From positions 1-64,000 of the forward strand of contig JAFGXS010000011.1 in NCBI GenBank assembly GCA_016936505.1: a DNA stretch of 64,000 nt, written 5' to 3'. The first letter of the stretch is position 1. Each line of letters starts with the position of its first letter. Below, piece after piece: positions 1 to 64,000 of the stretch. Source of the stretch: Bacteroidales bacterium (GTDB taxonomy: Bacteria > Bacteroidota > Bacteroidia > Bacteroidales > F082). The notes beneath the pieces were generated by a model. That model was not told the DNA's origin. It did not search any database and worked only from the letters and a program-made list of their open reading frames with translations. The position numbers were made by a program, and so were the translations under genes.

Positions 1-181
1 CCTCCCAAAACCAACAATTATGAAAACCCTTTAAACAAAGCAAAATGTAATAGGAATTTACCCTTGCTTTATTCACTGCAAATATACAATATTTTTTTCT
101 ATTTGATTTACTTTTTTTAAAAAAGATGTTAATTTTTGTTAATCGTCTTATTATAAATTTAGCATAAACTACTTTTGTAAC

Positions 182-1624
182 ATGAATAAAAAGCTTACTG
201 CATTAATTATTTCCCTGGTTACCATTGCCAGCATCGGATTGCTTTTTATCCAGGTTTACTGGATAAAAAATGCGCTACAAGTCAGACGTGCTGCATTTAA
301 TCGTGATGTGAACCAGGCAATGAGCCAGGTTAAATTTGCTCTGGACAAGTTACGCTACCAGGATTACTACCTGCATTCCAGGGAATTTTATAAGAAAAAT
401 CAAAATGTTTATGCTGCATTTGACTCAATAAATCAGGCATTTTACTCACATCTAACACCAATGGTTAGTGCCGATGACATTGCACGTTTTTTAGAAAAAA
501 GAAGTCAGTTAAGTCAGGCCTATCAAAAACTTTTCAACTCATTCAGAGAAGTAAATGATACAGACTTTTTTTCTGAGAACAAACCTGTTATTGATTCGTT
601 AATTAATACATACCTCGATCAAAAAAATATAAAAACCCCTTATGAATTTGGCATTTTTAATCCTTTTAAGAATGCCATGATTTATCAAAGTACAGGAAAA
701 TATCCCAATCAATTACTAAACAATAGCTTTGTATATAACCTTGCTCCAATTGGAAGCAATATGGAACTTCCACTGAAATTTCTTATTTACTTTCCTAAAG
801 AACAATCATTTATTATCAGTAGTTTATATAAGCTTTTATTTGTTTCGGTTTTGTTATTTGTAATTGTGATCGGTTCTTTTTATTTCAGTATTCACATTAT
901 TCAGAAACAGAAGAAGTTGTCTGAAATGAAAAATGATCTCATTAATAATATGACCCACGAGTTCAAAACCCCCATTTCCACCATTTCTTTGGCATGCGAG
1001 GTTCTAAGAGATAAAGACATACAAAAATCGGATGATATTTACCAGCAATATGTTAAAATTATTGATGAAGAAAACAAAAGACTTAGTACCATGTCTGAAG
1101 AAATTCTCAGATCAGCAACTATAGAACATGGAAAACTTAAGCTAAACCAAGAACACGTCAACCTAAATAATTTGATTAACAACGCTATTAAGAGTAAAGC
1201 TTTAAGTGCCCAAAATAAAGGTGGCAGTATTGTTACTAAACTTGAAGCCACTCAGACAGAATTATACGGAGATAAAGTACATCTAACTAATATTTTTATC
1301 AATTTGATTGATAACGCCATCAAATACAATTTAGAAGTTCCGTTTGTTGAGGTTTACACTAAGAACCTAAAACAAGGAGTTCTGATTAGTGTAAAAGATA
1401 ATGGTATTGGCATTAGTAAATCGAATCAAAAAAAGGTTTTTGACAAACTATATCGTGTTCCTACCGGCAATGTACACAACTTTAAAGGATTTGGACTTGG
1501 GCTAAACTATGTTAAAGCTATTGTAGAACAGCACAATGGAAAAATAACTATTGAATCGGAGCTGGGAAAGGGATCAATTTTTCACGTATATTTACCCAAT
1601 GAAAATTCAATAACACATGGATAA
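182..1624 (+). CDS. Two-component sensor histidine kinase (RprX-like)
   Basis: Two TM segments, H-box MTHEFKTPISTI, N-box NLIDNAIKYN, G-boxes DNGIGI and GFGLGLNYVK; overlaps the following response regulator by 8 nt. Confidence 0.93.
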   Translation: MNKKLTALIISLVTIASIGLLFIQVYWIKNALQVRRAAFNRDVNQAMSQVKFALDKLRYQDYYLHSREFYKKNQNVYAAFDSINQAFYSHLTPMVSADDIARFLEKRSQLSQAYQKLFNSFREVNDTDFFSENKPVIDSLINTYLDQKNIKTPYEFGIFNPFKNAMIYQSTGKYPNQLLNNSFVYNLAPIGSNMELPLKFLIYFPKEQSFIISSLYKLLFVSVLLFVIVIGSFYFSIHIIQKQKKLSEMKNDLINNMTHEFKTPISTISLACEVLRDKDIQKSDDIYQQYVKIIDEENKRLSTMSEEILRSATIEHGKLKLNQEHVNLNNLINNAIKSKALSAQNKGGSIVTKLEATQTELYGDKVHLTNIFINLIDNAIKYNLEVPFVEVYTKNLKQGVLISVKDNGIGISKSNQKKVFDKLYRVPTGNVHNFKGFGLGLNYVKAIVEQHNGKITIESELGKGSIFHVYLPNENSITHG

Positions 1625-2321
1625 AAAAATTAACTTATTATTAGCCGAAGACGACAAAAATTTAGGAAGTATTTTAAAAACTTATCTTGAGGCCAAAGGC
1701 TTCCAAACCACGTTATGTGAAAATGGTCAGGAAGCATTAGACACATTTAAAAAACAAGAGTTTGAATTTTGCATCTTAGATGTTATGATGCCTGTAATGG
1801 ATGGTTTCACACTGGCAAAAGAAATCAGAAAGATTGACAAAAGCGTTCCCTTTCTTTTTCTTACAGCCAAATCAATTCAGGAAGACAAATTCCAGGGATT
1901 TGAATTAGGTGCAGACGATTACATTACCAAACCCTTTAGCATGGAGGAACTCCTTTTAAGAGTTAAAGCCATACTAAGAAGAAGTAATGTATCTGAACAT
2001 CAACATAAGAATCATATCTATAAGTTTGGTAAATATACTTTTGATTATGACAGACAGCTCTTGTCTATTGACAAAGAGCAAAACAAGCTTACTTCAAAAG
2101 AAGCAGAACTTTTAAGGCTTCTTTGTGACAACCTGAATGAAGTTCTGGATCGTACAGTTGCTTTGAATAAGATCTGGTATGATGATAGTTATTTCAATGC
2201 AAGATCAATGGATGTCTACATTACCAAGCTTAGAAAATTCCTGAAAGACGATCCGGAAGTTGAGTTAATCAACGTTCACGGAGTCGGATTCAAACTGGTT
2301 GCACCTGAAGTTGAAGAGTAA
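1617..2321 (+). CDS. Response regulator, OmpR/PhoB family (RprY-like)
   Basis: Receiver domain (EDDKNLG, LDVMMPVMDG, TAKS, GADDYITKPF) plus C-terminal winged helix (SMDVYITKLRKFL, NVHGVGFKL). Confidence 0.95.
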   Translation: MDKKINLLLAEDDKNLGSILKTYLEAKGFQTTLCENGQEALDTFKKQEFEFCILDVMMPVMDGFTLAKEIRKIDKSVPFLFLTAKSIQEDKFQGFELGADDYITKPFSMEELLLRVKAILRRSNVSEHQHKNHIYKFGKYTFDYDRQLLSIDKEQNKLTSKEAELLRLLCDNLNEVLDRTVALNKIWYDDSYFNARSMDVYITKLRKFLKDDPEVELINVHGVGFKLVAPEVEE

Positions 2322-2322
2322 T

Positions 2323-2715
2323 TTACACATTAATTTGTGTAACCTTAGGAGCTCCGGCACCTCCCTGATAGGCTGAATTTCCAAACCCAAGTATGGGATA
2401 AAAAATAATTGACAGAAAAATCAGTCCTAAGGTAAACGCTTCATTTTTTCCAAAACTTTTGGAAAGCAAATTAGTTACCCATATTGAAACCACAATGTTG
2501 GCTATGGGTAAAAAATACCATACAAGCCACCACTCTGGCTTTTTAACAATTTGTAGCAACACAAAAATATTATAAAAAGGAATCAGGGAAGCCCAGCCGG
2601 GTTTTCCTGCCTTTTCATAAATGCGCCACATTGCAGCTATCTGCAAAACTACCAGTGCTAAAACAATAACAACTATTGTCCAAATAGAGTCTGTACTAAG
2701 ATTAGAATTTTCCAT
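2323..2715 (-). CDS. Small multi-TM membrane protein (DUF5684-like)
   Basis: Four hydrophobic helices with the motif EKAGKPGWASLIPFYN... Confidence 0.7.
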   Translation of the reverse strand: MENSNLSTDSIWTIVVIVLALVVLQIAAMWRIYEKAGKPGWASLIPFYNIFVLLQIVKKPEWWLVWYFLPIANIVVSIWVTNLLSKSFGKNEAFTLGLIFLSIIFYPILGFGNSAYQGGAGAPKVTQINV

Positions 2716-2726
2716 AGTAAATTAAT

Positions 2727-3383
2727 TTAATTAAACATTTCAGGAATTTCTCCCTCAACAATAAGAGAAGCCCCTGTCTTTTCAATAATTTCTTCCACAG
2801 AAACTCCAGGTGCTCTTTCCAGCAATTTAAAACCTTCTTGAGTTACTTCAATTACAGCCAAATCGGAAACGATCTTTTTAACACAAGAAACCCCTGTAAG
2901 AGGAAGCGTGCAATGCTTTATAAGTTTTGGGTTCCCGTCTCTGTCAGTATGGGTCATTGCAACAATAATGTTTTTTGCTGAAGCTACCAGATCCATAGCC
3001 CCACCCATTCCTTTTACCATTTTGCCCGGAATTTTCCAACTGGCGATATCCCCTTTTTCACTCACTTCAAAAGCTCCTAAAACAGTTAAGTCAATATGAC
3101 CGCCACGGATCATAGCAAAGCTGGTAGCCGAATCAAAAAAAGCTGCTCCTTTCACATAAGTAACTGTTTGCTTACCAGCATTTATCAGATCAGCATCTAC
3201 CTTCTCTTTTTCCGGAAAAGGTCCAATTCCTAACAATCCGTTTTCTGATTGTAAAACCACCTCCATCCCGTCAGGAATATAATTAGCGACAAGTGTCGGA
3301 ATACCAATTCCCAGGTTCACATAATAACCATCCTGAAGTTCCAAAGCAATACGTTTTGCTATTCCATTTTTATCTAAAGCCAT
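2727..3383 (-). CDS. scoB: 3-oxoacid CoA-transferase subunit B
   Basis: [32 protein letters not shown] motifs; downstream of subunit A. Confidence 0.93.
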
Positions 3384-3411
3384 GATTTTAAATTTTTCAG
3401 ATTAACAATAA

Positions 3412-4104
3412 CTAATTGCTTGTTGTAGCAAACTCAATTCTTTTCTCATAATTTTCGCCCTTGAAGATCCGCTGAACAAATATTCCCGGAGTATGAATCA
3501 TATTTGGATCTAATGTTCCTGCAGGAACCAACTCTTCAACCTCTGCAATTGTAATTTTACCGGCCATTGCCATCATATTATTAAAGTTATTGGCTGTATG
3601 GCGATAAATCAGATTACCGGAAGTATCTCCTTTCCATGCTTTTACGATAGCAAAATCGGCATGCAATGCCTTTTCCATGACATACATTTTACCATTGAAC
3701 TCTCGGGTCTCTTTTCCTTCTGCCACTTCAGTTCCATATCCTGCAGGTACATAAAATGCAGGAATTCCTGCACCACCGGCACGACAACGTTCTGCTAATG
3801 TTCCCTGTGGGTTCAACTCAACTTCCAATTCTCCAGATAATAACTGTCTTTCAAACTCGGCATTTTCACCAACATAAGATGAGATCATCTTTCTGATTTG
3901 ATGTTTTTGCAATAAAATTCCCAAGCCAAAATCGTCAACCCCTGCATTATTTGAAATACAGGTTAGTCCTGTAATACCTGACTCAGACAGTGCATTAATT
4001 GTTTTTTCAGGAATTCCACACAAACCGAAGCCACCCAACATCAAGGTCATGCCATCCTCAATGCCATTAATGGCTTCCTGTGCATTTTTGACCACTTTAT
4101 TCAT
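3412..4104 (-). CDS. scoA: 3-oxoacid CoA-transferase subunit A
   Basis: [36 protein letters not shown] motifs. Confidence 0.93.
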
Positions 4105-4128
4105 TTGTCCATTATTTATTTCGTACTA

Positions 4129-5274
4129 TTAACAACCAATCTGACGCGAAATTACCAAACGCTGAATTTCCGAGGTTCCTTCACCTATTTGTAACAATCT
4201 TTGATCACGATAAAAACGTTCAATTGGATAATCCTTCATCAAGCCGTAACCACCATGTATCTGAACGGCCTCATCGGCCACTTCACGGGCAATTTCAGAA
4301 CAATACAACTTCGACATGGCAGCTTCTTTTGAGTAGGGTCTTCCTTCATCTTTTAGCCAACAGGCTTTGTACAAAAGATTCCGGGCAAGTTCAATTTTCA
4401 TCGCCATATCGGCAAGTTTGAAGGAATTAATCTGAAACCTGGAAATCTGTTTACCAAACTGTTTACGCTCCTGAGCATAACTCAACGCCATTTCGAAGGC
4501 TCCCTGTGCAAGACCTAATCCCATGGCCCCGATAGATAAACGGCCACCATCCAGTGTATGCAACATAATATGTGAACCTTCACCAACTTTTCCCAAAAGA
4601 TTTTCTTCAGGAACATGCACATCATCAAAATACAATTCAGAAGTATCGGAAGCCCTCCACATCAGTTTTTCATGCATAGGAACCTGCTTAAATCCTTTAG
4701 TTCCACTTTCTACAATAATCGTTGTAAATACCTTTTTCCCGTTCTCCTCACCTGATACAGCCTGAACCGTACATCCTTTCGAGATATCAGACGCACCGTT
4801 GGTAATAAATATTTTTGAACCATTGATAATCCATTCCTTGTTTTTAAGAACCGCTGTAGTTTTTGAACCACGGGAATCGGAACCGGCACCAGGTTCAGTA
4901 AGGCCAAAGCTCCACACCCCTTTTCCGGTACACAGCTGAGGAATATATTTCATTCGTTGTTCTTCGGTTCCATATACATAAAGAGGACCTATTCCCAATG
5001 AATTATGAGCAGCCACTGTAGCCGCTTGCGAACCATCTACACGAGCCAACTCTTCAACGGCAATAATGTAAGACAAAGTATCCAAACCATGACCACCATA
5101 CTTTTGAGGAATTGTCATTCCAAACAAACCAAGTTCTCCCATTTTTTTGGTCAGTTCATAAGAAAACTCTTCTCTATCATCCAGCTCCTTGGCAACAGGT
5201 TTTATCTCACGTTCTGCAAAATCCCTTACGGTTTCGCGAATCAAATTCTGTTCCTCACTTAAATCAAAATTCAT
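4129..5274 (-). CDS. Acyl-CoA dehydrogenase (SCAD-type catalytic residue pattern)
   Basis: FGLTEPGAGSDS, ERKQFGKQISRFQ, IHGGYGLMKDYPIERFYRD, IGEGTSEIQR motifs. Confidence 0.93.
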   Translation of the reverse strand: MNFDLSEEQNLIRETVRDFAEREIKPVAKELDDREEFSYELTKKMGELGLFGMTIPQKYGGHGLDTLSYIIAVEELARVDGSQAATVAAHNSLGIGPLYVYGTEEQRMKYIPQLCTGKGVWSFGLTEPGAGSDSRGSKTTAVLKNKEWIINGSKIFITNGASDISKGCTVQAVSGEENGKKVFTTIIVESGTKGFKQVPMHEKLMWRASDTSELYFDDVHVPEENLLGKVGEGSHIMLHTLDGGRLSIGAMGLGLAQGAFEMALSYAQERKQFGKQISRFQINSFKLADMAMKIELARNLLYKACWLKDEGRPYSKEAAMSKLYCSEIAREVADEAVQIHGGYGLMKDYPIERFYRDQRLLQIGEGTSEIQRLVISRQIGC

Positions 5275-5292
5275 TATATCTATTAATTAAAT

Positions 5293-7284
5293 TTACTCTT
5301 CTGTTTTTAATGTAATCAATTGCAAATCTGTATCAACACGATCACCCTCTTTTACATTTATTTTTTCAACTATTGCATCCTGCATTGCAATAATATTATT
5401 CTCCATCTTCATGGCTTCAACTACCAACAACAAACTACCTCTGTGTACCTTGTCACCCACATTCACATTCACTTTAATTACTTTTCCCGGCATAGGTGCA
5501 AATAAACTACCCTTTCCTGAAGCATTTTCTCCTGCAGAATAATCTTCAAGATCATTGAGTTCATCTGTCCTATCCAGAACAAATGAAACACCATGCACTG
5601 TAATAAAATATTGTTGCTTCTCATTAACAGAAATATAAGCTGTGATGTCCTCTTGAAAGATACGAAAATCTATCTGATGTTGTGAATATTTAACCAAAGA
5701 AACTTCCATCTTTGTCCCGCTAAGATCAAATTCATAACTATCATAATTATGCTTTGTCAGTTCCAACCTCATAGTTTCGGTTCCCAGAATAAACGAAAAC
5801 CGTAAAACAATCCGCCAAAACCCCATTGCATTCCAAACATCAGTTGAAGCTTTATGCTTGTGATTATTCAATATATGAAGAGCCAATGCTAATACAGCTG
5901 CACTTTTCCCTCTTTCATTTCTAAAAAAATTAATCTCGTTTACAATTTTTGCAGTATGTTCTTCACAAAATTTGGTAGAAACCTGATTCTTTTGATAAGC
6001 CGGATGCTCCAGTAAATATTTAAGGTAAGAAATATTAGTTTTCACACCTTGAATTACATAGTGCTGTAGCGAGTCAATACTTTTATCAATGGCTTCCTGT
6101 CGGTTCTGACCCCAAACCACCATTTTACTGATCATAGGGTCAAAAAGGCTCTGAACCTCAACTGCTGTATCAACCGAAGAATCTATTCTGATCCCGTCTC
6201 CCACCGGTTCCTGATAGAAACTCATTTTTCCGGGGGCAGGCAAAAAGTTATTTTCAGCATCTTCGGCATAAATACGGCATTCTATAGCATGTCCGTTTTG
6301 TTTCAAATCATCCTGACTTAAGCTTAAAGGATAACCCTGAGCAACCCTGATCTGTTCTTCCACTAAATCTACACCAGTAACCATTTCCGTAACCGGATGT
6401 TCAACCTGAATACGGGTGTTCATTTCCAGAAAATAGAAATTCAAATGATTATCAACAAGAAACTCAACTGTTCCGGCACTATTGTATCCAACAGCTTTTG
6501 CAATGGAAACAGCTGCATTTCCCATTTTATTTCTTACTTCAGGAGTTAAAGTAGGCGAAGGGCTTTCTTCAATAATCTTCTGATAACGGCGCTGTATAGA
6601 ACATTCTCTTTCAAAAAGGTGAACCACGTTTCCATAGTTATCCCCCATCACCTGAATCTCAATATGCCGGGGCTCTTCAATATATTTTTCAATATAAATA
6701 CTTCCATCGCCAAAATAGTTTTTTGCTTCTCTTGACGTTGACTCCAGCATTTCTTTAAGATTTGAATCATCATAAAGAATCCTCATTCCTTTACCTCCAC
6801 CACCGGCTGCCGCTTTAATCAAAATGGGGTAATCTAAAGTTAAAGCCTTTTTTATCAATTCGGTCGGGGTTCCTACCACACCTTCTGTCATGGGAACATT
6901 GAGTTTATTCACAAAAGCTCTGGCCTCTATCTTATTTCCCATGAGTTTCATGGCTCTGGTATCGGGTCCGATATATACAACACCCTCCTTATCGCAAGCA
7001 TCCACTAGTAAGGCGTTTTCAGACAAAAAACCATATCCCGGATGCAAAGCATCACAATCAGTTTCTTTTGCCGCCTGAATAATTTTATCCACGTTCAGAT
7101 AAGATTCACTGAGTTCAGCTCCGCCAATCAGAACGGCTTCATCGGCCATTCTAGTGTGTAAAGCTCCTTTATCCGGTTCAGAATAAACTGCTACGGTCTT
7201 TATTCCCATTTTTTTGGCAGTCTTCATAATACGAACCGCAATCTCACCCCGGTTGGCAATCAGTATTTTTTTAAACGATTTCAT
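5293..7284 (-). CDS. Biotin-dependent acyl-CoA carboxylase alpha subunit (biotin carboxylase + BCCP; methylcrotonyl-CoA carboxylase-like)
   Basis: N-terminal KKILIANRGEIAVRI, ATP-grasp KAAAGGGGKGMR, EMNTRIQVEHPVTE; C-terminal biotinylation motif VVEAMKMEN. Confidence 0.93.
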   Translation of the reverse strand: MKSFKKILIANRGEIAVRIMKTAKKMGIKTVAVYSEPDKGALHTRMADEAVLIGGAELSESYLNVDKIIQAAKETDCDALHPGYGFLSENALLVDACDKEGVVYIGPDTRAMKLMGNKIEARAFVNKLNVPMTEGVVGTPTELIKKALTLDYPILIKAAAGGGGKGMRILYDDSNLKEMLESTSREAKNYFGDGSIYIEKYIEEPRHIEIQVMGDNYGNVVHLFERECSIQRRYQKIIEESPSPTLTPEVRNKMGNAAVSIAKAVGYNSAGTVEFLVDNHLNFYFLEMNTRIQVEHPVTEMVTGVDLVEEQIRVAQGYPLSLSQDDLKQNGHAIECRIYAEDAENNFLPAPGKMSFYQEPVGDGIRIDSSVDTAVEVQSLFDPMISKMVVWGQNRQEAIDKSIDSLQHYVIQGVKTNISYLKYLLEHPAYQKNQVSTKFCEEHTAKIVNEINFFRNERGKSAAVLALALHILNNHKHKASTDVWNAMGFWRIVLRFSFILGTETMRLELTKHNYDSYEFDLSGTKMEVSLVKYSQHQIDFRIFQEDITAYISVNEKQQYFITVHGVSFVLDRTDELNDLEDYSAGENASGKGSLFAPMPGKVIKVNVNVGDKVHRGSLLLVVEAMKMENNIIAMQDAIVEKINVKEGDRVDTDLQLITLKTEE

Positions 7285-7313
7285 CCAGTCAAAATTCTAA
7301 TGTAAGCTGTAAT

Positions 7314-8111
7314 TTATTTATTCCAGAACGGTTTTCTTTTTTCCAAAAATGCAGCCATTCCTTCCTGTCCTTCTTCAGAAGCCCTCAAACGGGCAATTAA
7401 TTCCGAAGTATATTTATAAACATTGTCCTCTGTTTCTGATGATAATTTCTCTATCAGTATTTTTGTTTCTCGAACAGCATTAGGTGCTGCTGAATGAAAA
7501 TGGGCAACCCATTCACTCAGTTTTTCATGTAACATATTTTCCGAAACTACCTCATTCACTAAATTCCATCTAAGTGCTTCCGCTGCGTCAAATCTTTTTC
7601 CGGTAAGCATAAGGGTTTTTGCTCCGGTTTCCCCAATTCTGTTCATTACAAATGGCGCTATAGTTGCAGGGCTAATTCCCAGTTTTACTTCGCTAAAAGC
7701 AAACTTTGTTTCTGAAGATGCCAATACAATATCACATGCAGACAACAGACCGTTTGCTCCTCCAAAGGCTACACCATGTACCATAGCTATAGTGGGAACC
7801 GGGCAATGATAAATTGACAAAAATAAATCAGCTAATTTCTTTCCGTCATTTACATTTTCTTTAAAACCATTTCCTGCAATTTCCTTCATGTAATTCAGGT
7901 CGGCACCAGCACAAAAACTTTTACCTTCACCTCGAATTACTACTACCAGAGGATTCTTTTTTGCAACCTTTAACGATCTGAAAATTGCTGTTAACTCTCC
8001 TATCATTTCGCGATTCATTGCATTATGAACCTCCGGTCGGTTCAAACTGATTTCTAGATAACTGTCTTTAAAATCAATAAGTATTGTTTTGGGCTGCTGT
8101 TGAATATCCAT
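7314..8111 (-). CDS. Enoyl-CoA hydratase/isomerase family protein, methylglutaconyl-CoA hydratase-like
   Basis: Crotonase fold motifs GEGKSFCAGADLNYMK, HGVAFGGANGLLSACDIVLA, FAFSEVKLGISPATIAPFV (LiuC-like), within the carboxylase cluster. Confidence 0.88.
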   Translation of the reverse strand: MDIQQQPKTILIDFKDSYLEISLNRPEVHNAMNREMIGELTAIFRSLKVAKKNPLVVVIRGEGKSFCAGADLNYMKEIAGNGFKENVNDGKKLADLFLSIYHCPVPTIAMVHGVAFGGANGLLSACDIVLASSETKFAFSEVKLGISPATIAPFVMNRIGETGAKTLMLTGKRFDAAEALRWNLVNEVVSENMLHEKLSEWVAHFHSAAPNAVRETKILIEKLSSETEDNVYKYTSELIARLRASEEGQEGMAAFLEKRKPFWNK

Positions 8112-8121
8112 TTTTTATCCA

Positions 8122-9774
8122 TTACATTCTGAAAATACCGTATTTCTGATCCGGGAATTTATTATTCAGCGACATGGAAATCCCCATAGCCAGTACCTTT
8201 CTTGTATCAACCGGGTCAATAATTCCATCATCCCAAATACGGGAAGTGCTGTATAAAGCAGCCCCTTCTTTTTCATATTTTTCCAGAATTGGTTTTTTAA
8301 GCTTTTCTATTTCTTCCTGTGTCATTTCCTTTCCCATAGCTTGGTACTGCTCCTGTTTTACTGTTGCCAAAACTGTGGCGGCCTGTTCTCCACCCATAAC
8401 AGAAATTTTGGCATTGGGCCACATAAACAACAAACGGGGATCATAAGCACGACCTGCCATTCCGTAATTTCCAGCGCCGAATGATCCACCAAAAATCACC
8501 GTAAATTTGGGCACATTAGCATTGGAAACAGCATGAACCATTTTTGCTCCATCCTTGGCAATTCCTTTTCTTTCAAATTCTTTTCCTACAATGAAACCTG
8601 TTATGTTTTGCAAAAAAATCAATGGAATTTTTCGTGCCGTACAAAGCTCAATGAAGTGGGTCACTTTTAAAGCAGATTCGGAAAATAACACTCCGTAATT
8701 GGCAATAATTCCAACAGGAAAGCCCATAATGCGGGCAAAACCTGTTACTACAGTCGTAGCATATTTAGCTTTGAACTCCTGAAAGCGACTTCCATCCACC
8801 ATTCGCATAATGATCTCATGGGGGTCAACCAGTTTTTTTAGGTCTACGGGTACAATTCCATATAATTCTTCAGGATTGTAAGCAGGGGGTTCCGGTTCAG
8901 CAATATCAAGCATTTGTTTCTCCCTGAACTCCAGATTTTCGAAAATATTCCTGCAAATCTGAATGGCGTGCTTATCGTTTATAGCAAAATGATCGGCCAC
9001 GCCGGACATTGAGGTGTGCACTTCAGCGCCTCCCAGTTCTTCTGCTGTAACTTCTTCTCCGGTTGCAGCTTTTACCAGCGGTGGCCCTCCAAGGAAAATC
9101 GTTCCTTGCTCTTTTACAATAATAGTTTCATCGCTCATTGCAGGAACATAAGCCCCACCAGCTGTACACGAACCCATCACAATCGAAATTTGAGGAATTC
9201 CCATAGCCGACATTCGTGCCTGATTGTAAAAGAACCTACCAAAATGGTTGGCATCCGGGAAAACAGTATCCTGCTCGGGAAGGAAAGCTCCGCCAGAATC
9301 TACCATGTAAACACAGGGCAAATTATTTTCCATCGCAATTTGTTGCGCTCTTAAATGCTTCTTGATGGTGTAACGCATGTAGGTTCCACCCTTAACTGTA
9401 GCATCATTAGCTATGATCACCGTTTCTTTTCCATGAATTACTCCCACTCCGGTAATAATTCCTGCAGAAGGAAACTCATCATTATATTGTCCGTAAGCAG
9501 CCAAAGGAGATAACTCCAGAAAAGGAGTCTCCTGGTCAATCAGTAAATCAATTCTTTCTCTGGCAAGTAATTTACCCCTACTCTTGTGCCTTTCTACTGA
9601 TGAGATAGAGCCTCCGACAGTATTTTTTCTTAAGATTTGTTTGTAATCATTCAGAATATCAAGAAAAGCTTTTTTATTGCTTTGAAATTCTTTGGAATGA
9701 ACATCTATTTTTGTGGTTAATTTTTGCAATGGTTGAAAATTTAAAATTCTACCTTGTAAGCTGAACAGGTTCAC
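8122..9774 (-). CDS. Acyl-CoA carboxylase beta subunit (methylcrotonyl-CoA carboxylase-like carboxyltransferase)
   Basis: [56 protein letters not shown] motifs; exact start codon uncertain. Confidence 0.92.
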
Positions 9775-9986
9775 CTATGCAAGTTTAAGAAAAAAACAGC
9801 AATTTTTATCCTTTTTTGAATGAAAACAAGTCTTAAAAAGCCTTATTCATTTTCACAAACACAATTCAATTACTACAAAATTAATGGTTCAAATGTTATT
9901 TAATAACATAAAATATATCTCTAAAAAAAATATTTCTACTTTAGCCTGACACTTACAAAGTTTATCTCATATCAAATAAAAAAGGC

Positions 9987-10997
9987 ATGCAATATCCCAA
10001 AAAAGTAGTTATTGGAGACATCACCGTTCGCGACGGATTTCAGCACGAAGAAAAATTTATTCCAACAGAGGCCAAAGTCTGGGTACTTGAAGAACTTATT
10101 CTCAGTGGAGTCAAGCATCTTGAAGTAACTAATTTTGGTAACCCAAAGGGTATGCCACAGTTTAACGATGCCGATGATTTATTTAAAAAGATACGATCCA
10201 GTAAAAGGGTTAAGGATCAATTAGATGATGTGGTTTTAACTGCTGTAACCATCAGGGAAAAAGCCATTGAAAGAGCTATTGAAGCAAAAAAAGAAGGATA
10301 CGGGCCCGACAGGATCTTACTAATGGTTTCCACTAGTGAATCGCATCAAAAAAAGAATTCGGGTCTTACTTTAAGTGAATACTGGAAAATGGCCGAAGAA
10401 TGGATTCCTAAAGCACATGATGCAGGAATTACTGTGAACGGAACGGTAAGTACCATTTGGGGATGCCCCATTGAGGGACCAACCAGGCTAGAAGACGCAA
10501 TTGATTTTACAAACCGCTGGTTCAACATAGGAGCCAATGATGTTGAACATGCAGATCATGACGGCTCTGCATCACCCGACAGAGTTTACAAATATTTCTC
10601 AATGCTGATGGCAAGCGTTAATAATCCACACAAACAAATTGCACACTTTCACACCACCCGAGGCTGGGGATTAGCCAATGTACTGGCCGCACTTCAGGCT
10701 GGAGTTACAAATTTTGAGTCAACTTTAGGTGGTATTGGCGGACAGCCCGCAAATTTTGTCGACGGAGTGCCTGTTGCCGGGACCGGAAGTTATTATTATA
10801 ACGATGCTAATGAAGTAGGACTAGTTTGTACTGAAGATATGTCGGTTATGATGGATGAAATGGGCATCGATACCCAGCTGAATATAGACAGGATCTTAAA
10901 AACAGGAAAAATGGTTGAGAAAATAGTTGGGCGTCGTTTACGTTCGAAAACCATTACTCAGGGCCGCATTCCCAAGTCATTAACCGGGCGTAAATAA
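9987..10997 (+). CDS. DRE-TIM metallolyase, HMG-CoA-lyase-like (signature Cys absent)
   Basis: N-terminal TVRDGFQHEE and metal-ligand HFHTTRGWGLANVLAALQAGV resemble HMGL, but the loop reads LGGIGGQPAN instead of GLGGCPY/F. Confidence 0.8.
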   Translation: MQYPKKVVIGDITVRDGFQHEEKFIPTEAKVWVLEELILSGVKHLEVTNFGNPKGMPQFNDADDLFKKIRSSKRVKDQLDDVVLTAVTIREKAIERAIEAKKEGYGPDRILLMVSTSESHQKKNSGLTLSEYWKMAEEWIPKAHDAGITVNGTVSTIWGCPIEGPTRLEDAIDFTNRWFNIGANDVEHADHDGSASPDRVYKYFSMLMASVNNPHKQIAHFHTTRGWGLANVLAALQAGVTNFESTLGGIGGQPANFVDGVPVAGTGSYYYNDANEVGLVCTEDMSVMMDEMGIDTQLNIDRILKTGKMVEKIVGRRLRSKTITQGRIPKSLTGRK

Positions 10998-11072
10998 AAC
11001 TTTGTACCTTTGCATGCCAAAGTTCCATTTGTTTCTGTTAACAGAAGTATCTGGAAGATAAAAAAATTAAAT

Positions 11073-11930
11073 ATGAAGTTAACCTCCTTAACAGGACTTA
11101 TTTCAAAATCTCTGGCTTTTTTAATCTTTCCCTTACTTGTTAATACAGCTTGCAACAGAACGCCAAAACAACCGGTTCAGAATACTCACAAAAGCATAAA
11201 AGTATTAAAAAAACAGGGAGAAAGCCCCGAAGATATTATTGCTATTACCGACTCTCTGGTTCCCCCAATAGTTTATTCGCAGGCTATACCACTGGATACT
11301 TTACCGGTTAATGTACGAAAACAAAAGTTTTTTGATATGATGCTTCCTGCCGTTTTGGTTGCAAAAACCAAACAGGAGATGGCAAGAGAAAAGGCAAAAA
11401 GAATCATTCAAAAACAGAAAAAAACTCCAAAAGAAAAATCGTTTATCGATAGTCTTGAGATCAGATACAATACCCAAAACCCGAAAACATTAATCAAAAG
11501 ACTACAAACACTGCCGGTGAGTGTTGTTTTGGCCCAGTCTGCTATCGAAAGCGGATGGGGAACTTCTCGTTTTTTCAGAGAAGCCAATAACCCTTTTGGC
11601 ATGTGGTCATTCAACGACGATCATGCACGGATTGTAGCTTTATATACAAGGGATGGCAAAGAGATCTATTTAAGAAAGTTCAAAACACTTGAATCGGCAA
11701 TAGAAGCCTACTACTACATGTTAGCAACAAGAAAACCCTATCAGAAATTAAGAAACATGCAACTTCAAACTGATGACCCTTTTGAATTGATTAAAGGATT
11801 AAGCAAATACTCCGAAAGAGGAGATGACTACGTTGATGAACTTGCGCTGATGATTCGTGCCAACGATTTAACAAGATATGATTCCTACGTCATCGCCCCA
11901 CAATATATTCTTAAAGCAAAAACAGATTAA
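11073..11930 (+). CDS. Lipoprotein with Bax-like glucosaminidase domain
   Basis: Lipobox VNTAC; AQSAIESGWGTSRFFREANNPFGMWSF; the ORF-track start at 11010 lies within a probable -7 promoter element, so ATG 11073 is preferred. Confidence 0.88.
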   Translation: MKLTSLTGLISKSLAFLIFPLLVNTACNRTPKQPVQNTHKSIKVLKKQGESPEDIIAITDSLVPPIVYSQAIPLDTLPVNVRKQKFFDMMLPAVLVAKTKQEMAREKAKRIIQKQKKTPKEKSFIDSLEIRYNTQNPKTLIKRLQTLPVSVVLAQSAIESGWGTSRFFREANNPFGMWSFNDDHARIVALYTRDGKEIYLRKFKTLESAIEAYYYMLATRKPYQKLRNMQLQTDDPFELIKGLSKYSERGDDYVDELALMIRANDLTRYDSYVIAPQYILKAKTD

Positions 11931-12772
11931 GAAATAAAATCGGATAATTTTCCTACACGATCTGCTTTAACTCCTTTTGGAGTATCCATAAGTGTGCAAG
12001 CTTCATTGTACAAGTCGTGTTCAAAAAACAGAATATAATTATTCTCCACTGCTTCTGTATAGAACCGTTCACGATCTTTTAATGTTTGCAGAGGACGTGT
12101 ATCATAAGACATTATCCAAGGCATTGGTAAATGAGCAACCGATGGCATAAGGTCGGCAACATAAGCAACGGTCTTATCGCTAACTTTTATATGCGGTATT
12201 ACCTGCCCGTCTGTATGTCCATCGTACAATTTAAACTCAATACCTGGAATATATTCCCCTTCAGAGTCTATCAGCTTTAAATGACCGCTTTCTTCAATGG
12301 GAAGAATATTTTCCTTTAAAAATGAAGCTTTTTCTCTTCGGTTTGGGTTTGTAGCCCATGCATACTGTTGTTTACTTGTCCAGTAAGTAGCATTCGGAAA
12401 GGTCAGCTCAAAACCTGTATGATCCTTTGTATACCTTACACTTCCTCCACAATGATCGAAATGCATATGGGTTAATACCATATCAGTAATTTCCTCTGGT
12501 TTTACCCCGGCTTTTTCCAATGAAGACTCTAATGTTGCATCACCATTCAGATAATAATGTTTCAGGAAATTGTCATCCTGTTTATCTCCAATACCATTAT
12601 CTATTAATATCTTACGATCGCCATCTTCAACCAACAAACAACGCATTGCCCAGTTAGCCAGATTATTTTCATCAGCAGGATATACTTTCGACCACATTAC
12701 TTTGGGCACTACTCCAAACATAGCACCACCATCTAATTTAAAATTTCCTGTTTCTATCGGAGTAAGTTTCAT
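11927..12772 (-). CDS. MBL-fold metallo-hydrolase
   Basis: LTHMHFDHCGG zinc motif, DGHTDGQ, ILFFEHD. Confidence 0.92.
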   Translation of the reverse strand: MKLTPIETGNFKLDGGAMFGVVPKVMWSKVYPADENNLANWAMRCLLVEDGDRKILIDNGIGDKQDDNFLKHYYLNGDATLESSLEKAGVKPEEITDMVLTHMHFDHCGGSVRYTKDHTGFELTFPNATYWTSKQQYAWATNPNRREKASFLKENILPIEESGHLKLIDSEGEYIPGIEFKLYDGHTDGQVIPHIKVSDKTVAYVADLMPSVAHLPMPWIMSYDTRPLQTLKDRERFYTEAVENNYILFFEHDLYNEACTLMDTPKGVKADRVGKLSDFIS

Positions 12773-12907
12773 AGCTGCATCTATTTAATATTAAAAAGTC
12801 ATTGTTGTCCGTGTTCACAAAATTATAAATTATTTGATGTATCAATGCCTGCTGTAAAGAACCACTTTCATAACAAAACTTAATGCTAATTTGATTAAAT
12901 TTGTACT

Positions 12908-14554
12908 ATGATGCACACGAATAACAAATACTCTATTTCGGGCAATGTTATTGACCTGAAAAAGGAATCTATTTTTAAGGGAACCGTTACTGTTGAAAAC
13001 GGAAAAATCAAATCAATTCTTCAGGATGATACGATTAAAGAGGAACAATATATTCTTCCCGGATTGATTGATGCGCACATTCATGTGGAAAGCTCAATGT
13101 TAATTCCCTCAGAATTTGCTCGCCTGGCTGTAACACACGGAACCGTTTGTACTGTTTCTGATCCGCATGAAATTGCCAATGTTTTGGGAATTGACGGGGT
13201 TCGATTTATGATTAATAACGGAAAAAAGGTTCCTTTTAAGTTCTATTTCGGTGCCCCGTCCTGTGTTCCTGCCACTCCTTTTGAAACTTCTGGTGCAAAA
13301 TTTACTCCTGACGAATTAGACACCTTACTTCAAATGGATGAAATTCACTATTTATCAGAAATGATGAATTTTCCGGGTGTTATTAACCGTGATCCGGGTG
13401 AAATGAAAAAGATTGAAATTGCCCAGAAATACAACAAACCTGTTGACGGGCATGCGCCCGGTGTAAAGGGTAGTGATGCCGAAAAATATGCATCTGCCGG
13501 AGTTACCACCGACCACGAATGTTTTTCGATGGAAGAAGCGCTGGAAAAGATCAACTATGGAATGAAAATTCAAATTCGTGAAGGTAGTGCTGCAAAAAAT
13601 TTTGAAGCATTGATTGATCTAATGAAAGACAATGCTGACAAGGTACTTTTTTGTTCTGATGACAGACATCCCGACAGTTTAGCCGAAGGCCATATCAACG
13701 AATTGGTAAAAAGGGCCCTTGCCAAAGGATATGACATTATTTCCATTTTAAAAAGTACGATCCTTAATCCGATTGAACATTATAAGCTTAATGTGGGAAC
13801 CTTACAAGAAGGCGATCCTGCAGATATAATTATTGTCGATAACCTTTCTGATTTCAATGTAAAAGCTACCTTCATAAACGGAATTAAAGTGGCTGAAGAT
13901 GGGAAAACACTTATAAATTCTGTTGATGAAACCACTCCAAATGCATTTTATGCCTCACCCATTACTGAAGAAGACATCTTCGTAAAAGATGAGGATAAGA
14001 AAATTAAGGTAATAGAATCAATCGATGGGGAATTAATTACCCGTACAATTACTGCAAAAACAAAGGCAATAAACGATAATCTGGTCAGCGATACAGAACA
14101 GGATATTTTAAAAATGGTTGTTTTAAACCGGTATAAAAAAACTCAACCTGCCGTAGCTTTCATAAAAAATATCGGTATCCGATCGGGAGCATTTGCTTCC
14201 AGCGTAGCCCATGACAGTCATAATATAATTGCTGTTGGTACTACTGATAAAGAAATTACAGAAGCCATTAACCTCGTGATTAAAAACAAAGGAGGAATTT
14301 CAATAATTGATCATAACAAAGAGTATTCGTTAGCACTTCCAGTTGCAGGTTTAATGTCAAACAAAGACGGCTTTGAAGTTGCCCGCTCTTATCATACACT
14401 TGATAAAAAGGTTCACGAAATGGGATCCCAACTAAGAGCTCCTTTTATGACTCTTTCATTTATGGCTTTGCTGGTTATTCCTGAGCTTAAGCTGAGCGAT
14501 AAAGGACTGTTTGACGGAAACCGATTTGAATTTACTTCAATTTATGCCAATTAA
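12908..14554 (+). CDS. ade: Adenine deaminase
   Basis: GLIDAHIHVESSML, DGHAPGVKG, TTDHECFS, CSDDRHP; SNKDGFEVAR in the C-terminal domain. Confidence 0.95.
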   Translation: MMHTNNKYSISGNVIDLKKESIFKGTVTVENGKIKSILQDDTIKEEQYILPGLIDAHIHVESSMLIPSEFARLAVTHGTVCTVSDPHEIANVLGIDGVRFMINNGKKVPFKFYFGAPSCVPATPFETSGAKFTPDELDTLLQMDEIHYLSEMMNFPGVINRDPGEMKKIEIAQKYNKPVDGHAPGVKGSDAEKYASAGVTTDHECFSMEEALEKINYGMKIQIREGSAAKNFEALIDLMKDNADKVLFCSDDRHPDSLAEGHINELVKRALAKGYDIISILKSTILNPIEHYKLNVGTLQEGDPADIIIVDNLSDFNVKATFINGIKVAEDGKTLINSVDETTPNAFYASPITEEDIFVKDEDKKIKVIESIDGELITRTITAKTKAINDNLVSDTEQDILKMVVLNRYKKTQPAVAFIKNIGIRSGAFASSVAHDSHNIIAVGTTDKEITEAINLVIKNKGGISIIDHNKEYSLALPVAGLMSNKDGFEVARSYHTLDKKVHEMGSQLRAPFMTLSFMALLVIPELKLSDKGLFDGNRFEFTSIYAN

Positions 14555-14710
14555 TCTTTTCAAAAGATTACACTTCAATCGGTCTACCTTATTAATATTC
14601 TAATAAGCTGACTTATTCTTATTTAGACAGTTTATAAAATATATAGAAAGATCATATATGTATATATTTATGATTTTAATTATCATACTTTTGCAAAAAA
14701 ACATATTGAA

Positions 14711-15010
14711 ATGGCACACATTGAAATTGACATTGATAAGTTAGAAATGGCTGCTGGTAAGCTGAGGGCTATTTCTCACCCTATGAGAATTGCCATCATT
14801 GACTTACTCTCACAAAAGGAAGTACTGAGTGTTACCGAGATCTATCAGGCGCTCGATATAGAACAAGCTACTGCTTCTCATCATTTAAATATTCTAAAAA
14901 ACAAGAATGTATTGATTTCCAGAAGAACAGGAAAAAAAATATACTATTCATTACGAAATCATACCATTACAGAAATTCTTGAATGTATCAACCGCTGTAA
15001 TAACAGCTAG
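14711..15010 (+). CDS. ArsR-family winged-helix transcriptional regulator
   Basis: AISHPMRIAIIDLLSQKE...LDIEQATASHHLNILKNKNVLISRRTGKKIYYSL. Confidence 0.92.
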   Translation: MAHIEIDIDKLEMAAGKLRAISHPMRIAIIDLLSQKEVLSVTEIYQALDIEQATASHHLNILKNKNVLISRRTGKKIYYSLRNHTITEILECINRCNNS

Positions 15011-15012
15011 TT

Positions 15013-16797
15013 TTATTGAATTTTCCAGTCTTCTCTGATTTCCCAGTTTGCCCTTACTTTAACTGCATCAGGAAAGTAAATTACTTTCTCTGGCTCTGTA
15101 TGGGTAAAATAATCGCCCGGGTCCCAACGACCGTTTCCATTCCTATCAACAATTACCCTGAACCGATATGTATTGGGGTCAACATTAATAAAATTAATTG
15201 ATTGATTATGATAAAACATTCTTGTTTCCAGGACTTTACCTTTATCATTCATCATTTGCAATAAATAATTTTGCTGATGCACGGGGTTCATTATAAATGT
15301 TACAACACCATAATCATCTGCATTTTTTGAATTTACAGAAATGTTTATCATATTGTTATCAAGGCCATTCCAGTTTACAATGGATGAGTCTGGGATTAAT
15401 AACACAAATTTTTCATTTTCCTTTACAGCAAACGGAAATGCCAGTACCCGATGAATCGGATCAAGGAAAATTGCTTTAGGATTATAGATACTGTCTTTAT
15501 TTTGAACAAACAAAGCAGAATCAAGTTGCAAGTTCTTTATTGGTTGACCAAAAGTAATCTTTAAAGTATCGCCTGGCTTAATTGAACCTTTTATATTGGA
15601 TTGCCATGTCAAATATTCCTTTTTAGGTTCTTCCTTTTTCTTTTTTCTGTTTTTAAGGAAATTCTCTTTGGGAACCACACGCATATTTAATGAGTCCAAC
15701 CTCTTTGTCCCGTTAAAAACCATCAGGTCTAATGTATCGGGATGAGGTTCATGTAAGAACCAAATCAAACTGTCTTTTTCAGCATTCCACTCAGATAAAT
15801 ACCAGGTAGTGTCAGGATTAAAATTTAAACACTCTATTTTCAGACTATCAGGCGGAATTGAGAAAATAAATTTGACTGTATTTTTTGCCACCAGTCCTGA
15901 CCTAAGCAATCTCTGAACCGTGTCTGCCTGACTGAACATGTACATTTTATAATCTGTTAATTTCAGATCTGCAACTGAGTCTGCCCTTTGTACAACCGAA
16001 TCAATTTTATACTGAACCGAGTCCTTCGATGTATGCAATCTTATGGTATCAAGTATTGCTGAATCAATAACCGGAGCAGGTCGGTATTTTGGTACCACCA
16101 AAGAATCAATAAAAGCAATCTTTTCATTCGGCTGATCAAAAGTCAGGCTGTAATTCTGATCCTGTAAAGCAAACAAAAGATAGTTTGTATCAGCAATTCC
16201 TGAAAAGTAAAACCTCCCCTTTTTATTTGTTTTACTAACGTAATAAGGCTTTTGATACAACGGACGCTGAGCCAGAGGAATGGTATCAATGTCATTTTTA
16301 TACAACATAACCGTTACATTTTGTACAGGATCATGAGTCAATGCATCCAAAACCTCACCTCGCATACTTAGAGAATCTACATAATCTCCTGTTGAAAACA
16401 CATACGAGAAGTTCTTCAGGATATTTCCCTCATTTAAATCAGCAATCGCATCTCCAAAAAAAACAGTATAAGTCGTATTAGGCTTTAGAGGTTGTTTAAA
16501 AGTAAGAGTAAGCGTTTTCTTTCTTAATTTATAATCCGGCAATTCTTTTACCGGAGGAGAAACGAGTAATTGCTGACTCATTTTGTCAATTTGAATATAC
16601 TCGTCAAACGTAACTGAGAACTTGTTTCCTTTAAAATTTGTTGAATAATTTGCCGGTACACACTCCAACACTTTAGGAGGAGTTATATCTTTTGGGCCAC
16701 CAACAGGAGCTGTAATTTTAGCACATTGATACAATATTCCGCTCATTATCAGAATGAGAAACAAAACCAACGCTTTTTTAAAAGTGTACCGCTTCAT
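15013..16797 (-). CDS. Ig-like (SbsA-type) domain lipoprotein
   Basis: Lipobox-like GILYQC; AKITAPVGGPKDITPPKVLECVPANYSTNFKG; FDEYIQID motif typical of Bacteroidota Ig-like lipoproteins. Confidence 0.85.
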   Translation of the reverse strand: MKRYTFKKALVLFLILIMSGILYQCAKITAPVGGPKDITPPKVLECVPANYSTNFKGNKFSVTFDEYIQIDKMSQQLLVSPPVKELPDYKLRKKTLTLTFKQPLKPNTTYTVFFGDAIADLNEGNILKNFSYVFSTGDYVDSLSMRGEVLDALTHDPVQNVTVMLYKNDIDTIPLAQRPLYQKPYYVSKTNKKGRFYFSGIADTNYLLFALQDQNYSLTFDQPNEKIAFIDSLVVPKYRPAPVIDSAILDTIRLHTSKDSVQYKIDSVVQRADSVADLKLTDYKMYMFSQADTVQRLLRSGLVAKNTVKFIFSIPPDSLKIECLNFNPDTTWYLSEWNAEKDSLIWFLHEPHPDTLDLMVFNGTKRLDSLNMRVVPKENFLKNRKKKKEEPKKEYLTWQSNIKGSIKPGDTLKITFGQPIKNLQLDSALFVQNKDSIYNPKAIFLDPIHRVLAFPFAVKENEKFVLLIPDSSIVNWNGLDNNMINISVNSKNADDYGVVTFIMNPVHQQNYLLQMMNDKGKVLETRMFYHNQSINFINVDPNTYRFRVIVDRNGNGRWDPGDYFTHTEPEKVIYFPDAVKVRANWEIREDWKIQ

Positions 16798-16805
16798 TTA
16801 AATGA

Positions 16806-17264
16806 TTAATTGGTGAAAGAATCCAATGTCACATCAAAACGTAAAACAGTATTTGGCGGAATGATACTACCTCTTCCTGTAGAACCGTAAGCCAAAGCAG
16901 AAGGAACAATTAATATAATTTCACCTCCTGTTCCAATGAGTGGGATCCCTTCTTGCCAGCCCAGAATAACAGTATTTAAAGCAAATGACACATTGGTGTT
17001 CTGGTCAAACACTGCTCCATTTAAAAACGAACCCTTATAATCAACTGTAACTGTTGAATTTACAGCTGGATGAGCAGTGTCTCCCGGAGCAACTATTACA
17101 TAATACAAGCCAGAAGGCGTAAAAGCACCTTGCAAATTATTATCTGCAACATAATTTTCAATAATCTGCCTATCTATCAAAGCTTGTTGATCCGTTTTTT
17201 TACAGGAACCGAAAGTCAGTACCAGAATAAATAATCCGGTAGCTAAAAGGAAATATTTCTTCAT
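16806..17264 (-). CDS. FKBP-type peptidyl-prolyl isomerase lipoprotein
   Basis: Lipobox LTFGSC; VTVDYKGSFLNGAVFDQ, GWQEGIPLIGTGGEIILIVPSALAYG; start trimmed to MKKYFLLA. Confidence 0.9.
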   Translation of the reverse strand: MKKYFLLATGLFILVLTFGSCKKTDQQALIDRQIIENYVADNNLQGAFTPSGLYYVIVAPGDTAHPAVNSTVTVDYKGSFLNGAVFDQNTNVSFALNTVILGWQEGIPLIGTGGEIILIVPSALAYGSTGRGSIIPPNTVLRFDVTLDSFTN

Positions 17265-17312
17265 TTGTTTTTTTTGTTGATTGTGCAAAAATAGAAAAAG
17301 TAACGCTCTGAA

Positions 17313-18002
17313 CTAAGTTGTTTCCAACATCAAATTTACCCAGCGAGGAACACCTTTTACTGCTGTTCGCTGAATAATCTTCAAATTACTTATTTCATGC
17401 ATATCAAAGGCTTTAGGATCAATATAGTATTTGGTAACCGAAGGTTTTACGTAATGAATGAGCCCTGCAGCCGGGTAAACAACCATCGAAGTTCCAACAA
17501 CTAAAAAGATATCTGCACTTTTTACAAGCTTCACTGCTTCATCCATCATCGGTACGGATTCTCCAAACCATACCACATGCGGACGTAACTGACTCCCCTT
17601 TTCGCACAAGTCTCCTCTTTTTAACTCCCAACTATTAAGGTTATAAACCAACCTGTGATCAACAGTACTCCTTGCTTTCTTTAGCTCTCCATGCAAATGT
17701 AATACATGCTTTGAACCAGCCCTTTCGTGTAAATCATCAACATTCTGAGTAATAATACGAACGTCAAATTTCTTTTCCAGTAAAACCAGGGCTTTATGTC
17801 CTTCGTTCGGTTCCACCTCAAAAAGCTGTTTACGACGTTGATTATAGAATTCTAAAACCATATCCGGATCTCGTTCCCAGGCATCCGGCGAAGCAACCTC
17901 TTCAAACCTGTGGTTTTGCCACAACCCTTTATTATCACGAAAGGTACTTACACCACTTTCAGCACTTATGCCTGCACCTGTTAAAACAACAATTCTTTTC
18001 AT
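17313..18002 (-). CDS. cobB: NAD-dependent protein deacylase (sirtuin, CobB-like)
   Basis: VLTGAGISAESGVSTFRD, ITQNVDDLHERAGS, LHGEL, RPHVVWFGE; start trimmed to MKRIVVLTGAG (ATG at 18002). Confidence 0.94.
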   Translation of the reverse strand: MKRIVVLTGAGISAESGVSTFRDNKGLWQNHRFEEVASPDAWERDPDMVLEFYNQRRKQLFEVEPNEGHKALVLLEKKFDVRIITQNVDDLHERAGSKHVLHLHGELKKARSTVDHRLVYNLNSWELKRGDLCEKGSQLRPHVVWFGESVPMMDEAVKLVKSADIFLVVGTSMVVYPAAGLIHYVKPSVTKYYIDPKAFDMHEISNLKIIQRTAVKGVPRWVNLMLETT

Positions 18003-18049
18003 AACAAAGTATTCAAATGGAGATTCGAATTTTGATGTAAAGTTAGACA

Positions 18050-18081
18050 AAAAGAAAAGGCTGTCATAAATGACAGCCTTA
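18050..18081 (-). terminator. Rho-independent terminator of mdh
   Basis: Perfect 11-bp inverted repeat AAGGCTGTCAT-AA-ATGACAGCCTT (18057-18080) with an A-rich flank on + (U tract on -). Confidence 0.85.
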
Positions 18082-18103
18082 CTAAAAATTATAAGATCCT
18101 GAA

Positions 18104-19042
18104 TTAATCCAGTTTCATTCTGTCATAAACATCCATTACTTCTTTTACATGACCGGCAGAAGTGTGAAGAAGTTTCATTTCTTCTTCATTCAAATCAATT
18201 TCCACAATCTGTTCTACACCATTGCGGCCCAGTTTAACAGGAGCGCCAACGTAAACATCTTTCAATCCCCATTGTCCATCCAAACGTACACAACATGGGA
18301 AAATATGGTTCTGATTCTGAATAATTGATTCAACCATCTGTGCAGCTGAAGCACCCGGAGCATACCAGGCTGAAGTTCCCAAAAGGTTTACAATTTCGCC
18401 ACCACCCTTTTGTGTCCGAACCACGATTTCATCCAGTCTTTCTTTAGATATTAATTCAGTAACAGGAATACCAGCAATAGTGGTGTAACGTGGTAACGGA
18501 ACCATAGTATCACCATGTCCTCCCATAAGCAATGCCTGAATATCCATTGGAGAAACATTTAATTCATCTGCAATAAAGGCACGATAGCGGGCTGTATCCA
18601 AAACACCGGCCATACCGAATACCTGACTGGCTGATTTACCAGATGCAGCATGAGCAGCATAAGTCATAACATCCAAAGGATTGGATACAATGATAATAAC
18701 AGCATCAGGAGACGCGGCAATAACATTATCGGTAACCGATTTCACAATTTTAGCATTGGTTGATATCAAATCGTCACGTGTCATACCGGGTTTTCTGGGT
18801 AAACCAGATGTAATAACCACAACGTCTGAACCTTCAGTTTTTGAATAGTCATTGGTATATCCTTTTACCCGGGTATCAAAATGGTTCACAGCTGAACTTT
18901 CCCAAATATCCAGAGCCTTACCTTCAGCAAGACCTTCTTTAATGTCAACCAATACTACTTCATTCAGAAAATTCTTTTGGGCCAAAACATCTGCACATGT
19001 TGCACCAACAGCTCCGGCACCTACTACGGTTACTTTTTTCAT
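18104..19042 (-). CDS. mdh: Malate dehydrogenase
   Basis: KVTVVGAGAVGATCADVLA, SGLPRKPGMTRDDL, VSNPLDVMTY, MGGHGDTMVPL. Confidence 0.95.
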   Translation of the reverse strand: MKKVTVVGAGAVGATCADVLAQKNFLNEVVLVDIKEGLAEGKALDIWESSAVNHFDTRVKGYTNDYSKTEGSDVVVITSGLPRKPGMTRDDLISTNAKIVKSVTDNVIAASPDAVIIIVSNPLDVMTYAAHAASGKSASQVFGMAGVLDTARYRAFIADELNVSPMDIQALLMGGHGDTMVPLPRYTTIAGIPVTELISKERLDEIVVRTQKGGGEIVNLLGTSAWYAPGASAAQMVESIIQNQNHIFPCCVRLDGQWGLKDVYVGAPVKLGRNGVEQIVEIDLNEEEMKLLHTSAGHVKEVMDVYDRMKLD

Positions 19043-19254
19043 TTTATCAATTTTTTAAGTCGTTAAACCTTATTTTACTTTGTTTCAAAATTACAAATAT
19101 TTCATCCCAGACCTTTCTTAAAAGTTCATAAATACTTGTTTTTGAATAAATTTAAACCACGTCTAAATAGACTCGCTTTGGAATGAGAGAGTTACCTCTG
19201 AAAACCCTTATTATTTGTGAAAAATGATCAACTATCACTTAAAAACTGTAAATC

Positions 19255-21162
19255 TTACTTCATTAGTTTTTCTATCACCGTAAGATTCTGATCGTTTTCA
19301 ATATTTTTTCCCGAAGCGGTGTACAGCAACTCAATCAGTGAACCAAACCTTTCTACCACTTTGTTTCGAACCATTTTCATGGTAGAATTCAGCATTTTGT
19401 TTTCCTCAGTAAAAGGTTCATCCATAATTCCGACAGTTGCGGGTAGCCAACGTGAAGGAAACTGCTGAGCATATTTCCCCCCCGGCATAAAGGCATCCAC
19501 ATCCGATTTAATCAGTTGTAACGCATATTGATGGGCCTCGGTTCCAGACAATCCTTTTTCCTTGGCAGCCGATCGCAACAACTGAACGTTTGGATACACC
19601 AAACCAATTGTATAAGCATTTTGATTATTATACAGCATGCAGTGATCAATAAACCTTGATTGTTCAACAAGTGCTTCTTCAATACCTTCGGGACTGTATT
19701 TTTCTCCATCGTTACTGATAAGCAGACTTTTAAATCTGCCTAAAACATAAAGAAAACCATCCTTATCCATATAGCCCATATCCCCTGTATGCAGCCAACC
19801 GTCTTTTAAAGTTTCTGCTGTAGCCGTTTCATTTTTCCAATAGCCTTTCATTACGTTTTCACCCCGGACAACAATTTCGCCTTTTTGTCCCAAGGGCAAT
19901 TCATTACCATCGTCATCACAGATTTTCAACTCCAGATTGTCCACCAAAAAACCGGATGATCCCAGCTTGTGTTTAGCTTCAGCGTTAGAAGAAATTACCG
20001 GAGCCGACTCTGATAATCCATATCCCTGGTAAACCGGAATGCCAATCGCATAAAAGAATCGCTGCAACTCAACATCGAGCAATGCACCACCACCAATAAA
20101 AAACTTAAGTCGGCCACCAAAATTTTCACGAACTTTACTGAAAAGAATCTTATCGTACAAATTAACTAATGGTTTCAACATTGCACGACTGCCCTTTCCT
20201 TTATCCCAGCCATCACCATTGTATTTATAAGCCACACTAAGCGCATGTTTAAACAATTTGTCCAGAACCGTACCTTTAGCTTTTATTCCTGCTTCAATGT
20301 TTTTTCTGAAATTCTTCGATAGGGCAGGAACACTTAATAAAAATGTAGGACGGGTTTCTTTTATGTTTTTGGGAATATTTCGCAGTGTTTCCATGGGTGT
20401 TTTTCCCAGTTCAACAACAGCAAGACTGGCACCTTGTCTGATCAGAGTATAAAGTCCGACCGTATGGGCAAAGGAATGATCCCATGGTAAAATCAACAAA
20501 GTTGTAAATGTATCGGGAACATACATTAACGAGTTTGCCTGTTCCACATTTGCCGTATAATTTCTGTGCGTGAGCATAATTCCTTTCGGATCGGCTGTAG
20601 TACCAGAAGTATAACTAATATTAGCCAGATCGTTCGGCTCAACCGACTGCCATATTTTTTCCAAATCCTTTTCCAGGTTCACATATTGCTTTTCACCCTC
20701 CTCAATCACACTTTGATAAGTAATCTCATTGTTTTCTTTTCGAAGCCTGGTTTCTCCAAAAACTATTGTTGTAGTTACTTTAGGAATATCAAACTTAATA
20801 TCTCTGATTTTTGCCAACTGCCGATCACTTACCATAACCCACTTGCACTCAGAATGCTTAATACGAAAAGAAAGTTCGACAGGTTCATTAATCTTAACGG
20901 AAAGCGGCACATCAATAGCTCCCAAATATAGAATTGCTAATTCAGAAATTAACCATTCACTTCTTCCTTCTGCCAATAAAGCTACACGGTCTCCTTTCTG
21001 AACCCCAAGATTCATAAGCCCGGCTGCCAGATAACGAACCTGTTTTCTGATTTCTGAAAAGGTTATTTTTTGATATTCTGAACTCCCCTGTTTTTCCCAA
21101 ACAAGAGCATTATCAGCATATTTCTGAACACTGGATTCAAAAAGAGCAGGAATTGTTTTCAT
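19255..21162 (-). CDS. Long-chain acyl-CoA synthetase (AMP-binding)
   Basis: ISYTSGTTADPKGIMLTH, YQGYGLSESAPVIS, GWLHTGDMGYMDKDGFLYVLGR. Confidence 0.94.
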   Translation of the reverse strand: MKTIPALFESSVQKYADNALVWEKQGSSEYQKITFSEIRKQVRYLAAGLMNLGVQKGDRVALLAEGRSEWLISELAILYLGAIDVPLSVKINEPVELSFRIKHSECKWVMVSDRQLAKIRDIKFDIPKVTTTIVFGETRLRKENNEITYQSVIEEGEKQYVNLEKDLEKIWQSVEPNDLANISYTSGTTADPKGIMLTHRNYTANVEQANSLMYVPDTFTTLLILPWDHSFAHTVGLYTLIRQGASLAVVELGKTPMETLRNIPKNIKETRPTFLLSVPALSKNFRKNIEAGIKAKGTVLDKLFKHALSVAYKYNGDGWDKGKGSRAMLKPLVNLYDKILFSKVRENFGGRLKFFIGGGALLDVELQRFFYAIGIPVYQGYGLSESAPVISSNAEAKHKLGSSGFLVDNLELKICDDDGNELPLGQKGEIVVRGENVMKGYWKNETATAETLKDGWLHTGDMGYMDKDGFLYVLGRFKSLLISNDGEKYSPEGIEEALVEQSRFIDHCMLYNNQNAYTIGLVYPNVQLLRSAAKEKGLSGTEAHQYALQLIKSDVDAFMPGGKYAQQFPSRWLPATVGIMDEPFTEENKMLNSTMKMVRNKVVERFGSLIELLYTASGKNIENDQNLTVIEKLMK

Positions 21163-21510
21163 TTTACAATTTTAAAATTTGTTTTCAATTGATATTTTTC
21201 TGTCGTAGATTTTAAGCTAATTATCAGTAAAATCCATTCACCGATAATTTTCCTCCGTTCACCGAATTTTATTTTAACACAAGCTTCTCGGCAATTAATT
21301 TTGTTCCGAAGTTAACTAAAAAACAAAAATAAGGAATGTACTACAAAGATAACCTGCTTTTGATAAGTTCCGTTTTTATGATAGCTGAAATCAATTCATA
21401 CTTTTTTTGAAGAATTGATGTATCTGATTGGAAAATCAAAAAACTTTTAACATTAAAATAGTTTCCGGAGTGTATTTTTAATTATTTTTGCAGTTTAAAA
21501 TTTGATCACA

Positions 21511-22857
21511 ATGAATAGAACAAAACTACTTTCGTTCATTTTCGCAGCAATCACAACCTTTAGCTTTTCAACTATTCAGGCTCAAAAGGTGCTAAAACTC
21601 AACCTGGATCAGGCTATTCATTATGCCTATAAAAACAACTTTTCCATGTTGAGCTCTGATAAAGATCTGGAAATTGCCAGGCAACAACTGAAAGAAACGC
21701 TTGCAACAGGACTGCCTCAAATCAGTGGTTCTGTTTCTTATCACGACAACGTAGCACGTCCGGTTTCATTAATTCCTGGTGAGATTATCGGTGAACCCGG
21801 AACTCAAATCCCTATTCAATTTGGAACACGTTACGACGCTACCGTTAGTGGACAATTTTCACAGCTTATATTTGACGGACGGTATATTGTTGGTCTAAAG
21901 GCCGCTAAAGTTGCCATTGAAAAAGCCGACCGTGATTTCTTCAAAAACAAACTGGCCGTACGCGAACAGGTTTCAAAGGCATATTATCAGGTTTTATCAA
22001 TAGAAAAAAGCCTACATATTGTTGACTCAACGTTTAACGTTACCAGCAAACTGGCCAAAGAAACCAATCATGTTTACAAAGAAGGGCTAACAGATGATGT
22101 TTCAGTAGATCAGCTAAATTTACTGGTTTCTAACCTTGAAGCCACAAAAACCCGTTTATCAAACCAACAGGTTATTGCCAGAGCCTTCCTGAAATTTTAT
22201 CTGGGATTAAACGATAAAGACAGTGTTGTTCTTACTGAAAACATGAACTCATTAGTAACACAGAAAGAAAAAGGAATTTCAGAGTCAGGGTTTTTTAACC
22301 TGGATAATAACATTAACTATCAATCGGTTCAAACGGCAAAAGAAATCTCCAAACTTCAGGTTATGCTGGCAAAGGCCGCTTACCTGCCTACCATTAACGC
22401 ATCGGTTAGTTACAACACACAGGCCCAAAGAAATACATGGAATTTTTTCAATGATGACAAATGGTATCAAAGTGCGATTATTGGGGTAACAATGCACATT
22501 CCCATCTTTTCAAGCGGAAACAGAAAAGCCATACTAAACCAGGCTAAACTGAATTTTGAAAAGATGGAAATCATGGAAAAAGAAACCGGAAAACAACTGA
22601 ATATTCAGTACAAAACCCTGATAAACGATTATGAAAACGCAAAAAAGGTTTATGTCAATAAGGATCAGAACCGAAAAATTGCTGAAAAGATTTACAACAA
22701 AACCATGGAGAAATTCAGACAAGGAATGGCTTCAAGCCTGGATTTACTCAATGTTCACAATCAATTTCTCAATGCAGAAAGCGACTATGTAACTGCTGAA
22801 TTTGATTTACTCCAATCTGCCGAAGCATTGCAAACTTTACTTACCAAAGCTCAATAA
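21511..22857 (+). CDS. TolC-family outer-membrane efflux protein
   Basis: Signal peptide, LDQAIHYAYKNNFSMLSSDKDLEIARQQLKETLATGLPQI; first gene of RND operon. Confidence 0.92.
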   Translation: MNRTKLLSFIFAAITTFSFSTIQAQKVLKLNLDQAIHYAYKNNFSMLSSDKDLEIARQQLKETLATGLPQISGSVSYHDNVARPVSLIPGEIIGEPGTQIPIQFGTRYDATVSGQFSQLIFDGRYIVGLKAAKVAIEKADRDFFKNKLAVREQVSKAYYQVLSIEKSLHIVDSTFNVTSKLAKETNHVYKEGLTDDVSVDQLNLLVSNLEATKTRLSNQQVIARAFLKFYLGLNDKDSVVLTENMNSLVTQKEKGISESGFFNLDNNINYQSVQTAKEISKLQVMLAKAAYLPTINASVSYNTQAQRNTWNFFNDDKWYQSAIIGVTMHIPIFSSGNRKAILNQAKLNFEKMEIMEKETGKQLNIQYKTLINDYENAKKVYVNKDQNRKIAEKIYNKTMEKFRQGMASSLDLLNVHNQFLNAESDYVTAEFDLLQSAEALQTLLTKAQ

Positions 22858-22858
22858 A

Positions 22859-23473
22859 ATGGAAATAAAAGACATGATTGGTAAAGTTAGCGAGTTGTTT
22901 CATCGCTATGGAATTAAGAGCGTTACCATGGATGATGTGTCCAGAGAATTGGGCATCTCAAAAAAAACACTGTACGAACAGTTTTCCGATAAATCTCAAC
23001 TGGTTAAAAAAGTAATTGAACACGAACTTTCGTGTAATAAAAGAAAATTTGAAACAACAGAAAATGATCCTGAAAACGCATTAGAAGAACTGTTCCTGAT
23101 TTTTAGTTATTACATTACAATGCTCAAAGAACATTACCCGTCTTTCGAATTCGATCTCAGAAAATACTATCCTGAAATCTATTCAGGACTAAAAGCCCAC
23201 CGAAGAGAGAAGATGATGGAAAACGCAGTAAAAAATATCAAAAGAGGAAAAAAGGAAGGTTTATATCGCCAAGATATGAATGAAGAGTTCATCGCTAAAC
23301 TCAACATCATAAGGGTTGAATGTTTGACAGAGAATGACATTTTTTCTACAGATGAACTTATGTCTCATGAATTTGCCCTTGAAATGTTTCTGTATCACAT
23401 ACATGGTATAGTGAATGAAAAAGGACTTTCATACATTGAAAAAAACATGAGCAAATTAAAAAATATAGGATAA
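22859..23473 (+). CDS. TetR/AcrR-family transcriptional regulator
   Basis: LFHRYGIKSVTMDDVSRELGISKKTLYEQFSDKSQLV; start trimmed to ATG 22859 just after the tolC stop. Confidence 0.9.
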   Translation: MEIKDMIGKVSELFHRYGIKSVTMDDVSRELGISKKTLYEQFSDKSQLVKKVIEHELSCNKRKFETTENDPENALEELFLIFSYYITMLKEHYPSFEFDLRKYYPEIYSGLKAHRREKMMENAVKNIKRGKKEGLYRQDMNEEFIAKLNIIRVECLTENDIFSTDELMSHEFALEMFLYHIHGIVNEKGLSYIEKNMSKLKNIG

Positions 23474-23494
23474 AACACATTAATCAATAAACAC

Positions 23495-24628
23495 ATGAAA
23501 AAGATTACATTATTTCTGGCTATGATTGCGTTGCTTGCTTCCTGTAAACAGGAAAACAAATCACAAATGGAAAAACAAATCATTTCTTATCAAAAGGAAG
23601 CCAGTAAATTAAATGCAAAAATATCCGCACTTCAACAACAAATTGATGAACAGGAAAAAGCCAAGGATCAGCTTTCGGGTCTCAAGGTCAGAATTAAAGC
23701 AGAAACTATTGAGCCCGGGCTGTTTAAACATTACTTTGAAGCCTCAGGATCTGTTGAAAGTGTGAACGAAGCATTCATAAGTCCGGAAGTTAGCGGGCAG
23801 GTAGAAGAAGTTACTGTTCACGAAGGCGATAAAGTAATTAAAGGTCAGTTACTTGCCCGTTTATCTACGGATATCATTGAAAACAACATTAAAGAAGTAA
23901 AAGCTTCGTTAGCATTAGCCGAATTCACTTACAAAAAGCAAAAAAGCCTCTGGGAAAAGAATATCGGTTCAGAGCTGGATTATGTAAGAGCCAAAAGCAA
24001 TATGGAATCTCTTTCAAGCAAGCTAAAAACACTGGAAACTCAATACGACAAATCATTCATCCGCTCACCCGTTTCAGGCTATGTTGATGCAATTGATATT
24101 AAAGTTGGGGAACTGGCTTCTCCCGGCATGCGTTTATTTCACGTAGTAAATATTGAAGATCTGTATGTGAACGCACAAATCTCTGAAAACTATCTGCCCG
24201 TAGTGCACAAAGGTGATCCCGTAACTTTAACCTTCCCAACCTATCCTGATATTACTATGAAAGAAAAAGTTTACAGAACAGGTGAAGTAATACAGGCTCA
24301 AAACAGAACATTTAAACTGCAATTGAAAATCAAAAACAGAAACAACCTGTTTAAACCCAATATGCTGGCTCTCATCAACATAAATGATTACACCAACAAC
24401 AAAGCAATGGTTGTTCCTTCATTTACCATCCGAAAAGATATTAAAGGCGATTATCTTTTTACCGTTAAGAAAGATTCAAAAGGGGCTAATATTGCACACA
24501 AACAATATGTTACTACAGGTTTGTCATCGGGCAGATTTACTGAAGTTGTAAAAGGTATTGAACCTGGTGAAATGGTGATCACAGATGGTTTCAACAATGT
24601 AACAGAAGGAACCATTGTCATTTTTTAG
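23495..24628 (+). CDS. Efflux RND periplasmic adaptor (MFP) lipoprotein
   Basis: Lipobox LLASC; coiled coil; SGQVEEVTVHEGDKVIKGQLLARLST; IRSPVSGYVDAIDIKVGEL. Confidence 0.93.
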   Translation: MKKITLFLAMIALLASCKQENKSQMEKQIISYQKEASKLNAKISALQQQIDEQEKAKDQLSGLKVRIKAETIEPGLFKHYFEASGSVESVNEAFISPEVSGQVEEVTVHEGDKVIKGQLLARLSTDIIENNIKEVKASLALAEFTYKKQKSLWEKNIGSELDYVRAKSNMESLSSKLKTLETQYDKSFIRSPVSGYVDAIDIKVGELASPGMRLFHVVNIEDLYVNAQISENYLPVVHKGDPVTLTFPTYPDITMKEKVYRTGEVIQAQNRTFKLQLKIKNRNNLFKPNMLALININDYTNNKAMVVPSFTIRKDIKGDYLFTVKKDSKGANIAHKQYVTTGLSSGRFTEVVKGIEPGEMVITDGFNNVTEGTIVIF

Positions 24629-24661
24629 TGCTGTTTTTATTCAAACAGATAAGATAAAATC

Positions 24662-27600
24662 ATGAGTAAAGATTTAAACAACGATACAAAAGACAAAAAG
24701 GTCATCCGGAATTTTGGGTTGTCAACCTGGGCTATCAACAACAAAAACACAGTGTATTTGTTTACTGTAGCCACCATTATTTTCGGTATTTTGGCCTATG
24801 TTGCCCTTCCCAAGGAATTATTTCCCGACATCAAAATTCCTACCGTAATGGTTCAAACCCTCTATCCCGGAAATCCCCCGGTTGATATGGAGAATCTGGT
24901 AACTCGTCCGCTGGAAAAACAGATCGAATCAGTTAAAGGCATCAAAAAGATGACCTCTATTTCGTCTCAGGATGCTTCCAATGTTTTCATCGAATTTCAC
25001 ACCAATGTGGACATTCGAAAAGCATTAAGCGATGTTAAAGATGCTGTGGATAAAGCCAAAAGCGACTTGCCGGATGATTTGCCATCAGATCCTTTGATCA
25101 CAGACATTGACGTTTCAGAGTTCCCGGTAATTAATGTGAACCTTTCTGGAAACTTCAGTTTAAGTGAACTAAAAAACTATGCCAACGACCTGAAAGATGA
25201 ATTCGAAGCCATCAGCCAGGTATCGAAAGTTAACATTACCGGCATTACCGATCGTGAGGTTAAAATTAACCTCAATCCATTTAAAATGGCTGCCATGGAG
25301 GTGAGTTACAGCGATGTGGAAAATGCCGTTAAATCTGAGAACCTCTCCATTTCAGGAGGCAATGCTAAAATAGGAAACTACGAACGAACCATCCGTGTTA
25401 TTGGCGAATTCACTGATCCCAAACAAATTGAAAATATTATTGTAAAACATGAAAAAGGAAATATCGTTTATTTACGTGATATTGGTTCAGTAGAATTCGG
25501 TTTTAAAGAAAGAGAAAGTTACTCCAGACTTGGCAGGCAACCTGTAGTTACTTTGCAGGTTGTAAAGAAAAGTGGTGAAAACCTGCTGGCTACTACCGAT
25601 AAAGTCTTTCAGATTCTGAAAGATGCACGAAAAACCAAACTCATTCCTAACAATTTGCGGATAACCATTACCAATGACCAATCGGATCAGGTAAAATCCC
25701 AAATCAACAACCTGGAGAACAGTATTATCATGGGGATTTTGTTTGTGGTGGCTATCCTGTTCCTTTTCCTCGGAACACGAAACTCATTTATCGTTGGTTT
25801 TTCCATTCCCATGTCCATGCTCATTGCCTTTATGGTAATGGGAATTGCACAGTACAAAATCAATATGATTGTATTGTTTGCTCTGATTTTGGCTTTGGGG
25901 ATGTTGGTTGACAACGCTATTGTGGTCACGGAAAACATATACCGGTTTGTGCAGCGGGGGTATTCCATCAAGGAAGCAGCCCGCCAGGGTGTCGGCGAAG
26001 TAGCGGTTCCGATTATCACTTCAACAGCAACTACGCTGGCGGCTTTCTTCCCGTTGTTGTTCTGGAGCAGTATTATGGGAGAATTTATGAAGTACCTCCC
26101 CATTACATTAATTATTGTGCTCACGGCATCGCTGTTTAATGCACTGGTTATTGTACCGGTTCTGTTCATCGACTTTTACAAACCGGGTGAGATGCAGCTT
26201 CCTAAAAAAAGAAAGACATTAATTATTGCGGCAGTTTTAACTGTAATAGGGATGTTCTTCTACATATTGCATTGGAATATTATGGGTTCTTTAATGATTT
26301 TTGCTGCTATCATTACCCTTATGAACCTTACATTTCTTACCAAACTCAGTATTTGGTTCCAAAATATTTTCCTTGTATGGCTCGAAGAAACCTACCTCAG
26401 ATTTATTCGTTTTGCTTTGCGTAAAAGCAATTCTTACTGGTTAATTTTTGGCACGTTTGTATTGATGATTCTTACCATTATTTTTTACTTCAGCACAAAA
26501 CCGAAAGTTGATTTCTTCCCTGCATCTGATCCTAAGTTGATCAATGTGATGGCAGAACTGCCTATCAGTACCGATATTGAAACTACAGATTCTGTAATGC
26601 AGGTTATCGAAAACAAAGTTTATCAGATTCTGGAACCCGATATGAATATCGTAAAATCAGTTCTGACTGTTACCGGAAAAGGTGCCGTAGGACAAAATGA
26701 AGGGTTCACAAGTCGTGGAGGAAGCCCCAACAAAGGGATCATTACCATTAACTTTGTAGATTACGAATTCCGCCATGGAATCAACACCTTCACTATCATG
26801 CGAACACTGAGTGATAGTCTGATCGGAAAATATCCCGGTGTTAATATCTCTTTGGAAAAACAGCGCGAAGGACCCCCGGTTGGTTATCCAATTAATATTG
26901 AGGTGAGTGGAAAAGACTTCAATACACTTTTAGCGGTTACTGATACCATTAGAACAGTAATTAACAATCAGAATGTTCCCGGCATTGAAGGATTGAAAAT
27001 TGATTTGAATGTGGGAAAACCTGAGTTGCTGGTCCATGTTGACCGCGACAAAGCCAGACGTTTCGGCCTTTCCACCGGACAAATTGGTGAAGCAATTCGT
27101 ACCGCTTTGTTTGGAAAAGAGATTTCAGATTATAAAGTAGGTGAAGACGAATACAAAATCAGAATGAAACTGGATGATAAGTACCGTTATAATGTTTCAG
27201 ATTTGATGAACCAGCGCATCACCTTTCGTTCAGCTTCTTCCGGTAAAATTATTCAGGTTCCTATTTCCGCAGTAGCATCATTCGAGTACGGTTCCACCTA
27301 CGGGGCCATTACCCGCATCGACAGAAAAAGGGTGATCACCATTTACTCTAATGTAATTAAAGGATACAACGCCAATGAGATTAACGGACAACTTAAGACA
27401 ATCCTGAAAACAGTGAAAATGCCTGCAGGTTATTCCTATTCATTTACCGGTGAACAGGAGCAACAAACTGATGCTGCTGACTTTTTGGCCAAAGCACTGC
27501 TGATTGCACTGGCTTTAATTATGATTATTCTGGTGGGTCAGTTTAATTCTTTTGTGAAACCCGCCATTATTATGTTCAGCGTACTGCTGAGTACGATCGG

Positions 27601-28111
27601 TGTGTTTGGCGGACTGGCTACATTCCATATGGATTTCATTGTTATTATGACAGGAATTGGAATTGTATCGCTGGCCGGGGTTGTAGTTAATAATGCCATC
27701 GTGTTAATTGACTACATTGGACTGGTAAAACTACGCCGGAAAAAAGAAATGGGCATTGATGAATATGATGAACTGCCCATGGAAGTTGCCCGTGAATGTA
27801 TTGTTGAAGCCGGGAAAACCCGACTACGTCCGGTATTGCTTACTGCCATAACAACAGTTCTTGGACTTATGCCACTGGCCATCGGGCTAAACATCAACTT
27901 TGTTACTTTAATGAGCGATTTCGATCCTCAGATATTCTTCGGTGGTGATAATACGGCTTTCTGGGGACCTATGTCGTGGACCGTAATTTTCGGATTGAGT
28001 TTTGCTACTTTCTTAACCCTGATTATAGTGCCTTCCATGTACCACGCACTGTATTCAGCCAAGGTCGCCTTTAAAAAAGCAAGAGCAAAATATAATCCTG
28101 ATTTAAAATAA
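24662..28111 (+). CDS. Efflux RND transporter permease
   Basis: LPKELFPDIKIPTVMVQTLYPGNPPVDMENLVTRPLE, ILALGMLVDNAIVVTENIYR, VVVNNAIVLIDYI. Confidence 0.95.
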   Translation: MSKDLNNDTKDKKVIRNFGLSTWAINNKNTVYLFTVATIIFGILAYVALPKELFPDIKIPTVMVQTLYPGNPPVDMENLVTRPLEKQIESVKGIKKMTSISSQDASNVFIEFHTNVDIRKALSDVKDAVDKAKSDLPDDLPSDPLITDIDVSEFPVINVNLSGNFSLSELKNYANDLKDEFEAISQVSKVNITGITDREVKINLNPFKMAAMEVSYSDVENAVKSENLSISGGNAKIGNYERTIRVIGEFTDPKQIENIIVKHEKGNIVYLRDIGSVEFGFKERESYSRLGRQPVVTLQVVKKSGENLLATTDKVFQILKDARKTKLIPNNLRITITNDQSDQVKSQINNLENSIIMGILFVVAILFLFLGTRNSFIVGFSIPMSMLIAFMVMGIAQYKINMIVLFALILALGMLVDNAIVVTENIYRFVQRGYSIKEAARQGVGEVAVPIITSTATTLAAFFPLLFWSSIMGEFMKYLPITLIIVLTASLFNALVIVPVLFIDFYKPGEMQLPKKRKTLIIAAVLTVIGMFFYILHWNIMGSLMIFAAIITLMNLTFLTKLSIWFQNIFLVWLEETYLRFIRFALRKSNSYWLIFGTFVLMILTIIFYFSTKPKVDFFPASDPKLINVMAELPISTDIETTDSVMQVIENKVYQILEPDMNIVKSVLTVTGKGAVGQNEGFTSRGGSPNKGIITINFVDYEFRHGINTFTIMRTLSDSLIGKYPGVNISLEKQREGPPVGYPINIEVSGKDFNTLLAVTDTIRTVINNQNVPGIEGLKIDLNVGKPELLVHVDRDKARRFGLSTGQIGEAIRTALFGKEISDYKVGEDEYKIRMKLDDKYRYNVSDLMNQRITFRSASSGKIIQVPISAVASFEYGSTYGAITRIDRKRVITIYSNVIKGYNANEINGQLKTILKTVKMPAGYSYSFTGEQEQQTDAADFLAKALLIALALIMIILVGQFNSFVKPAIIMFSVLLSTIGVFGGLATFHMDFIVIMTGIGIVSLAGVVVNNAIVLIDYIGLVKLRRKKEMGIDEYDELPMEVARECIVEAGKTRLRPVLLTAITTVLGLMPLAIGLNINFVTLMSDFDPQIFFGGDNTAFWGPMSWTVIFGLSFATFLTLIIVPSMYHALYSAKVAFKKARAKYNPDLK

Positions 28112-28141
28112 GTTGAAATTTCATAAGAAATTCTAAATTTT

Positions 28142-28176
28142 AAACAAGGAGTTCCGATAATCGGAACTCCTTGTTT
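28142..28176 (+). terminator. Rho-independent terminator after the RND operon
   Basis: Near-perfect inverted repeat AACAAGGAGTTCCGAT-A-ATCGGAACTCCTTGTTT followed by TTTATTTTT. Confidence 0.85.
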
Positions 28177-28204
28177 ATTTTTGTGTGAAGATAATCTGTT
28201 TAAG

Positions 28205-29878
28205 ATGAAAAAATCGTTTGCCATATTTTGTGAAAACACCCAAACTGAAAAGGAATATCCTTTTGGAACCACATTAGCTGAGATAGCCAAAGATCAAAAA
28301 ATAGAACAACAATATCCTGTTTTGGGAGCCATGGTCAATCACACAGTAAAAGAACTGTCGTACATGATTTACAAGCCCAAAACGGTTCAGTTTTTAAACT
28401 ATCTGCACCCTGATGGAAAGCGTATGTACATCCGCTCTTTGTCTTTTGTGCTTTTCAAAGCGGTTCACGACCTGTTTCCCGATCAGAAGCTTCGTATTGG
28501 ACACTCTGTCTCCAGAGGTCTATATTGCGAACTGGATGATGTTATTAATGAAGAAACACACGAAAAGATTGTGGTTCAGATCAAAAACCGGATGCAGGAG
28601 ATTATTGATGAAGACCTTTCTTTTACCCGTGAAGAAATCCAAACTGAAAACGCATTAAGGATTTTTGAACAATTCGGGCTTGAAGACAAATGTACTTTGA
28701 TGCGAACACGAAAACAGTTCTACAGTTCGGTTTATCACCTGAATGATGTGGTCAATTATTTTTACGGTTATCTGGTTCCTTCTACAGGTTGCTTACATAA
28801 ATTTGATTTAGTAAAATATTACAATGGCATGCTTCTGGTTTTGCCCAAAACCGATCAGCCTGATGAACTGGAGGAAATCATTATTCAAAACAAGTTATTT
28901 GATATTTTTCAGGAGTTTAAAGAATGGGGCGAAATTATAGGGGTTCCGAATGTAGGAAAACTCAACGAAAGAAATCAGGAAGGGCACATCGGGCAAATTA
29001 TTAAAGTTTCGGAAGCATTGCAGGAAAAGAAACTGGCACAGATTGCTGATCAGATTTATCAAAGAAAAGATGATGTAAAAGTGGTTATGATTTCAGGGCC
29101 TTCATCTTCTGGTAAAACTACTTTTGCCAAAAGACTGGGAGTGCAACTCTGTGTTTCAGGTTTCAAACCTGTGGTTATTTCGATGGACAATTATTTTGTG
29201 AACCGCGATCAGAATCCAAAAGATGAAAACGGAAATTACGACTTTGAAAGTCCCTATGCATTGGATATAAAATTGTTCAATAAAAACCTGCTGGACTTAT
29301 TTGACGGTAAAACTATCGACCTTCCCAAATTTAATTTTTCAAAAGGTGAAAGATATTATGATGGAACAAAACTGTCTTTAAAAAACAATGGAATTTTGAT
29401 TGTTGAAGGTATTCATGGTTTGAACCCTGAGATTACTCAATCAGTTCCTGAAAAAAGAAAGTTCAAGGTTTACGTTTCAGCACTAACTTCCTTAAGTATT
29501 GACTCCAACAATCATATTCCTACAACCGATAATCGTTTAATTCGCCGTATGGTTCGCGATTATCTCTACCGGGGATATTCTGCACTGGAAACCTTACAAC
29601 GCTGGCCCAGTGTTCGAAAAGGTGAAGAAAAACACATTTTCCCTTATCAGGAAGAAGCTGATATTATGTTCAACAGCGCGTTGTTGTTTGAATTAGGCGT
29701 ACTCAGACGTTGGGCAGAACCCTTGTTACAGGAGGTTCCTCCTGTTGTTCCGGAGTATTCAGAAGCAAGAAGATTACTTAAGTTCCTCACTTACATACTT
29801 CCAATTCCAGAAAAAGAAATTCCGCCGACATCCATTTTGAGAGAATTTCTGGATGGCAGTAGTTTTGACTATTCTTAG
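28205..29878 (+). CDS. Nucleoside (uridine) kinase fused to N-terminal TGS/ThrRS-like domains
   Basis: Walker A SGPSSSGKTTFAKRLGVQL, SMDNYFVNRD, IVEGIHGLNPE; N-terminal TGS-like and ThrRS-like segment; start trimmed to MKKSFAIF. Confidence 0.9.
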   Translation: MKKSFAIFCENTQTEKEYPFGTTLAEIAKDQKIEQQYPVLGAMVNHTVKELSYMIYKPKTVQFLNYLHPDGKRMYIRSLSFVLFKAVHDLFPDQKLRIGHSVSRGLYCELDDVINEETHEKIVVQIKNRMQEIIDEDLSFTREEIQTENALRIFEQFGLEDKCTLMRTRKQFYSSVYHLNDVVNYFYGYLVPSTGCLHKFDLVKYYNGMLLVLPKTDQPDELEEIIIQNKLFDIFQEFKEWGEIIGVPNVGKLNERNQEGHIGQIIKVSEALQEKKLAQIADQIYQRKDDVKVVMISGPSSSGKTTFAKRLGVQLCVSGFKPVVISMDNYFVNRDQNPKDENGNYDFESPYALDIKLFNKNLLDLFDGKTIDLPKFNFSKGERYYDGTKLSLKNNGILIVEGIHGLNPEITQSVPEKRKFKVYVSALTSLSIDSNNHIPTTDNRLIRRMVRDYLYRGYSALETLQRWPSVRKGEEKHIFPYQEEADIMFNSALLFELGVLRRWAEPLLQEVPPVVPEYSEARRLLKFLTYILPIPEKEIPPTSILREFLDGSSFDYS

Positions 29879-29882
29879 CTTT

Positions 29883-30782
29883 TTATTTCAATGTCTTAAA
29901 ATATTCTTCGAGCGTTTTGTATTGAAATTTGAAGCCCGCTTTTTGAATCTTTTCAGACGACACTCTGTTGCCTTTCAGAACCATTTCTGACATTTCACCA
30001 AGCAGAAGCTTAAGCAAAAACGATGGAACTGGTGGAAAAAAGAAGGGGCGGTCCAGATATTTTGCCAGCAATCTCATAAACTGTTTGTTAGGAACCGGAT
30101 TGGGAGCTACTGCATTATATACTGAATTAAGTTCTGGATTTTCGATCGCATACAAATACATTTGAACAATGTCAGCCAAAGCAATCCAAGGAATATACTG
30201 TTTTCCGCTTCCCAGTGCGCTGCCCACACCAAGCTTAACAGGCAACATCATTTTGGGTAGCGCCCCTTCATCCGGTGACAAAACCACCCCGGTTCGCAAC
30301 GTAACCAACCTGATGTCCAAAGATTTAAGCGTCAACAATGAGCTTTCCCAATTAAAAGTTGTTTTTGCCAAGAAATCGTGACCCGGAACATCATTTTCTA
30401 ACGAAATACGATCAGTAAGTGTTCCACCATAATAACCTGTGGCAGAAGCAGAAATAAAGAACTCCGGTTTTTTATTTGATTGCTTTATTTTCTCTATCAG
30501 CAGTTCAATGCTTTGAACCCTGCTTTCAACTATTATTTGCTTTTGCCTATTTGTCCATCGTTTAGCTCCTACATTTTCACCAGAAAGAAAAATAATACCA
30601 TCAGCAAAATCCAGCGCTTTATCATCAAAATCACCTTTTAAAGGATCCCATTGAAAAACAGGATATTCAAGGTTCTTTTTTGAACGCGAGAGTACGGCTA
30701 CAGAATACCCTTTTTTAGTTAACAAACCACATAATGCAGTTCCGATTAAACCAGTTCCTCCGGCTATCAAAATATTTTTCAT
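29883..30782 (-). CDS. TIGR01777-family NAD-dependent epimerase/dehydratase
   Basis: NILIAGGTGLIGTALC, SASATGYYGG, RTGVVLSPDEGALPKM, GSGKQYIPWI. Confidence 0.93.
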   Translation of the reverse strand: MKNILIAGGTGLIGTALCGLLTKKGYSVAVLSRSKKNLEYPVFQWDPLKGDFDDKALDFADGIIFLSGENVGAKRWTNRQKQIIVESRVQSIELLIEKIKQSNKKPEFFISASATGYYGGTLTDRISLENDVPGHDFLAKTTFNWESSLLTLKSLDIRLVTLRTGVVLSPDEGALPKMMLPVKLGVGSALGSGKQYIPWIALADIVQMYLYAIENPELNSVYNAVAPNPVPNKQFMRLLAKYLDRPFFFPPVPSFLLKLLLGEMSEMVLKGNRVSSEKIQKAGFKFQYKTLEEYFKTLK

Positions 30783-31450
30783 GAAAGTGGTGTTTCGATA
30801 AACTTTTGATAAATTTCTTCTAACCCAGTGTTTTTATCCGTTTCCTGAATATGCCAGTGGAATGATGTAAGCTTATTAAAAACGGCAAGTGTGTCTGTTA
30901 CTTCATGCAAAGAAAGTGTTCCGATCACAATCTCAGAAACTTTGTGCATTTCGTCGAAAGATGCAATTACTTCCGACTTGCCCAATTCGGTTAATGCAAC
31001 TCTTTTTGCCCTGCGGTCTCTTTCATCATCAAATTCATAAATGAGCCCCAGCCTGATTAAACGCTTGATAATTTCACTTCCGCTTGAAATTTCCAGCAAA
31101 TGTTTTTGAATTAGTTCACTTTTCAACAGACTACCTTCGCGTAATAATGTAGACAAAAAACCAAATTCATCCAGCGTTTTGAACAATCGCTCACTAAATG
31201 CTTTTTTAACATAGGTTCGTGCAAAACGAAACAATGTGGTAACACCAATTGCAAATTGAATTTCTGCAAATTTTTTGAAATTATTATAATCTTCTTTATC
31301 AAAATCTTCAGGACTTTTGAACTGTTCAGAACCAAAAACCCTGTCTTTTAAATATATTGAAAACTGTTCTAAACTGTCATTTTTTTCTTCTTCACCGTAT
31401 AAATCAATATAATTCAAAAGTTTTCTAAGCAACTGTATTTTATACGACAT
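30779..31450 (-). CDS. MarR-family transcriptional regulator
   Basis: Winged-helix region SSGSEIIKRLIRLGLIYEFDDERDRRAKRVALTELGKSEV; 4-nt overlap with the epimerase. Confidence 0.85.
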   Translation of the reverse strand: MSYKIQLLRKLLNYIDLYGEEEKNDSLEQFSIYLKDRVFGSEQFKSPEDFDKEDYNNFKKFAEIQFAIGVTTLFRFARTYVKKAFSERLFKTLDEFGFLSTLLREGSLLKSELIQKHLLEISSGSEIIKRLIRLGLIYEFDDERDRRAKRVALTELGKSEVIASFDEMHKVSEIVIGTLSLHEVTDTLAVFNKLTSFHWHIQETDKNTGLEEIYQKFIETPLS

Positions 31451-31481
31451 AATATTATTTTTTAATTTTTATTATTTAAAC

Positions 31482-31495
31482 GTAATATATATTAC
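31482..31495. promoter_or_regulatory. Candidate MarR operator palindrome
   Basis: Perfect 14-bp palindrome GTAATATATATTAC between divergent marR and TonB receptor genes, with a second partial copy TAATATTAC at 31500-31508. Confidence 0.55.
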
Positions 31496-31505
31496 AAATT
31501 AATAT

Positions 31506-31513
31506 TACTTTTG
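31506..31513 (+). promoter_or_regulatory. Bacteroidota -7 promoter element for the TonB receptor
   Basis: TACTTTTG matches TAnnTTTG, 37 nt before the ATG. Confidence 0.6.
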
Positions 31514-31549
31514 CAAAAATAATACATTTTCGACTTAACACAGAATAAC

Positions 31550-33940
31550 ATGAAACAAAATCGACTTTTAGCCATTTTAACTTTTTTCATTCTATTCTCT
31601 TTAAACGCTTTCGATGCCAATGCCCAAATTGGTTCAGTAAAGGGTCAAATTATCAACAGCATAAATAATCAGCCGGTACCTTTTGCTGCCGTTCAGGTTA
31701 AAAACACAACTATTGGAGCCTCTACCGACGACAAAGGTTTTTTTGAACTAAAAGGAATTAAGCCCGGTTTTATAAGGCTGATCGTTTCATCACTGGGGTA
31801 TCAGAATGCCGAAAGTGGAGATATATTTATCAGTAATGAGAATGTGCCTTTTGTAGAGATTAAAATGCAACCTTCGACCCAACAACTAAAAGAAGTAAAG
31901 ATTTCTGCAGGAATTTTCAGACAAAGCGATATCGCTCCGGTTTCGATGCAAAGGCTGGGAATTAAACAAATTGTCGATAATCCAGGCAGCAACAGAGATA
32001 TTTCACGTGTTATTCAGTCGCTGCCCGGGATTGGTTCCACCCCAAATTACAGAAATGATATAATTGTTCGGGGTGGTGGCCCCTCAGAAAGCAGGTTTTA
32101 CCTTGATGGAATTGAAATTCCTGTACTAAACCATTTTGCTACACAAGGAGCATCAGGCGGTCCTGTAGGTATTCTGAACGCTGATTTTATTCAGTCGTTA
32201 AATTATTACGCCAGCTCTTTTCCTGCAGATCGTGGCAATGCTCTCAGCGGAGTTTTTGAGTTTTTCCTTAAAGAAGGTAGCCACGACAAAAATCATTTTC
32301 AGTTTGCTGTTGGTGCCAGTGAAGCGGCTATTACCTCGGACGGACCGCTTGGAAAAAAAACCAGTTATATCTTTTCTGTAAGAAGGTCCTATCTTCAGTT
32401 TCTATTTTCTGCCTTTGGCTTGCCATTTTTACCCACGTTCAACGACTATCAGTTGAAAACAAAAACTCAATTCGACAGCAAGAATCAATTAACGATTATT
32501 AGTTTGGGTTCATACGACCAGATGAAACTAAACACTGGAATTAAAAATCCTGATGCATCACAACAATATATTTTGGCACAAATTCCTGTAAATAATCAAT
32601 GGAGTTATACCATTGGGGCCAATTTCAAGCATTTTACCAAAAACGGGTTTCACACTTTTGTTTTAAGTCGTTCGATGTTATACAATCAACTTTATAAATA
32701 TCCTGATAACAATACATCATTAAGAAGAAGTCTCGATTACGAATCAAAACAGTCAGAAAACAGAATCAGATATGAATATACTTTTCTGCAAAAAGGTTAC
32801 ACCTTTAATTTTAGCACGAATCTGGATTTTTTGAAATATTACAACACCACAACTCAGGATGTTTACGAAAATGACAGTACACAATATGCTCAATATGAAA
32901 CATTATTAAGAACCACTGGTTACGGATTATCGGGACAAGTTTCAAAAAAATATTTTGGCGACAGATTGTCACTTAGTTTGGGAATCCGTTTTGATGGAAA
33001 CAATTACAATAGTAATATGAGCAACCCGCTAAAACAATTCTCACCTCGCTTTGCGGCTTCTTATGCTTTTAACGAAAAAACGAGCGTAAGCGCATCGCTT
33101 GGAAGATATTCTGAACTTCCTGCTGCAACAACACTAGGCTTTAAAACAAATAACATTTACGCAAATAAATCCACGTCTTCTTATATCGATGCCAATCATT
33201 ATAATTTAGGTTTAAGTTATCAACCCGATAAAAACATGTTTTTCCAGCTAACAGGTTTCTATAAGTTTTACGAAAACTATCCTATCAACTTAGTAACGGG
33301 TTCAAGTTTGGCTAATGAAGGAGCTGCTTACAGTAGTGTAGTAGGAACGGTTCCTGCCATTTTTGAAGGCAAAGGCAAAGCTTATGGTTTTGAACTGGTG
33401 AACCGTTTAAACTTTGAACATTTTAACCTGATTGCTTCCTACACATTTGTCAGAAGCCTGTTTACAGATCTTAACGGCAATTATATTCCTTCATCATGGG
33501 ACAGCAAAAACCTCATCACAATAACCGGTTCACAAGCTTTAAAAAGAAACTGGCAAATTGGTTTTAAATGGCGTTTTGTAGGTGGATTGCCTTACACACC
33601 ATTTGATCTACAAAAATCTGCTAATGTTCAAGCTTGGAACGCAACAGGAAAACCATACTTGGACTACAATCTTTTGAATGCAGACAGATTACCTTCTTTT
33701 AATCAGTTGGATATGCGTATAGACAAAAAATACTTTTTCAAAAAATGGTCGCTTTGGCTCTATATAGACGTACAAAATGTTTACAATTTTCAATACAAAG
33801 GGCAGGATTATATCATCAGAGAAAAAGCACCTGACGGCAGCTACCTTACAACGAATAACGGAGCCGATTATGTATTGCAGTCAATAGAAAACATCAGTGG
33901 AACTGTATTACCCACTATAGGAATTATTATTGGTTTCTAA
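31550..33940 (+). CDS. TonB-dependent receptor with N-terminal carboxypeptidase-regulatory-like domain
   Basis: GSVKGQIINSINNQPVPFAAVQVKNT, plug RVIQSLPGIGSTPNYRNDIIVRGGGPSESRFYLDGIEIP, beta-barrel C-terminus. Confidence 0.94.
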   Translation: MKQNRLLAILTFFILFSLNAFDANAQIGSVKGQIINSINNQPVPFAAVQVKNTTIGASTDDKGFFELKGIKPGFIRLIVSSLGYQNAESGDIFISNENVPFVEIKMQPSTQQLKEVKISAGIFRQSDIAPVSMQRLGIKQIVDNPGSNRDISRVIQSLPGIGSTPNYRNDIIVRGGGPSESRFYLDGIEIPVLNHFATQGASGGPVGILNADFIQSLNYYASSFPADRGNALSGVFEFFLKEGSHDKNHFQFAVGASEAAITSDGPLGKKTSYIFSVRRSYLQFLFSAFGLPFLPTFNDYQLKTKTQFDSKNQLTIISLGSYDQMKLNTGIKNPDASQQYILAQIPVNNQWSYTIGANFKHFTKNGFHTFVLSRSMLYNQLYKYPDNNTSLRRSLDYESKQSENRIRYEYTFLQKGYTFNFSTNLDFLKYYNTTTQDVYENDSTQYAQYETLLRTTGYGLSGQVSKKYFGDRLSLSLGIRFDGNNYNSNMSNPLKQFSPRFAASYAFNEKTSVSASLGRYSELPAATTLGFKTNNIYANKSTSSYIDANHYNLGLSYQPDKNMFFQLTGFYKFYENYPINLVTGSSLANEGAAYSSVVGTVPAIFEGKGKAYGFELVNRLNFEHFNLIASYTFVRSLFTDLNGNYIPSSWDSKNLITITGSQALKRNWQIGFKWRFVGGLPYTPFDLQKSANVQAWNATGKPYLDYNLLNADRLPSFNQLDMRIDKKYFFKKWSLWLYIDVQNVYNFQYKGQDYIIREKAPDGSYLTTNNGADYVLQSIENISGTVLPTIGIIIGF

Positions 33941-33996
33941 GAAAAAATATTATCCGGAAGATTTCATTATTTTAGTCAAGTTAAACCATAAAAACT

Positions 33997-34311
33997 ATGA
34001 CTGAAAAATCTGAACGCATCAAAACATACAAAGAGTTTTATCACTTTTACCTGACAGAACATGAAAACAAAACCTGTAGATGGCTTCATTTTACAGGAAC
34101 GGCAATTTTATTTACTGATGTTATCTATTTGAGCATTGCCGGGCTTTGGGCAGAATTCTGGTGGACTTTACCCGTGATTGGATACGGATTTGCCTGGGTT
34201 GGACATTTCTTTTTCGAAAAAAACAAACCTGCCACATTTAAATATCCTTTGTGGAGTCTTTTTTCAGATTTCAGAATGTTTTTCGAGATGTTGACTAGAA
34301 AAATAAAATAG
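33997..34311 (+). CDS. DUF962 / Mpo1-like membrane protein
   Basis: FYHFYLTEHENKTCRWLHFTGTAILF and GFAWVGHFFFEKNKPATFKYPLWSL motifs. Confidence 0.88.
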   Translation: MTEKSERIKTYKEFYHFYLTEHENKTCRWLHFTGTAILFTDVIYLSIAGLWAEFWWTLPVIGYGFAWVGHFFFEKNKPATFKYPLWSLFSDFRMFFEMLTRKIK

Positions 34312-34316
34312 TCTGA

Positions 34317-35120
34317 CTATTCTTTTTCTTTAGCTTTATTCCAGTAACCGTCCATTTCATCTAAAGACATGTAAATCAGGCTTTTTCCGTCTTTAGCAGA
34401 TTCTGTTTCTATGAACTGAAATCTTTTGATGAACTTTATATTGGTTCGCTCCAAAGCGTCATCAGGGTTTATGCCGATATACCTTGCATAATTCACCAAA
34501 GCAAACATCAGATCGCCAAATTCTTCTTCAACTTTTTGTTTAGAACCACCGTCCTTAATTTCGACCTTCAGCTCTTCCATCTCTTCTATCACTTTATCCC
34601 AAACCTGATCCACATGCCGCCACTCAAAGCCAACACCTTTCACTTTATCCTGAATACGATAAGCTTTCAGCAAGGGAGGTAATGATTTAGGAACACCGGA
34701 AAGAACTGATTTTTTGCCTTCTTTTAGTTTGAGTTTTTCCCAGTTTTCGGCCACCTCATCGGCATCAGACACCTTAACTTCACCATAAATATGAGGATGC
34801 CGGTACACCAATTTTTCAGAAATCTGATCCAGTACATCCTTGATATCAAAAGCCTTTTTTTCTGAACCTATCTTGGCATAAAAAACCATGTGCATCAATA
34901 GATCACCCAATTCTTCACGAATTCCTTTCAAATCCTCATCCAAAATGGCATCTGAAAGTTCATAAACCTCCTCGATAGTAAGATGACGAAGACTTTCCAG
35001 CGTTTGTTTTTTATCCCACGGACATCCGGTACGTAAGTCGTCCATAATATCAAGTAAACGGCCAAAAGCCTCCAACTTTTCCTGTCTTGATGCTCCAAAT
35101 GAAGAATCTGAATTTTTCAT
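34317..35120 (-). CDS. mazG: Nucleoside triphosphate pyrophosphohydrolase MazG
   Basis: LRTGCPWDKKQTLESLRHLTIEEVYEL, REELGDLLMHMVFYAKI and repeated EEEFGDLMFALVNYAR. Confidence 0.95.
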   Translation of the reverse strand: MKNSDSSFGASRQEKLEAFGRLLDIMDDLRTGCPWDKKQTLESLRHLTIEEVYELSDAILDEDLKGIREELGDLLMHMVFYAKIGSEKKAFDIKDVLDQISEKLVYRHPHIYGEVKVSDADEVAENWEKLKLKEGKKSVLSGVPKSLPPLLKAYRIQDKVKGVGFEWRHVDQVWDKVIEEMEELKVEIKDGGSKQKVEEEFGDLMFALVNYARYIGINPDDALERTNIKFIKRFQFIETESAKDGKSLIYMSLDEMDGYWNKAKEKE

Positions 35121-35161
35121 AATAAATTTTAAAAGTCCAAATTTCAGGAAAAACCCGGAAA

Positions 35162-36631
35162 TTAATATGCTTTAGCGAAAACTACTCTTCCTTTGGATGA
35201 ATTACCGGTAAAAATACATTTTCCGGTTTCTGTACCTTCTCCTAAAGGGATCAGGCGGATAGTAGCTTTTGTTTCGTCTTTAATTTTCTGTTCGGTTTCA
35301 GGAGTTCCATCCCAGTGTGCCCATACAAAACCACCTTTTTCAATCTGGGCTTTGAAATCATCCCATGTATCAACTTTAAAAGTATTTTCTTCACGAAAAT
35401 CCAACGCCTTTTGATAGATATTTTTCTGTATCTGCTCCAAAAGATTTTCCACTTTAGCAGCGATGTTTTCCCTGTGCAACATTTCTTTCTCCAGAGTATC
35501 TCTACGGGCAACTTCCACAGTATTATTTTGCATGTCTCTGGGACCAACGGCCAAACGAACAGGAACTCCTTTCAGCTCCCACTCGTTAAACTTATAACCA
35601 GGTTTAAACGAATCGCGATCATCATATTTAACTGAAATTCCTTTAGCCCTCAGTTCAGCAACAATTTCTTTCACATATTGACTAATGGCTTCTCTTTCTT
35701 CTTCTTTCCTGTAGATAGGAACAATTACCACCTGAATAGGCGCTAATTTTGGAGGAAGAACCAATCCATTATCATCAGAATGAGCCATAATCAAGGCTCC
35801 AATCAAACGGGTAGAAACGCCCCAGGAAGTAGCCCAAACATGTTCCAATTTATTTTCTTTATTCAAAAAAGTTACATCAAAAGCTTTAGCAAAATTCTGA
35901 CCCAGAAAATGTGAAGTTCCTGCTTGCAAAGCTTTACCATCTTGCATAAGTGCTTCGATACAGTAAGTTTCAACAGCACCGGCAAAACGTTCGTTAGGAG
36001 ATTTTATACCTTTCAAAACAGGAACACCCATATATTTCTCAGCAAAATCGGCATATACATCCAACATTGTTTCGGCTTCCTTAATAGCCTCTTCCCGTGT
36101 AGCATGAGCTGTATGACCTTCCTGCCAAAGAAATTCTGCAGTACGTAAAAACAAACGGGTACGCATTTCCCAGCGCACCACATTAGCCCATTGGTTCACA
36201 AGCAAAGGTAAATCCCGGTACGATTGAATCCATTTCCTGTAAGTATCCCAGATAATCGTTTCAGAAGTGGGGCGTACAATGAGTTCTTCTTCCAACTTAG
36301 CATCAGGATCAACAATAATCCCTCCTTTTTCATCATTTTTTAAACGATAATGAGTTACAACCGCACATTCTTTAGCAAAACCTTCAACGTGATTGGCTTC
36401 CTTACTGAAAAAGGATTTGGGGATAAACAAAGGAAAATATGCGTTCTCATGACCTGTTTCTTTAAACATATCATCCAGTACATGCTGCATTTTTTCCCAG
36501 ATAGAATATCCGTAAGGTTTAATTACCATGGAACCACGAACGGCAGAAGTTTCTGCTAATCCAGCACTTACAACCAATTCATTATACCATTGCGAATAAT
36601 TTTCGCTTCTGCTTGTTAATTTTTTTGCCAT
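35162..36631 (-). CDS. proS: Proline--tRNA ligase
   Basis: [76 protein letters not shown]; start trimmed to MAKKLTS. Confidence 0.96.
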
Positions 36632-36715
36632 TTTGAAATTTTGGTATAGTCTTTGCAACTTTTTTTAAGAATGGCAAAAATAAACAATGTTTATATAAGC
36701 ACAATATTTAATACC

Positions 36716-38128
36716 ATGAAGACAATAAAATACATCTTTTTAACTACCATGGGAATCAGCCTTTTCTTACTTACAGGTTGTACGATGACCCAAAACCTTC
36801 CGTACGATGACGTGTACAGTTCAGGCTCAACTCCCATTCCACAGCAAAATACAGCTTTGCAATACACCTCTTCACAACCCCGACAAAATAGTGTCTATAA
36901 CGAAGGAAATGTTCAGGTTGTAAACCTTGCCAATAATGACACAGTTCAAAAAAATGATACAATTCAGTATTCCAAAGAAGTTGTACTAATTAAAAATGAC
37001 ACCTCACAGCCCTCGACTAACATTTACAATTATTATTCGGGTCTTAATTTTGATAATCCTTATTTCGGAACCGGAACTTATGGATGGTCAATGAGTAGTT
37101 CATATTGGGGATGGGGAAGCACCGGATATTGGAATTATCCTTATTCTTGGTATTCTCCATACTACAGCAGTTGGGGTTATCCATATTATAACTCTTTCTA
37201 TGGATGGAACAGCTGGTATTGGGGATATCCTTATTCATGGTATTCTCCTTATACCTGGAACAGTCCGTATTATTATGGGTATTACCCAAGTTATTACTAT
37301 CCTTATAGCTACAACAGTAATAATGTTAGGTATGGACACAGAAACACCAGCTACCTGGGGGGAAGTCTTCCCAGAAATGCACTTACAGGAGGATATGTAC
37401 CCCTAAAATCTTCATCATACAGCAGATCAAGAAGCAGCACACCTGGTACTACTGTTAATACCAATCCACGGTTATCCAACAGGTCTGAAAGAGTGATCGA
37501 GAATTTCAAAACTGATACAAAAAGAAGTTCTGTTAGCAACAATGAAAGAAGATCAATGTACCAAAAACCTGACAGGGGTTCAAACCAAACTTCTGTAAAC
37601 AATTATCAGAACCGCACAAGAGAACCACGCTCAGAGTTCAAAGCGGGCTCTCAAACAAATGGAATAAGCACCATTAGACCAAGGTATCAGAAACCAAGAC
37701 AATATCAGAGTCTGGATAATAGAAACCCAAGAAGCAGTAAGGAATACTTTAGAACACAACCTAATAATCTTGTAAGAACTGTTCCTGCAAACAAAACAAC
37801 ACGAGTAACTACAAATACTCCAACAAGACGGTTTAATGTATATCGACCGGAAAATACACGTCAGGTAAATCAGAGACCTGTTTACAGAACTACAACAAAT
37901 AGCAGGCCCATGTATCAACCTTCTCGTTCGGTTTCTCCATTTAAATCCACCAGGACTTATACACCAAACAGGAACTATTCTTCTCCAAGAACAAATAACT
38001 CATCCAGACCCAGCAATTCATCTTTCAGCCCTTCAAGAACCTCTACAGGTTCATCCGGAACAGGAAGTAGTAGTGGCGGTTCACGCTCAACAGGTGGTGG
38101 CGGAGGAGGTAGCCCTCACAGAAGATAA
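36716..38128 (+). CDS. Low-complexity Tyr/Ser/Trp/Pro-rich lipoprotein (vitellogenin-II-like annotation class)
   Basis: Lipobox LLTGC; YPYSWYSPYYSSWGYPYYNSFYGWNSWYWGYPYSWYSPY repeats; basic Arg/Ser/Thr-rich C-terminal half ending GSSSGGSRSTGGGGGGSPHRR. Confidence 0.8.
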   Translation: MKTIKYIFLTTMGISLFLLTGCTMTQNLPYDDVYSSGSTPIPQQNTALQYTSSQPRQNSVYNEGNVQVVNLANNDTVQKNDTIQYSKEVVLIKNDTSQPSTNIYNYYSGLNFDNPYFGTGTYGWSMSSSYWGWGSTGYWNYPYSWYSPYYSSWGYPYYNSFYGWNSWYWGYPYSWYSPYTWNSPYYYGYYPSYYYPYSYNSNNVRYGHRNTSYLGGSLPRNALTGGYVPLKSSSYSRSRSSTPGTTVNTNPRLSNRSERVIENFKTDTKRSSVSNNERRSMYQKPDRGSNQTSVNNYQNRTREPRSEFKAGSQTNGISTIRPRYQKPRQYQSLDNRNPRSSKEYFRTQPNNLVRTVPANKTTRVTTNTPTRRFNVYRPENTRQVNQRPVYRTTTNSRPMYQPSRSVSPFKSTRTYTPNRNYSSPRTNNSSRPSNSSFSPSRTSTGSSGTGSSSGGSRSTGGGGGGSPHRR

Positions 38129-38174
38129 AACAGGACACGACAGTAAATTATTTAAAGATTAAAAAAATAAGATT

Positions 38175-39632
38175 ATGAAAAGATATATCATAGTACTTGT
38201 GCTCAGCATACTTACAGGGTCTATTTTTGCACAAGGTGCTTCAGATGCGCTAACCTATTCTCAGTCGTATTACATGGGAACCGCGAGAAGTATGGCAATG
38301 GGAGGATCATTTGGTGCCTTGGGAGCTGATCTTTCTGTAGCAGCTACAAATCCAGCAGGATTGGGCCTTTATCGTGTAAGTGAATTTTCCATTTCTACTT
38401 ACTTTAATAATTCAAATGTTCACTCAAATTATTTTAATCTGAATTCGGATGGTTACAAATCAAATTCAGGCTTAAGCAATGTTGGTTATGTTTATGTTAC
38501 CAAATTAAATCCAAAATACAGTGGAGGATGGGTAAATATTCAATTTGCTATCGGAAAAAACAAAATCAACGACTTTACTTCATTCACAAATATACAGGGC
38601 CTGAATCCCAATAATTCAAGAATTGATAGTTATATCAATACGGCCAACGGAACAGAAGAATCAAACTTATCAAGTGTTTTTCCATACCATATCTATCCTG
38701 CATGGGAAGTATATTTATTAAATCCGGAACCCGGCTCAACCAATACATACGACAGTCCTGTTCCAATGGGTGGTGTTTATCAGCAAGATCAACATTACAG
38801 ATCAGGTGGAGTGAATGAATATTATCTGAGTGCTGCTGCAAATTTTCAGAATAAACTTTTTATCGGGGCAACCCTTGGTTTTAATTCACTGGAATATAAG
38901 GACAACTCATACTACTCTGAAACTTTTCAGACAGACTCAACCAATCAATTAAGTATTTGGGGGGTTGACCAAACTCTAAGCACATCAGGAACAGGGGTCA
39001 ATCTTAAATTAGGAGTTATTTTTCAACCCATGAATTGGCTTAGACTTGGACTTGCTTATCATACTTCCACATGGTATTATGGCATGACAGATACCTGGAA
39101 TACTTATACTTATGCTAACTTGCCCGGATATATTAACAAGGATCACACTTCTGATATAGGAGTTTATAATTATTCATTAAAAACCCCTTCTTCTTGGCTA
39201 GGTGATATTGGAATTATAATCGGTAAAAGAGGTTCAATATCAGCTGAAATTGAAAATGTAAATTACGCTTCCATGAGCCTATCAGCACCTGATTATAGTT
39301 TTTCCAATGAAAATAGCGATATCAGAAAATATTACAGATCAGTTACCAATTATCGGCTGGGAACCGAATGGCGGCTGGGAATGATGGATGTTCGTGCCGG
39401 TTACGCTTACTATGCAAGTCCTTATGCTAACAACACAAATGACGGTTCAAGAGAAATTGTATCAGGTGGAGTTGGTTTTAACTTAGGAAACTATAGTATT
39501 GGAATAACAGCGCTTCAATCAATCCAAAAAGAGGATTATTATGTCTACACAAATGTTTATAATCTTCCAGTATCTCAAAACACCATTAAAAGCACCATGG
39601 TTGTTTTTAGTTTAAACTACAGATTTTATTAG
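38175..39632 (+). CDS. OmpP1/FadL-family outer-membrane protein
   Basis: TARSMAMGGSFGALGADLSVAATNPAGLGLYR; beta-barrel with C-terminal aromatic (NYRFY). Confidence 0.88.
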   Translation: MKRYIIVLVLSILTGSIFAQGASDALTYSQSYYMGTARSMAMGGSFGALGADLSVAATNPAGLGLYRVSEFSISTYFNNSNVHSNYFNLNSDGYKSNSGLSNVGYVYVTKLNPKYSGGWVNIQFAIGKNKINDFTSFTNIQGLNPNNSRIDSYINTANGTEESNLSSVFPYHIYPAWEVYLLNPEPGSTNTYDSPVPMGGVYQQDQHYRSGGVNEYYLSAAANFQNKLFIGATLGFNSLEYKDNSYYSETFQTDSTNQLSIWGVDQTLSTSGTGVNLKLGVIFQPMNWLRLGLAYHTSTWYYGMTDTWNTYTYANLPGYINKDHTSDIGVYNYSLKTPSSWLGDIGIIIGKRGSISAEIENVNYASMSLSAPDYSFSNENSDIRKYYRSVTNYRLGTEWRLGMMDVRAGYAYYASPYANNTNDGSREIVSGGVGFNLGNYSIGITALQSIQKEDYYVYTNVYNLPVSQNTIKSTMVVFSLNYRFY

Positions 39633-41134
39633 TAGTTTAATGCTTTCTGAACCCGGGATAAACTTTCTTTTGCAACACCCCGTATACCATTACGGTATTG
39701 TTTAAAGTTAAGCTGAAGACAAAGGTTATAATAAAATGCTGCATGCTGCAAACTATCCTGTACTTCATAAATTTCCCCTAGTTTTAAAGCAGAATTACCA
39801 GCAAAATATAACGTAGAATACCGGCCTTCATCAATGGTTTGCCGGTATTTTTCTTTGGCTTCCGGCCAATTCTTCAGATTCTGGGCTATTCGTCCATAGC
39901 GATAGGTTCTTTCCAGTTTTTCGTCTTTAGTAAGAGCCATTTGTGAAGAAGCAATTAAAACATTTTTTGATTTTTCAAAATAACCACCATCAAAAAGCAG
40001 CCTTGATTTTAACAACATCAAGTTGGGAACCTTATTACTTTGCGCCTCCTGATAGGCTTGTTTATCAGCATCCACCATTTTATTTCCACGAACCAAAACC
40101 GAGTCCATCATTCTGAAATAGCCCAATGTATCGCCTTTTAACAGAGCCGCCCAACCCCGTTTTCTCCAGGCATCTTTTATGTAATTAACTCCGTGGAAAT
40201 TTTTTAAAAAAATTTGATAATACGAATCTGAAGTGGTGTCTAATCTTTTTATAAGACAATCGCCTTTTAGATAATCCAGAAAATAGAATGGGTAATAGCC
40301 TTTTAGCAACAACATCTTGTTGAGCAAAGAAAAAGCCTCGTCATTTTTACCTGTTTTAATCAGTATCTCTGCTTTCAAATAATCTATTAAAAGATTTTGC
40401 GTTCCAACTTTATCAATTTCCACTTTAATTTTATTCACTCCCTGGTGTTCTGGAGATAAACTTAATGTAATGATTCCCGTCAAAAACATTGATTCGTTCT
40501 TTAAAAAAGAATAGTCAGGATTTTTCAAGCTCTGTTGTAACGCATTATAAATTTCCTTCTCACCCTGACTTACGGTTCCCTGCATAGAAACAATTTTTAA
40601 AACCCACCTGTATTGATCCGGAATTAAGCCAACAATAGTATGCAGTACTCCAAGTGTTAAATCATTTGGAGCAAAATCAGGAAAAAGCTCATGATTCTGA
40701 GTTATCTGCCTGTATGCTTTGTTTAAATTCCAACCCGTTTGAAAATACTGACCGAATTTGGCACTTACCAGGGCCCATTGCAGATTCATATTAGCCAGCA
40801 TCCATAAACGATAAGGATTTTGCTCACTCAAAGCTTCAACCTGATTATACCGACTTGAAATTAACGGTTGAATTGAATCATACAGATTTTTATCTTCACT
40901 AATAAATACCTCTATAAAATCCACATAGTTTTCCTGATAAGGAACCCAAAAAAATTTTTGCTCATCAAGTGATAATGAGGACAGAATTTTTTTTGCTGCC
41001 GGAGTTCTCAACGAGGTTAAATACTCATAGGATAAACCAAGAGAATCAGTCATTCCATTGTTCTGAGCATAAGTACCCTGAACAACAAACCACAACAAAA
41101 AAATAAGAAACAATCTTTTGATCCGAACCAACAT
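39629..41134 (-). CDS. Tetratricopeptide-repeat secreted protein
   Basis: Signal peptide, TPR-like helices across residues ~200-480. Confidence 0.7.
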   Translation of the reverse strand: MLVRIKRLFLIFLLWFVVQGTYAQNNGMTDSLGLSYEYLTSLRTPAAKKILSSLSLDEQKFFWVPYQENYVDFIEVFISEDKNLYDSIQPLISSRYNQVEALSEQNPYRLWMLANMNLQWALVSAKFGQYFQTGWNLNKAYRQITQNHELFPDFAPNDLTLGVLHTIVGLIPDQYRWVLKIVSMQGTVSQGEKEIYNALQQSLKNPDYSFLKNESMFLTGIITLSLSPEHQGVNKIKVEIDKVGTQNLLIDYLKAEILIKTGKNDEAFSLLNKMLLLKGYYPFYFLDYLKGDCLIKRLDTTSDSYYQIFLKNFHGVNYIKDAWRKRGWAALLKGDTLGYFRMMDSVLVRGNKMVDADKQAYQEAQSNKVPNLMLLKSRLLFDGGYFEKSKNVLIASSQMALTKDEKLERTYRYGRIAQNLKNWPEAKEKYRQTIDEGRYSTLYFAGNSALKLGEIYEVQDSLQHAAFYYNLCLQLNFKQYRNGIRGVAKESLSRVQKALNY

Positions 41135-41343
41135 TCTATGGATTTAACAGTTTTATTGGACTAAAATAAATGTTCGGGCAAAGGTATTGATTTCAGGAAA
41201 GCAAAAAAAAGTTAAAACTATCTATATTAAAACTACATTTAACAAAGATTTGATTTGATTATGAACAGCTTATGCGTTTTCAGAAACAATAAATCAAAAA
41301 TTAGTTAGACAGTCTATTTTCTATCCAATATTGATATTTAAGT

Positions 41344-41351
41344 TACATTTG
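41344..41351 (+). promoter_or_regulatory. Bacteroidota -7 promoter element for nadK
   Basis: TACATTTG matches TAnnTTTG upstream of ATG 41376. Confidence 0.55.
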
Positions 41352-41375
41352 CACACAATAGTAACCCACTTTTCA

Positions 41376-42251
41376 ATGAATATTGCAATCTTTGGTAAAC
41401 AGCTTTCTGATACACATATACCCTATCTGGAACAACTGTTTGATGAGTTGAATAAAAGAAGGGCAAAGATTTGCATTTTTAAACCTTATTTTGAAGAGCT
41501 TCAAACCCAAATAAAATTTGCAGTAAAACCTGGTGTTTTTACCAGGCCCGACGAAATAAAAAATTTGGATATCCTTTTTTCAATCGGAGGAGATGGAACC
41601 ATTCTGGACGCTGTGCCCTACGTTCAGGATAAAAACGTTCCTATGATGGGGATCAATATGGGCAGACTTGGGTTTTTATCGAGCATTTCAAAAGATGAAA
41701 TGAAAGAGGCTATCGACAACATTTACAAAAAAGATTACCGACTGGAACAAAGAGCACTCATTCGGATATCCAAGCCAAAGGAATTGTTTGGGTCGCTAAA
41801 TTTTGCTCTTAACGACGTAACTCTTTATCGAGACAAAAACACATCGCTGGTTGCCGTTCATGTATATGTTGACGATTTATTTTTAAATACCTATTGGGGT
41901 GATGGTTTAATTATTGCTACGCCAACCGGATCAACAGCCTACTCGTTAAGTGTTGGAGGCCCCATAGTAACCCCAGGATCAGAAAATTTTGTTATTGCAC
42001 CTATTGCATCGCACAATTTAACGGTTCGACCTATCGTTATTCCTGACAAAAGTCGCATTAAACTTAAAATTGAAGGACGCGAAAAAACGTTCCAACTTAC
42101 AATGGATTCAAGAGTTGCTACTATTCGAGAAATGGAAGAAATAGTTCTCGAGAAATGTGATTTCAAAATTAATCTGGTTCAAATGCCCGACCATAACTTT
42201 TTTTCTACCATACGTGAAAAATTATTGTGGGGAAGAGACATCAGGAACTAA
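41376..42251 (+). CDS. nadK: NAD kinase
   Basis: LFSIGGDGTILDAV, GINMGRLGFLS, TPTGSTAYSLSVGGPIV; start trimmed to MNIAIFGK. Confidence 0.95.
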   Translation: MNIAIFGKQLSDTHIPYLEQLFDELNKRRAKICIFKPYFEELQTQIKFAVKPGVFTRPDEIKNLDILFSIGGDGTILDAVPYVQDKNVPMMGINMGRLGFLSSISKDEMKEAIDNIYKKDYRLEQRALIRISKPKELFGSLNFALNDVTLYRDKNTSLVAVHVYVDDLFLNTYWGDGLIIATPTGSTAYSLSVGGPIVTPGSENFVIAPIASHNLTVRPIVIPDKSRIKLKIEGREKTFQLTMDSRVATIREMEEIVLEKCDFKINLVQMPDHNFFSTIREKLLWGRDIRN

Positions 42252-42275
42252 AGTCCTGAATTACTAAAAAAATGA

Positions 42276-42283
42276 TAAATTTG
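42276..42283 (+). promoter_or_regulatory. Bacteroidota -7 promoter element for the DUF6089 OMP gene
   Basis: TAAATTTG matches TAnnTTTG, 28 nt before ATG 42311. Confidence 0.5.
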
Positions 42284-42310
42284 CCGCTCAAAATCAGGCA
42301 GTAGAGGTAT

Positions 42311-43033
42311 ATGAAGCAAAGAAGTACAAATAGTTTATTGGTTTTCTTTTTGCTTGTTTTCACAGGCATAACTCTTCCCCATTTATTGTTTGGACAACGA
42401 TCTGTTGAAATAGGTCCCTCCGCAGGAATCGCATACTACAACGGTGAATTCAATAAAGGAATGCCTTTTGTAAATCCTAAACCCGCTTTTGGTCTGCTGG
42501 GGCGATACAATTATGATAACCGCTGGGCGATTAAACTCTCCCTAAATCATGGAACAATTGGTGGAGTCGACAGCATTGGAAATAACAACCTGAATTTTAA
42601 TACAACCATCAACGAGGTTTCTTTAACAGGAGAATTTAACTTCTGGAACTATTTTACAGGAAGTGAAAGAGAGGTTTTCACACCTTATCTTATGGCCGGT
42701 GCTGGTGTATTTCTTTATAATTCTAAGCTTTCCGGGTTTAATAATTATGTTTCAACTCATAAAAATAATAGCTTTGCCCTGATTTTTGGCTTAGGTTTTA
42801 AATATAGCCTTACAAAAAGGCTGGGTTTAGGCATTGAGTGGGGCATGCGCAGAACATTCTCAGATTGTCTGGACGGCGTGGGAACATATTTTTGCGATAA
42901 AGATATCCCCTCTGTTGATCATGACATTCAGGTTGGAAATAATTTTACTGATTGGTACAACTTTACTTTATTGAGCCTGACGTATAAGATTAACCTGGAT
43001 AACGGTATGAGTTGTAAAAATTTAAAGTGGTAA
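42311..43033 (+). CDS. DUF6089-family outer-membrane beta-barrel protein
   Basis: EIGPSAGIAYYNGEFN..., position between nadK and uppS/bamA as is common in Bacteroidota. Confidence 0.82.
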   Translation: MKQRSTNSLLVFFLLVFTGITLPHLLFGQRSVEIGPSAGIAYYNGEFNKGMPFVNPKPAFGLLGRYNYDNRWAIKLSLNHGTIGGVDSIGNNNLNFNTTINEVSLTGEFNFWNYFTGSEREVFTPYLMAGAGVFLYNSKLSGFNNYVSTHKNNSFALIFGLGFKYSLTKRLGLGIEWGMRRTFSDCLDGVGTYFCDKDIPSVDHDIQVGNNFTDWYNFTLLSLTYKINLDNGMSCKNLKW

Positions 43034-43035
43034 AA

Positions 43036-43797
43036 ATGAGTTTTTCATCGCGGATTGATAAATCACGACTTCCTCAGCATGTTGCCATTGTAATGGATGG
43101 TAACGGGCGATGGGCCCGTAAACATGGCGAGGAAAGAGTTTTTGGTCATCACAAAGGTGTTGACGCGGTGAGAGAAGTTACCGAAGCCGCTGCTGAACTA
43201 GGAATTCAATACCTGACACTTTATACTTTTTCAACCGAAAACTGGAACCGGCCAGTAGAAGAAGTAAATGCTTTGATGCATTTATTTGTCGAAACTATTG
43301 AAAAAGAAATACCAACATTAAACAAAAATAAGATTAGGCTTAAAGCAATTGGTGACATAGAAAGCTTACCTGAAGAAAACAGACAGAAATTAAGCAATAC
43401 CATTGAACAGACGCAAAAAAATGATGGTATGACTCTTATTCTTGCCCTAAGCTATAGCGGAAGATGGGAAATTACCAATGCTATTAAAAATATTTTAAAT
43501 GATTTGGATGCCGGAAAATTATCGGTTAAAGATGTTTCTGAGAACACCATATCTGAATACATGCAAACCGCAAAAATTCCAGATCCTGAGTTACTAATCA
43601 GGACAAGTGGAGAAGAGCGGATAAGCAATTTTTTACTCTGGCAGATCGCCTATTCAGAATTATATTTTACATCAAAATTATGGCCCGATTTTGGTAAAAA
43701 AGACTTTCACAGGGCTATTTTAGATTATCAAAAACGAGAACGCAGATTCGGATTAACGAGTGAGCAATTAAAATTTGAAGAACGGAATGAAGATTAA
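43036..43797 (+). CDS. uppS: Isoprenyl transferase (undecaprenyl diphosphate synthase)
   Basis: HVAIVMDGNGRWARKHGEERVFGHHKGVDAV, LTLYTFSTENWNRP, LIRTSGEERISNFLLWQIAYSELYF. Confidence 0.95.
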   Translation: MSFSSRIDKSRLPQHVAIVMDGNGRWARKHGEERVFGHHKGVDAVREVTEAAAELGIQYLTLYTFSTENWNRPVEEVNALMHLFVETIEKEIPTLNKNKIRLKAIGDIESLPEENRQKLSNTIEQTQKNDGMTLILALSYSGRWEITNAIKNILNDLDAGKLSVKDVSENTISEYMQTAKIPDPELLIRTSGEERISNFLLWQIAYSELYFTSKLWPDFGKKDFHRAILDYQKRERRFGLTSEQLKFEERNED

Positions 43798-46444
43798 ATT
43801 AACAAATTGGCTTTGGCTTTTATTTTTTGCAGGTAGTTTTTTTGTGATCCCAGGATTAAAAGCCCAAACAAATTCTACTGACAACAAACTGAATGAGATA
43901 AGTTACCAAAATCCAAAAACTTATATTTTAGGCGGATTAACAGTATCAGGAAACAGCTATGTAGACAAATCAGTTGTTATCATGTTAAGTAACCTAACCG
44001 TTGGTAAGCCAATCAGTGTTCCTGGAGATGCCATTACTGATGCACTTAAAAGCCTTTGGAAACAAGGTTTGTTTGACGATGTTCAGATTATCGCCACCAA
44101 AATTCAGAATGACAGTGTATATCTAGATATCCAGTTAGATGAAAAGCCTAGAATGAATAAATATTACTTCAAAGGCATCAAAAAATCCGAACAAGAAGAC
44201 ATAAAAGATAAAATTAATCTAACAAAAGGAGATGTTGTAACTGAGCATTTAATCATGCGTACCATCCACATCATTAAAGACTTTTACAACGATAAAGGCT
44301 ATCTTAATGCAGATGTTACTATTGATCAGAAAAAACTAGGGGGAAGCGAAAGTCATTTTGTAAATCTTTATATTAACATTCATAAAAATAGTAAGGTTAA
44401 AGTAGGTCAGATAAATGTATTTGGTAATCATGCCTTTCCCAAAGACAAAGTTACCGGTGCAATGAAAGATACAAGGGCTGTAGGGCATTTTGACCCATTA
44501 AACCCAATTCCTTCTCTTGTTGGAAAGGTAAGTAAGAACCTCGTTACATTACATTGGAAAAAGATTCCTGATGAACTACTCAATTATGCGTTAAAAAACT
44601 ACAACATCAGAATCTTTAAGTCTGCAAAATTTATCCAATCAAAATTTAATGATGATCTTACAAAGATTATTGATAAATACAATAAAGAAGGATACCGTGA
44701 TGCTCATATAGTTAAAGATTCAATTTATAAGATTGATAATAAGCACATAGGTATTGATATTTATCTTTACGAAGGACCAAAATATTATTACAGAAAAATT
44801 ACGTGGGTTGGAAACACCATTTATCCATCCAAATTTCTGAGTGAAGTGCTGGGCATCAAACCTGGAGATGTGTATAACAAAAAATTGTTGGAAACCAACC
44901 TGAATTACAACGAGAGTGGGCTTGATGTTAGTAGTTTATATATGAACAATGGGTACTTGTTTTTTAATGCAACTCCCGTTGAAACTTATGTAGGTAACGA
45001 CTCTATCGACCTTGAAATCAGAATCCATGAAGGTAAGCAAGCCCGAATTAATAAAGTTACTGTTTCGGGAAATACCAAAACAAACGATCATGTTGTTATT
45101 CGTGAACTTAGAACCCAACCTGGTCAATTGTTTAACAGGGAAGCTGTTATTAGGTCAACCAGAGAGCTGGCAAACCTGAAGTATTTTAATGCTCAAAACC
45201 TTAAGCCTGACATCAAACCAAATCCAACAGACGGAACTGTTGACATTAATTATGCTGTAGAAGAAACATCTGCTGATCAATTAGAGCTTTCAGGAGGCTG
45301 GGGTTACGGCAAATTAATTGGAACCATCGGCGTTAGTTTCAATAACTTCTCGTTAAGAAACTTTTTCAATAAAGAAGCGTGGAGACCTGTTCCATCCGGC
45401 GATGGTCAGAAACTTTCCATTCGTTTCCAAAGCTACGGGCAAGGCTATATAAACTGGAATATTTCATTTACTGAACCTTGGTTAGGAGGTAAAAAACCAA
45501 ATGCTCTGACATTATCATATTATTATTCCCTATTCTCCACAGCTTCTACAGACATCTATGGAAATGTGGTAAACAGTCGGTTCTCCATTCATGGATTCCA
45601 GGTTGGTCTGGGCAAACGCTTGAGCTGGCCGGACGACTATTTTACTTTATATCAAGGTGTTGAGGTACAATTATACAATCTACTCAACTACGCAAGCATA
45701 TTTAGTGTAGGCGATGGAAATGGTTCATATAACAACATCGACTATAATATTGTATTTGGAAGAAATTCTGTTGACCAGCCTATTTACCCACGCAGTGGCT
45801 CGGATGTATCACTGTCATTACAAATGACACCTCCATATTCATTATTCTCAAAAAATAAAGATTATGCAAATATGACTGATGCTGAAAAATACAAATGGAT
45901 AGAATACTATAAATGGAAATTTAAAGCTTACTGGTATTTTGAAGTAGCACCAAAACTTGTTTTGGTACCCAAAATCAGATTTGGATATCTTGGAGCTTAC
46001 AACAACAACCTGGGAGTAACTCCTTTCCAACGATTCTATTTAGGTGGCGACGGACTTTCAGGATATAGCAATTACGATGGTCGGGAAATCATTGGTATGA
46101 GAGGTTACTCAAATGAATCTGTAACTCCTGATTACTATAAAAACACAAACATTGGAGGTACAATTTTCTCAAGGTATACTTTGGAGTTAAGATACCCCAT
46201 CTCACTTGCTGCGTCCTCAACCATTTATGTTCAGGCATTTTTTGAAGCAGGAAACTCCTGGCTGGGAACTAAAAACTTCAATCCTTTTGATGTAAAACGT
46301 TCAGCTGGCGTAGGAGCTCGTATTTACTTACCGATGTTCGGTATGCTTGGTCTTGACTGGGCTTACGGTTTCGACCCGATACCCGGAATACCATCAGCAA
46401 ATGGAAGCCATTTCCATTTCTCTATGAACCAATCATTGGATTAA
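43787..46444 (+). CDS. bamA: Outer membrane protein assembly factor BamA
   Basis: Five POTRA-like repeats and Omp85 barrel (YLGGDGLSGYSNYDGREIIGMRGY); overlaps uppS by 11 nt. Confidence 0.95.
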   Translation: MKIKLTNWLWLLFFAGSFFVIPGLKAQTNSTDNKLNEISYQNPKTYILGGLTVSGNSYVDKSVVIMLSNLTVGKPISVPGDAITDALKSLWKQGLFDDVQIIATKIQNDSVYLDIQLDEKPRMNKYYFKGIKKSEQEDIKDKINLTKGDVVTEHLIMRTIHIIKDFYNDKGYLNADVTIDQKKLGGSESHFVNLYINIHKNSKVKVGQINVFGNHAFPKDKVTGAMKDTRAVGHFDPLNPIPSLVGKVSKNLVTLHWKKIPDELLNYALKNYNIRIFKSAKFIQSKFNDDLTKIIDKYNKEGYRDAHIVKDSIYKIDNKHIGIDIYLYEGPKYYYRKITWVGNTIYPSKFLSEVLGIKPGDVYNKKLLETNLNYNESGLDVSSLYMNNGYLFFNATPVETYVGNDSIDLEIRIHEGKQARINKVTVSGNTKTNDHVVIRELRTQPGQLFNREAVIRSTRELANLKYFNAQNLKPDIKPNPTDGTVDINYAVEETSADQLELSGGWGYGKLIGTIGVSFNNFSLRNFFNKEAWRPVPSGDGQKLSIRFQSYGQGYINWNISFTEPWLGGKKPNALTLSYYYSLFSTASTDIYGNVVNSRFSIHGFQVGLGKRLSWPDDYFTLYQGVEVQLYNLLNYASIFSVGDGNGSYNNIDYNIVFGRNSVDQPIYPRSGSDVSLSLQMTPPYSLFSKNKDYANMTDAEKYKWIEYYKWKFKAYWYFEVAPKLVLVPKIRFGYLGAYNNNLGVTPFQRFYLGGDGLSGYSNYDGREIIGMRGYSNESVTPDYYKNTNIGGTIFSRYTLELRYPISLAASSTIYVQAFFEAGNSWLGTKNFNPFDVKRSAGVGARIYLPMFGMLGLDWAYGFDPIPGIPSANGSHFHFSMNQSLD

Positions 46445-46448
46445 CAAA

Positions 46449-46484
46449 TAATAATCTGGGATGAAAAATCATCCCAGATTATTA
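46449..46484 (+). terminator. Stem-loop after bamA
   Basis: Perfect 16-bp inverted repeat TAATAATCTGGGATGA-AAAA-TCATCCCAGATTATTA; no clean U tract, so may be attenuator or mRNA-end hairpin. Confidence 0.6.
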
Positions 46485-46519
46485 TTACTATAAAGGTGCT
46501 TTTTGCTAAATTAATACTC

Positions 46520-47077
46520 ATGAAAAAAACGACACTTACAGCTTTGGTTCTGCTCTTTCTAACCTTAGGCTTCATCCAGAGAGCACAGGCACAAAAATCA
46601 GCATTTGTTGACACAGAATATATTTTAAATAATATTCCTGAATATAATGATGCTCAAAATGAGCTTGATAAACTCTCTGATCAATGGCAAAAAGAGATTA
46701 ACCAAAAACACCAAACCCTGATCTCAATGATTGATAAATATCAGTCTGAAGCTGTGCTTTTGCCTGATGATATGAAAAAAAGCAGACAGAATGAAATTCA
46801 AAAAAAACAGCAGGAGATCTCTGCATTGCAACAAAAATATTTCGGGCCACAAGGTGAGCTATTTAAAAAAAGACAAGAACTGGTAAGTCCAATACAGGAA
46901 AAAATATACAACGCTATTGAAACCGTAGCTCAAAACCAGAACATCGACTTTGTATTTGATAAAACAGGAAGTGCCAACCTTTTATACGGAAATCCAAAAT
47001 ATGACATCAGTGATGCCGTTCTGGATGAGTTAGCAAAAGTGATGCAGGTGGCAACTCCATCTTCATCACAGCGTTGA
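46520..47077 (+). CDS. OmpH/Skp-family periplasmic chaperone (copy 1)
   Basis: Signal peptide, SAFVDTEYILNNIPEYNDAQNELDKLSDQWQKEI coiled coil; start trimmed to MKKTTL. Confidence 0.92.
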   Translation: MKKTTLTALVLLFLTLGFIQRAQAQKSAFVDTEYILNNIPEYNDAQNELDKLSDQWQKEINQKHQTLISMIDKYQSEAVLLPDDMKKSRQNEIQKKQQEISALQQKYFGPQGELFKKRQELVSPIQEKIYNAIETVAQNQNIDFVFDKTGSANLLYGNPKYDISDAVLDELAKVMQVATPSSSQR

Positions 47078-47211
47078 GTCTGTAATATGGATTCTTACAA
47101 AAGGATCTTGACACATAAACATTTGCAAAACAACTATTTGTACACCAAAAATAAAATTCCGGATAAATTCATTTAAGGAATTTTAAGTTGTATCGCAATT
47201 AAAAATTTTTA

Positions 47212-47219
47212 TACATTTG
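47212..47219 (+). promoter_or_regulatory. Bacteroidota -7 promoter element for the second ompH
   Basis: TACATTTG with TTG about 21 nt upstream. Confidence 0.55.
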
Positions 47220-47262
47220 CGCCTTAAAGTAATCGACAAATAATTAAAAAATAGTCATTTAA

Positions 47263-47781
47263 ATGAAAACAATGAGAAAAGGATTTTTGCTTTTAGCCAT
47301 TACACTGTTATTTACCGGAATGGGATTTGCACAGGGAACATTAAAAATTGGATACCTTGATTCCCAAAAATTGATGAGCATGATGCCTGAAAGTGATTCT
47401 GCTCAAGCACAGGTTAAAAGATATGCACAAAGTCTTCAAGCACAAATGCAGGCTATGGGCAACGAATACAAAAACAAAGTACAGGACTACCAAAATAACC
47501 AGGGTACAATGTCTGATCTGATTCGACAAACCAAAGAAAAAGAAATCACTGATTTGCAACAACGCATTCAGGCTTTTCAGGGTTCTGCTGATCAGGATAT
47601 TCAAAAGAAACAACAGGATTTATACCAACCCATTGTTGAAAAAGTAAAGAACGCTATTGAGGCTGTTGGTAAAGAATATCATTATACATATATTCTTGAT
47701 GTATCTCAGGGTACTGTTCTTTTTTATGCTAATGGTGACGATGTTCTTCCTTTGGTTAAAAAGAAACTGGGTTTGAAATAA
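47263..47781 (+). CDS. OmpH/Skp-family periplasmic chaperone (copy 2)
   Basis: Signal peptide, KIGYLDSQKLMSMMPESDSAQAQVKRYAQSLQAQ coiled coil, YTYILDVSQGTVLFYANGDD C-terminus. Confidence 0.93.
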   Translation: MKTMRKGFLLLAITLLFTGMGFAQGTLKIGYLDSQKLMSMMPESDSAQAQVKRYAQSLQAQMQAMGNEYKNKVQDYQNNQGTMSDLIRQTKEKEITDLQQRIQAFQGSADQDIQKKQQDLYQPIVEKVKNAIEAVGKEYHYTYILDVSQGTVLFYANGDDVLPLVKKKLGLK

Positions 47782-47800
47782 AACCTGTTTAATGTAAAAT

Positions 47801-47830
47801 AAAAAACCTGCTTTTTCAAGCAGGTTTTTT
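47801..47830. terminator. Bidirectional rho-independent terminator
   Basis: AAAAAACCTGCTT-TTTC-AAGCAGGTTTTTT between convergent genes. Confidence 0.9.
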
Positions 47831-47838
47831 TATGCTTA

Positions 47839-48357
47839 CTACTCTTCTGTATACCAACTGGAATACATCTTATAGCTCTGTGCAATACGGTGAATCTCTC
47901 CCTCTAGCAAACTGGTATCTACCTGTTTTATCTTTTTTGCCGGAACTCCTGCATATACACTTCCTGACTCAACAATGGTATTCTTCGAAACCACAGCACC
48001 CGCTGCAATAACAGAATTACTTTCCACAACCACATCGTCCATAACAATAGCGCCCATCCCAACAAGAACATCATCTTTTATCGTACAACCATGAATAATT
48101 GCTCCATGACCAATTGAAACATTATTACCAATATTAACCGGTGATTTTTTGAATGTGCAATGAATAATTGCTCCATCCTGTATATTTACCTGATTACCTA
48201 TTCTGATATAATGCACATCCCCTCTAACCACAGCATTAAACCAAACACTACAACCATCCCCCATTACAACATCGCCAACAATAGTTGCATTATCTGCGAT
48301 GTAACATTCTTTACCCCATTTCGGAGATATTCCTTTTATACTTTTTATTACAGTCAT
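47839..48357 (-). CDS. Gamma-carbonic anhydrase-like left-handed beta-helix protein
   Basis: Hexapeptide repeats; NATIVGDVVMGDGCSVWFNAVVRGDVHYIRIGNQVNIQDGAIIHC; H residues IGHGAIIHGC. Confidence 0.92.
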   Translation of the reverse strand: MTVIKSIKGISPKWGKECYIADNATIVGDVVMGDGCSVWFNAVVRGDVHYIRIGNQVNIQDGAIIHCTFKKSPVNIGNNVSIGHGAIIHGCTIKDDVLVGMGAIVMDDVVVESNSVIAAGAVVSKNTIVESGSVYAGVPAKKIKQVDTSLLEGEIHRIAQSYKMYSSWYTEE

Positions 48358-49934
48358 TTTTTTGCTTTTTCTGAATAATCAATCGAATAATGTAAACCTA
48401 TACTTTCCTTTCTGGCCATGGCCATTTTAATGATCAAATACGATACATTAATCATATTTCTCAACTCACAAATTTCCTGCGATATAATTGATTTCTCATA
48501 TAGGTCTTCCGTTTCCTTATATAGGATTTCCAACCTATCCATTGCTCTTTTCAAACGCAAATCAGAACGCACAATCCCAACATAATTACTCATAATTGAT
48601 TGGAGTTCTTTAGTAGATTGTGTAATCAAAATCATTTCTTCATTCATCACACGACCCTCAGCATCCCATGCGGGGACATTATACTGAAAATCAAGAGAAT
48701 CAATCTGCAATAACGAATCCATGGCAGCTCTGTGTGAAAACACTGCTGATTCGAGCAACGAGTTTGAAGCAAGACGATTAGCCCCATGTAACCCTGTGCT
48801 GGCAACCTCTCCGGCAGCATACAAACCATGAACTGAAGTCTTGCCATTAATATCGGTTCGAACACCTCCGCAAGAATAATGTGCAGCAGGTACAACCGGA
48901 ATCATATCCTTTGTAATATCAATACCAATACTTAAACACTTGGCATAAATTGAAGGAAAATGCTTAATAATTTCTTCTTTACTTATCTTCCTGGCATCCA
49001 GATATACATAGTCATCACCCGAAAGTTTCATTTCATTATCTATGGCCCGGGCCACAATATCCCGGGGAGCCAGAGAAGCCAACTCATGATACTTTGACAT
49101 AAAAGCTACACCCTTTCGGGTTTTCAAAATAGCTCCTGCGCCACGCAAAGCCTCTGTAATTAAAAACGAAGGGCGCTCGCCGGGATTGTATAATGAAGTA
49201 GGATGAAACTGAACAAATTCAAGATTATCGAGGTGAGCTTTGGCACGATAAGCCATAGCCAGGCCGTCACCTGTTGAAACTAGGGGATTAGTCGTGGTTT
49301 GATACACATTACCCATTCCTCCCGTAGCTATTAACGTAATCTTAGCCAGGATTGTTTCCACCTGATTTGTTTGGTGATTTAACGCATAAACTCCAAAACA
49401 CTTAATATCGGTCCTTCTTCGGGTTACCTCTTCATTCAAATGATGCTGTGTGATAAGGTCAATGGCAAAATAATCTTCCAGAATTTCTATATTAGGATGA
49501 TTCCGGGCTCTAGCACTCAAAGCCCTTTGAATCTCAAACCCTGTATTATCCTGATGATGCAGAATACGAAATTCGGAATGCCCGCCTTCGCGTGCAAGAG
49601 AAAACTTTCCTGTCTGATCCTTATCAAACTGTGCACCCCATTCAACCAATTCATTAATACGTTCCGATGATTCTCTGATCGCTATCTCAACGGTTTCCTT
49701 ATCATTTAATCCTGATCCGGCTTTTAAAGTGTCTTCAATGTGTTTTTCATAATTGTCGGGCGAGTACATTACAGCTGCAATTCCTCCTTGTGCATAGGAT
49801 GTAGCCGTATCATCGATGGTAGATTTTGATAAAACGAGTACTTTTCCTTTGTGTGCAACTTTCAGCGCATAAATCAATCCTGCACTTCCAGAACCAAGTA
49901 CCAGAAAATCAACTTTTCTCTGCATGAGATCCAA
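48354..49934 (-). CDS. nadB: L-aspartate oxidase
   Basis: FLVLGSGSAGLIYALKVA, SYAQGGIAAV, EGGHSEFRILHHQDNTG, HYSCGGVRTD, GLHGANRLASNSLLE. Confidence 0.95.
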   Translation of the reverse strand: MDLMQRKVDFLVLGSGSAGLIYALKVAHKGKVLVLSKSTIDDTATSYAQGGIAAVMYSPDNYEKHIEDTLKAGSGLNDKETVEIAIRESSERINELVEWGAQFDKDQTGKFSLAREGGHSEFRILHHQDNTGFEIQRALSARARNHPNIEILEDYFAIDLITQHHLNEEVTRRRTDIKCFGVYALNHQTNQVETILAKITLIATGGMGNVYQTTTNPLVSTGDGLAMAYRAKAHLDNLEFVQFHPTSLYNPGERPSFLITEALRGAGAILKTRKGVAFMSKYHELASLAPRDIVARAIDNEMKLSGDDYVYLDARKISKEEIIKHFPSIYAKCLSIGIDITKDMIPVVPAAHYSCGGVRTDINGKTSVHGLYAAGEVASTGLHGANRLASNSLLESAVFSHRAAMDSLLQIDSLDFQYNVPAWDAEGRVMNEEMILITQSTKELQSIMSNYVGIVRSDLRLKRAMDRLEILYKETEDLYEKSIISQEICELRNMINVSYLIIKMAMARKESIGLHYSIDYSEKAKK

Positions 49935-50117
49935 TTTTTATGAATACAAAATTAACTATTTCAACAGTGCTGTTCAGCACAATATTTGGTTTTGTTCCCA
50001 AAAAACACGTTTTAGTCTGTCTTTTCATAACCTTCTAACGGGTATGAATATTTTTTATATTTGATGTAGAACATCTACCTGCTTATTGACTCATAATCGA
50101 AAACAAAATCTTATCCC

Positions 50118-51452
50118 ATGAAAAAAGTAAAATACTTTATTGGTCTTGTTATCTTAGGAGCTATTGTTTATGGAGCTGATTACTTCATAGCCCGTGCGCC
50201 CATCTTTACAGGGTATGCCGCTAAAGATCTGGCATCCTGGACATTTCTAACCAACAGAACTCAAAAAGATATTCAAAAACATGATCTGAGTTTCTTTCCT
50301 GTGAACCTTTCACACAATGTAATCGACCAGAAAAACAAAGAAGTTACCGGAACATTCCTCGGGATGGCCAGACAAACTGCTGTGTATCGTAAAGGGCTGG
50401 GATGTACTTTGCTGGCCGGAGCTAATCGTGACTCTGTAATGAAACAAAAAATGACAGAACCCATTTTACCTACAGATCCTCAGGATATTTTTTGGCCCAT
50501 GGGTTCCAGACTAAGAGATACGGTTCCTGCCGGTGTTGACATACAAAAACTCAATGCGGCTATTGACTCAGCATTCAACCAGGGAAACACAAGAGCAGTT
50601 GTGGTAGCTTACGATACACTAATGCTCAAAGAAAAATACGCTCCAGGATTCAGTAAAGACACCCGTATTCTTGGTTGGTCTATGAGTAAGAGCATTACCA
50701 GTGCATTAATCGGTATTTTAGTTGGCGAAGGCAGGTTGGATGTGAACGCACCTGCACCAATAAAAGAATGGGCAAATGATAGCCGACATAACATCAGATT
50801 AATTGATTTATTGCACCAAAGCAGTGGGTTGAAATGGGACGAAAATTATGGTGATATATCCAATGTAACCATTATGCTTTATGAAAAAGCCAACATGGCT
50901 GAATATGTTATTCATCAACCTTTGGAATTTCCTCCCGATTCAGTTTGGTATTATTCATCAGGAAATACCAATGTTATTTCAGAAATCATCCGCCGCACCA
51001 TTGGAAATAATCAGGAATACTGGAATTTCCCCCGTAAAGTATTATTCAACAAAATTGGAATGCGCAGTGCCGTACTGGAAACTGACGCCAGCGGTAATTT
51101 TGTAGGTTCATCTTATACCTTCGCCACACCTCGCGACTGGGCACGTTTCGGCTTACTTTATCTGAAAGACGGTGTATGGCAAGGCAAAAGAATTTTACCT
51201 GAAGGCTGGGTAAAATATTCTACAACTCCAGCCCGTAAATCAGATAATCAATATGGTGTTCAGTTCTGGCTGAATAAAGGCACTCATGAAATCAAAGGTT
51301 ACCCCGATATTTACTATTGCGACGGCTTCCACGGACAAAGGGTCTTCATCATTCCATCAAAGGATGTTGTTATAGTTCGTATGGGGCTTAACAATAATGG
51401 AGAATTTGATTTTAACAAATTTGTTCAACAAATCCTGGCAGCTTTTAATTAA
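50118..51452 (+). CDS. Serine hydrolase (class C beta-lactamase-like fold)
   Basis: SMSKSITSALIGILVGEGRLDVNAP (SxxK), YYSSGNTN, DGFHGQRVFI. Confidence 0.9.
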   Translation: MKKVKYFIGLVILGAIVYGADYFIARAPIFTGYAAKDLASWTFLTNRTQKDIQKHDLSFFPVNLSHNVIDQKNKEVTGTFLGMARQTAVYRKGLGCTLLAGANRDSVMKQKMTEPILPTDPQDIFWPMGSRLRDTVPAGVDIQKLNAAIDSAFNQGNTRAVVVAYDTLMLKEKYAPGFSKDTRILGWSMSKSITSALIGILVGEGRLDVNAPAPIKEWANDSRHNIRLIDLLHQSSGLKWDENYGDISNVTIMLYEKANMAEYVIHQPLEFPPDSVWYYSSGNTNVISEIIRRTIGNNQEYWNFPRKVLFNKIGMRSAVLETDASGNFVGSSYTFATPRDWARFGLLYLKDGVWQGKRILPEGWVKYSTTPARKSDNQYGVQFWLNKGTHEIKGYPDIYYCDGFHGQRVFIIPSKDVVIVRMGLNNNGEFDFNKFVQQILAAFN

Positions 51453-51467
51453 AAGCTGATTAACATT

Positions 51468-51503
51468 AATAAGAAAGGGAACCAAATGGTTCCCTTTCTT
51501 ATT
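51468..51503. terminator. Bidirectional rho-independent terminator
   Basis: 17-bp inverted repeat AATAAGAAAGGGAACCA-AA-TGGTTCCCTTTCTTATT between convergent serine hydrolase and sucB. Confidence 0.88.
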
Positions 51504-51518
51504 TTCATCTATTATATT

Positions 51519-52811
51519 TTACAAACCCAACAACGCTTCCACAGGATCTTTAGAACCAAAAAGCATCCTTTCCGGATTTTCAAGCATTTCTTTCACTTTC
51601 ACCAGAAAACCTACTGATTCACGACCATCAACAATACGGTGATCATAAGAAAGTGCAACATACATCATAGGATGAATTTCCACTTTACCATTCACAGCAA
51701 TAGGACGTTCAACAATATTATGCATTCCCAAAATAGCACTTTGCGGAGGATTGATAATAGGTGTGGACAACATGGAACCAAACACGCCACCATTGGTAAT
51801 GGTAAAGGTTCCGCCTTCCATATCTTCCAAAGTGATTTTATTATCTCTAGCTTTAATAGCTAAGTCTTTGATTGTTTGTTCAATTTCATGCAATTGCATC
51901 ATTTCTGCATTCCTGATTACCGGAACTACCAAACCCTTTGGTGCGCTAACAGCAATACTTACATCAACATAATCGAACGAAACTATTTCGTCACCCTGTA
52001 ATTGAGCATTAATTTGCGGAAAGTTTGGAATAGCCTCAGTAACAGCCTTGGTAAAGAAAGACATAAAGCCTAAACCCACACCAAATTTTTCTTTGAAAAT
52101 ATCTTTGTATTTGCTTCTGATTTGCATAATTGGAGTCATGTTTACTTCATTAAATGTTGTAAGCATGGCCGTTTCATTCTTAACAGAAACCAAACGTTGA
52201 GCCAGTTTCTTACGAAGCATACTCATCTTAACCCTATTCACCTTTCTACCTCCCTGCCAACTGGTTACAGAAACCGAAGATGTTGCTACAGGCTGTTGTT
52301 TGCCTTTATTGTCAAGATAAAACTGTATATCTTCTTTTTTAACCCGATAAGATTTAAAAAAATCAAACAGTTCTTTATCACTTACTCCTTGTTGCTGCAT
52401 CATCTTACGTGCCAAAGGAGAAATAGTCATGTCAACTGGAGCTTCTTCTTTTGTTGCAGGTTTAGTTTCTGAAACTGTTTTTTCTTCTGCTTTAGTTTGT
52501 GGCTTTTCCTCAGCTTTCGCCTCTTGTTTTTTTACTTCAGGCACTTCTTTCTTCTTTTCGGCTATGGTTCCTGATGCTTCGGTATCAATAGTTGCAATTA
52601 CCGAGCCAACTTCAACAGTATCTCCTTCCTGAACCATCAACTGAATTTTCCCATCTGCTTCAGCAGCCAGGCTTAAAGTAGCCTTATCGGAATCGACTTC
52701 CGCAATATCCTGATCTTTTTCCACCTGCTGCCCGTCTTCCACAAGCCAGGTTGCTAACTGTACTTCTGTAATTGATTCTCCGGGACTGGGAATTTTTACT
52801 TCGATCTTCAT
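51519..52811 (-). CDS. sucB: 2-oxoglutarate dehydrogenase E2 (dihydrolipoyllysine succinyltransferase)
   Basis: Lipoyl motif EVDSDKATL, peripheral-binding [14 protein letters not shown], catalytic [20 protein letters not shown]. Confidence 0.95.
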
Positions 52812-52823
52812 TTATCTCAATAT

Positions 52824-55673
52824 TTATTTCAGCGGTTTATCGCCTGTATGCAATTTACTATCTATTTTCTGAACATGCAACGCTCCGAGTTCTTTCTCAA
52901 ATGATTGCCAACGGTTCCCAATACAAACCATATCACACTTAATATCTAAGTAAGGGCAATCGCACTGTAGAAATACTTTGTCAATAATCTTTTGCTGTCC
53001 TATATTATGGAACCTTGAGGAACCCGTAGCGGGACTTCCTGAAGCCGGACGTGAAATCAACGTTAGTTGTCCTTCTTCAAAGTACCTTTTTACATGCTTC
53101 CAGGCCCCCATATTAGCAGGTTCTTCCTGAGACCAAACATATGTTTTGACATTCTTATATTTTTCAAGCAACTCCTTTACCTGTTCTTTCGGGAAAGGAT
53201 AAAGCTGCTCCAATCGAACCAAAGCTATTGTTTCATCATTACGTGTTTCCTGCTCTGTTTGCAGATCGTAATACACTTTTCCGGTACAAAATACAAGACG
53301 TCTTACCTTTTCAGGCTTCACAAAGCTATCATCTATTACTTCTTTAAATCCACCCTGAATAAAATCATTTAAAGGGGAAACTGCTTTTGGGTGTCTCAAT
53401 AAACTCTTTGGTGTAAACACAATCAAAGGCTTACGCAACGGACGTTTTACCTGTCTTCTAAGCAAATGGAAAAAGTTTGCAGGAGTTGTACAATTGGCAA
53501 TCTGAATATTATTTTCAGCAGTCAGGTTCAGATAACGTTCAATTCTGGCACTGGAATGTTCAGGCCCCTGACCTTCAAATCCATGGGGCAGTAACATAAC
53601 TAAACCATTCATCACATTCCATTTTTCTTCGGCACTGCTAATGAACTGATCAAAAATAACCTGAGCAGTATTGGCAAAATCACCAAATTGTGCTTCCCAG
53701 ATGGTCAATGTATTGGGTGCTGCCAAAGCATAACCATACTCAAAACCCAAAACACCATATTCTGACAATGATGAATTATAAACCTCAAATTTAGATTGAC
53801 CTTCCTGAATATTGTTCAAAGGAATATATTGCTCTTCTGAGTCTTCCAAACGCATCACTGAATGACGGTGCGAGAAGGTACCACGTTCCACATCCTGCCC
53901 ACTCAAACGAACTGGATTACCTTCGGTTAATAAGCTTCCATAAGCCAATAGCTCTCCCATAGCCCAATCCATCATTCCATCTTTCAGCACCATATCTTTG
54001 CGCTGTTTTTGTAGCCTCACAGTTTTCCTGTAGAAACTCATCTTTTCAGGTAAATCGGTTATTTTATCTGCTACTTTTAAGAGCAGATCCCGAGAAACAA
54101 AAGTGTCAGGAGAACGCTCAAAGTCTCCATCTTTTGCCTTCGGAATTTCTTTCCAGATTTCATGAAGAAAGTTTGAAATATTGGTTTTGCTATGATTTTT
54201 TGAGCTATCATAGTTTTGCTCTAACTTATCATTAAAATGATTTTCACTTTCACTGCACTCTTCTTCAGTTGTGATCCCTTGTTTCAGTAATTCTTGTTTA
54301 TATATAGCATATGCATCCTGATGTTTCTCTATGGCCTTGTACAGCAAAGGTTGGGTAAATCTGGGTTCATCCCCCTCGTTATGTCCGTAACGACGGTAGC
54401 ACAAAATATCTATAAAAACATCGCGATGAAATTTATTTCTGAATTCCATGGCAAGCTGTACCGTAAACACAACAGCTTCAGCATCATCACCATTAACATG
54501 AAATACTGGCGAAAGTGTAGTCTTAGCAACATCTGTACAATAAGTACTGCTTCGGGCATCAAGGTAATTTGTAGTAAACCCAACCTGATTATTGATAACC
54601 AAATGAATCGTTCCTCCGGTTGAATACCCTTTTAAATCTGACATTTGAACCACCTCGTAAACAACACCTTGCCCCGCAATAGATGAGTCGCCGTGAATCA
54701 AAATCGGAGCAATTTTATTTTGATCTCCTTTTGAAAAGCGATCAAGTTTGGAGCGTGTAATTCCTTCCACAACAGGATCAACAGCTTCCAGATGCGAAGG
54801 ATTTGGTGCTAAAGTAAATTTGACCTTTTTCCCCTGACTTGTTTTACGCTCTCTAGTATAACCCAAATGATATTTAACATCACCTAAAAGGTTTTCATCA
54901 GCAAACTCCATACCTTCAAACTCAGAAAAGACCTCTTCAAAGGGCTTACGAAGTATATTCACCAACACATTCAGTCTTCCGCGATGCGACATGCCAATGA
55001 CAAACTCTTCTATTCCCAACTCAGTACCTTTCTCCATTACAGCATCAAGTGCCGGAATCAAAGCCTCTGCACCTTCAAGCGAAAAACGTTTTTGTCCGGG
55101 AAATTTTTTCTGCAGAAATTTCTCAAAATACACCGCTCTTCTCAATTTCCTGAGAATGAGCTTTTTTTCTTCTACCGAATAATGGGGTCTGTTTTTAGTT
55201 TTCTCAAAAGAATTCCTAAGCCAGTTAACCGTTTCCTGATCACGGATAAACATGTATTCAACTCCTAAAGAGTGGCAATAGGTTTCTTCAAGAAAGGCTA
55301 CTATATCTCTCAGTTTGGCAGGCCCTAAACCAATCTCGTTTCCGGCAAGAAAAGTATGGTCAAGATCTTTCGGTTCCAAACCGTAATTTTCAATGTCCAA
55401 TGTTGGTTTGTATTCTCTTCTTTTGCGAACCGGATTTGTTTTGGTAAATAAATGACCTCTCCTGCGATAATCATTGATTAAATTGATCACTTTAAACTCA
55501 TTTGGAGTTTCCAGTTTACCAGAAGATGTGCTATAGGAACTCAGAGCAAACTGAAAACCTCCAAAAAACATTCTCCAACCTGGTTCAACCAAATCGGGGT
55601 TCTCCTGAAATTTCCTGTAAAGATCCTCAATAACAGAAGGATCTGAATTATTTAGAAAGTTTAAATCGTCCAT
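52824..55673 (-). CDS. sucA: 2-oxoglutarate dehydrogenase E1
   Basis: GMSHRGRLNVLVNILRKP, GDSSIAGQGVVYEV, CYRRYGHNEGDEPRFTQPLLYKAI, HSVMRLEDSEEQYIPL. Confidence 0.96.
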   Translation of the reverse strand: MDDLNFLNNSDPSVIEDLYRKFQENPDLVEPGWRMFFGGFQFALSSYSTSSGKLETPNEFKVINLINDYRRRGHLFTKTNPVRKRREYKPTLDIENYGLEPKDLDHTFLAGNEIGLGPAKLRDIVAFLEETYCHSLGVEYMFIRDQETVNWLRNSFEKTKNRPHYSVEEKKLILRKLRRAVYFEKFLQKKFPGQKRFSLEGAEALIPALDAVMEKGTELGIEEFVIGMSHRGRLNVLVNILRKPFEEVFSEFEGMEFADENLLGDVKYHLGYTRERKTSQGKKVKFTLAPNPSHLEAVDPVVEGITRSKLDRFSKGDQNKIAPILIHGDSSIAGQGVVYEVVQMSDLKGYSTGGTIHLVINNQVGFTTNYLDARSSTYCTDVAKTTLSPVFHVNGDDAEAVVFTVQLAMEFRNKFHRDVFIDILCYRRYGHNEGDEPRFTQPLLYKAIEKHQDAYAIYKQELLKQGITTEEECSESENHFNDKLEQNYDSSKNHSKTNISNFLHEIWKEIPKAKDGDFERSPDTFVSRDLLLKVADKITDLPEKMSFYRKTVRLQKQRKDMVLKDGMMDWAMGELLAYGSLLTEGNPVRLSGQDVERGTFSHRHSVMRLEDSEEQYIPLNNIQEGQSKFEVYNSSLSEYGVLGFEYGYALAAPNTLTIWEAQFGDFANTAQVIFDQFISSAEEKWNVMNGLVMLLPHGFEGQGPEHSSARIERYLNLTAENNIQIANCTTPANFFHLLRRQVKRPLRKPLIVFTPKSLLRHPKAVSPLNDFIQGGFKEVIDDSFVKPEKVRRLVFCTGKVYYDLQTEQETRNDETIALVRLEQLYPFPKEQVKELLEKYKNVKTYVWSQEEPANMGAWKHVKRYFEEGQLTLISRPASGSPATGSSRFHNIGQQKIIDKVFLQCDCPYLDIKCDMVCIGNRWQSFEKELGALHVQKIDSKLHTGDKPLK

Positions 55674-55697
55674 TGATGACTACAAATAATTTAGGTA

Positions 55698-55705
55698 CAA
55701 AATTA
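55698..55705 (-). promoter_or_regulatory. Bacteroidota -7 promoter element for sucAB
   Basis: Minus-strand TAATTTTG, 25 nt upstream of the sucA ATG. Confidence 0.5.
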
Positions 55706-55810
55706 CTATATTTTATATGTGGTTGCTATGAAAACAATAATAAAACACCCAAAAAAACCTAAAAATCAGAAGAGAGAAAATATAAAGCACAAAATTCGCC
55801 TATATCAAAT

Positions 55811-55840
55811 AAAAAAGGCCGCCCAAAAAGAGCAGCCTTG
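55811..55840 (-). terminator. Terminator of the ferredoxin gene
   Basis: Minus-strand AAGGCTGCTC-TTTTT-GGGCGGCCTTTTTT (stem with G-U wobbles, U tract). Confidence 0.75.
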
Positions 55841-55860
55841 ATTCTTTAAAAGAATAATCT

Positions 55861-56031
55861 TTATTCCGGATGAATAGCTTCTACAGGGCAAACATCTGCA
55901 CAAGCGCCGCAATCGGTGCACAAATCAGCATCAATTACATAAAAATCACCTTCAGAGATAGCTTCAACCGGGCATTCATCAATGCAACTGCCACAAGCAG
56001 TACATAAATCAGGATCAATTTTATAAGCCAT
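55861..56031 (-). CDS. 2x[4Fe-4S] ferredoxin (56 aa)
   Basis: My translation: MAYKIDPDLCTACGSCIDECPVEAISEGDFYVIDADLCTDCGACADVCPVEAIHPE*; two CxxCxxCxxxCP clusters. Below the ORF-track length cutoff. Confidence 0.95.
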   Translation of the reverse strand: MAYKIDPDLCTACGSCIDECPVEAISEGDFYVIDADLCTDCGACADVCPVEAIHPE

Positions 56032-56321
56032 AACAATTACTTTTTTGAAATTAGTCCGACAAATATAGAATGAAACTCCAAAACTTAGTTTAAAAAAATG
56101 TTATAAAACTTTATTTTTAATCAATCTTAATTGTTCAATTTACACCTTGTTTGAAATTTAGATTGTGTATAATTAAGCATGCCTTTCTGTGAAATACTAA
56201 CAAAATGGTTTTGCAACAATCTTTATAACAGATATTTATAACATATTTATCTTATTCATATATTTAACTCAAACGTTTTAAAAAAAAAGGTCATCTTTTA
56301 TGTCGGGGAAAAGAATTGACG

Positions 56322-56329
56322 TAATTTTG
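56322..56329 (+). promoter_or_regulatory. Bacteroidota -7 promoter element for korAB
   Basis: TAATTTTG upstream of ATG 56360; lies inside the ORF-track N-terminal extension. Confidence 0.55.
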
Positions 56330-56359
56330 CCGGTACCATTAACCGTAATTTTTAGCGTA

Positions 56360-58201
56360 ATGAAAAAAGATAAAGTAGTTGAAATTGAAGAGGCTGTCGT
56401 AAGATTCGCAGGGGATTCCGGAGACGGAATGCAGTTAACCGGTAGTCTTTTCTCTGATTCAACAGCCTTTGCAGGAAACGATTTTGCCACTTTCCCTGAT
56501 TTTCCATCAGAAATCAGAGCACCACAAGGTACCGTATCAGGCGTTTCCGGCTTTCAAATCCATTTTGGCCATAAAAATATTTATACCACCGGCGATTTAG
56601 CTGATGTTCTGGTTGCTATGAACCCAGCATCATTAATTGCCAATATGAAATGGGCAAAAAATGATGCTATTATCATTGTAAACAGCGATGAATTTACAGA
56701 AAAAAACCTTGAAAAAGCAGGTTACAAAGAAAATCCGCTGGAAAATAATTCTTTATCAGGTCATCTTTTAGTGCAAGTTCCTTTAAGCACATTAACCTAT
56801 GAAGCTGTAAAAGAACTGGATTTGGATAACAAGTCTGTGATGAAATCCAAAAATATGTTTGCCCTTGGGATCATCTACTATCTGTTCAACAGAGACTACA
56901 CCAAAACATTTGCTTTTTTTGAGTCCAAGTTTAAAAAGAACCCTTTAATTGTTGAAGCCAACAAAAAGGTGCTTACTGCTGGATACAATTTTGCCGAAAC
57001 ACTGGAAGTATTCAAAAATACTTTCCGTATCGAAAAAGCAGAACTGGAAAAAGGACGTTACCGTAATGTAACAGGAAACCAGGCCACCGCATGGGGGCTA
57101 ATGGCAGCTGCTGAACGTTCAGGAAGAAATCTTTTCCTTGGTTCATATCCTATTACACCGGCTACCGACATTTTACAGGAACTGGCTAAACATAAACAGT
57201 TTACCTGCATTACTCAGCAAGCGGAAGATGAAATTGCCGGTATTGTATCAACCATTGGCGCCAGCTATGCAGGTTCAATGGCTGTAACAACAACCTCAGG
57301 ACCAGGTTTATCATTAAAAAGTGAGGCCATTGGTTTGGCAATTATGACTGAATTACCTATGGTGATTGTGGATGTTCAACGTGGCGGACCGTCAACTGGC
57401 TTACCTACTAAATCGGAACAATCTGACCTGATGCAGGCACTATACGGACGTAATGGAGACGCTCCCTGTATCGTTATAGCAGCTACAAGTGCCACTGATG
57501 CATTTTATTCTGCATACGAAGCAGCTAAACTGGCTATGGAACATATGACACCCGTAATTCTTCTTACCGATGGTTCTATTGGTAACGGTTCAGAAGTATT
57601 TAAAATTATCAAAACTTCTGATTTACCTGCTATCAATCCTCCCATTGTTGAAGCCAATGATCCTGAATATAAACCTTATAAAAGAGATCCTGAAACACTG
57701 GCACGCAGATGGGCTATTCCCGGAACTGCAGGATTAAGACACCGTCTCGGGGGACTGGAAAAAGAAGACATCACGGGTAATGTATCTCATGATCCTTTGA
57801 ACCATGAAAAAATGGTAAAACTACGTCAGGAGAAAGTTGAACGTGTAGCCAATTACATCTCCGACCTGAAAGTGGATGGGGCTGATGATGCTGACTTACT
57901 GGTTGTAGGTTGGGGAAGCACTTATGGTGTATTGATGACTGCTGTCGAAGAAATGCAGGCTGAAGGAAAATCAATTAGCCTTGCTCAGTTCAAACACATT
58001 ATGCCCATGCCTAAAAACACTCTTGAAGTCTTATCCAAATTCAAAAGGATTTTGGTTTGCGAAAACAACATGGGACAGTTTGTAAGCTACCTGCGTATGC
58101 AGTTTCCTGAACTCAGATATGAACAATATAACAAGGTGCAAGGCTTACCCTTTATGGTATCTGAACTAAAACAGAAATTTGAATCGCTCTTAAACGAATA
58201 G
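56360..58201 (+). CDS. korA: 2-oxoacid (2-oxoglutarate):ferredoxin oxidoreductase, fused gamma-alpha subunit
   Basis: RFAGDSGDGMQLTGSLF gamma domain; LGSYPITPATDILQELAKH; GPSTGLPTKSEQSDLMQALYGRNGD; start trimmed to MKKDKVVEIEE. Confidence 0.93.
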   Translation: MKKDKVVEIEEAVVRFAGDSGDGMQLTGSLFSDSTAFAGNDFATFPDFPSEIRAPQGTVSGVSGFQIHFGHKNIYTTGDLADVLVAMNPASLIANMKWAKNDAIIIVNSDEFTEKNLEKAGYKENPLENNSLSGHLLVQVPLSTLTYEAVKELDLDNKSVMKSKNMFALGIIYYLFNRDYTKTFAFFESKFKKNPLIVEANKKVLTAGYNFAETLEVFKNTFRIEKAELEKGRYRNVTGNQATAWGLMAAAERSGRNLFLGSYPITPATDILQELAKHKQFTCITQQAEDEIAGIVSTIGASYAGSMAVTTTSGPGLSLKSEAIGLAIMTELPMVIVDVQRGGPSTGLPTKSEQSDLMQALYGRNGDAPCIVIAATSATDAFYSAYEAAKLAMEHMTPVILLTDGSIGNGSEVFKIIKTSDLPAINPPIVEANDPEYKPYKRDPETLARRWAIPGTAGLRHRLGGLEKEDITGNVSHDPLNHEKMVKLRQEKVERVANYISDLKVDGADDADLLVVGWGSTYGVLMTAVEEMQAEGKSISLAQFKHIMPMPKNTLEVLSKFKRILVCENNMGQFVSYLRMQFPELRYEQYNKVQGLPFMVSELKQKFESLLNE

Positions 58202-58203
58202 AC

Positions 58204-59247
58204 ATGGAACAAAAAATAGAACCTAAAGCAATCACACTTTCAAAAGAAGATTTTGGAAGCGATCAAATGGTAAAATGGTGTCCGGGTTGTGGAGATCACG
58301 CTATATTACGGTCAGTTGAAAATGTTTTCCCAAAAGTTGGTGAAGAACTCGGATATAAAAAAGAAGACTTTGTTGTAGTATCGGGTATCGGTTGTTCATC
58401 ACGTTTTCCTTATTATATGAACACGTATGGAATTCATGGAATTCACGGACGTCCGGCACCTTTGGCAATGGGCATCAAACTAGCTAATCCTAAACTGAGC
58501 GTATGGCTCATCAGTGGTGATGGCGACTCAATGGCTATCGGCGGAAATCACTTCATCCATATTGCCCGCAGAAATCCTGACATCAACTATCTGATGTTCA
58601 ACAATAAAATTTATGGTTTAACCAAAGGTCAATATTCACCCACCACTCCTAAAGGACAAAAAACAAAAACTTCTCCACAAGGAAGTTTTGAAGCACCTTT
58701 CAATCCTGGTGAATTAGTTATTGGTGCCCGTGGAAAATTCTTTGCCCGTGCACTTGACTCTAACCCCAAACTGATGCAGGATGTTTTTTTGGCTGCTGCA
58801 TTGCACCATGGAGCATCTATTGTTGAGATTTTACAAAACTGTGTTATTTTCAACAATAAAATCCACGCACTCATCACCAATAAAGAAACCAAAGACGATA
58901 ACCAGATTGTTCTTGAAGCCGGAAAACCCATGCTGTTTGGTAAAGAAAAGAACAAAGGTTTGAAATTGGATGGAACCAAACTCAAAGTAGTTAAATTAGG
59001 TGAAGATGGTGTTACTTTAGATGACATTCTGGTTCATGACCCAACCACTGAAGATGCAGGCATTCATATGATGCTGTCAGCCATGGCTCCGCCTGAATTT
59101 CCTGCTGCTTTTGGTGTTATTCGTGCCGTTGAAGGCGAAACACTGGAAGATGCTGTATGGAATTCTGTGGAACACGAAAAAGAAGTTTCTCCATACAAAA
59201 CTATGGACGATCTGATGAACAGTGGAAATACCTGGGAAATCGATTAA
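58204..59247 (+). CDS. korB: 2-oxoacid (2-oxoglutarate):ferredoxin oxidoreductase beta subunit
   Basis: KWCPGCGDHAILRSVENV, GIGCSSRFPYYMNTYGIHGIHGRPAPLAMGIKLANP, GDGDSMAIGGNHFIHIARRN. Confidence 0.94.
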   Translation: MEQKIEPKAITLSKEDFGSDQMVKWCPGCGDHAILRSVENVFPKVGEELGYKKEDFVVVSGIGCSSRFPYYMNTYGIHGIHGRPAPLAMGIKLANPKLSVWLISGDGDSMAIGGNHFIHIARRNPDINYLMFNNKIYGLTKGQYSPTTPKGQKTKTSPQGSFEAPFNPGELVIGARGKFFARALDSNPKLMQDVFLAAALHHGASIVEILQNCVIFNNKIHALITNKETKDDNQIVLEAGKPMLFGKEKNKGLKLDGTKLKVVKLGEDGVTLDDILVHDPTTEDAGIHMMLSAMAPPEFPAAFGVIRAVEGETLEDAVWNSVEHEKEVSPYKTMDDLMNSGNTWEID

Positions 59248-59265
59248 CTTTCTTTAAACTTAGAT

Positions 59266-59292
59266 AAAAAGCCGGCATAGTCCGGCTTTTTT
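59266..59292 (+). terminator. Rho-independent terminator of korAB
   Basis: AAAAAGCCGG-CATAGT-CCGGCTTTTTTT. Confidence 0.9.
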
Positions 59293-59463
59293 TATACCAA
59301 TAATATGAAAATACATAAATATATGCAATCGTTTCCGTGATCAAACTAACATATTACATAGCTAACAAAAAAAATTTATACCACTAATAATGAATTGTTT
59401 ATAAACAAAATTCAGAATCATTACATGTTAAGAGATATTGAAAACAGGGTATATAAAAAGCTT

Positions 59464-59471
59464 TACTTTTG
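59464..59471 (+). promoter_or_regulatory. Bacteroidota -7 promoter element for pyk
   Basis: TACTTTTG 20 nt upstream of ATG 59491; TTG about 23 nt further upstream. Confidence 0.6.
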
Positions 59472-59490
59472 CAAAAAATAAATATTTCCT

Positions 59491-60906
59491 ATGGCACGAA
59501 AAGTTAAAATTGTAGCCACATTAGGCCCGGCAACCGATAACCCAGCCAGTATAAAAAAGCTTATCAAAGCAGGGGCAAATGTTTTTCGATTAAATTTCTC
59601 CTACGGAACACATGAAAGCCACCAGGCAAGTTACAATCGCATAAGGGAAGCAGCTAAGAAACTTGGCAAAGACGTTGCTATTATGCAGGACATTTGTGGT
59701 CCTAAAATAAGAATTAAAGGAATGAAAGGCAGTCGTGAGGTAAGAAAAGGAGACACGCTATACTTATCAAAAAAGGAACACGGGGATGCTTTTTCCATTA
59801 CTTACCCGCAGCTTATCGATCAGTTAAACGTTGGTGATGAGATATATTTTGCCGACGGCAGTGTGAAGGCCCGCGTTGAATCCAAAGACGAAGTGACACT
59901 TGTTTTAAAATCTCTTACCCGGGGAACACTGCGCGAAGGAAAAGGGGTAAATATTCCCCGATCTGGAATTGTAATGTCGGCACTAACAGAAAAAGATAAA
60001 AGCGATCTGCAGTTTGCAGCAAAAATTGGTATTGATCTGGTTGCAGTATCTTTTGTTGAGAGTAAAGAAGACGTTTTAGAAGCTAAAAATATTTTGAGAG
60101 AACACAACTCAGATGCCTGGATCATTGCAAAAATTGAACGTAAAGCGGCTCTCAAAAATATGGACGAAATACTCAGTGAGGCTGACGGAATTATGGTAGC
60201 GCGTGGCGATTTAGGAGTTGAATCAGGACTGTACACCTTACCAGCACTTCAAAAAGAAATCATCAGAAAAGCCAATGCAAAAGCACTGCCGGTAATTACT
60301 GCTACTCAGATGCTGACCTCCATGTTACACTCTCCCTACCCTACCCGCGCAGAAATATCAGATATTGCCAATGCTGTTTTTGATGGTTCTGATGCTGTTA
60401 TGCTTTCTGACGAAACTGCTGTAGGCGAATTTCCTATTGAAGCTGTTAAGGTTATGGCTCATACACTTCAAACCACAGAAAAGGAATATCCTTTCCTTAA
60501 ACATTTTGAATCTTGTAAAAAAGGTGAAGCCTTTGCCCATGCTGCAGCAGACATCTCTTCGACAATAAAAAGTAAAGCTATTGCCAGTATCACAACCTCA
60601 GGAGCCACAGTAAGACAAATTGCAAAATTCAGACCTCATAAAAATATCTATGCCGTTACATTTAACGAACGTCTAAAAAGCAAGATGGCATTGGTTTGGG
60701 GTGTTGAAAAAACCTACATGATTGACCGTGACGTAAGTGAAACAAAACTAATTTATCAATTTCTTAAACAAATTGACAATCCTTCCGACCGCTTTATCAT
60801 TACCATGGGAACCAAAACCGGAATAAAAGGGCACACCAGTATGGTTCGATTAATCGATCAGATTGAGCGAGAAAATATCTTCCAAAGGTTCGATAAAGAG
60901 GAATAA
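59491..60906 (+). CDS. pyk: Pyruvate kinase
   Basis: KIVATLGPATDNPASIKKLIKAGANVFRLNFSYG, MQDICGPKIRIKGM, IMVARGDLGVE, ITATQMLTSMLHSPYPTRAEISDIANAVFDGSDAVMLSDETAVGEFP. Confidence 0.96.
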   Translation: MARKVKIVATLGPATDNPASIKKLIKAGANVFRLNFSYGTHESHQASYNRIREAAKKLGKDVAIMQDICGPKIRIKGMKGSREVRKGDTLYLSKKEHGDAFSITYPQLIDQLNVGDEIYFADGSVKARVESKDEVTLVLKSLTRGTLREGKGVNIPRSGIVMSALTEKDKSDLQFAAKIGIDLVAVSFVESKEDVLEAKNILREHNSDAWIIAKIERKAALKNMDEILSEADGIMVARGDLGVESGLYTLPALQKEIIRKANAKALPVITATQMLTSMLHSPYPTRAEISDIANAVFDGSDAVMLSDETAVGEFPIEAVKVMAHTLQTTEKEYPFLKHFESCKKGEAFAHAAADISSTIKSKAIASITTSGATVRQIAKFRPHKNIYAVTFNERLKSKMALVWGVEKTYMIDRDVSETKLIYQFLKQIDNPSDRFIITMGTKTGIKGHTSMVRLIDQIERENIFQRFDKEE

Positions 60907-60971
60907 TTCATCTTATATAATTTTTTGCATATCATTCTGTCTGACAATTCAGCTTTTTGTATTTTTACTCA

Positions 60972-62297
60972 ATGCTAGAGAAGTTTAAAGAAAATATCAA
61001 AAAGCTGAATCTTATCAATTCCTCCGACACTATTTTAATTGCTGCTAGTGGAGGGATTGACTCAATGGTTCTTACACACTTATTATTACAGGCTGGTTAC
61101 AAATGTGCTCTGGTTCATTGTAATTTCCTGTTACGTGGTGCAGAATCTGATGGCGATGAAGCTTTCATATTGAGCGAAGCCAAACGACTTGGCATTCCCT
61201 TGTTCCTTAATAAATGTAATGCACTCAGCCAGGTGCAAACAGAAGGAATCAGTGTGGAAATGGCCGCCCGCGCTTTACGCTACGATTGGTTTGACAAACT
61301 AATGCAATCCGGCAACTTTAACAAACTGGCAACCGGACATCACCTCAACGACGACCAGGAAACTTTTTTTATTAAGTTATTTCGGGGCTCTGGACTTTCA
61401 GGAATTAAAGGAATTCCTGTACAAAGAGATTATATTATCCGTCCGTTAATGTTTTTTACCAGAGAAGAAATCGAGGTTTATGCTAAAGAAAACCATATTC
61501 TTTTCAGAGAAGATTCTTCAAACTCAGGAGATGCCTTTTTGCGAAACCGAATCCGTCATCATTTACTTCCCTACATGGAAAATGAATTTCCGGGTAGCCG
61601 AAAAGCATTGAATAGCTCTATTGAAAAGTTAAAAGAAGAAGAAGAGCTTTTCTCAACAATGGTTGGTGAAAAAAGGAAAACATTAATTCTTTCCGATGGC
61701 ATTGAAATTAAAATCGACAAAGAAGAATTGAATAAAATTCCTGAACCTTTATTCTATTATATTCTTGAACCTTATGGATTTACAAGGGATCAGAGCAATA
61801 AAATACTTCAGACTTCAGGATCTGAACAAACAGGGCAGTTTTTTAATTCTTTTAAATATACATTGCTCAACGACAGAGAATATTTATTTATCAGAGCCAG
61901 ACAAGACACCGAAATTCAAAGTTTTAAAATTGATTCCTTTATCAATGCTCCGGAAAATCCGATTCATCTGGAATTCGAACTCATAGAACGAACTTCCGAC
62001 TTTAATTTTGAGAGCAATCCCAACACTGCATATTTTGATGTCGAAAAACTGGAATTGCCTCTTACATTACGGCACTGGCAAAACGCTGACAGCTTTATTC
62101 CCTTTGGAATGAAAGGTAAAAAATTACTTAGCGATTTCTTTATAGATCAGAAAGTAAATCGGTTTGACAAAGAAAAAATATGGTTGTTGATTTCCGGAGA
62201 AACAATTATTTGGGTTGTAGGTTTAAGAAGTTCAGATAATTTTCGTGTTCAGAACAAAACAGAAAAAATTCTGAAAATCACCTACATAAAAAAATAG
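60972..62297 (+). CDS. tilS: tRNA(Ile)-lysidine synthase
   Basis: IAASGGIDSMVLTHLLLQ PP-loop, ATGHHLNDDQETFFIKLFRGSGLSGIKGI, LRNRIRHHLLP; start trimmed to MLEKFKENI. Confidence 0.95.
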   Translation: MLEKFKENIKKLNLINSSDTILIAASGGIDSMVLTHLLLQAGYKCALVHCNFLLRGAESDGDEAFILSEAKRLGIPLFLNKCNALSQVQTEGISVEMAARALRYDWFDKLMQSGNFNKLATGHHLNDDQETFFIKLFRGSGLSGIKGIPVQRDYIIRPLMFFTREEIEVYAKENHILFREDSSNSGDAFLRNRIRHHLLPYMENEFPGSRKALNSSIEKLKEEEELFSTMVGEKRKTLILSDGIEIKIDKEELNKIPEPLFYYILEPYGFTRDQSNKILQTSGSEQTGQFFNSFKYTLLNDREYLFIRARQDTEIQSFKIDSFINAPENPIHLEFELIERTSDFNFESNPNTAYFDVEKLELPLTLRHWQNADSFIPFGMKGKKLLSDFFIDQKVNRFDKEKIWLLISGETIIWVVGLRSSDNFRVQNKTEKILKITYIKK

Positions 62298-62386
62298 ACT
62301 TTGAACTTTAAGATTTTTTATGAGACAGTGGCTCTCTAACTGTCAATCAACAAGGTTTTTACTCAAAAATAATCCAAAGAAAATTC

Positions 62387-62394
62387 TATTTTTG
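62387..62394 (+). promoter_or_regulatory. Bacteroidota -7 promoter element for dsbD-like gene
   Basis: TATTTTTG matches TAnnTTTG about 70 nt upstream of ATG 62464. Confidence 0.4.
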
Positions 62395-62463
62395 CATTTC
62401 CTGTGGAAAAACTAAATTAGTAAAATTTCATTTTTCAGGGTTCACAACAGAATAATAGATTAC

Positions 62464-64000
62464 ATGAAAAATAAATATACATCACTGCGTTTGGTTCTGG
62501 TTCTGACCTCAATGTTGATACTATGGTCAATAAATACCTCGGCTCAGATACTGACACCAACAAAATGGACTTACCACACAGAAAAAATATCAGATAATGA
62601 ATACAACCTTGTGTTCAAAGCAACCATTGACCAGGGCTGGCATTTGTATTCACAAGACATTCCCGAAGCTCCACCGGCAACGACTTTTAAATTTGAAAAA
62701 GACAGTACTTCATATCAACTCATTGGTAAAGTAAAAGAACTGGGCAATGTAATTCAGGAATACGACAAGAATTTCCAGATGGAACTCAAGTATTTTACTG
62801 ATAGTGTAACTTTTGTTCAAGCAGTAAAATTACTTAAACCCGGAGCAACTGTTAAAGGTGTTGTTAACTATATGAGTTGCGATAACACACAGTGTTTACC
62901 TCCTACAGACCTGGATTTTTCATTTGATCTGGGTAAAATAACAACGGTTTCCCAACCAGAAAAGACTCAGATTAGTGCAACCGCAGACAATGACATTACA
63001 GGAAATAAAAAAACACTCTGGGGCTTCTTTATTTTTGCATTTATCGGAGGTTTGCTCGCCATTGTTACTCCATGTGTATTTCCTATGATCCCAATGACCG
63101 TCAGCTTTTTTATGAAAGAGGGCGATGAAAAAGCAAAAGGGAAATTCCAGGCCATATTCTTTGGTTTGAGCATTATTCTAATTTATACTTTTGTTGGCTC
63201 TGTTTTATCCGTAATAGCTGGGCCCGATATTGCCAATTTTCTCAGTACTCATTGGATTCCCAATGTATTATTCTTCATCATTTTTGTTGTTTTTGCCTTT
63301 TCTTTTTTTGGCATGTTTGAAATTACCTTACCACACTGGCTGGTCAACAAAACAGATCAAAAAGCAGACAAAGGAGGTTTCTGGGGACCATTATTTATGG
63401 CATTGACACTTGTTCTGGTTTCTTTTAGCTGCACCGGACCTATTGTGGGAAGTGTTTTAGTTGCTTCGGCAGGTGGCGCCATTATTAAACCTATAGTCGG
63501 TATGTTGGGCTTTTCTTTGGCCTTTGCCTTGCCGTTCACACTTTTTGCCCTGTTCCCCTCATGGTTAAACAATTTGCCAAAATCAGGCGGATGGCTGAAC
63601 TCGGTAAAAGTAGTATTAGGATTCCTTGAGCTGGCATTAGGTCTCAAATTCCTGAGTATTGCAGATCAAACTTACCACTGGCATATTCTAGATCGTGAAG
63701 TTTACCTGGCTTTGTGGATTGTGATATTCTTCCTGTTGGGGTTATATTTATTAGGAAAACTGAAATTTGCTCATGACGATGATGTAAAGCATGTTACCGT
63801 TCCCCGGTTGGTTCTTTCAATTATTACTTTCAGTTTTGTGGTTTACATGATTCCAGGTATGTTTGGTGCACCTTTAAAAGCTTTGGCAGGATATCTACCA
63901 CCTCAAACCACACTGGATTTTGACGTAAATAAAATTATTCGGCAGAACCTGGAAACCTATGCTTTTAATGGCGGCAAGCAACCTGCCGAAGTTTGTGAAA
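62464..64000 (+). CDS. Thiol:disulfide interchange protein DsbD-like, truncated by window end
   Basis: Open frame to window edge: signal peptide, N-terminal DsbD domain (TKWTYHTEKISDNEYNLVFKATIDQGWHLYSQ, MSCDNTQCLPP), TM domain GGLLAIVTPCVFPMIPMTVSFFMKEG. Absent from the ORF track because no stop in window. Confidence 0.92.
   Translation, partial: MKNKYTSLRLVLVLTSMLILWSINTSAQILTPTKWTYHTEKISDNEYNLVFKATIDQGWHLYSQDIPEAPPATTFKFEKDSTSYQLIGKVKELGNVIQEYDKNFQMELKYFTDSVTFVQAVKLLKPGATVKGVVNYMSCDNTQCLPPTDLDFSFDLGKITTVSQPEKTQISATADNDITGNKKTLWGFFIFAFIGGLLAIVTPCVFPMIPMTVSFFMKEGDEKAKGKFQAIFFGLSIILIYTFVGSVLSVIAGPDIANFLSTHWIPNVLFFIIFVVFAFSFFGMFEITLPHWLVNKTDQKADKGGFWGPLFMALTLVLVSFSCTGPIVGSVLVASAGGAIIKPIVGMLGFSLAFALPFTLFALFPSWLNNLPKSGGWLNSVKVVLGFLELALGLKFLSIADQTYHWHILDREVYLALWIVIFFLLGLYLLGKLKFAHDDDVKHVTVPRLVLSIITFSFVVYMIPGMFGAPLKALAGYLPPQTTLDFDVNKIIRQNLETYAFNGGKQPAEVCE

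Follow-up and report, generated by a model that had tools for sequence, protein, structure and literature searches.

Hydroxymethylglutaryl-CoA (HMG-CoA) lyase (HMGL) is regarded as dependent on a single Cys of its mobile loop. In the 64,000-nucleotide stretch of a Bacteroidales genome analysed here (the window), a gene beside a leucine degradation cluster encodes an HMGL homologue with Gln in that place, which raises the questions of whether such a protein is real, what it is related to, and what reaction it might carry out. The open reading frame (positions 9987-10997, + strand) runs from an ATG start through 336 amino acids without interruption and holds all the motifs quoted for it in the original prediction (TVRDGFQHEE, HFHTTRG and FESTLGGIGGQPAN). 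Its product, called here the Q protein, matches Pfam PF00682 (HMGL-like domain, DRE-TIM) with 119.5 bits (E 2e-34) against a gathering cut-off of 29, and its AlphaFold2 model (mean pLDDT 87.9, less certain in the loop 251-270) retrieves with Foldseek top PDB matches that are all HMGLs (1ydo, the best, 6nds and 2cw6), with a TM-score of 0.92 by target length against 1ydo. The curated models for isopropylmalate, citramalate and homocitrate synthases place it far under their cut-offs, and it reads GGQPAN where these synthases have GERAGN. Its best NCBIfam match is the HMG-CoA lyase model NF004283, at 190.7 bits and thus under the curated cut-off of 246, as is a relative of the same type (L084, 185.1 bits). 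The fold is therefore that of an HMGL, in a protein with neither the signature Cys nor the metal-binding Asn of HMG-CoA lyases and with a score below the curated threshold for them. Promoter scans upstream of the gene returned nothing above chance.

The Gln stands where it had been predicted: counted from the start codon, the CAG at 10743-10745 (+ strand) is codon 253, and in phmmer alignments with the HMGLs of B. subtilis, A. baumannii and human, Gln253 falls on the Cys of GLGGCP. A sequencing error, a pseudogene or a lone mutant can be ruled out, since 100 relatives, all with intact frames, have Gln253 without exception, and this fixation, in a family with at least 506 related loci in a scan of genome contigs, is more than chance. 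The rest of the active site was mapped by phmmer alignment to human HMGL and the residue list of PMC6941031, in which Cys266 is critical and Asn275 is a metal ligand. The catalytic Arg and the metal Asp are retained in R15-D16-G-F-Q-H20-E21 (10029-10049, + strand), where His20 occupies the human N46 position, and two metal ligands in H220-F-H222 (10644-10652, + strand), so that human R41, D42, E72, H233 and H235 have their counterparts in R15, D16, E46, H220 and H222. D190 is the equivalent of human D204. Substituted in the same alignment are C266 by Q253, Y167 by T153 and the metal ligand N275 by L279, together with S75 by N49, T205 by H191 and N46 by H20, three positions that we take to have roles in the HMGL site. 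Leu279 ends a rebuilt loop (QPANFVDGVPVAGTGSYYYNDANEVGL, residues 253-279, 10743-10823, + strand) that carries an insertion of about 16 residues. The new features (Q253, N49, H191, N256, L279, T153, H20 and the insertion) are fixed in 100 of 100 relatives from Bacteroidota, and the core R15, D16, E46, D190, H220, H222 and E283 is invariant across 100 Q-type sequences; the other DRE-TIM proteins in the alignment (HMGL, Cys-type Bacteroidota HMGL, GGHP type, LeuA, CimA-like and MhpE) all have Asn at position 279. The change of the Cys, on which the original prediction turned, is thus real but does not stand alone, the positions of the metal Asn, S75, T205 and Y167 having changed with it. Regarding the proviso that another Cys might supply the function, Cys281 can be dismissed, being Ser in most relatives; Cys160, invariant in 40 relatives, may have a role, though not a new one, as it corresponds to a second Cys found in ordinary HMGLs too (GCP motif). 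Asn256 of GIGGQPAN has the same spacing as the Asn of the isopropylmalate/citramalate synthase loop GIGERAGN, and may for this reason have taken over metal binding.

The best 80 of the at least 506 loci all belong to Bacteroidota or to MAGs named Chlorobiota, and a search of plasmids yielded only matches below 60% identity. Q-type genes occur in 75 of 295 genomes of an order-wide sample, and only in the window's own genome in a phylum-wide one (1 of 297), whose listed members are nearly all of high completeness. Alignment and phylogeny, which the original prediction had called for, set the Q type apart: in a tree of 36 DRE-TIM proteins it forms one clade (support 100/100) with a long stem. Its nearest group consists of plasmid-borne homologues with GGHP in place of GGCP, a sister relationship that is only moderately supported (84/77), and an AU test does not reject the alternative grouping with the Cys-type HMGLs of Bacteroidota (p 0.10). 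The GGQP and GGHP groups have in common a His at the human N46 position (RDGxQH), which is absent from all Cys-type sequences aligned; its presence in both Cys-less groups could reflect one inherited event or a compensating change. The Q protein was not found nested within a characterised HMGL clade that naturally lacks the Cys: searches turned up no characterisation of the GGHP group, the nearest without it, and literature searches found no description of the Q-type group. The Q protein is, then, a real, single-origin branch of the HMGL family, undescribed in the literature searched, with a rebuilt active site and, as seen next, a tie to leucine degradation.

That tie begins with the neighbourhood, although the gene does not occupy the terminal position of the cluster that had been attributed to it: it lies on the + strand and the cluster on the - strand, with about 210 bp between them, and being transcribed divergently it stands beside the leucine cluster, not at the end of the operon. 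The divergent neighbour is the carboxyltransferase subunit of an acyl-CoA carboxylase (8122-9774, - strand), read as the beta subunit of methylcrotonyl-CoA carboxylase (MCC), MccB; its GTG start is probably annotated too far upstream, giving 550 amino acids here and 535 in most relatives. Behind it on the same strand follow an enoyl-CoA hydratase read as 3-methylglutaconyl-CoA hydratase (7314-8111), a biotin carboxylase with biotin carrier read as the MCC alpha subunit, MccA (5293-7284), an acyl-CoA dehydrogenase read as isovaleryl-CoA dehydrogenase, IVD (4129-5274), and subunits A (3412-4104, TIGR02429) and B (2727-3383, TIGR02428) of a 3-oxoacid CoA-transferase, both above their model cut-offs. 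Such a gene set is the usual make-up of leucine/isovalerate degradation clusters, and the substrates of the individual enzymes, including the roles read for hydratase and dehydrogenase, are presumed from this context and from general knowledge of such clusters.

The association extends well beyond the window. Genes for MCC, hydratase, IVD or Cys-type HMGL lie within 9 kb of the Q gene in 33 of 42 well-covered loci, and in the order-wide sample MccB (E<=1e-150) is found in 73 of 75 Q-positive against 54 of 220 Q-negative genomes, counts uncorrected for relatedness; the two exceptions belong to one family, in whose third member MccB is more distant and narrowly misses the threshold. Several genomes (G005, for example) carry the Q gene away from the leucine operon, and the genome-level association with MCC persists where the genes stand apart. 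Across 11 genomes, median identity to the window's proteins is 81% for Q, 82% for IVD and 81% for MccB, whereas the Cys-type HMGL reaches 51% and is less conserved than Q in 11 of 11; evolution as slow as that of the core pathway enzymes speaks against decay, and against a role as a loose accessory. A link to mevalonate found no footing, the C-terminal domain of HMG-CoA synthase being absent from 11 genomes examined. Eight Q-positive genomes (G392, G414, G433, G532, G553, G582, G607 and G616) have only a distant MccB, with 46-49% identity compared to the usual 60-90%, which suggests that the same step is supplied by an alternative carboxylase.

Does the Q protein then replace the HMGL of the pathway, as the original prediction had implied? 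In the window's genome it does not, for a short Cys-type HMGL (GGLGGCP) is encoded on another contig (G000:C40:71848-72699), and most relatives likewise carry both: in the order-wide sample the two occur together in 67 genomes, Q alone in eight and the Cys type alone in seven, and within the leucine cluster of relatives their genes are commonly adjacent. Eight genomes hold two copies of the short Cys-type gene (G376, G380, G384, G397, G432, G490, G500 and G531). Replacement is true of a sister clade within the window's genus, where six genomes without the Cys-type gene (G002, G003, G004, G005, G008 and G011) group as a single clade of the Q tree (99/96). There the Cys-type gene was lost and the pathway stayed, which leaves Q as its only HMGL homologue: those examined contain at most three PF00682 members (LeuA, a CimA-like protein and Q), and G005, a single contig of 99% completeness with exactly these three, has a complete leucine block. 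Q also persists without the Cys-type HMGL in G392. The prediction of a divergent or functionally different lyase thus holds as far as sequence goes, given the separate clade, its long stem, the invariant site changes and the score of 190.7 against 246, while the replacement it implied is incomplete. A CitE-type protein as the true HMG-CoA lyase of Q-only genomes was considered and rejected, as the PF03328 matches examined resemble either citrate lyase beta, with a CitF-like gene adjoining, or pyruvate kinase; these are the only PF03328 members in G005, so that no lyase of the Rv2498c type is evident there. In the window's genus, an apparent fusion of a citrate lyase acyl-carrier (CitD-like) with CitE is followed by the CitF-like gene (L241:1156-2367 in G005, L233:423-1610 in G000). 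Pathway genes can also persist without any HMGL homologue: 48 of the 127 MccB-positive genomes of the order (L247 and L248 among them) lack both proteins, and 29 genomes checked, mostly of this kind, gave no HMGL-type substitute, only synthase, aldolase and carboxylase-type matches. Hence the argument that Q is the only candidate left is not strict, and another protein may handle HMG-CoA in this order. At least one of the MccB-positive genomes with neither HMGL type, G014, has an IVD-MccA-ECH-MccB block.

Taken together, the HMGL fold, the invariant core, the pathway linkage, the slow evolution and the Q-only clade with a full operon in G005 make it very probable that the Q protein is an active enzyme of the leucine/isovalerate pathway. 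It would be a metal-dependent C-C lyase dedicated to this pathway and working without the signature Cys. Leucine carbon would pass through isovaleryl-CoA, methylcrotonyl-CoA and methylglutaconyl-CoA to HMG-CoA by way of the enzymes of the divergent operon; the Q protein, in parallel with the separate short Cys-type HMGL where this is present, would most likely cleave HMG-CoA to acetyl-CoA and acetoacetate, and the CoA-transferase would then activate the acetoacetate. The functions of the missing Cys and Asn might fall to Gln253, Asn256, His191 and/or His20. Of the single substrates that can be named, HMG-CoA appears slightly likelier than any other to be the main one, its chances falling a little short of even, and the same tentative grade applies to the reading as a whole. 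Against it weigh the loss of the equivalents of both the critical Cys266 and the metal ligand Asn275 (PMC6941031), the S75N and T205H changes, close enough to the catalytic residues to make a different substrate possible, the carriage of both proteins by 67 of 75 genomes, for which plain redundancy is no explanation, the 48 MccB-positive genomes without either, and the placement next to the GGHP group, which is not firm. The main rival, somewhat less probable, is that the Q protein serves the same pathway as a lyase (or a reverse Claisen/aldol synthase) for some other acyl-CoA or enantiomer, for example 3-hydroxyisovaleryl-CoA (giving acetone and acetyl-CoA) or the other enantiomer of HMG-CoA, and leaves ordinary HMG-CoA to the Cys-type HMGL. 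Such regular co-occurrence suggests non-redundant jobs, several invariant changes (N49, H191, T153, L279 and the long loop) lie around the site's substrate end, and a stereochemical division of labour has a precedent in the (R)-specific leucine route of mycobacteria, with its different lyase (PMC6689899); yet the pathway persists with Q alone in the six-genome subclade, and nothing among the neighbouring genes hints at acetone or any other product. In its strongest form, a shade less probable again, a new residue set (Gln253, Asn256, His191 and His20) would stand in for both Cys and metal Asn, the enzyme would use a substrate, or an enantiomer, outside the range of known HMG-CoA lyases, and Bacteroidota would then run two different lyases side by side.

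Two further readings are improbable. The loss of both Cys and metal Asn, and the frequent adjacency of the two genes, would fit a catalytically dead paralogue serving as partner or regulator of the Cys-type HMGL, but the catalytic Arg and the metal Asp, His and His are invariant, the protein evolves as slowly as the core enzymes and it outlives its supposed partner in the genus subclade and in G392, which makes this the least probable of the alternatives. Hardly more likely is a link to leucine of neighbourhood only, with the true role elsewhere, for instance as a malate-type synthase: the synthase-like spacing of the Asn in GIGGQPAN and the position of the gene away from the operon in several genomes, G005 among them, would agree with it, but the association with MCC at the genome level does not depend on proximity, Foldseek and HMMER place the protein with HMGL and not with synthases, and it lacks LeuA's C-terminal domain. 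To return to cleavage of HMG-CoA as the preferred reading, it would make the Q protein a Cys-independent lyase; if HMG-CoA is not cleaved, bacterial leucine degradation contains a step yet to be assigned. With Gln fixed and the pathway retained, this family of at least 506 loci amounts to a natural experiment on the Cys mechanism of HMGL, and automatic labels of hydroxymethylglutaryl-CoA lyase in Bacteroidota cover two different proteins.

Set beside known systems, the Q protein shares with the HMG-CoA lyases of B. subtilis (YngG, 1YDO), human (HMGCL, 2CW6/3MP3) and A. baumannii (6NDS) the fold (TM-scores of 0.90-0.93 by target length), the equivalents of R41, D42, E72, D204, H233 and H235 and the context of leucine degradation, and differs from them in the substitutions and insertion described above, in an identity of only about 26-30% and in falling under the NCBI cut-off. 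The short Cys-type HMGL of Bacteroidota belongs to the same pathway cluster and likewise scores under the NF004283 cut-off (196-205 bits against 246), but unlike Q it retains GGLGGCP and the metal Asn, forms a separate clade (100/100) and evolves much faster. The (R)-HMG-CoA lyases Rv2498c and PA0883 (PF03328; PMC6689899) are, like Q, a non-standard solution for the HMG-CoA step of leucine degradation, in their case from the unrelated CitE-like family. The GGHP-type homologues (on plasmids; Bosea, Shinella, Rhodococcus opacus, Cupriavidus campinensis and Gemmobacter) resemble Q in lacking the Cys, replaced here by His, in RDGxQH and in some NPK and GYGP features. Unlike Q, they retain the metal Asn and the Ser, score above the NCBI cut-off for HMGL (Bosea, 273) and sit in an HMGL-ECH-CaiB-ECH-ACS operon (two hydratases, a class III CoA-transferase and an acyl-CoA synthetase), so that the Q protein, with Gln instead of His and different neighbours, is not one of them. 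The GGHP operon is conserved on alphaproteobacterial plasmids (L158/L162, L163, L165 and L166), where the GGHP protein is annotated as HMG-CoA lyase, with homologues also in L160 and L164, and GGHP-like proteins occur in Cupriavidus and Rhodococcus as well.
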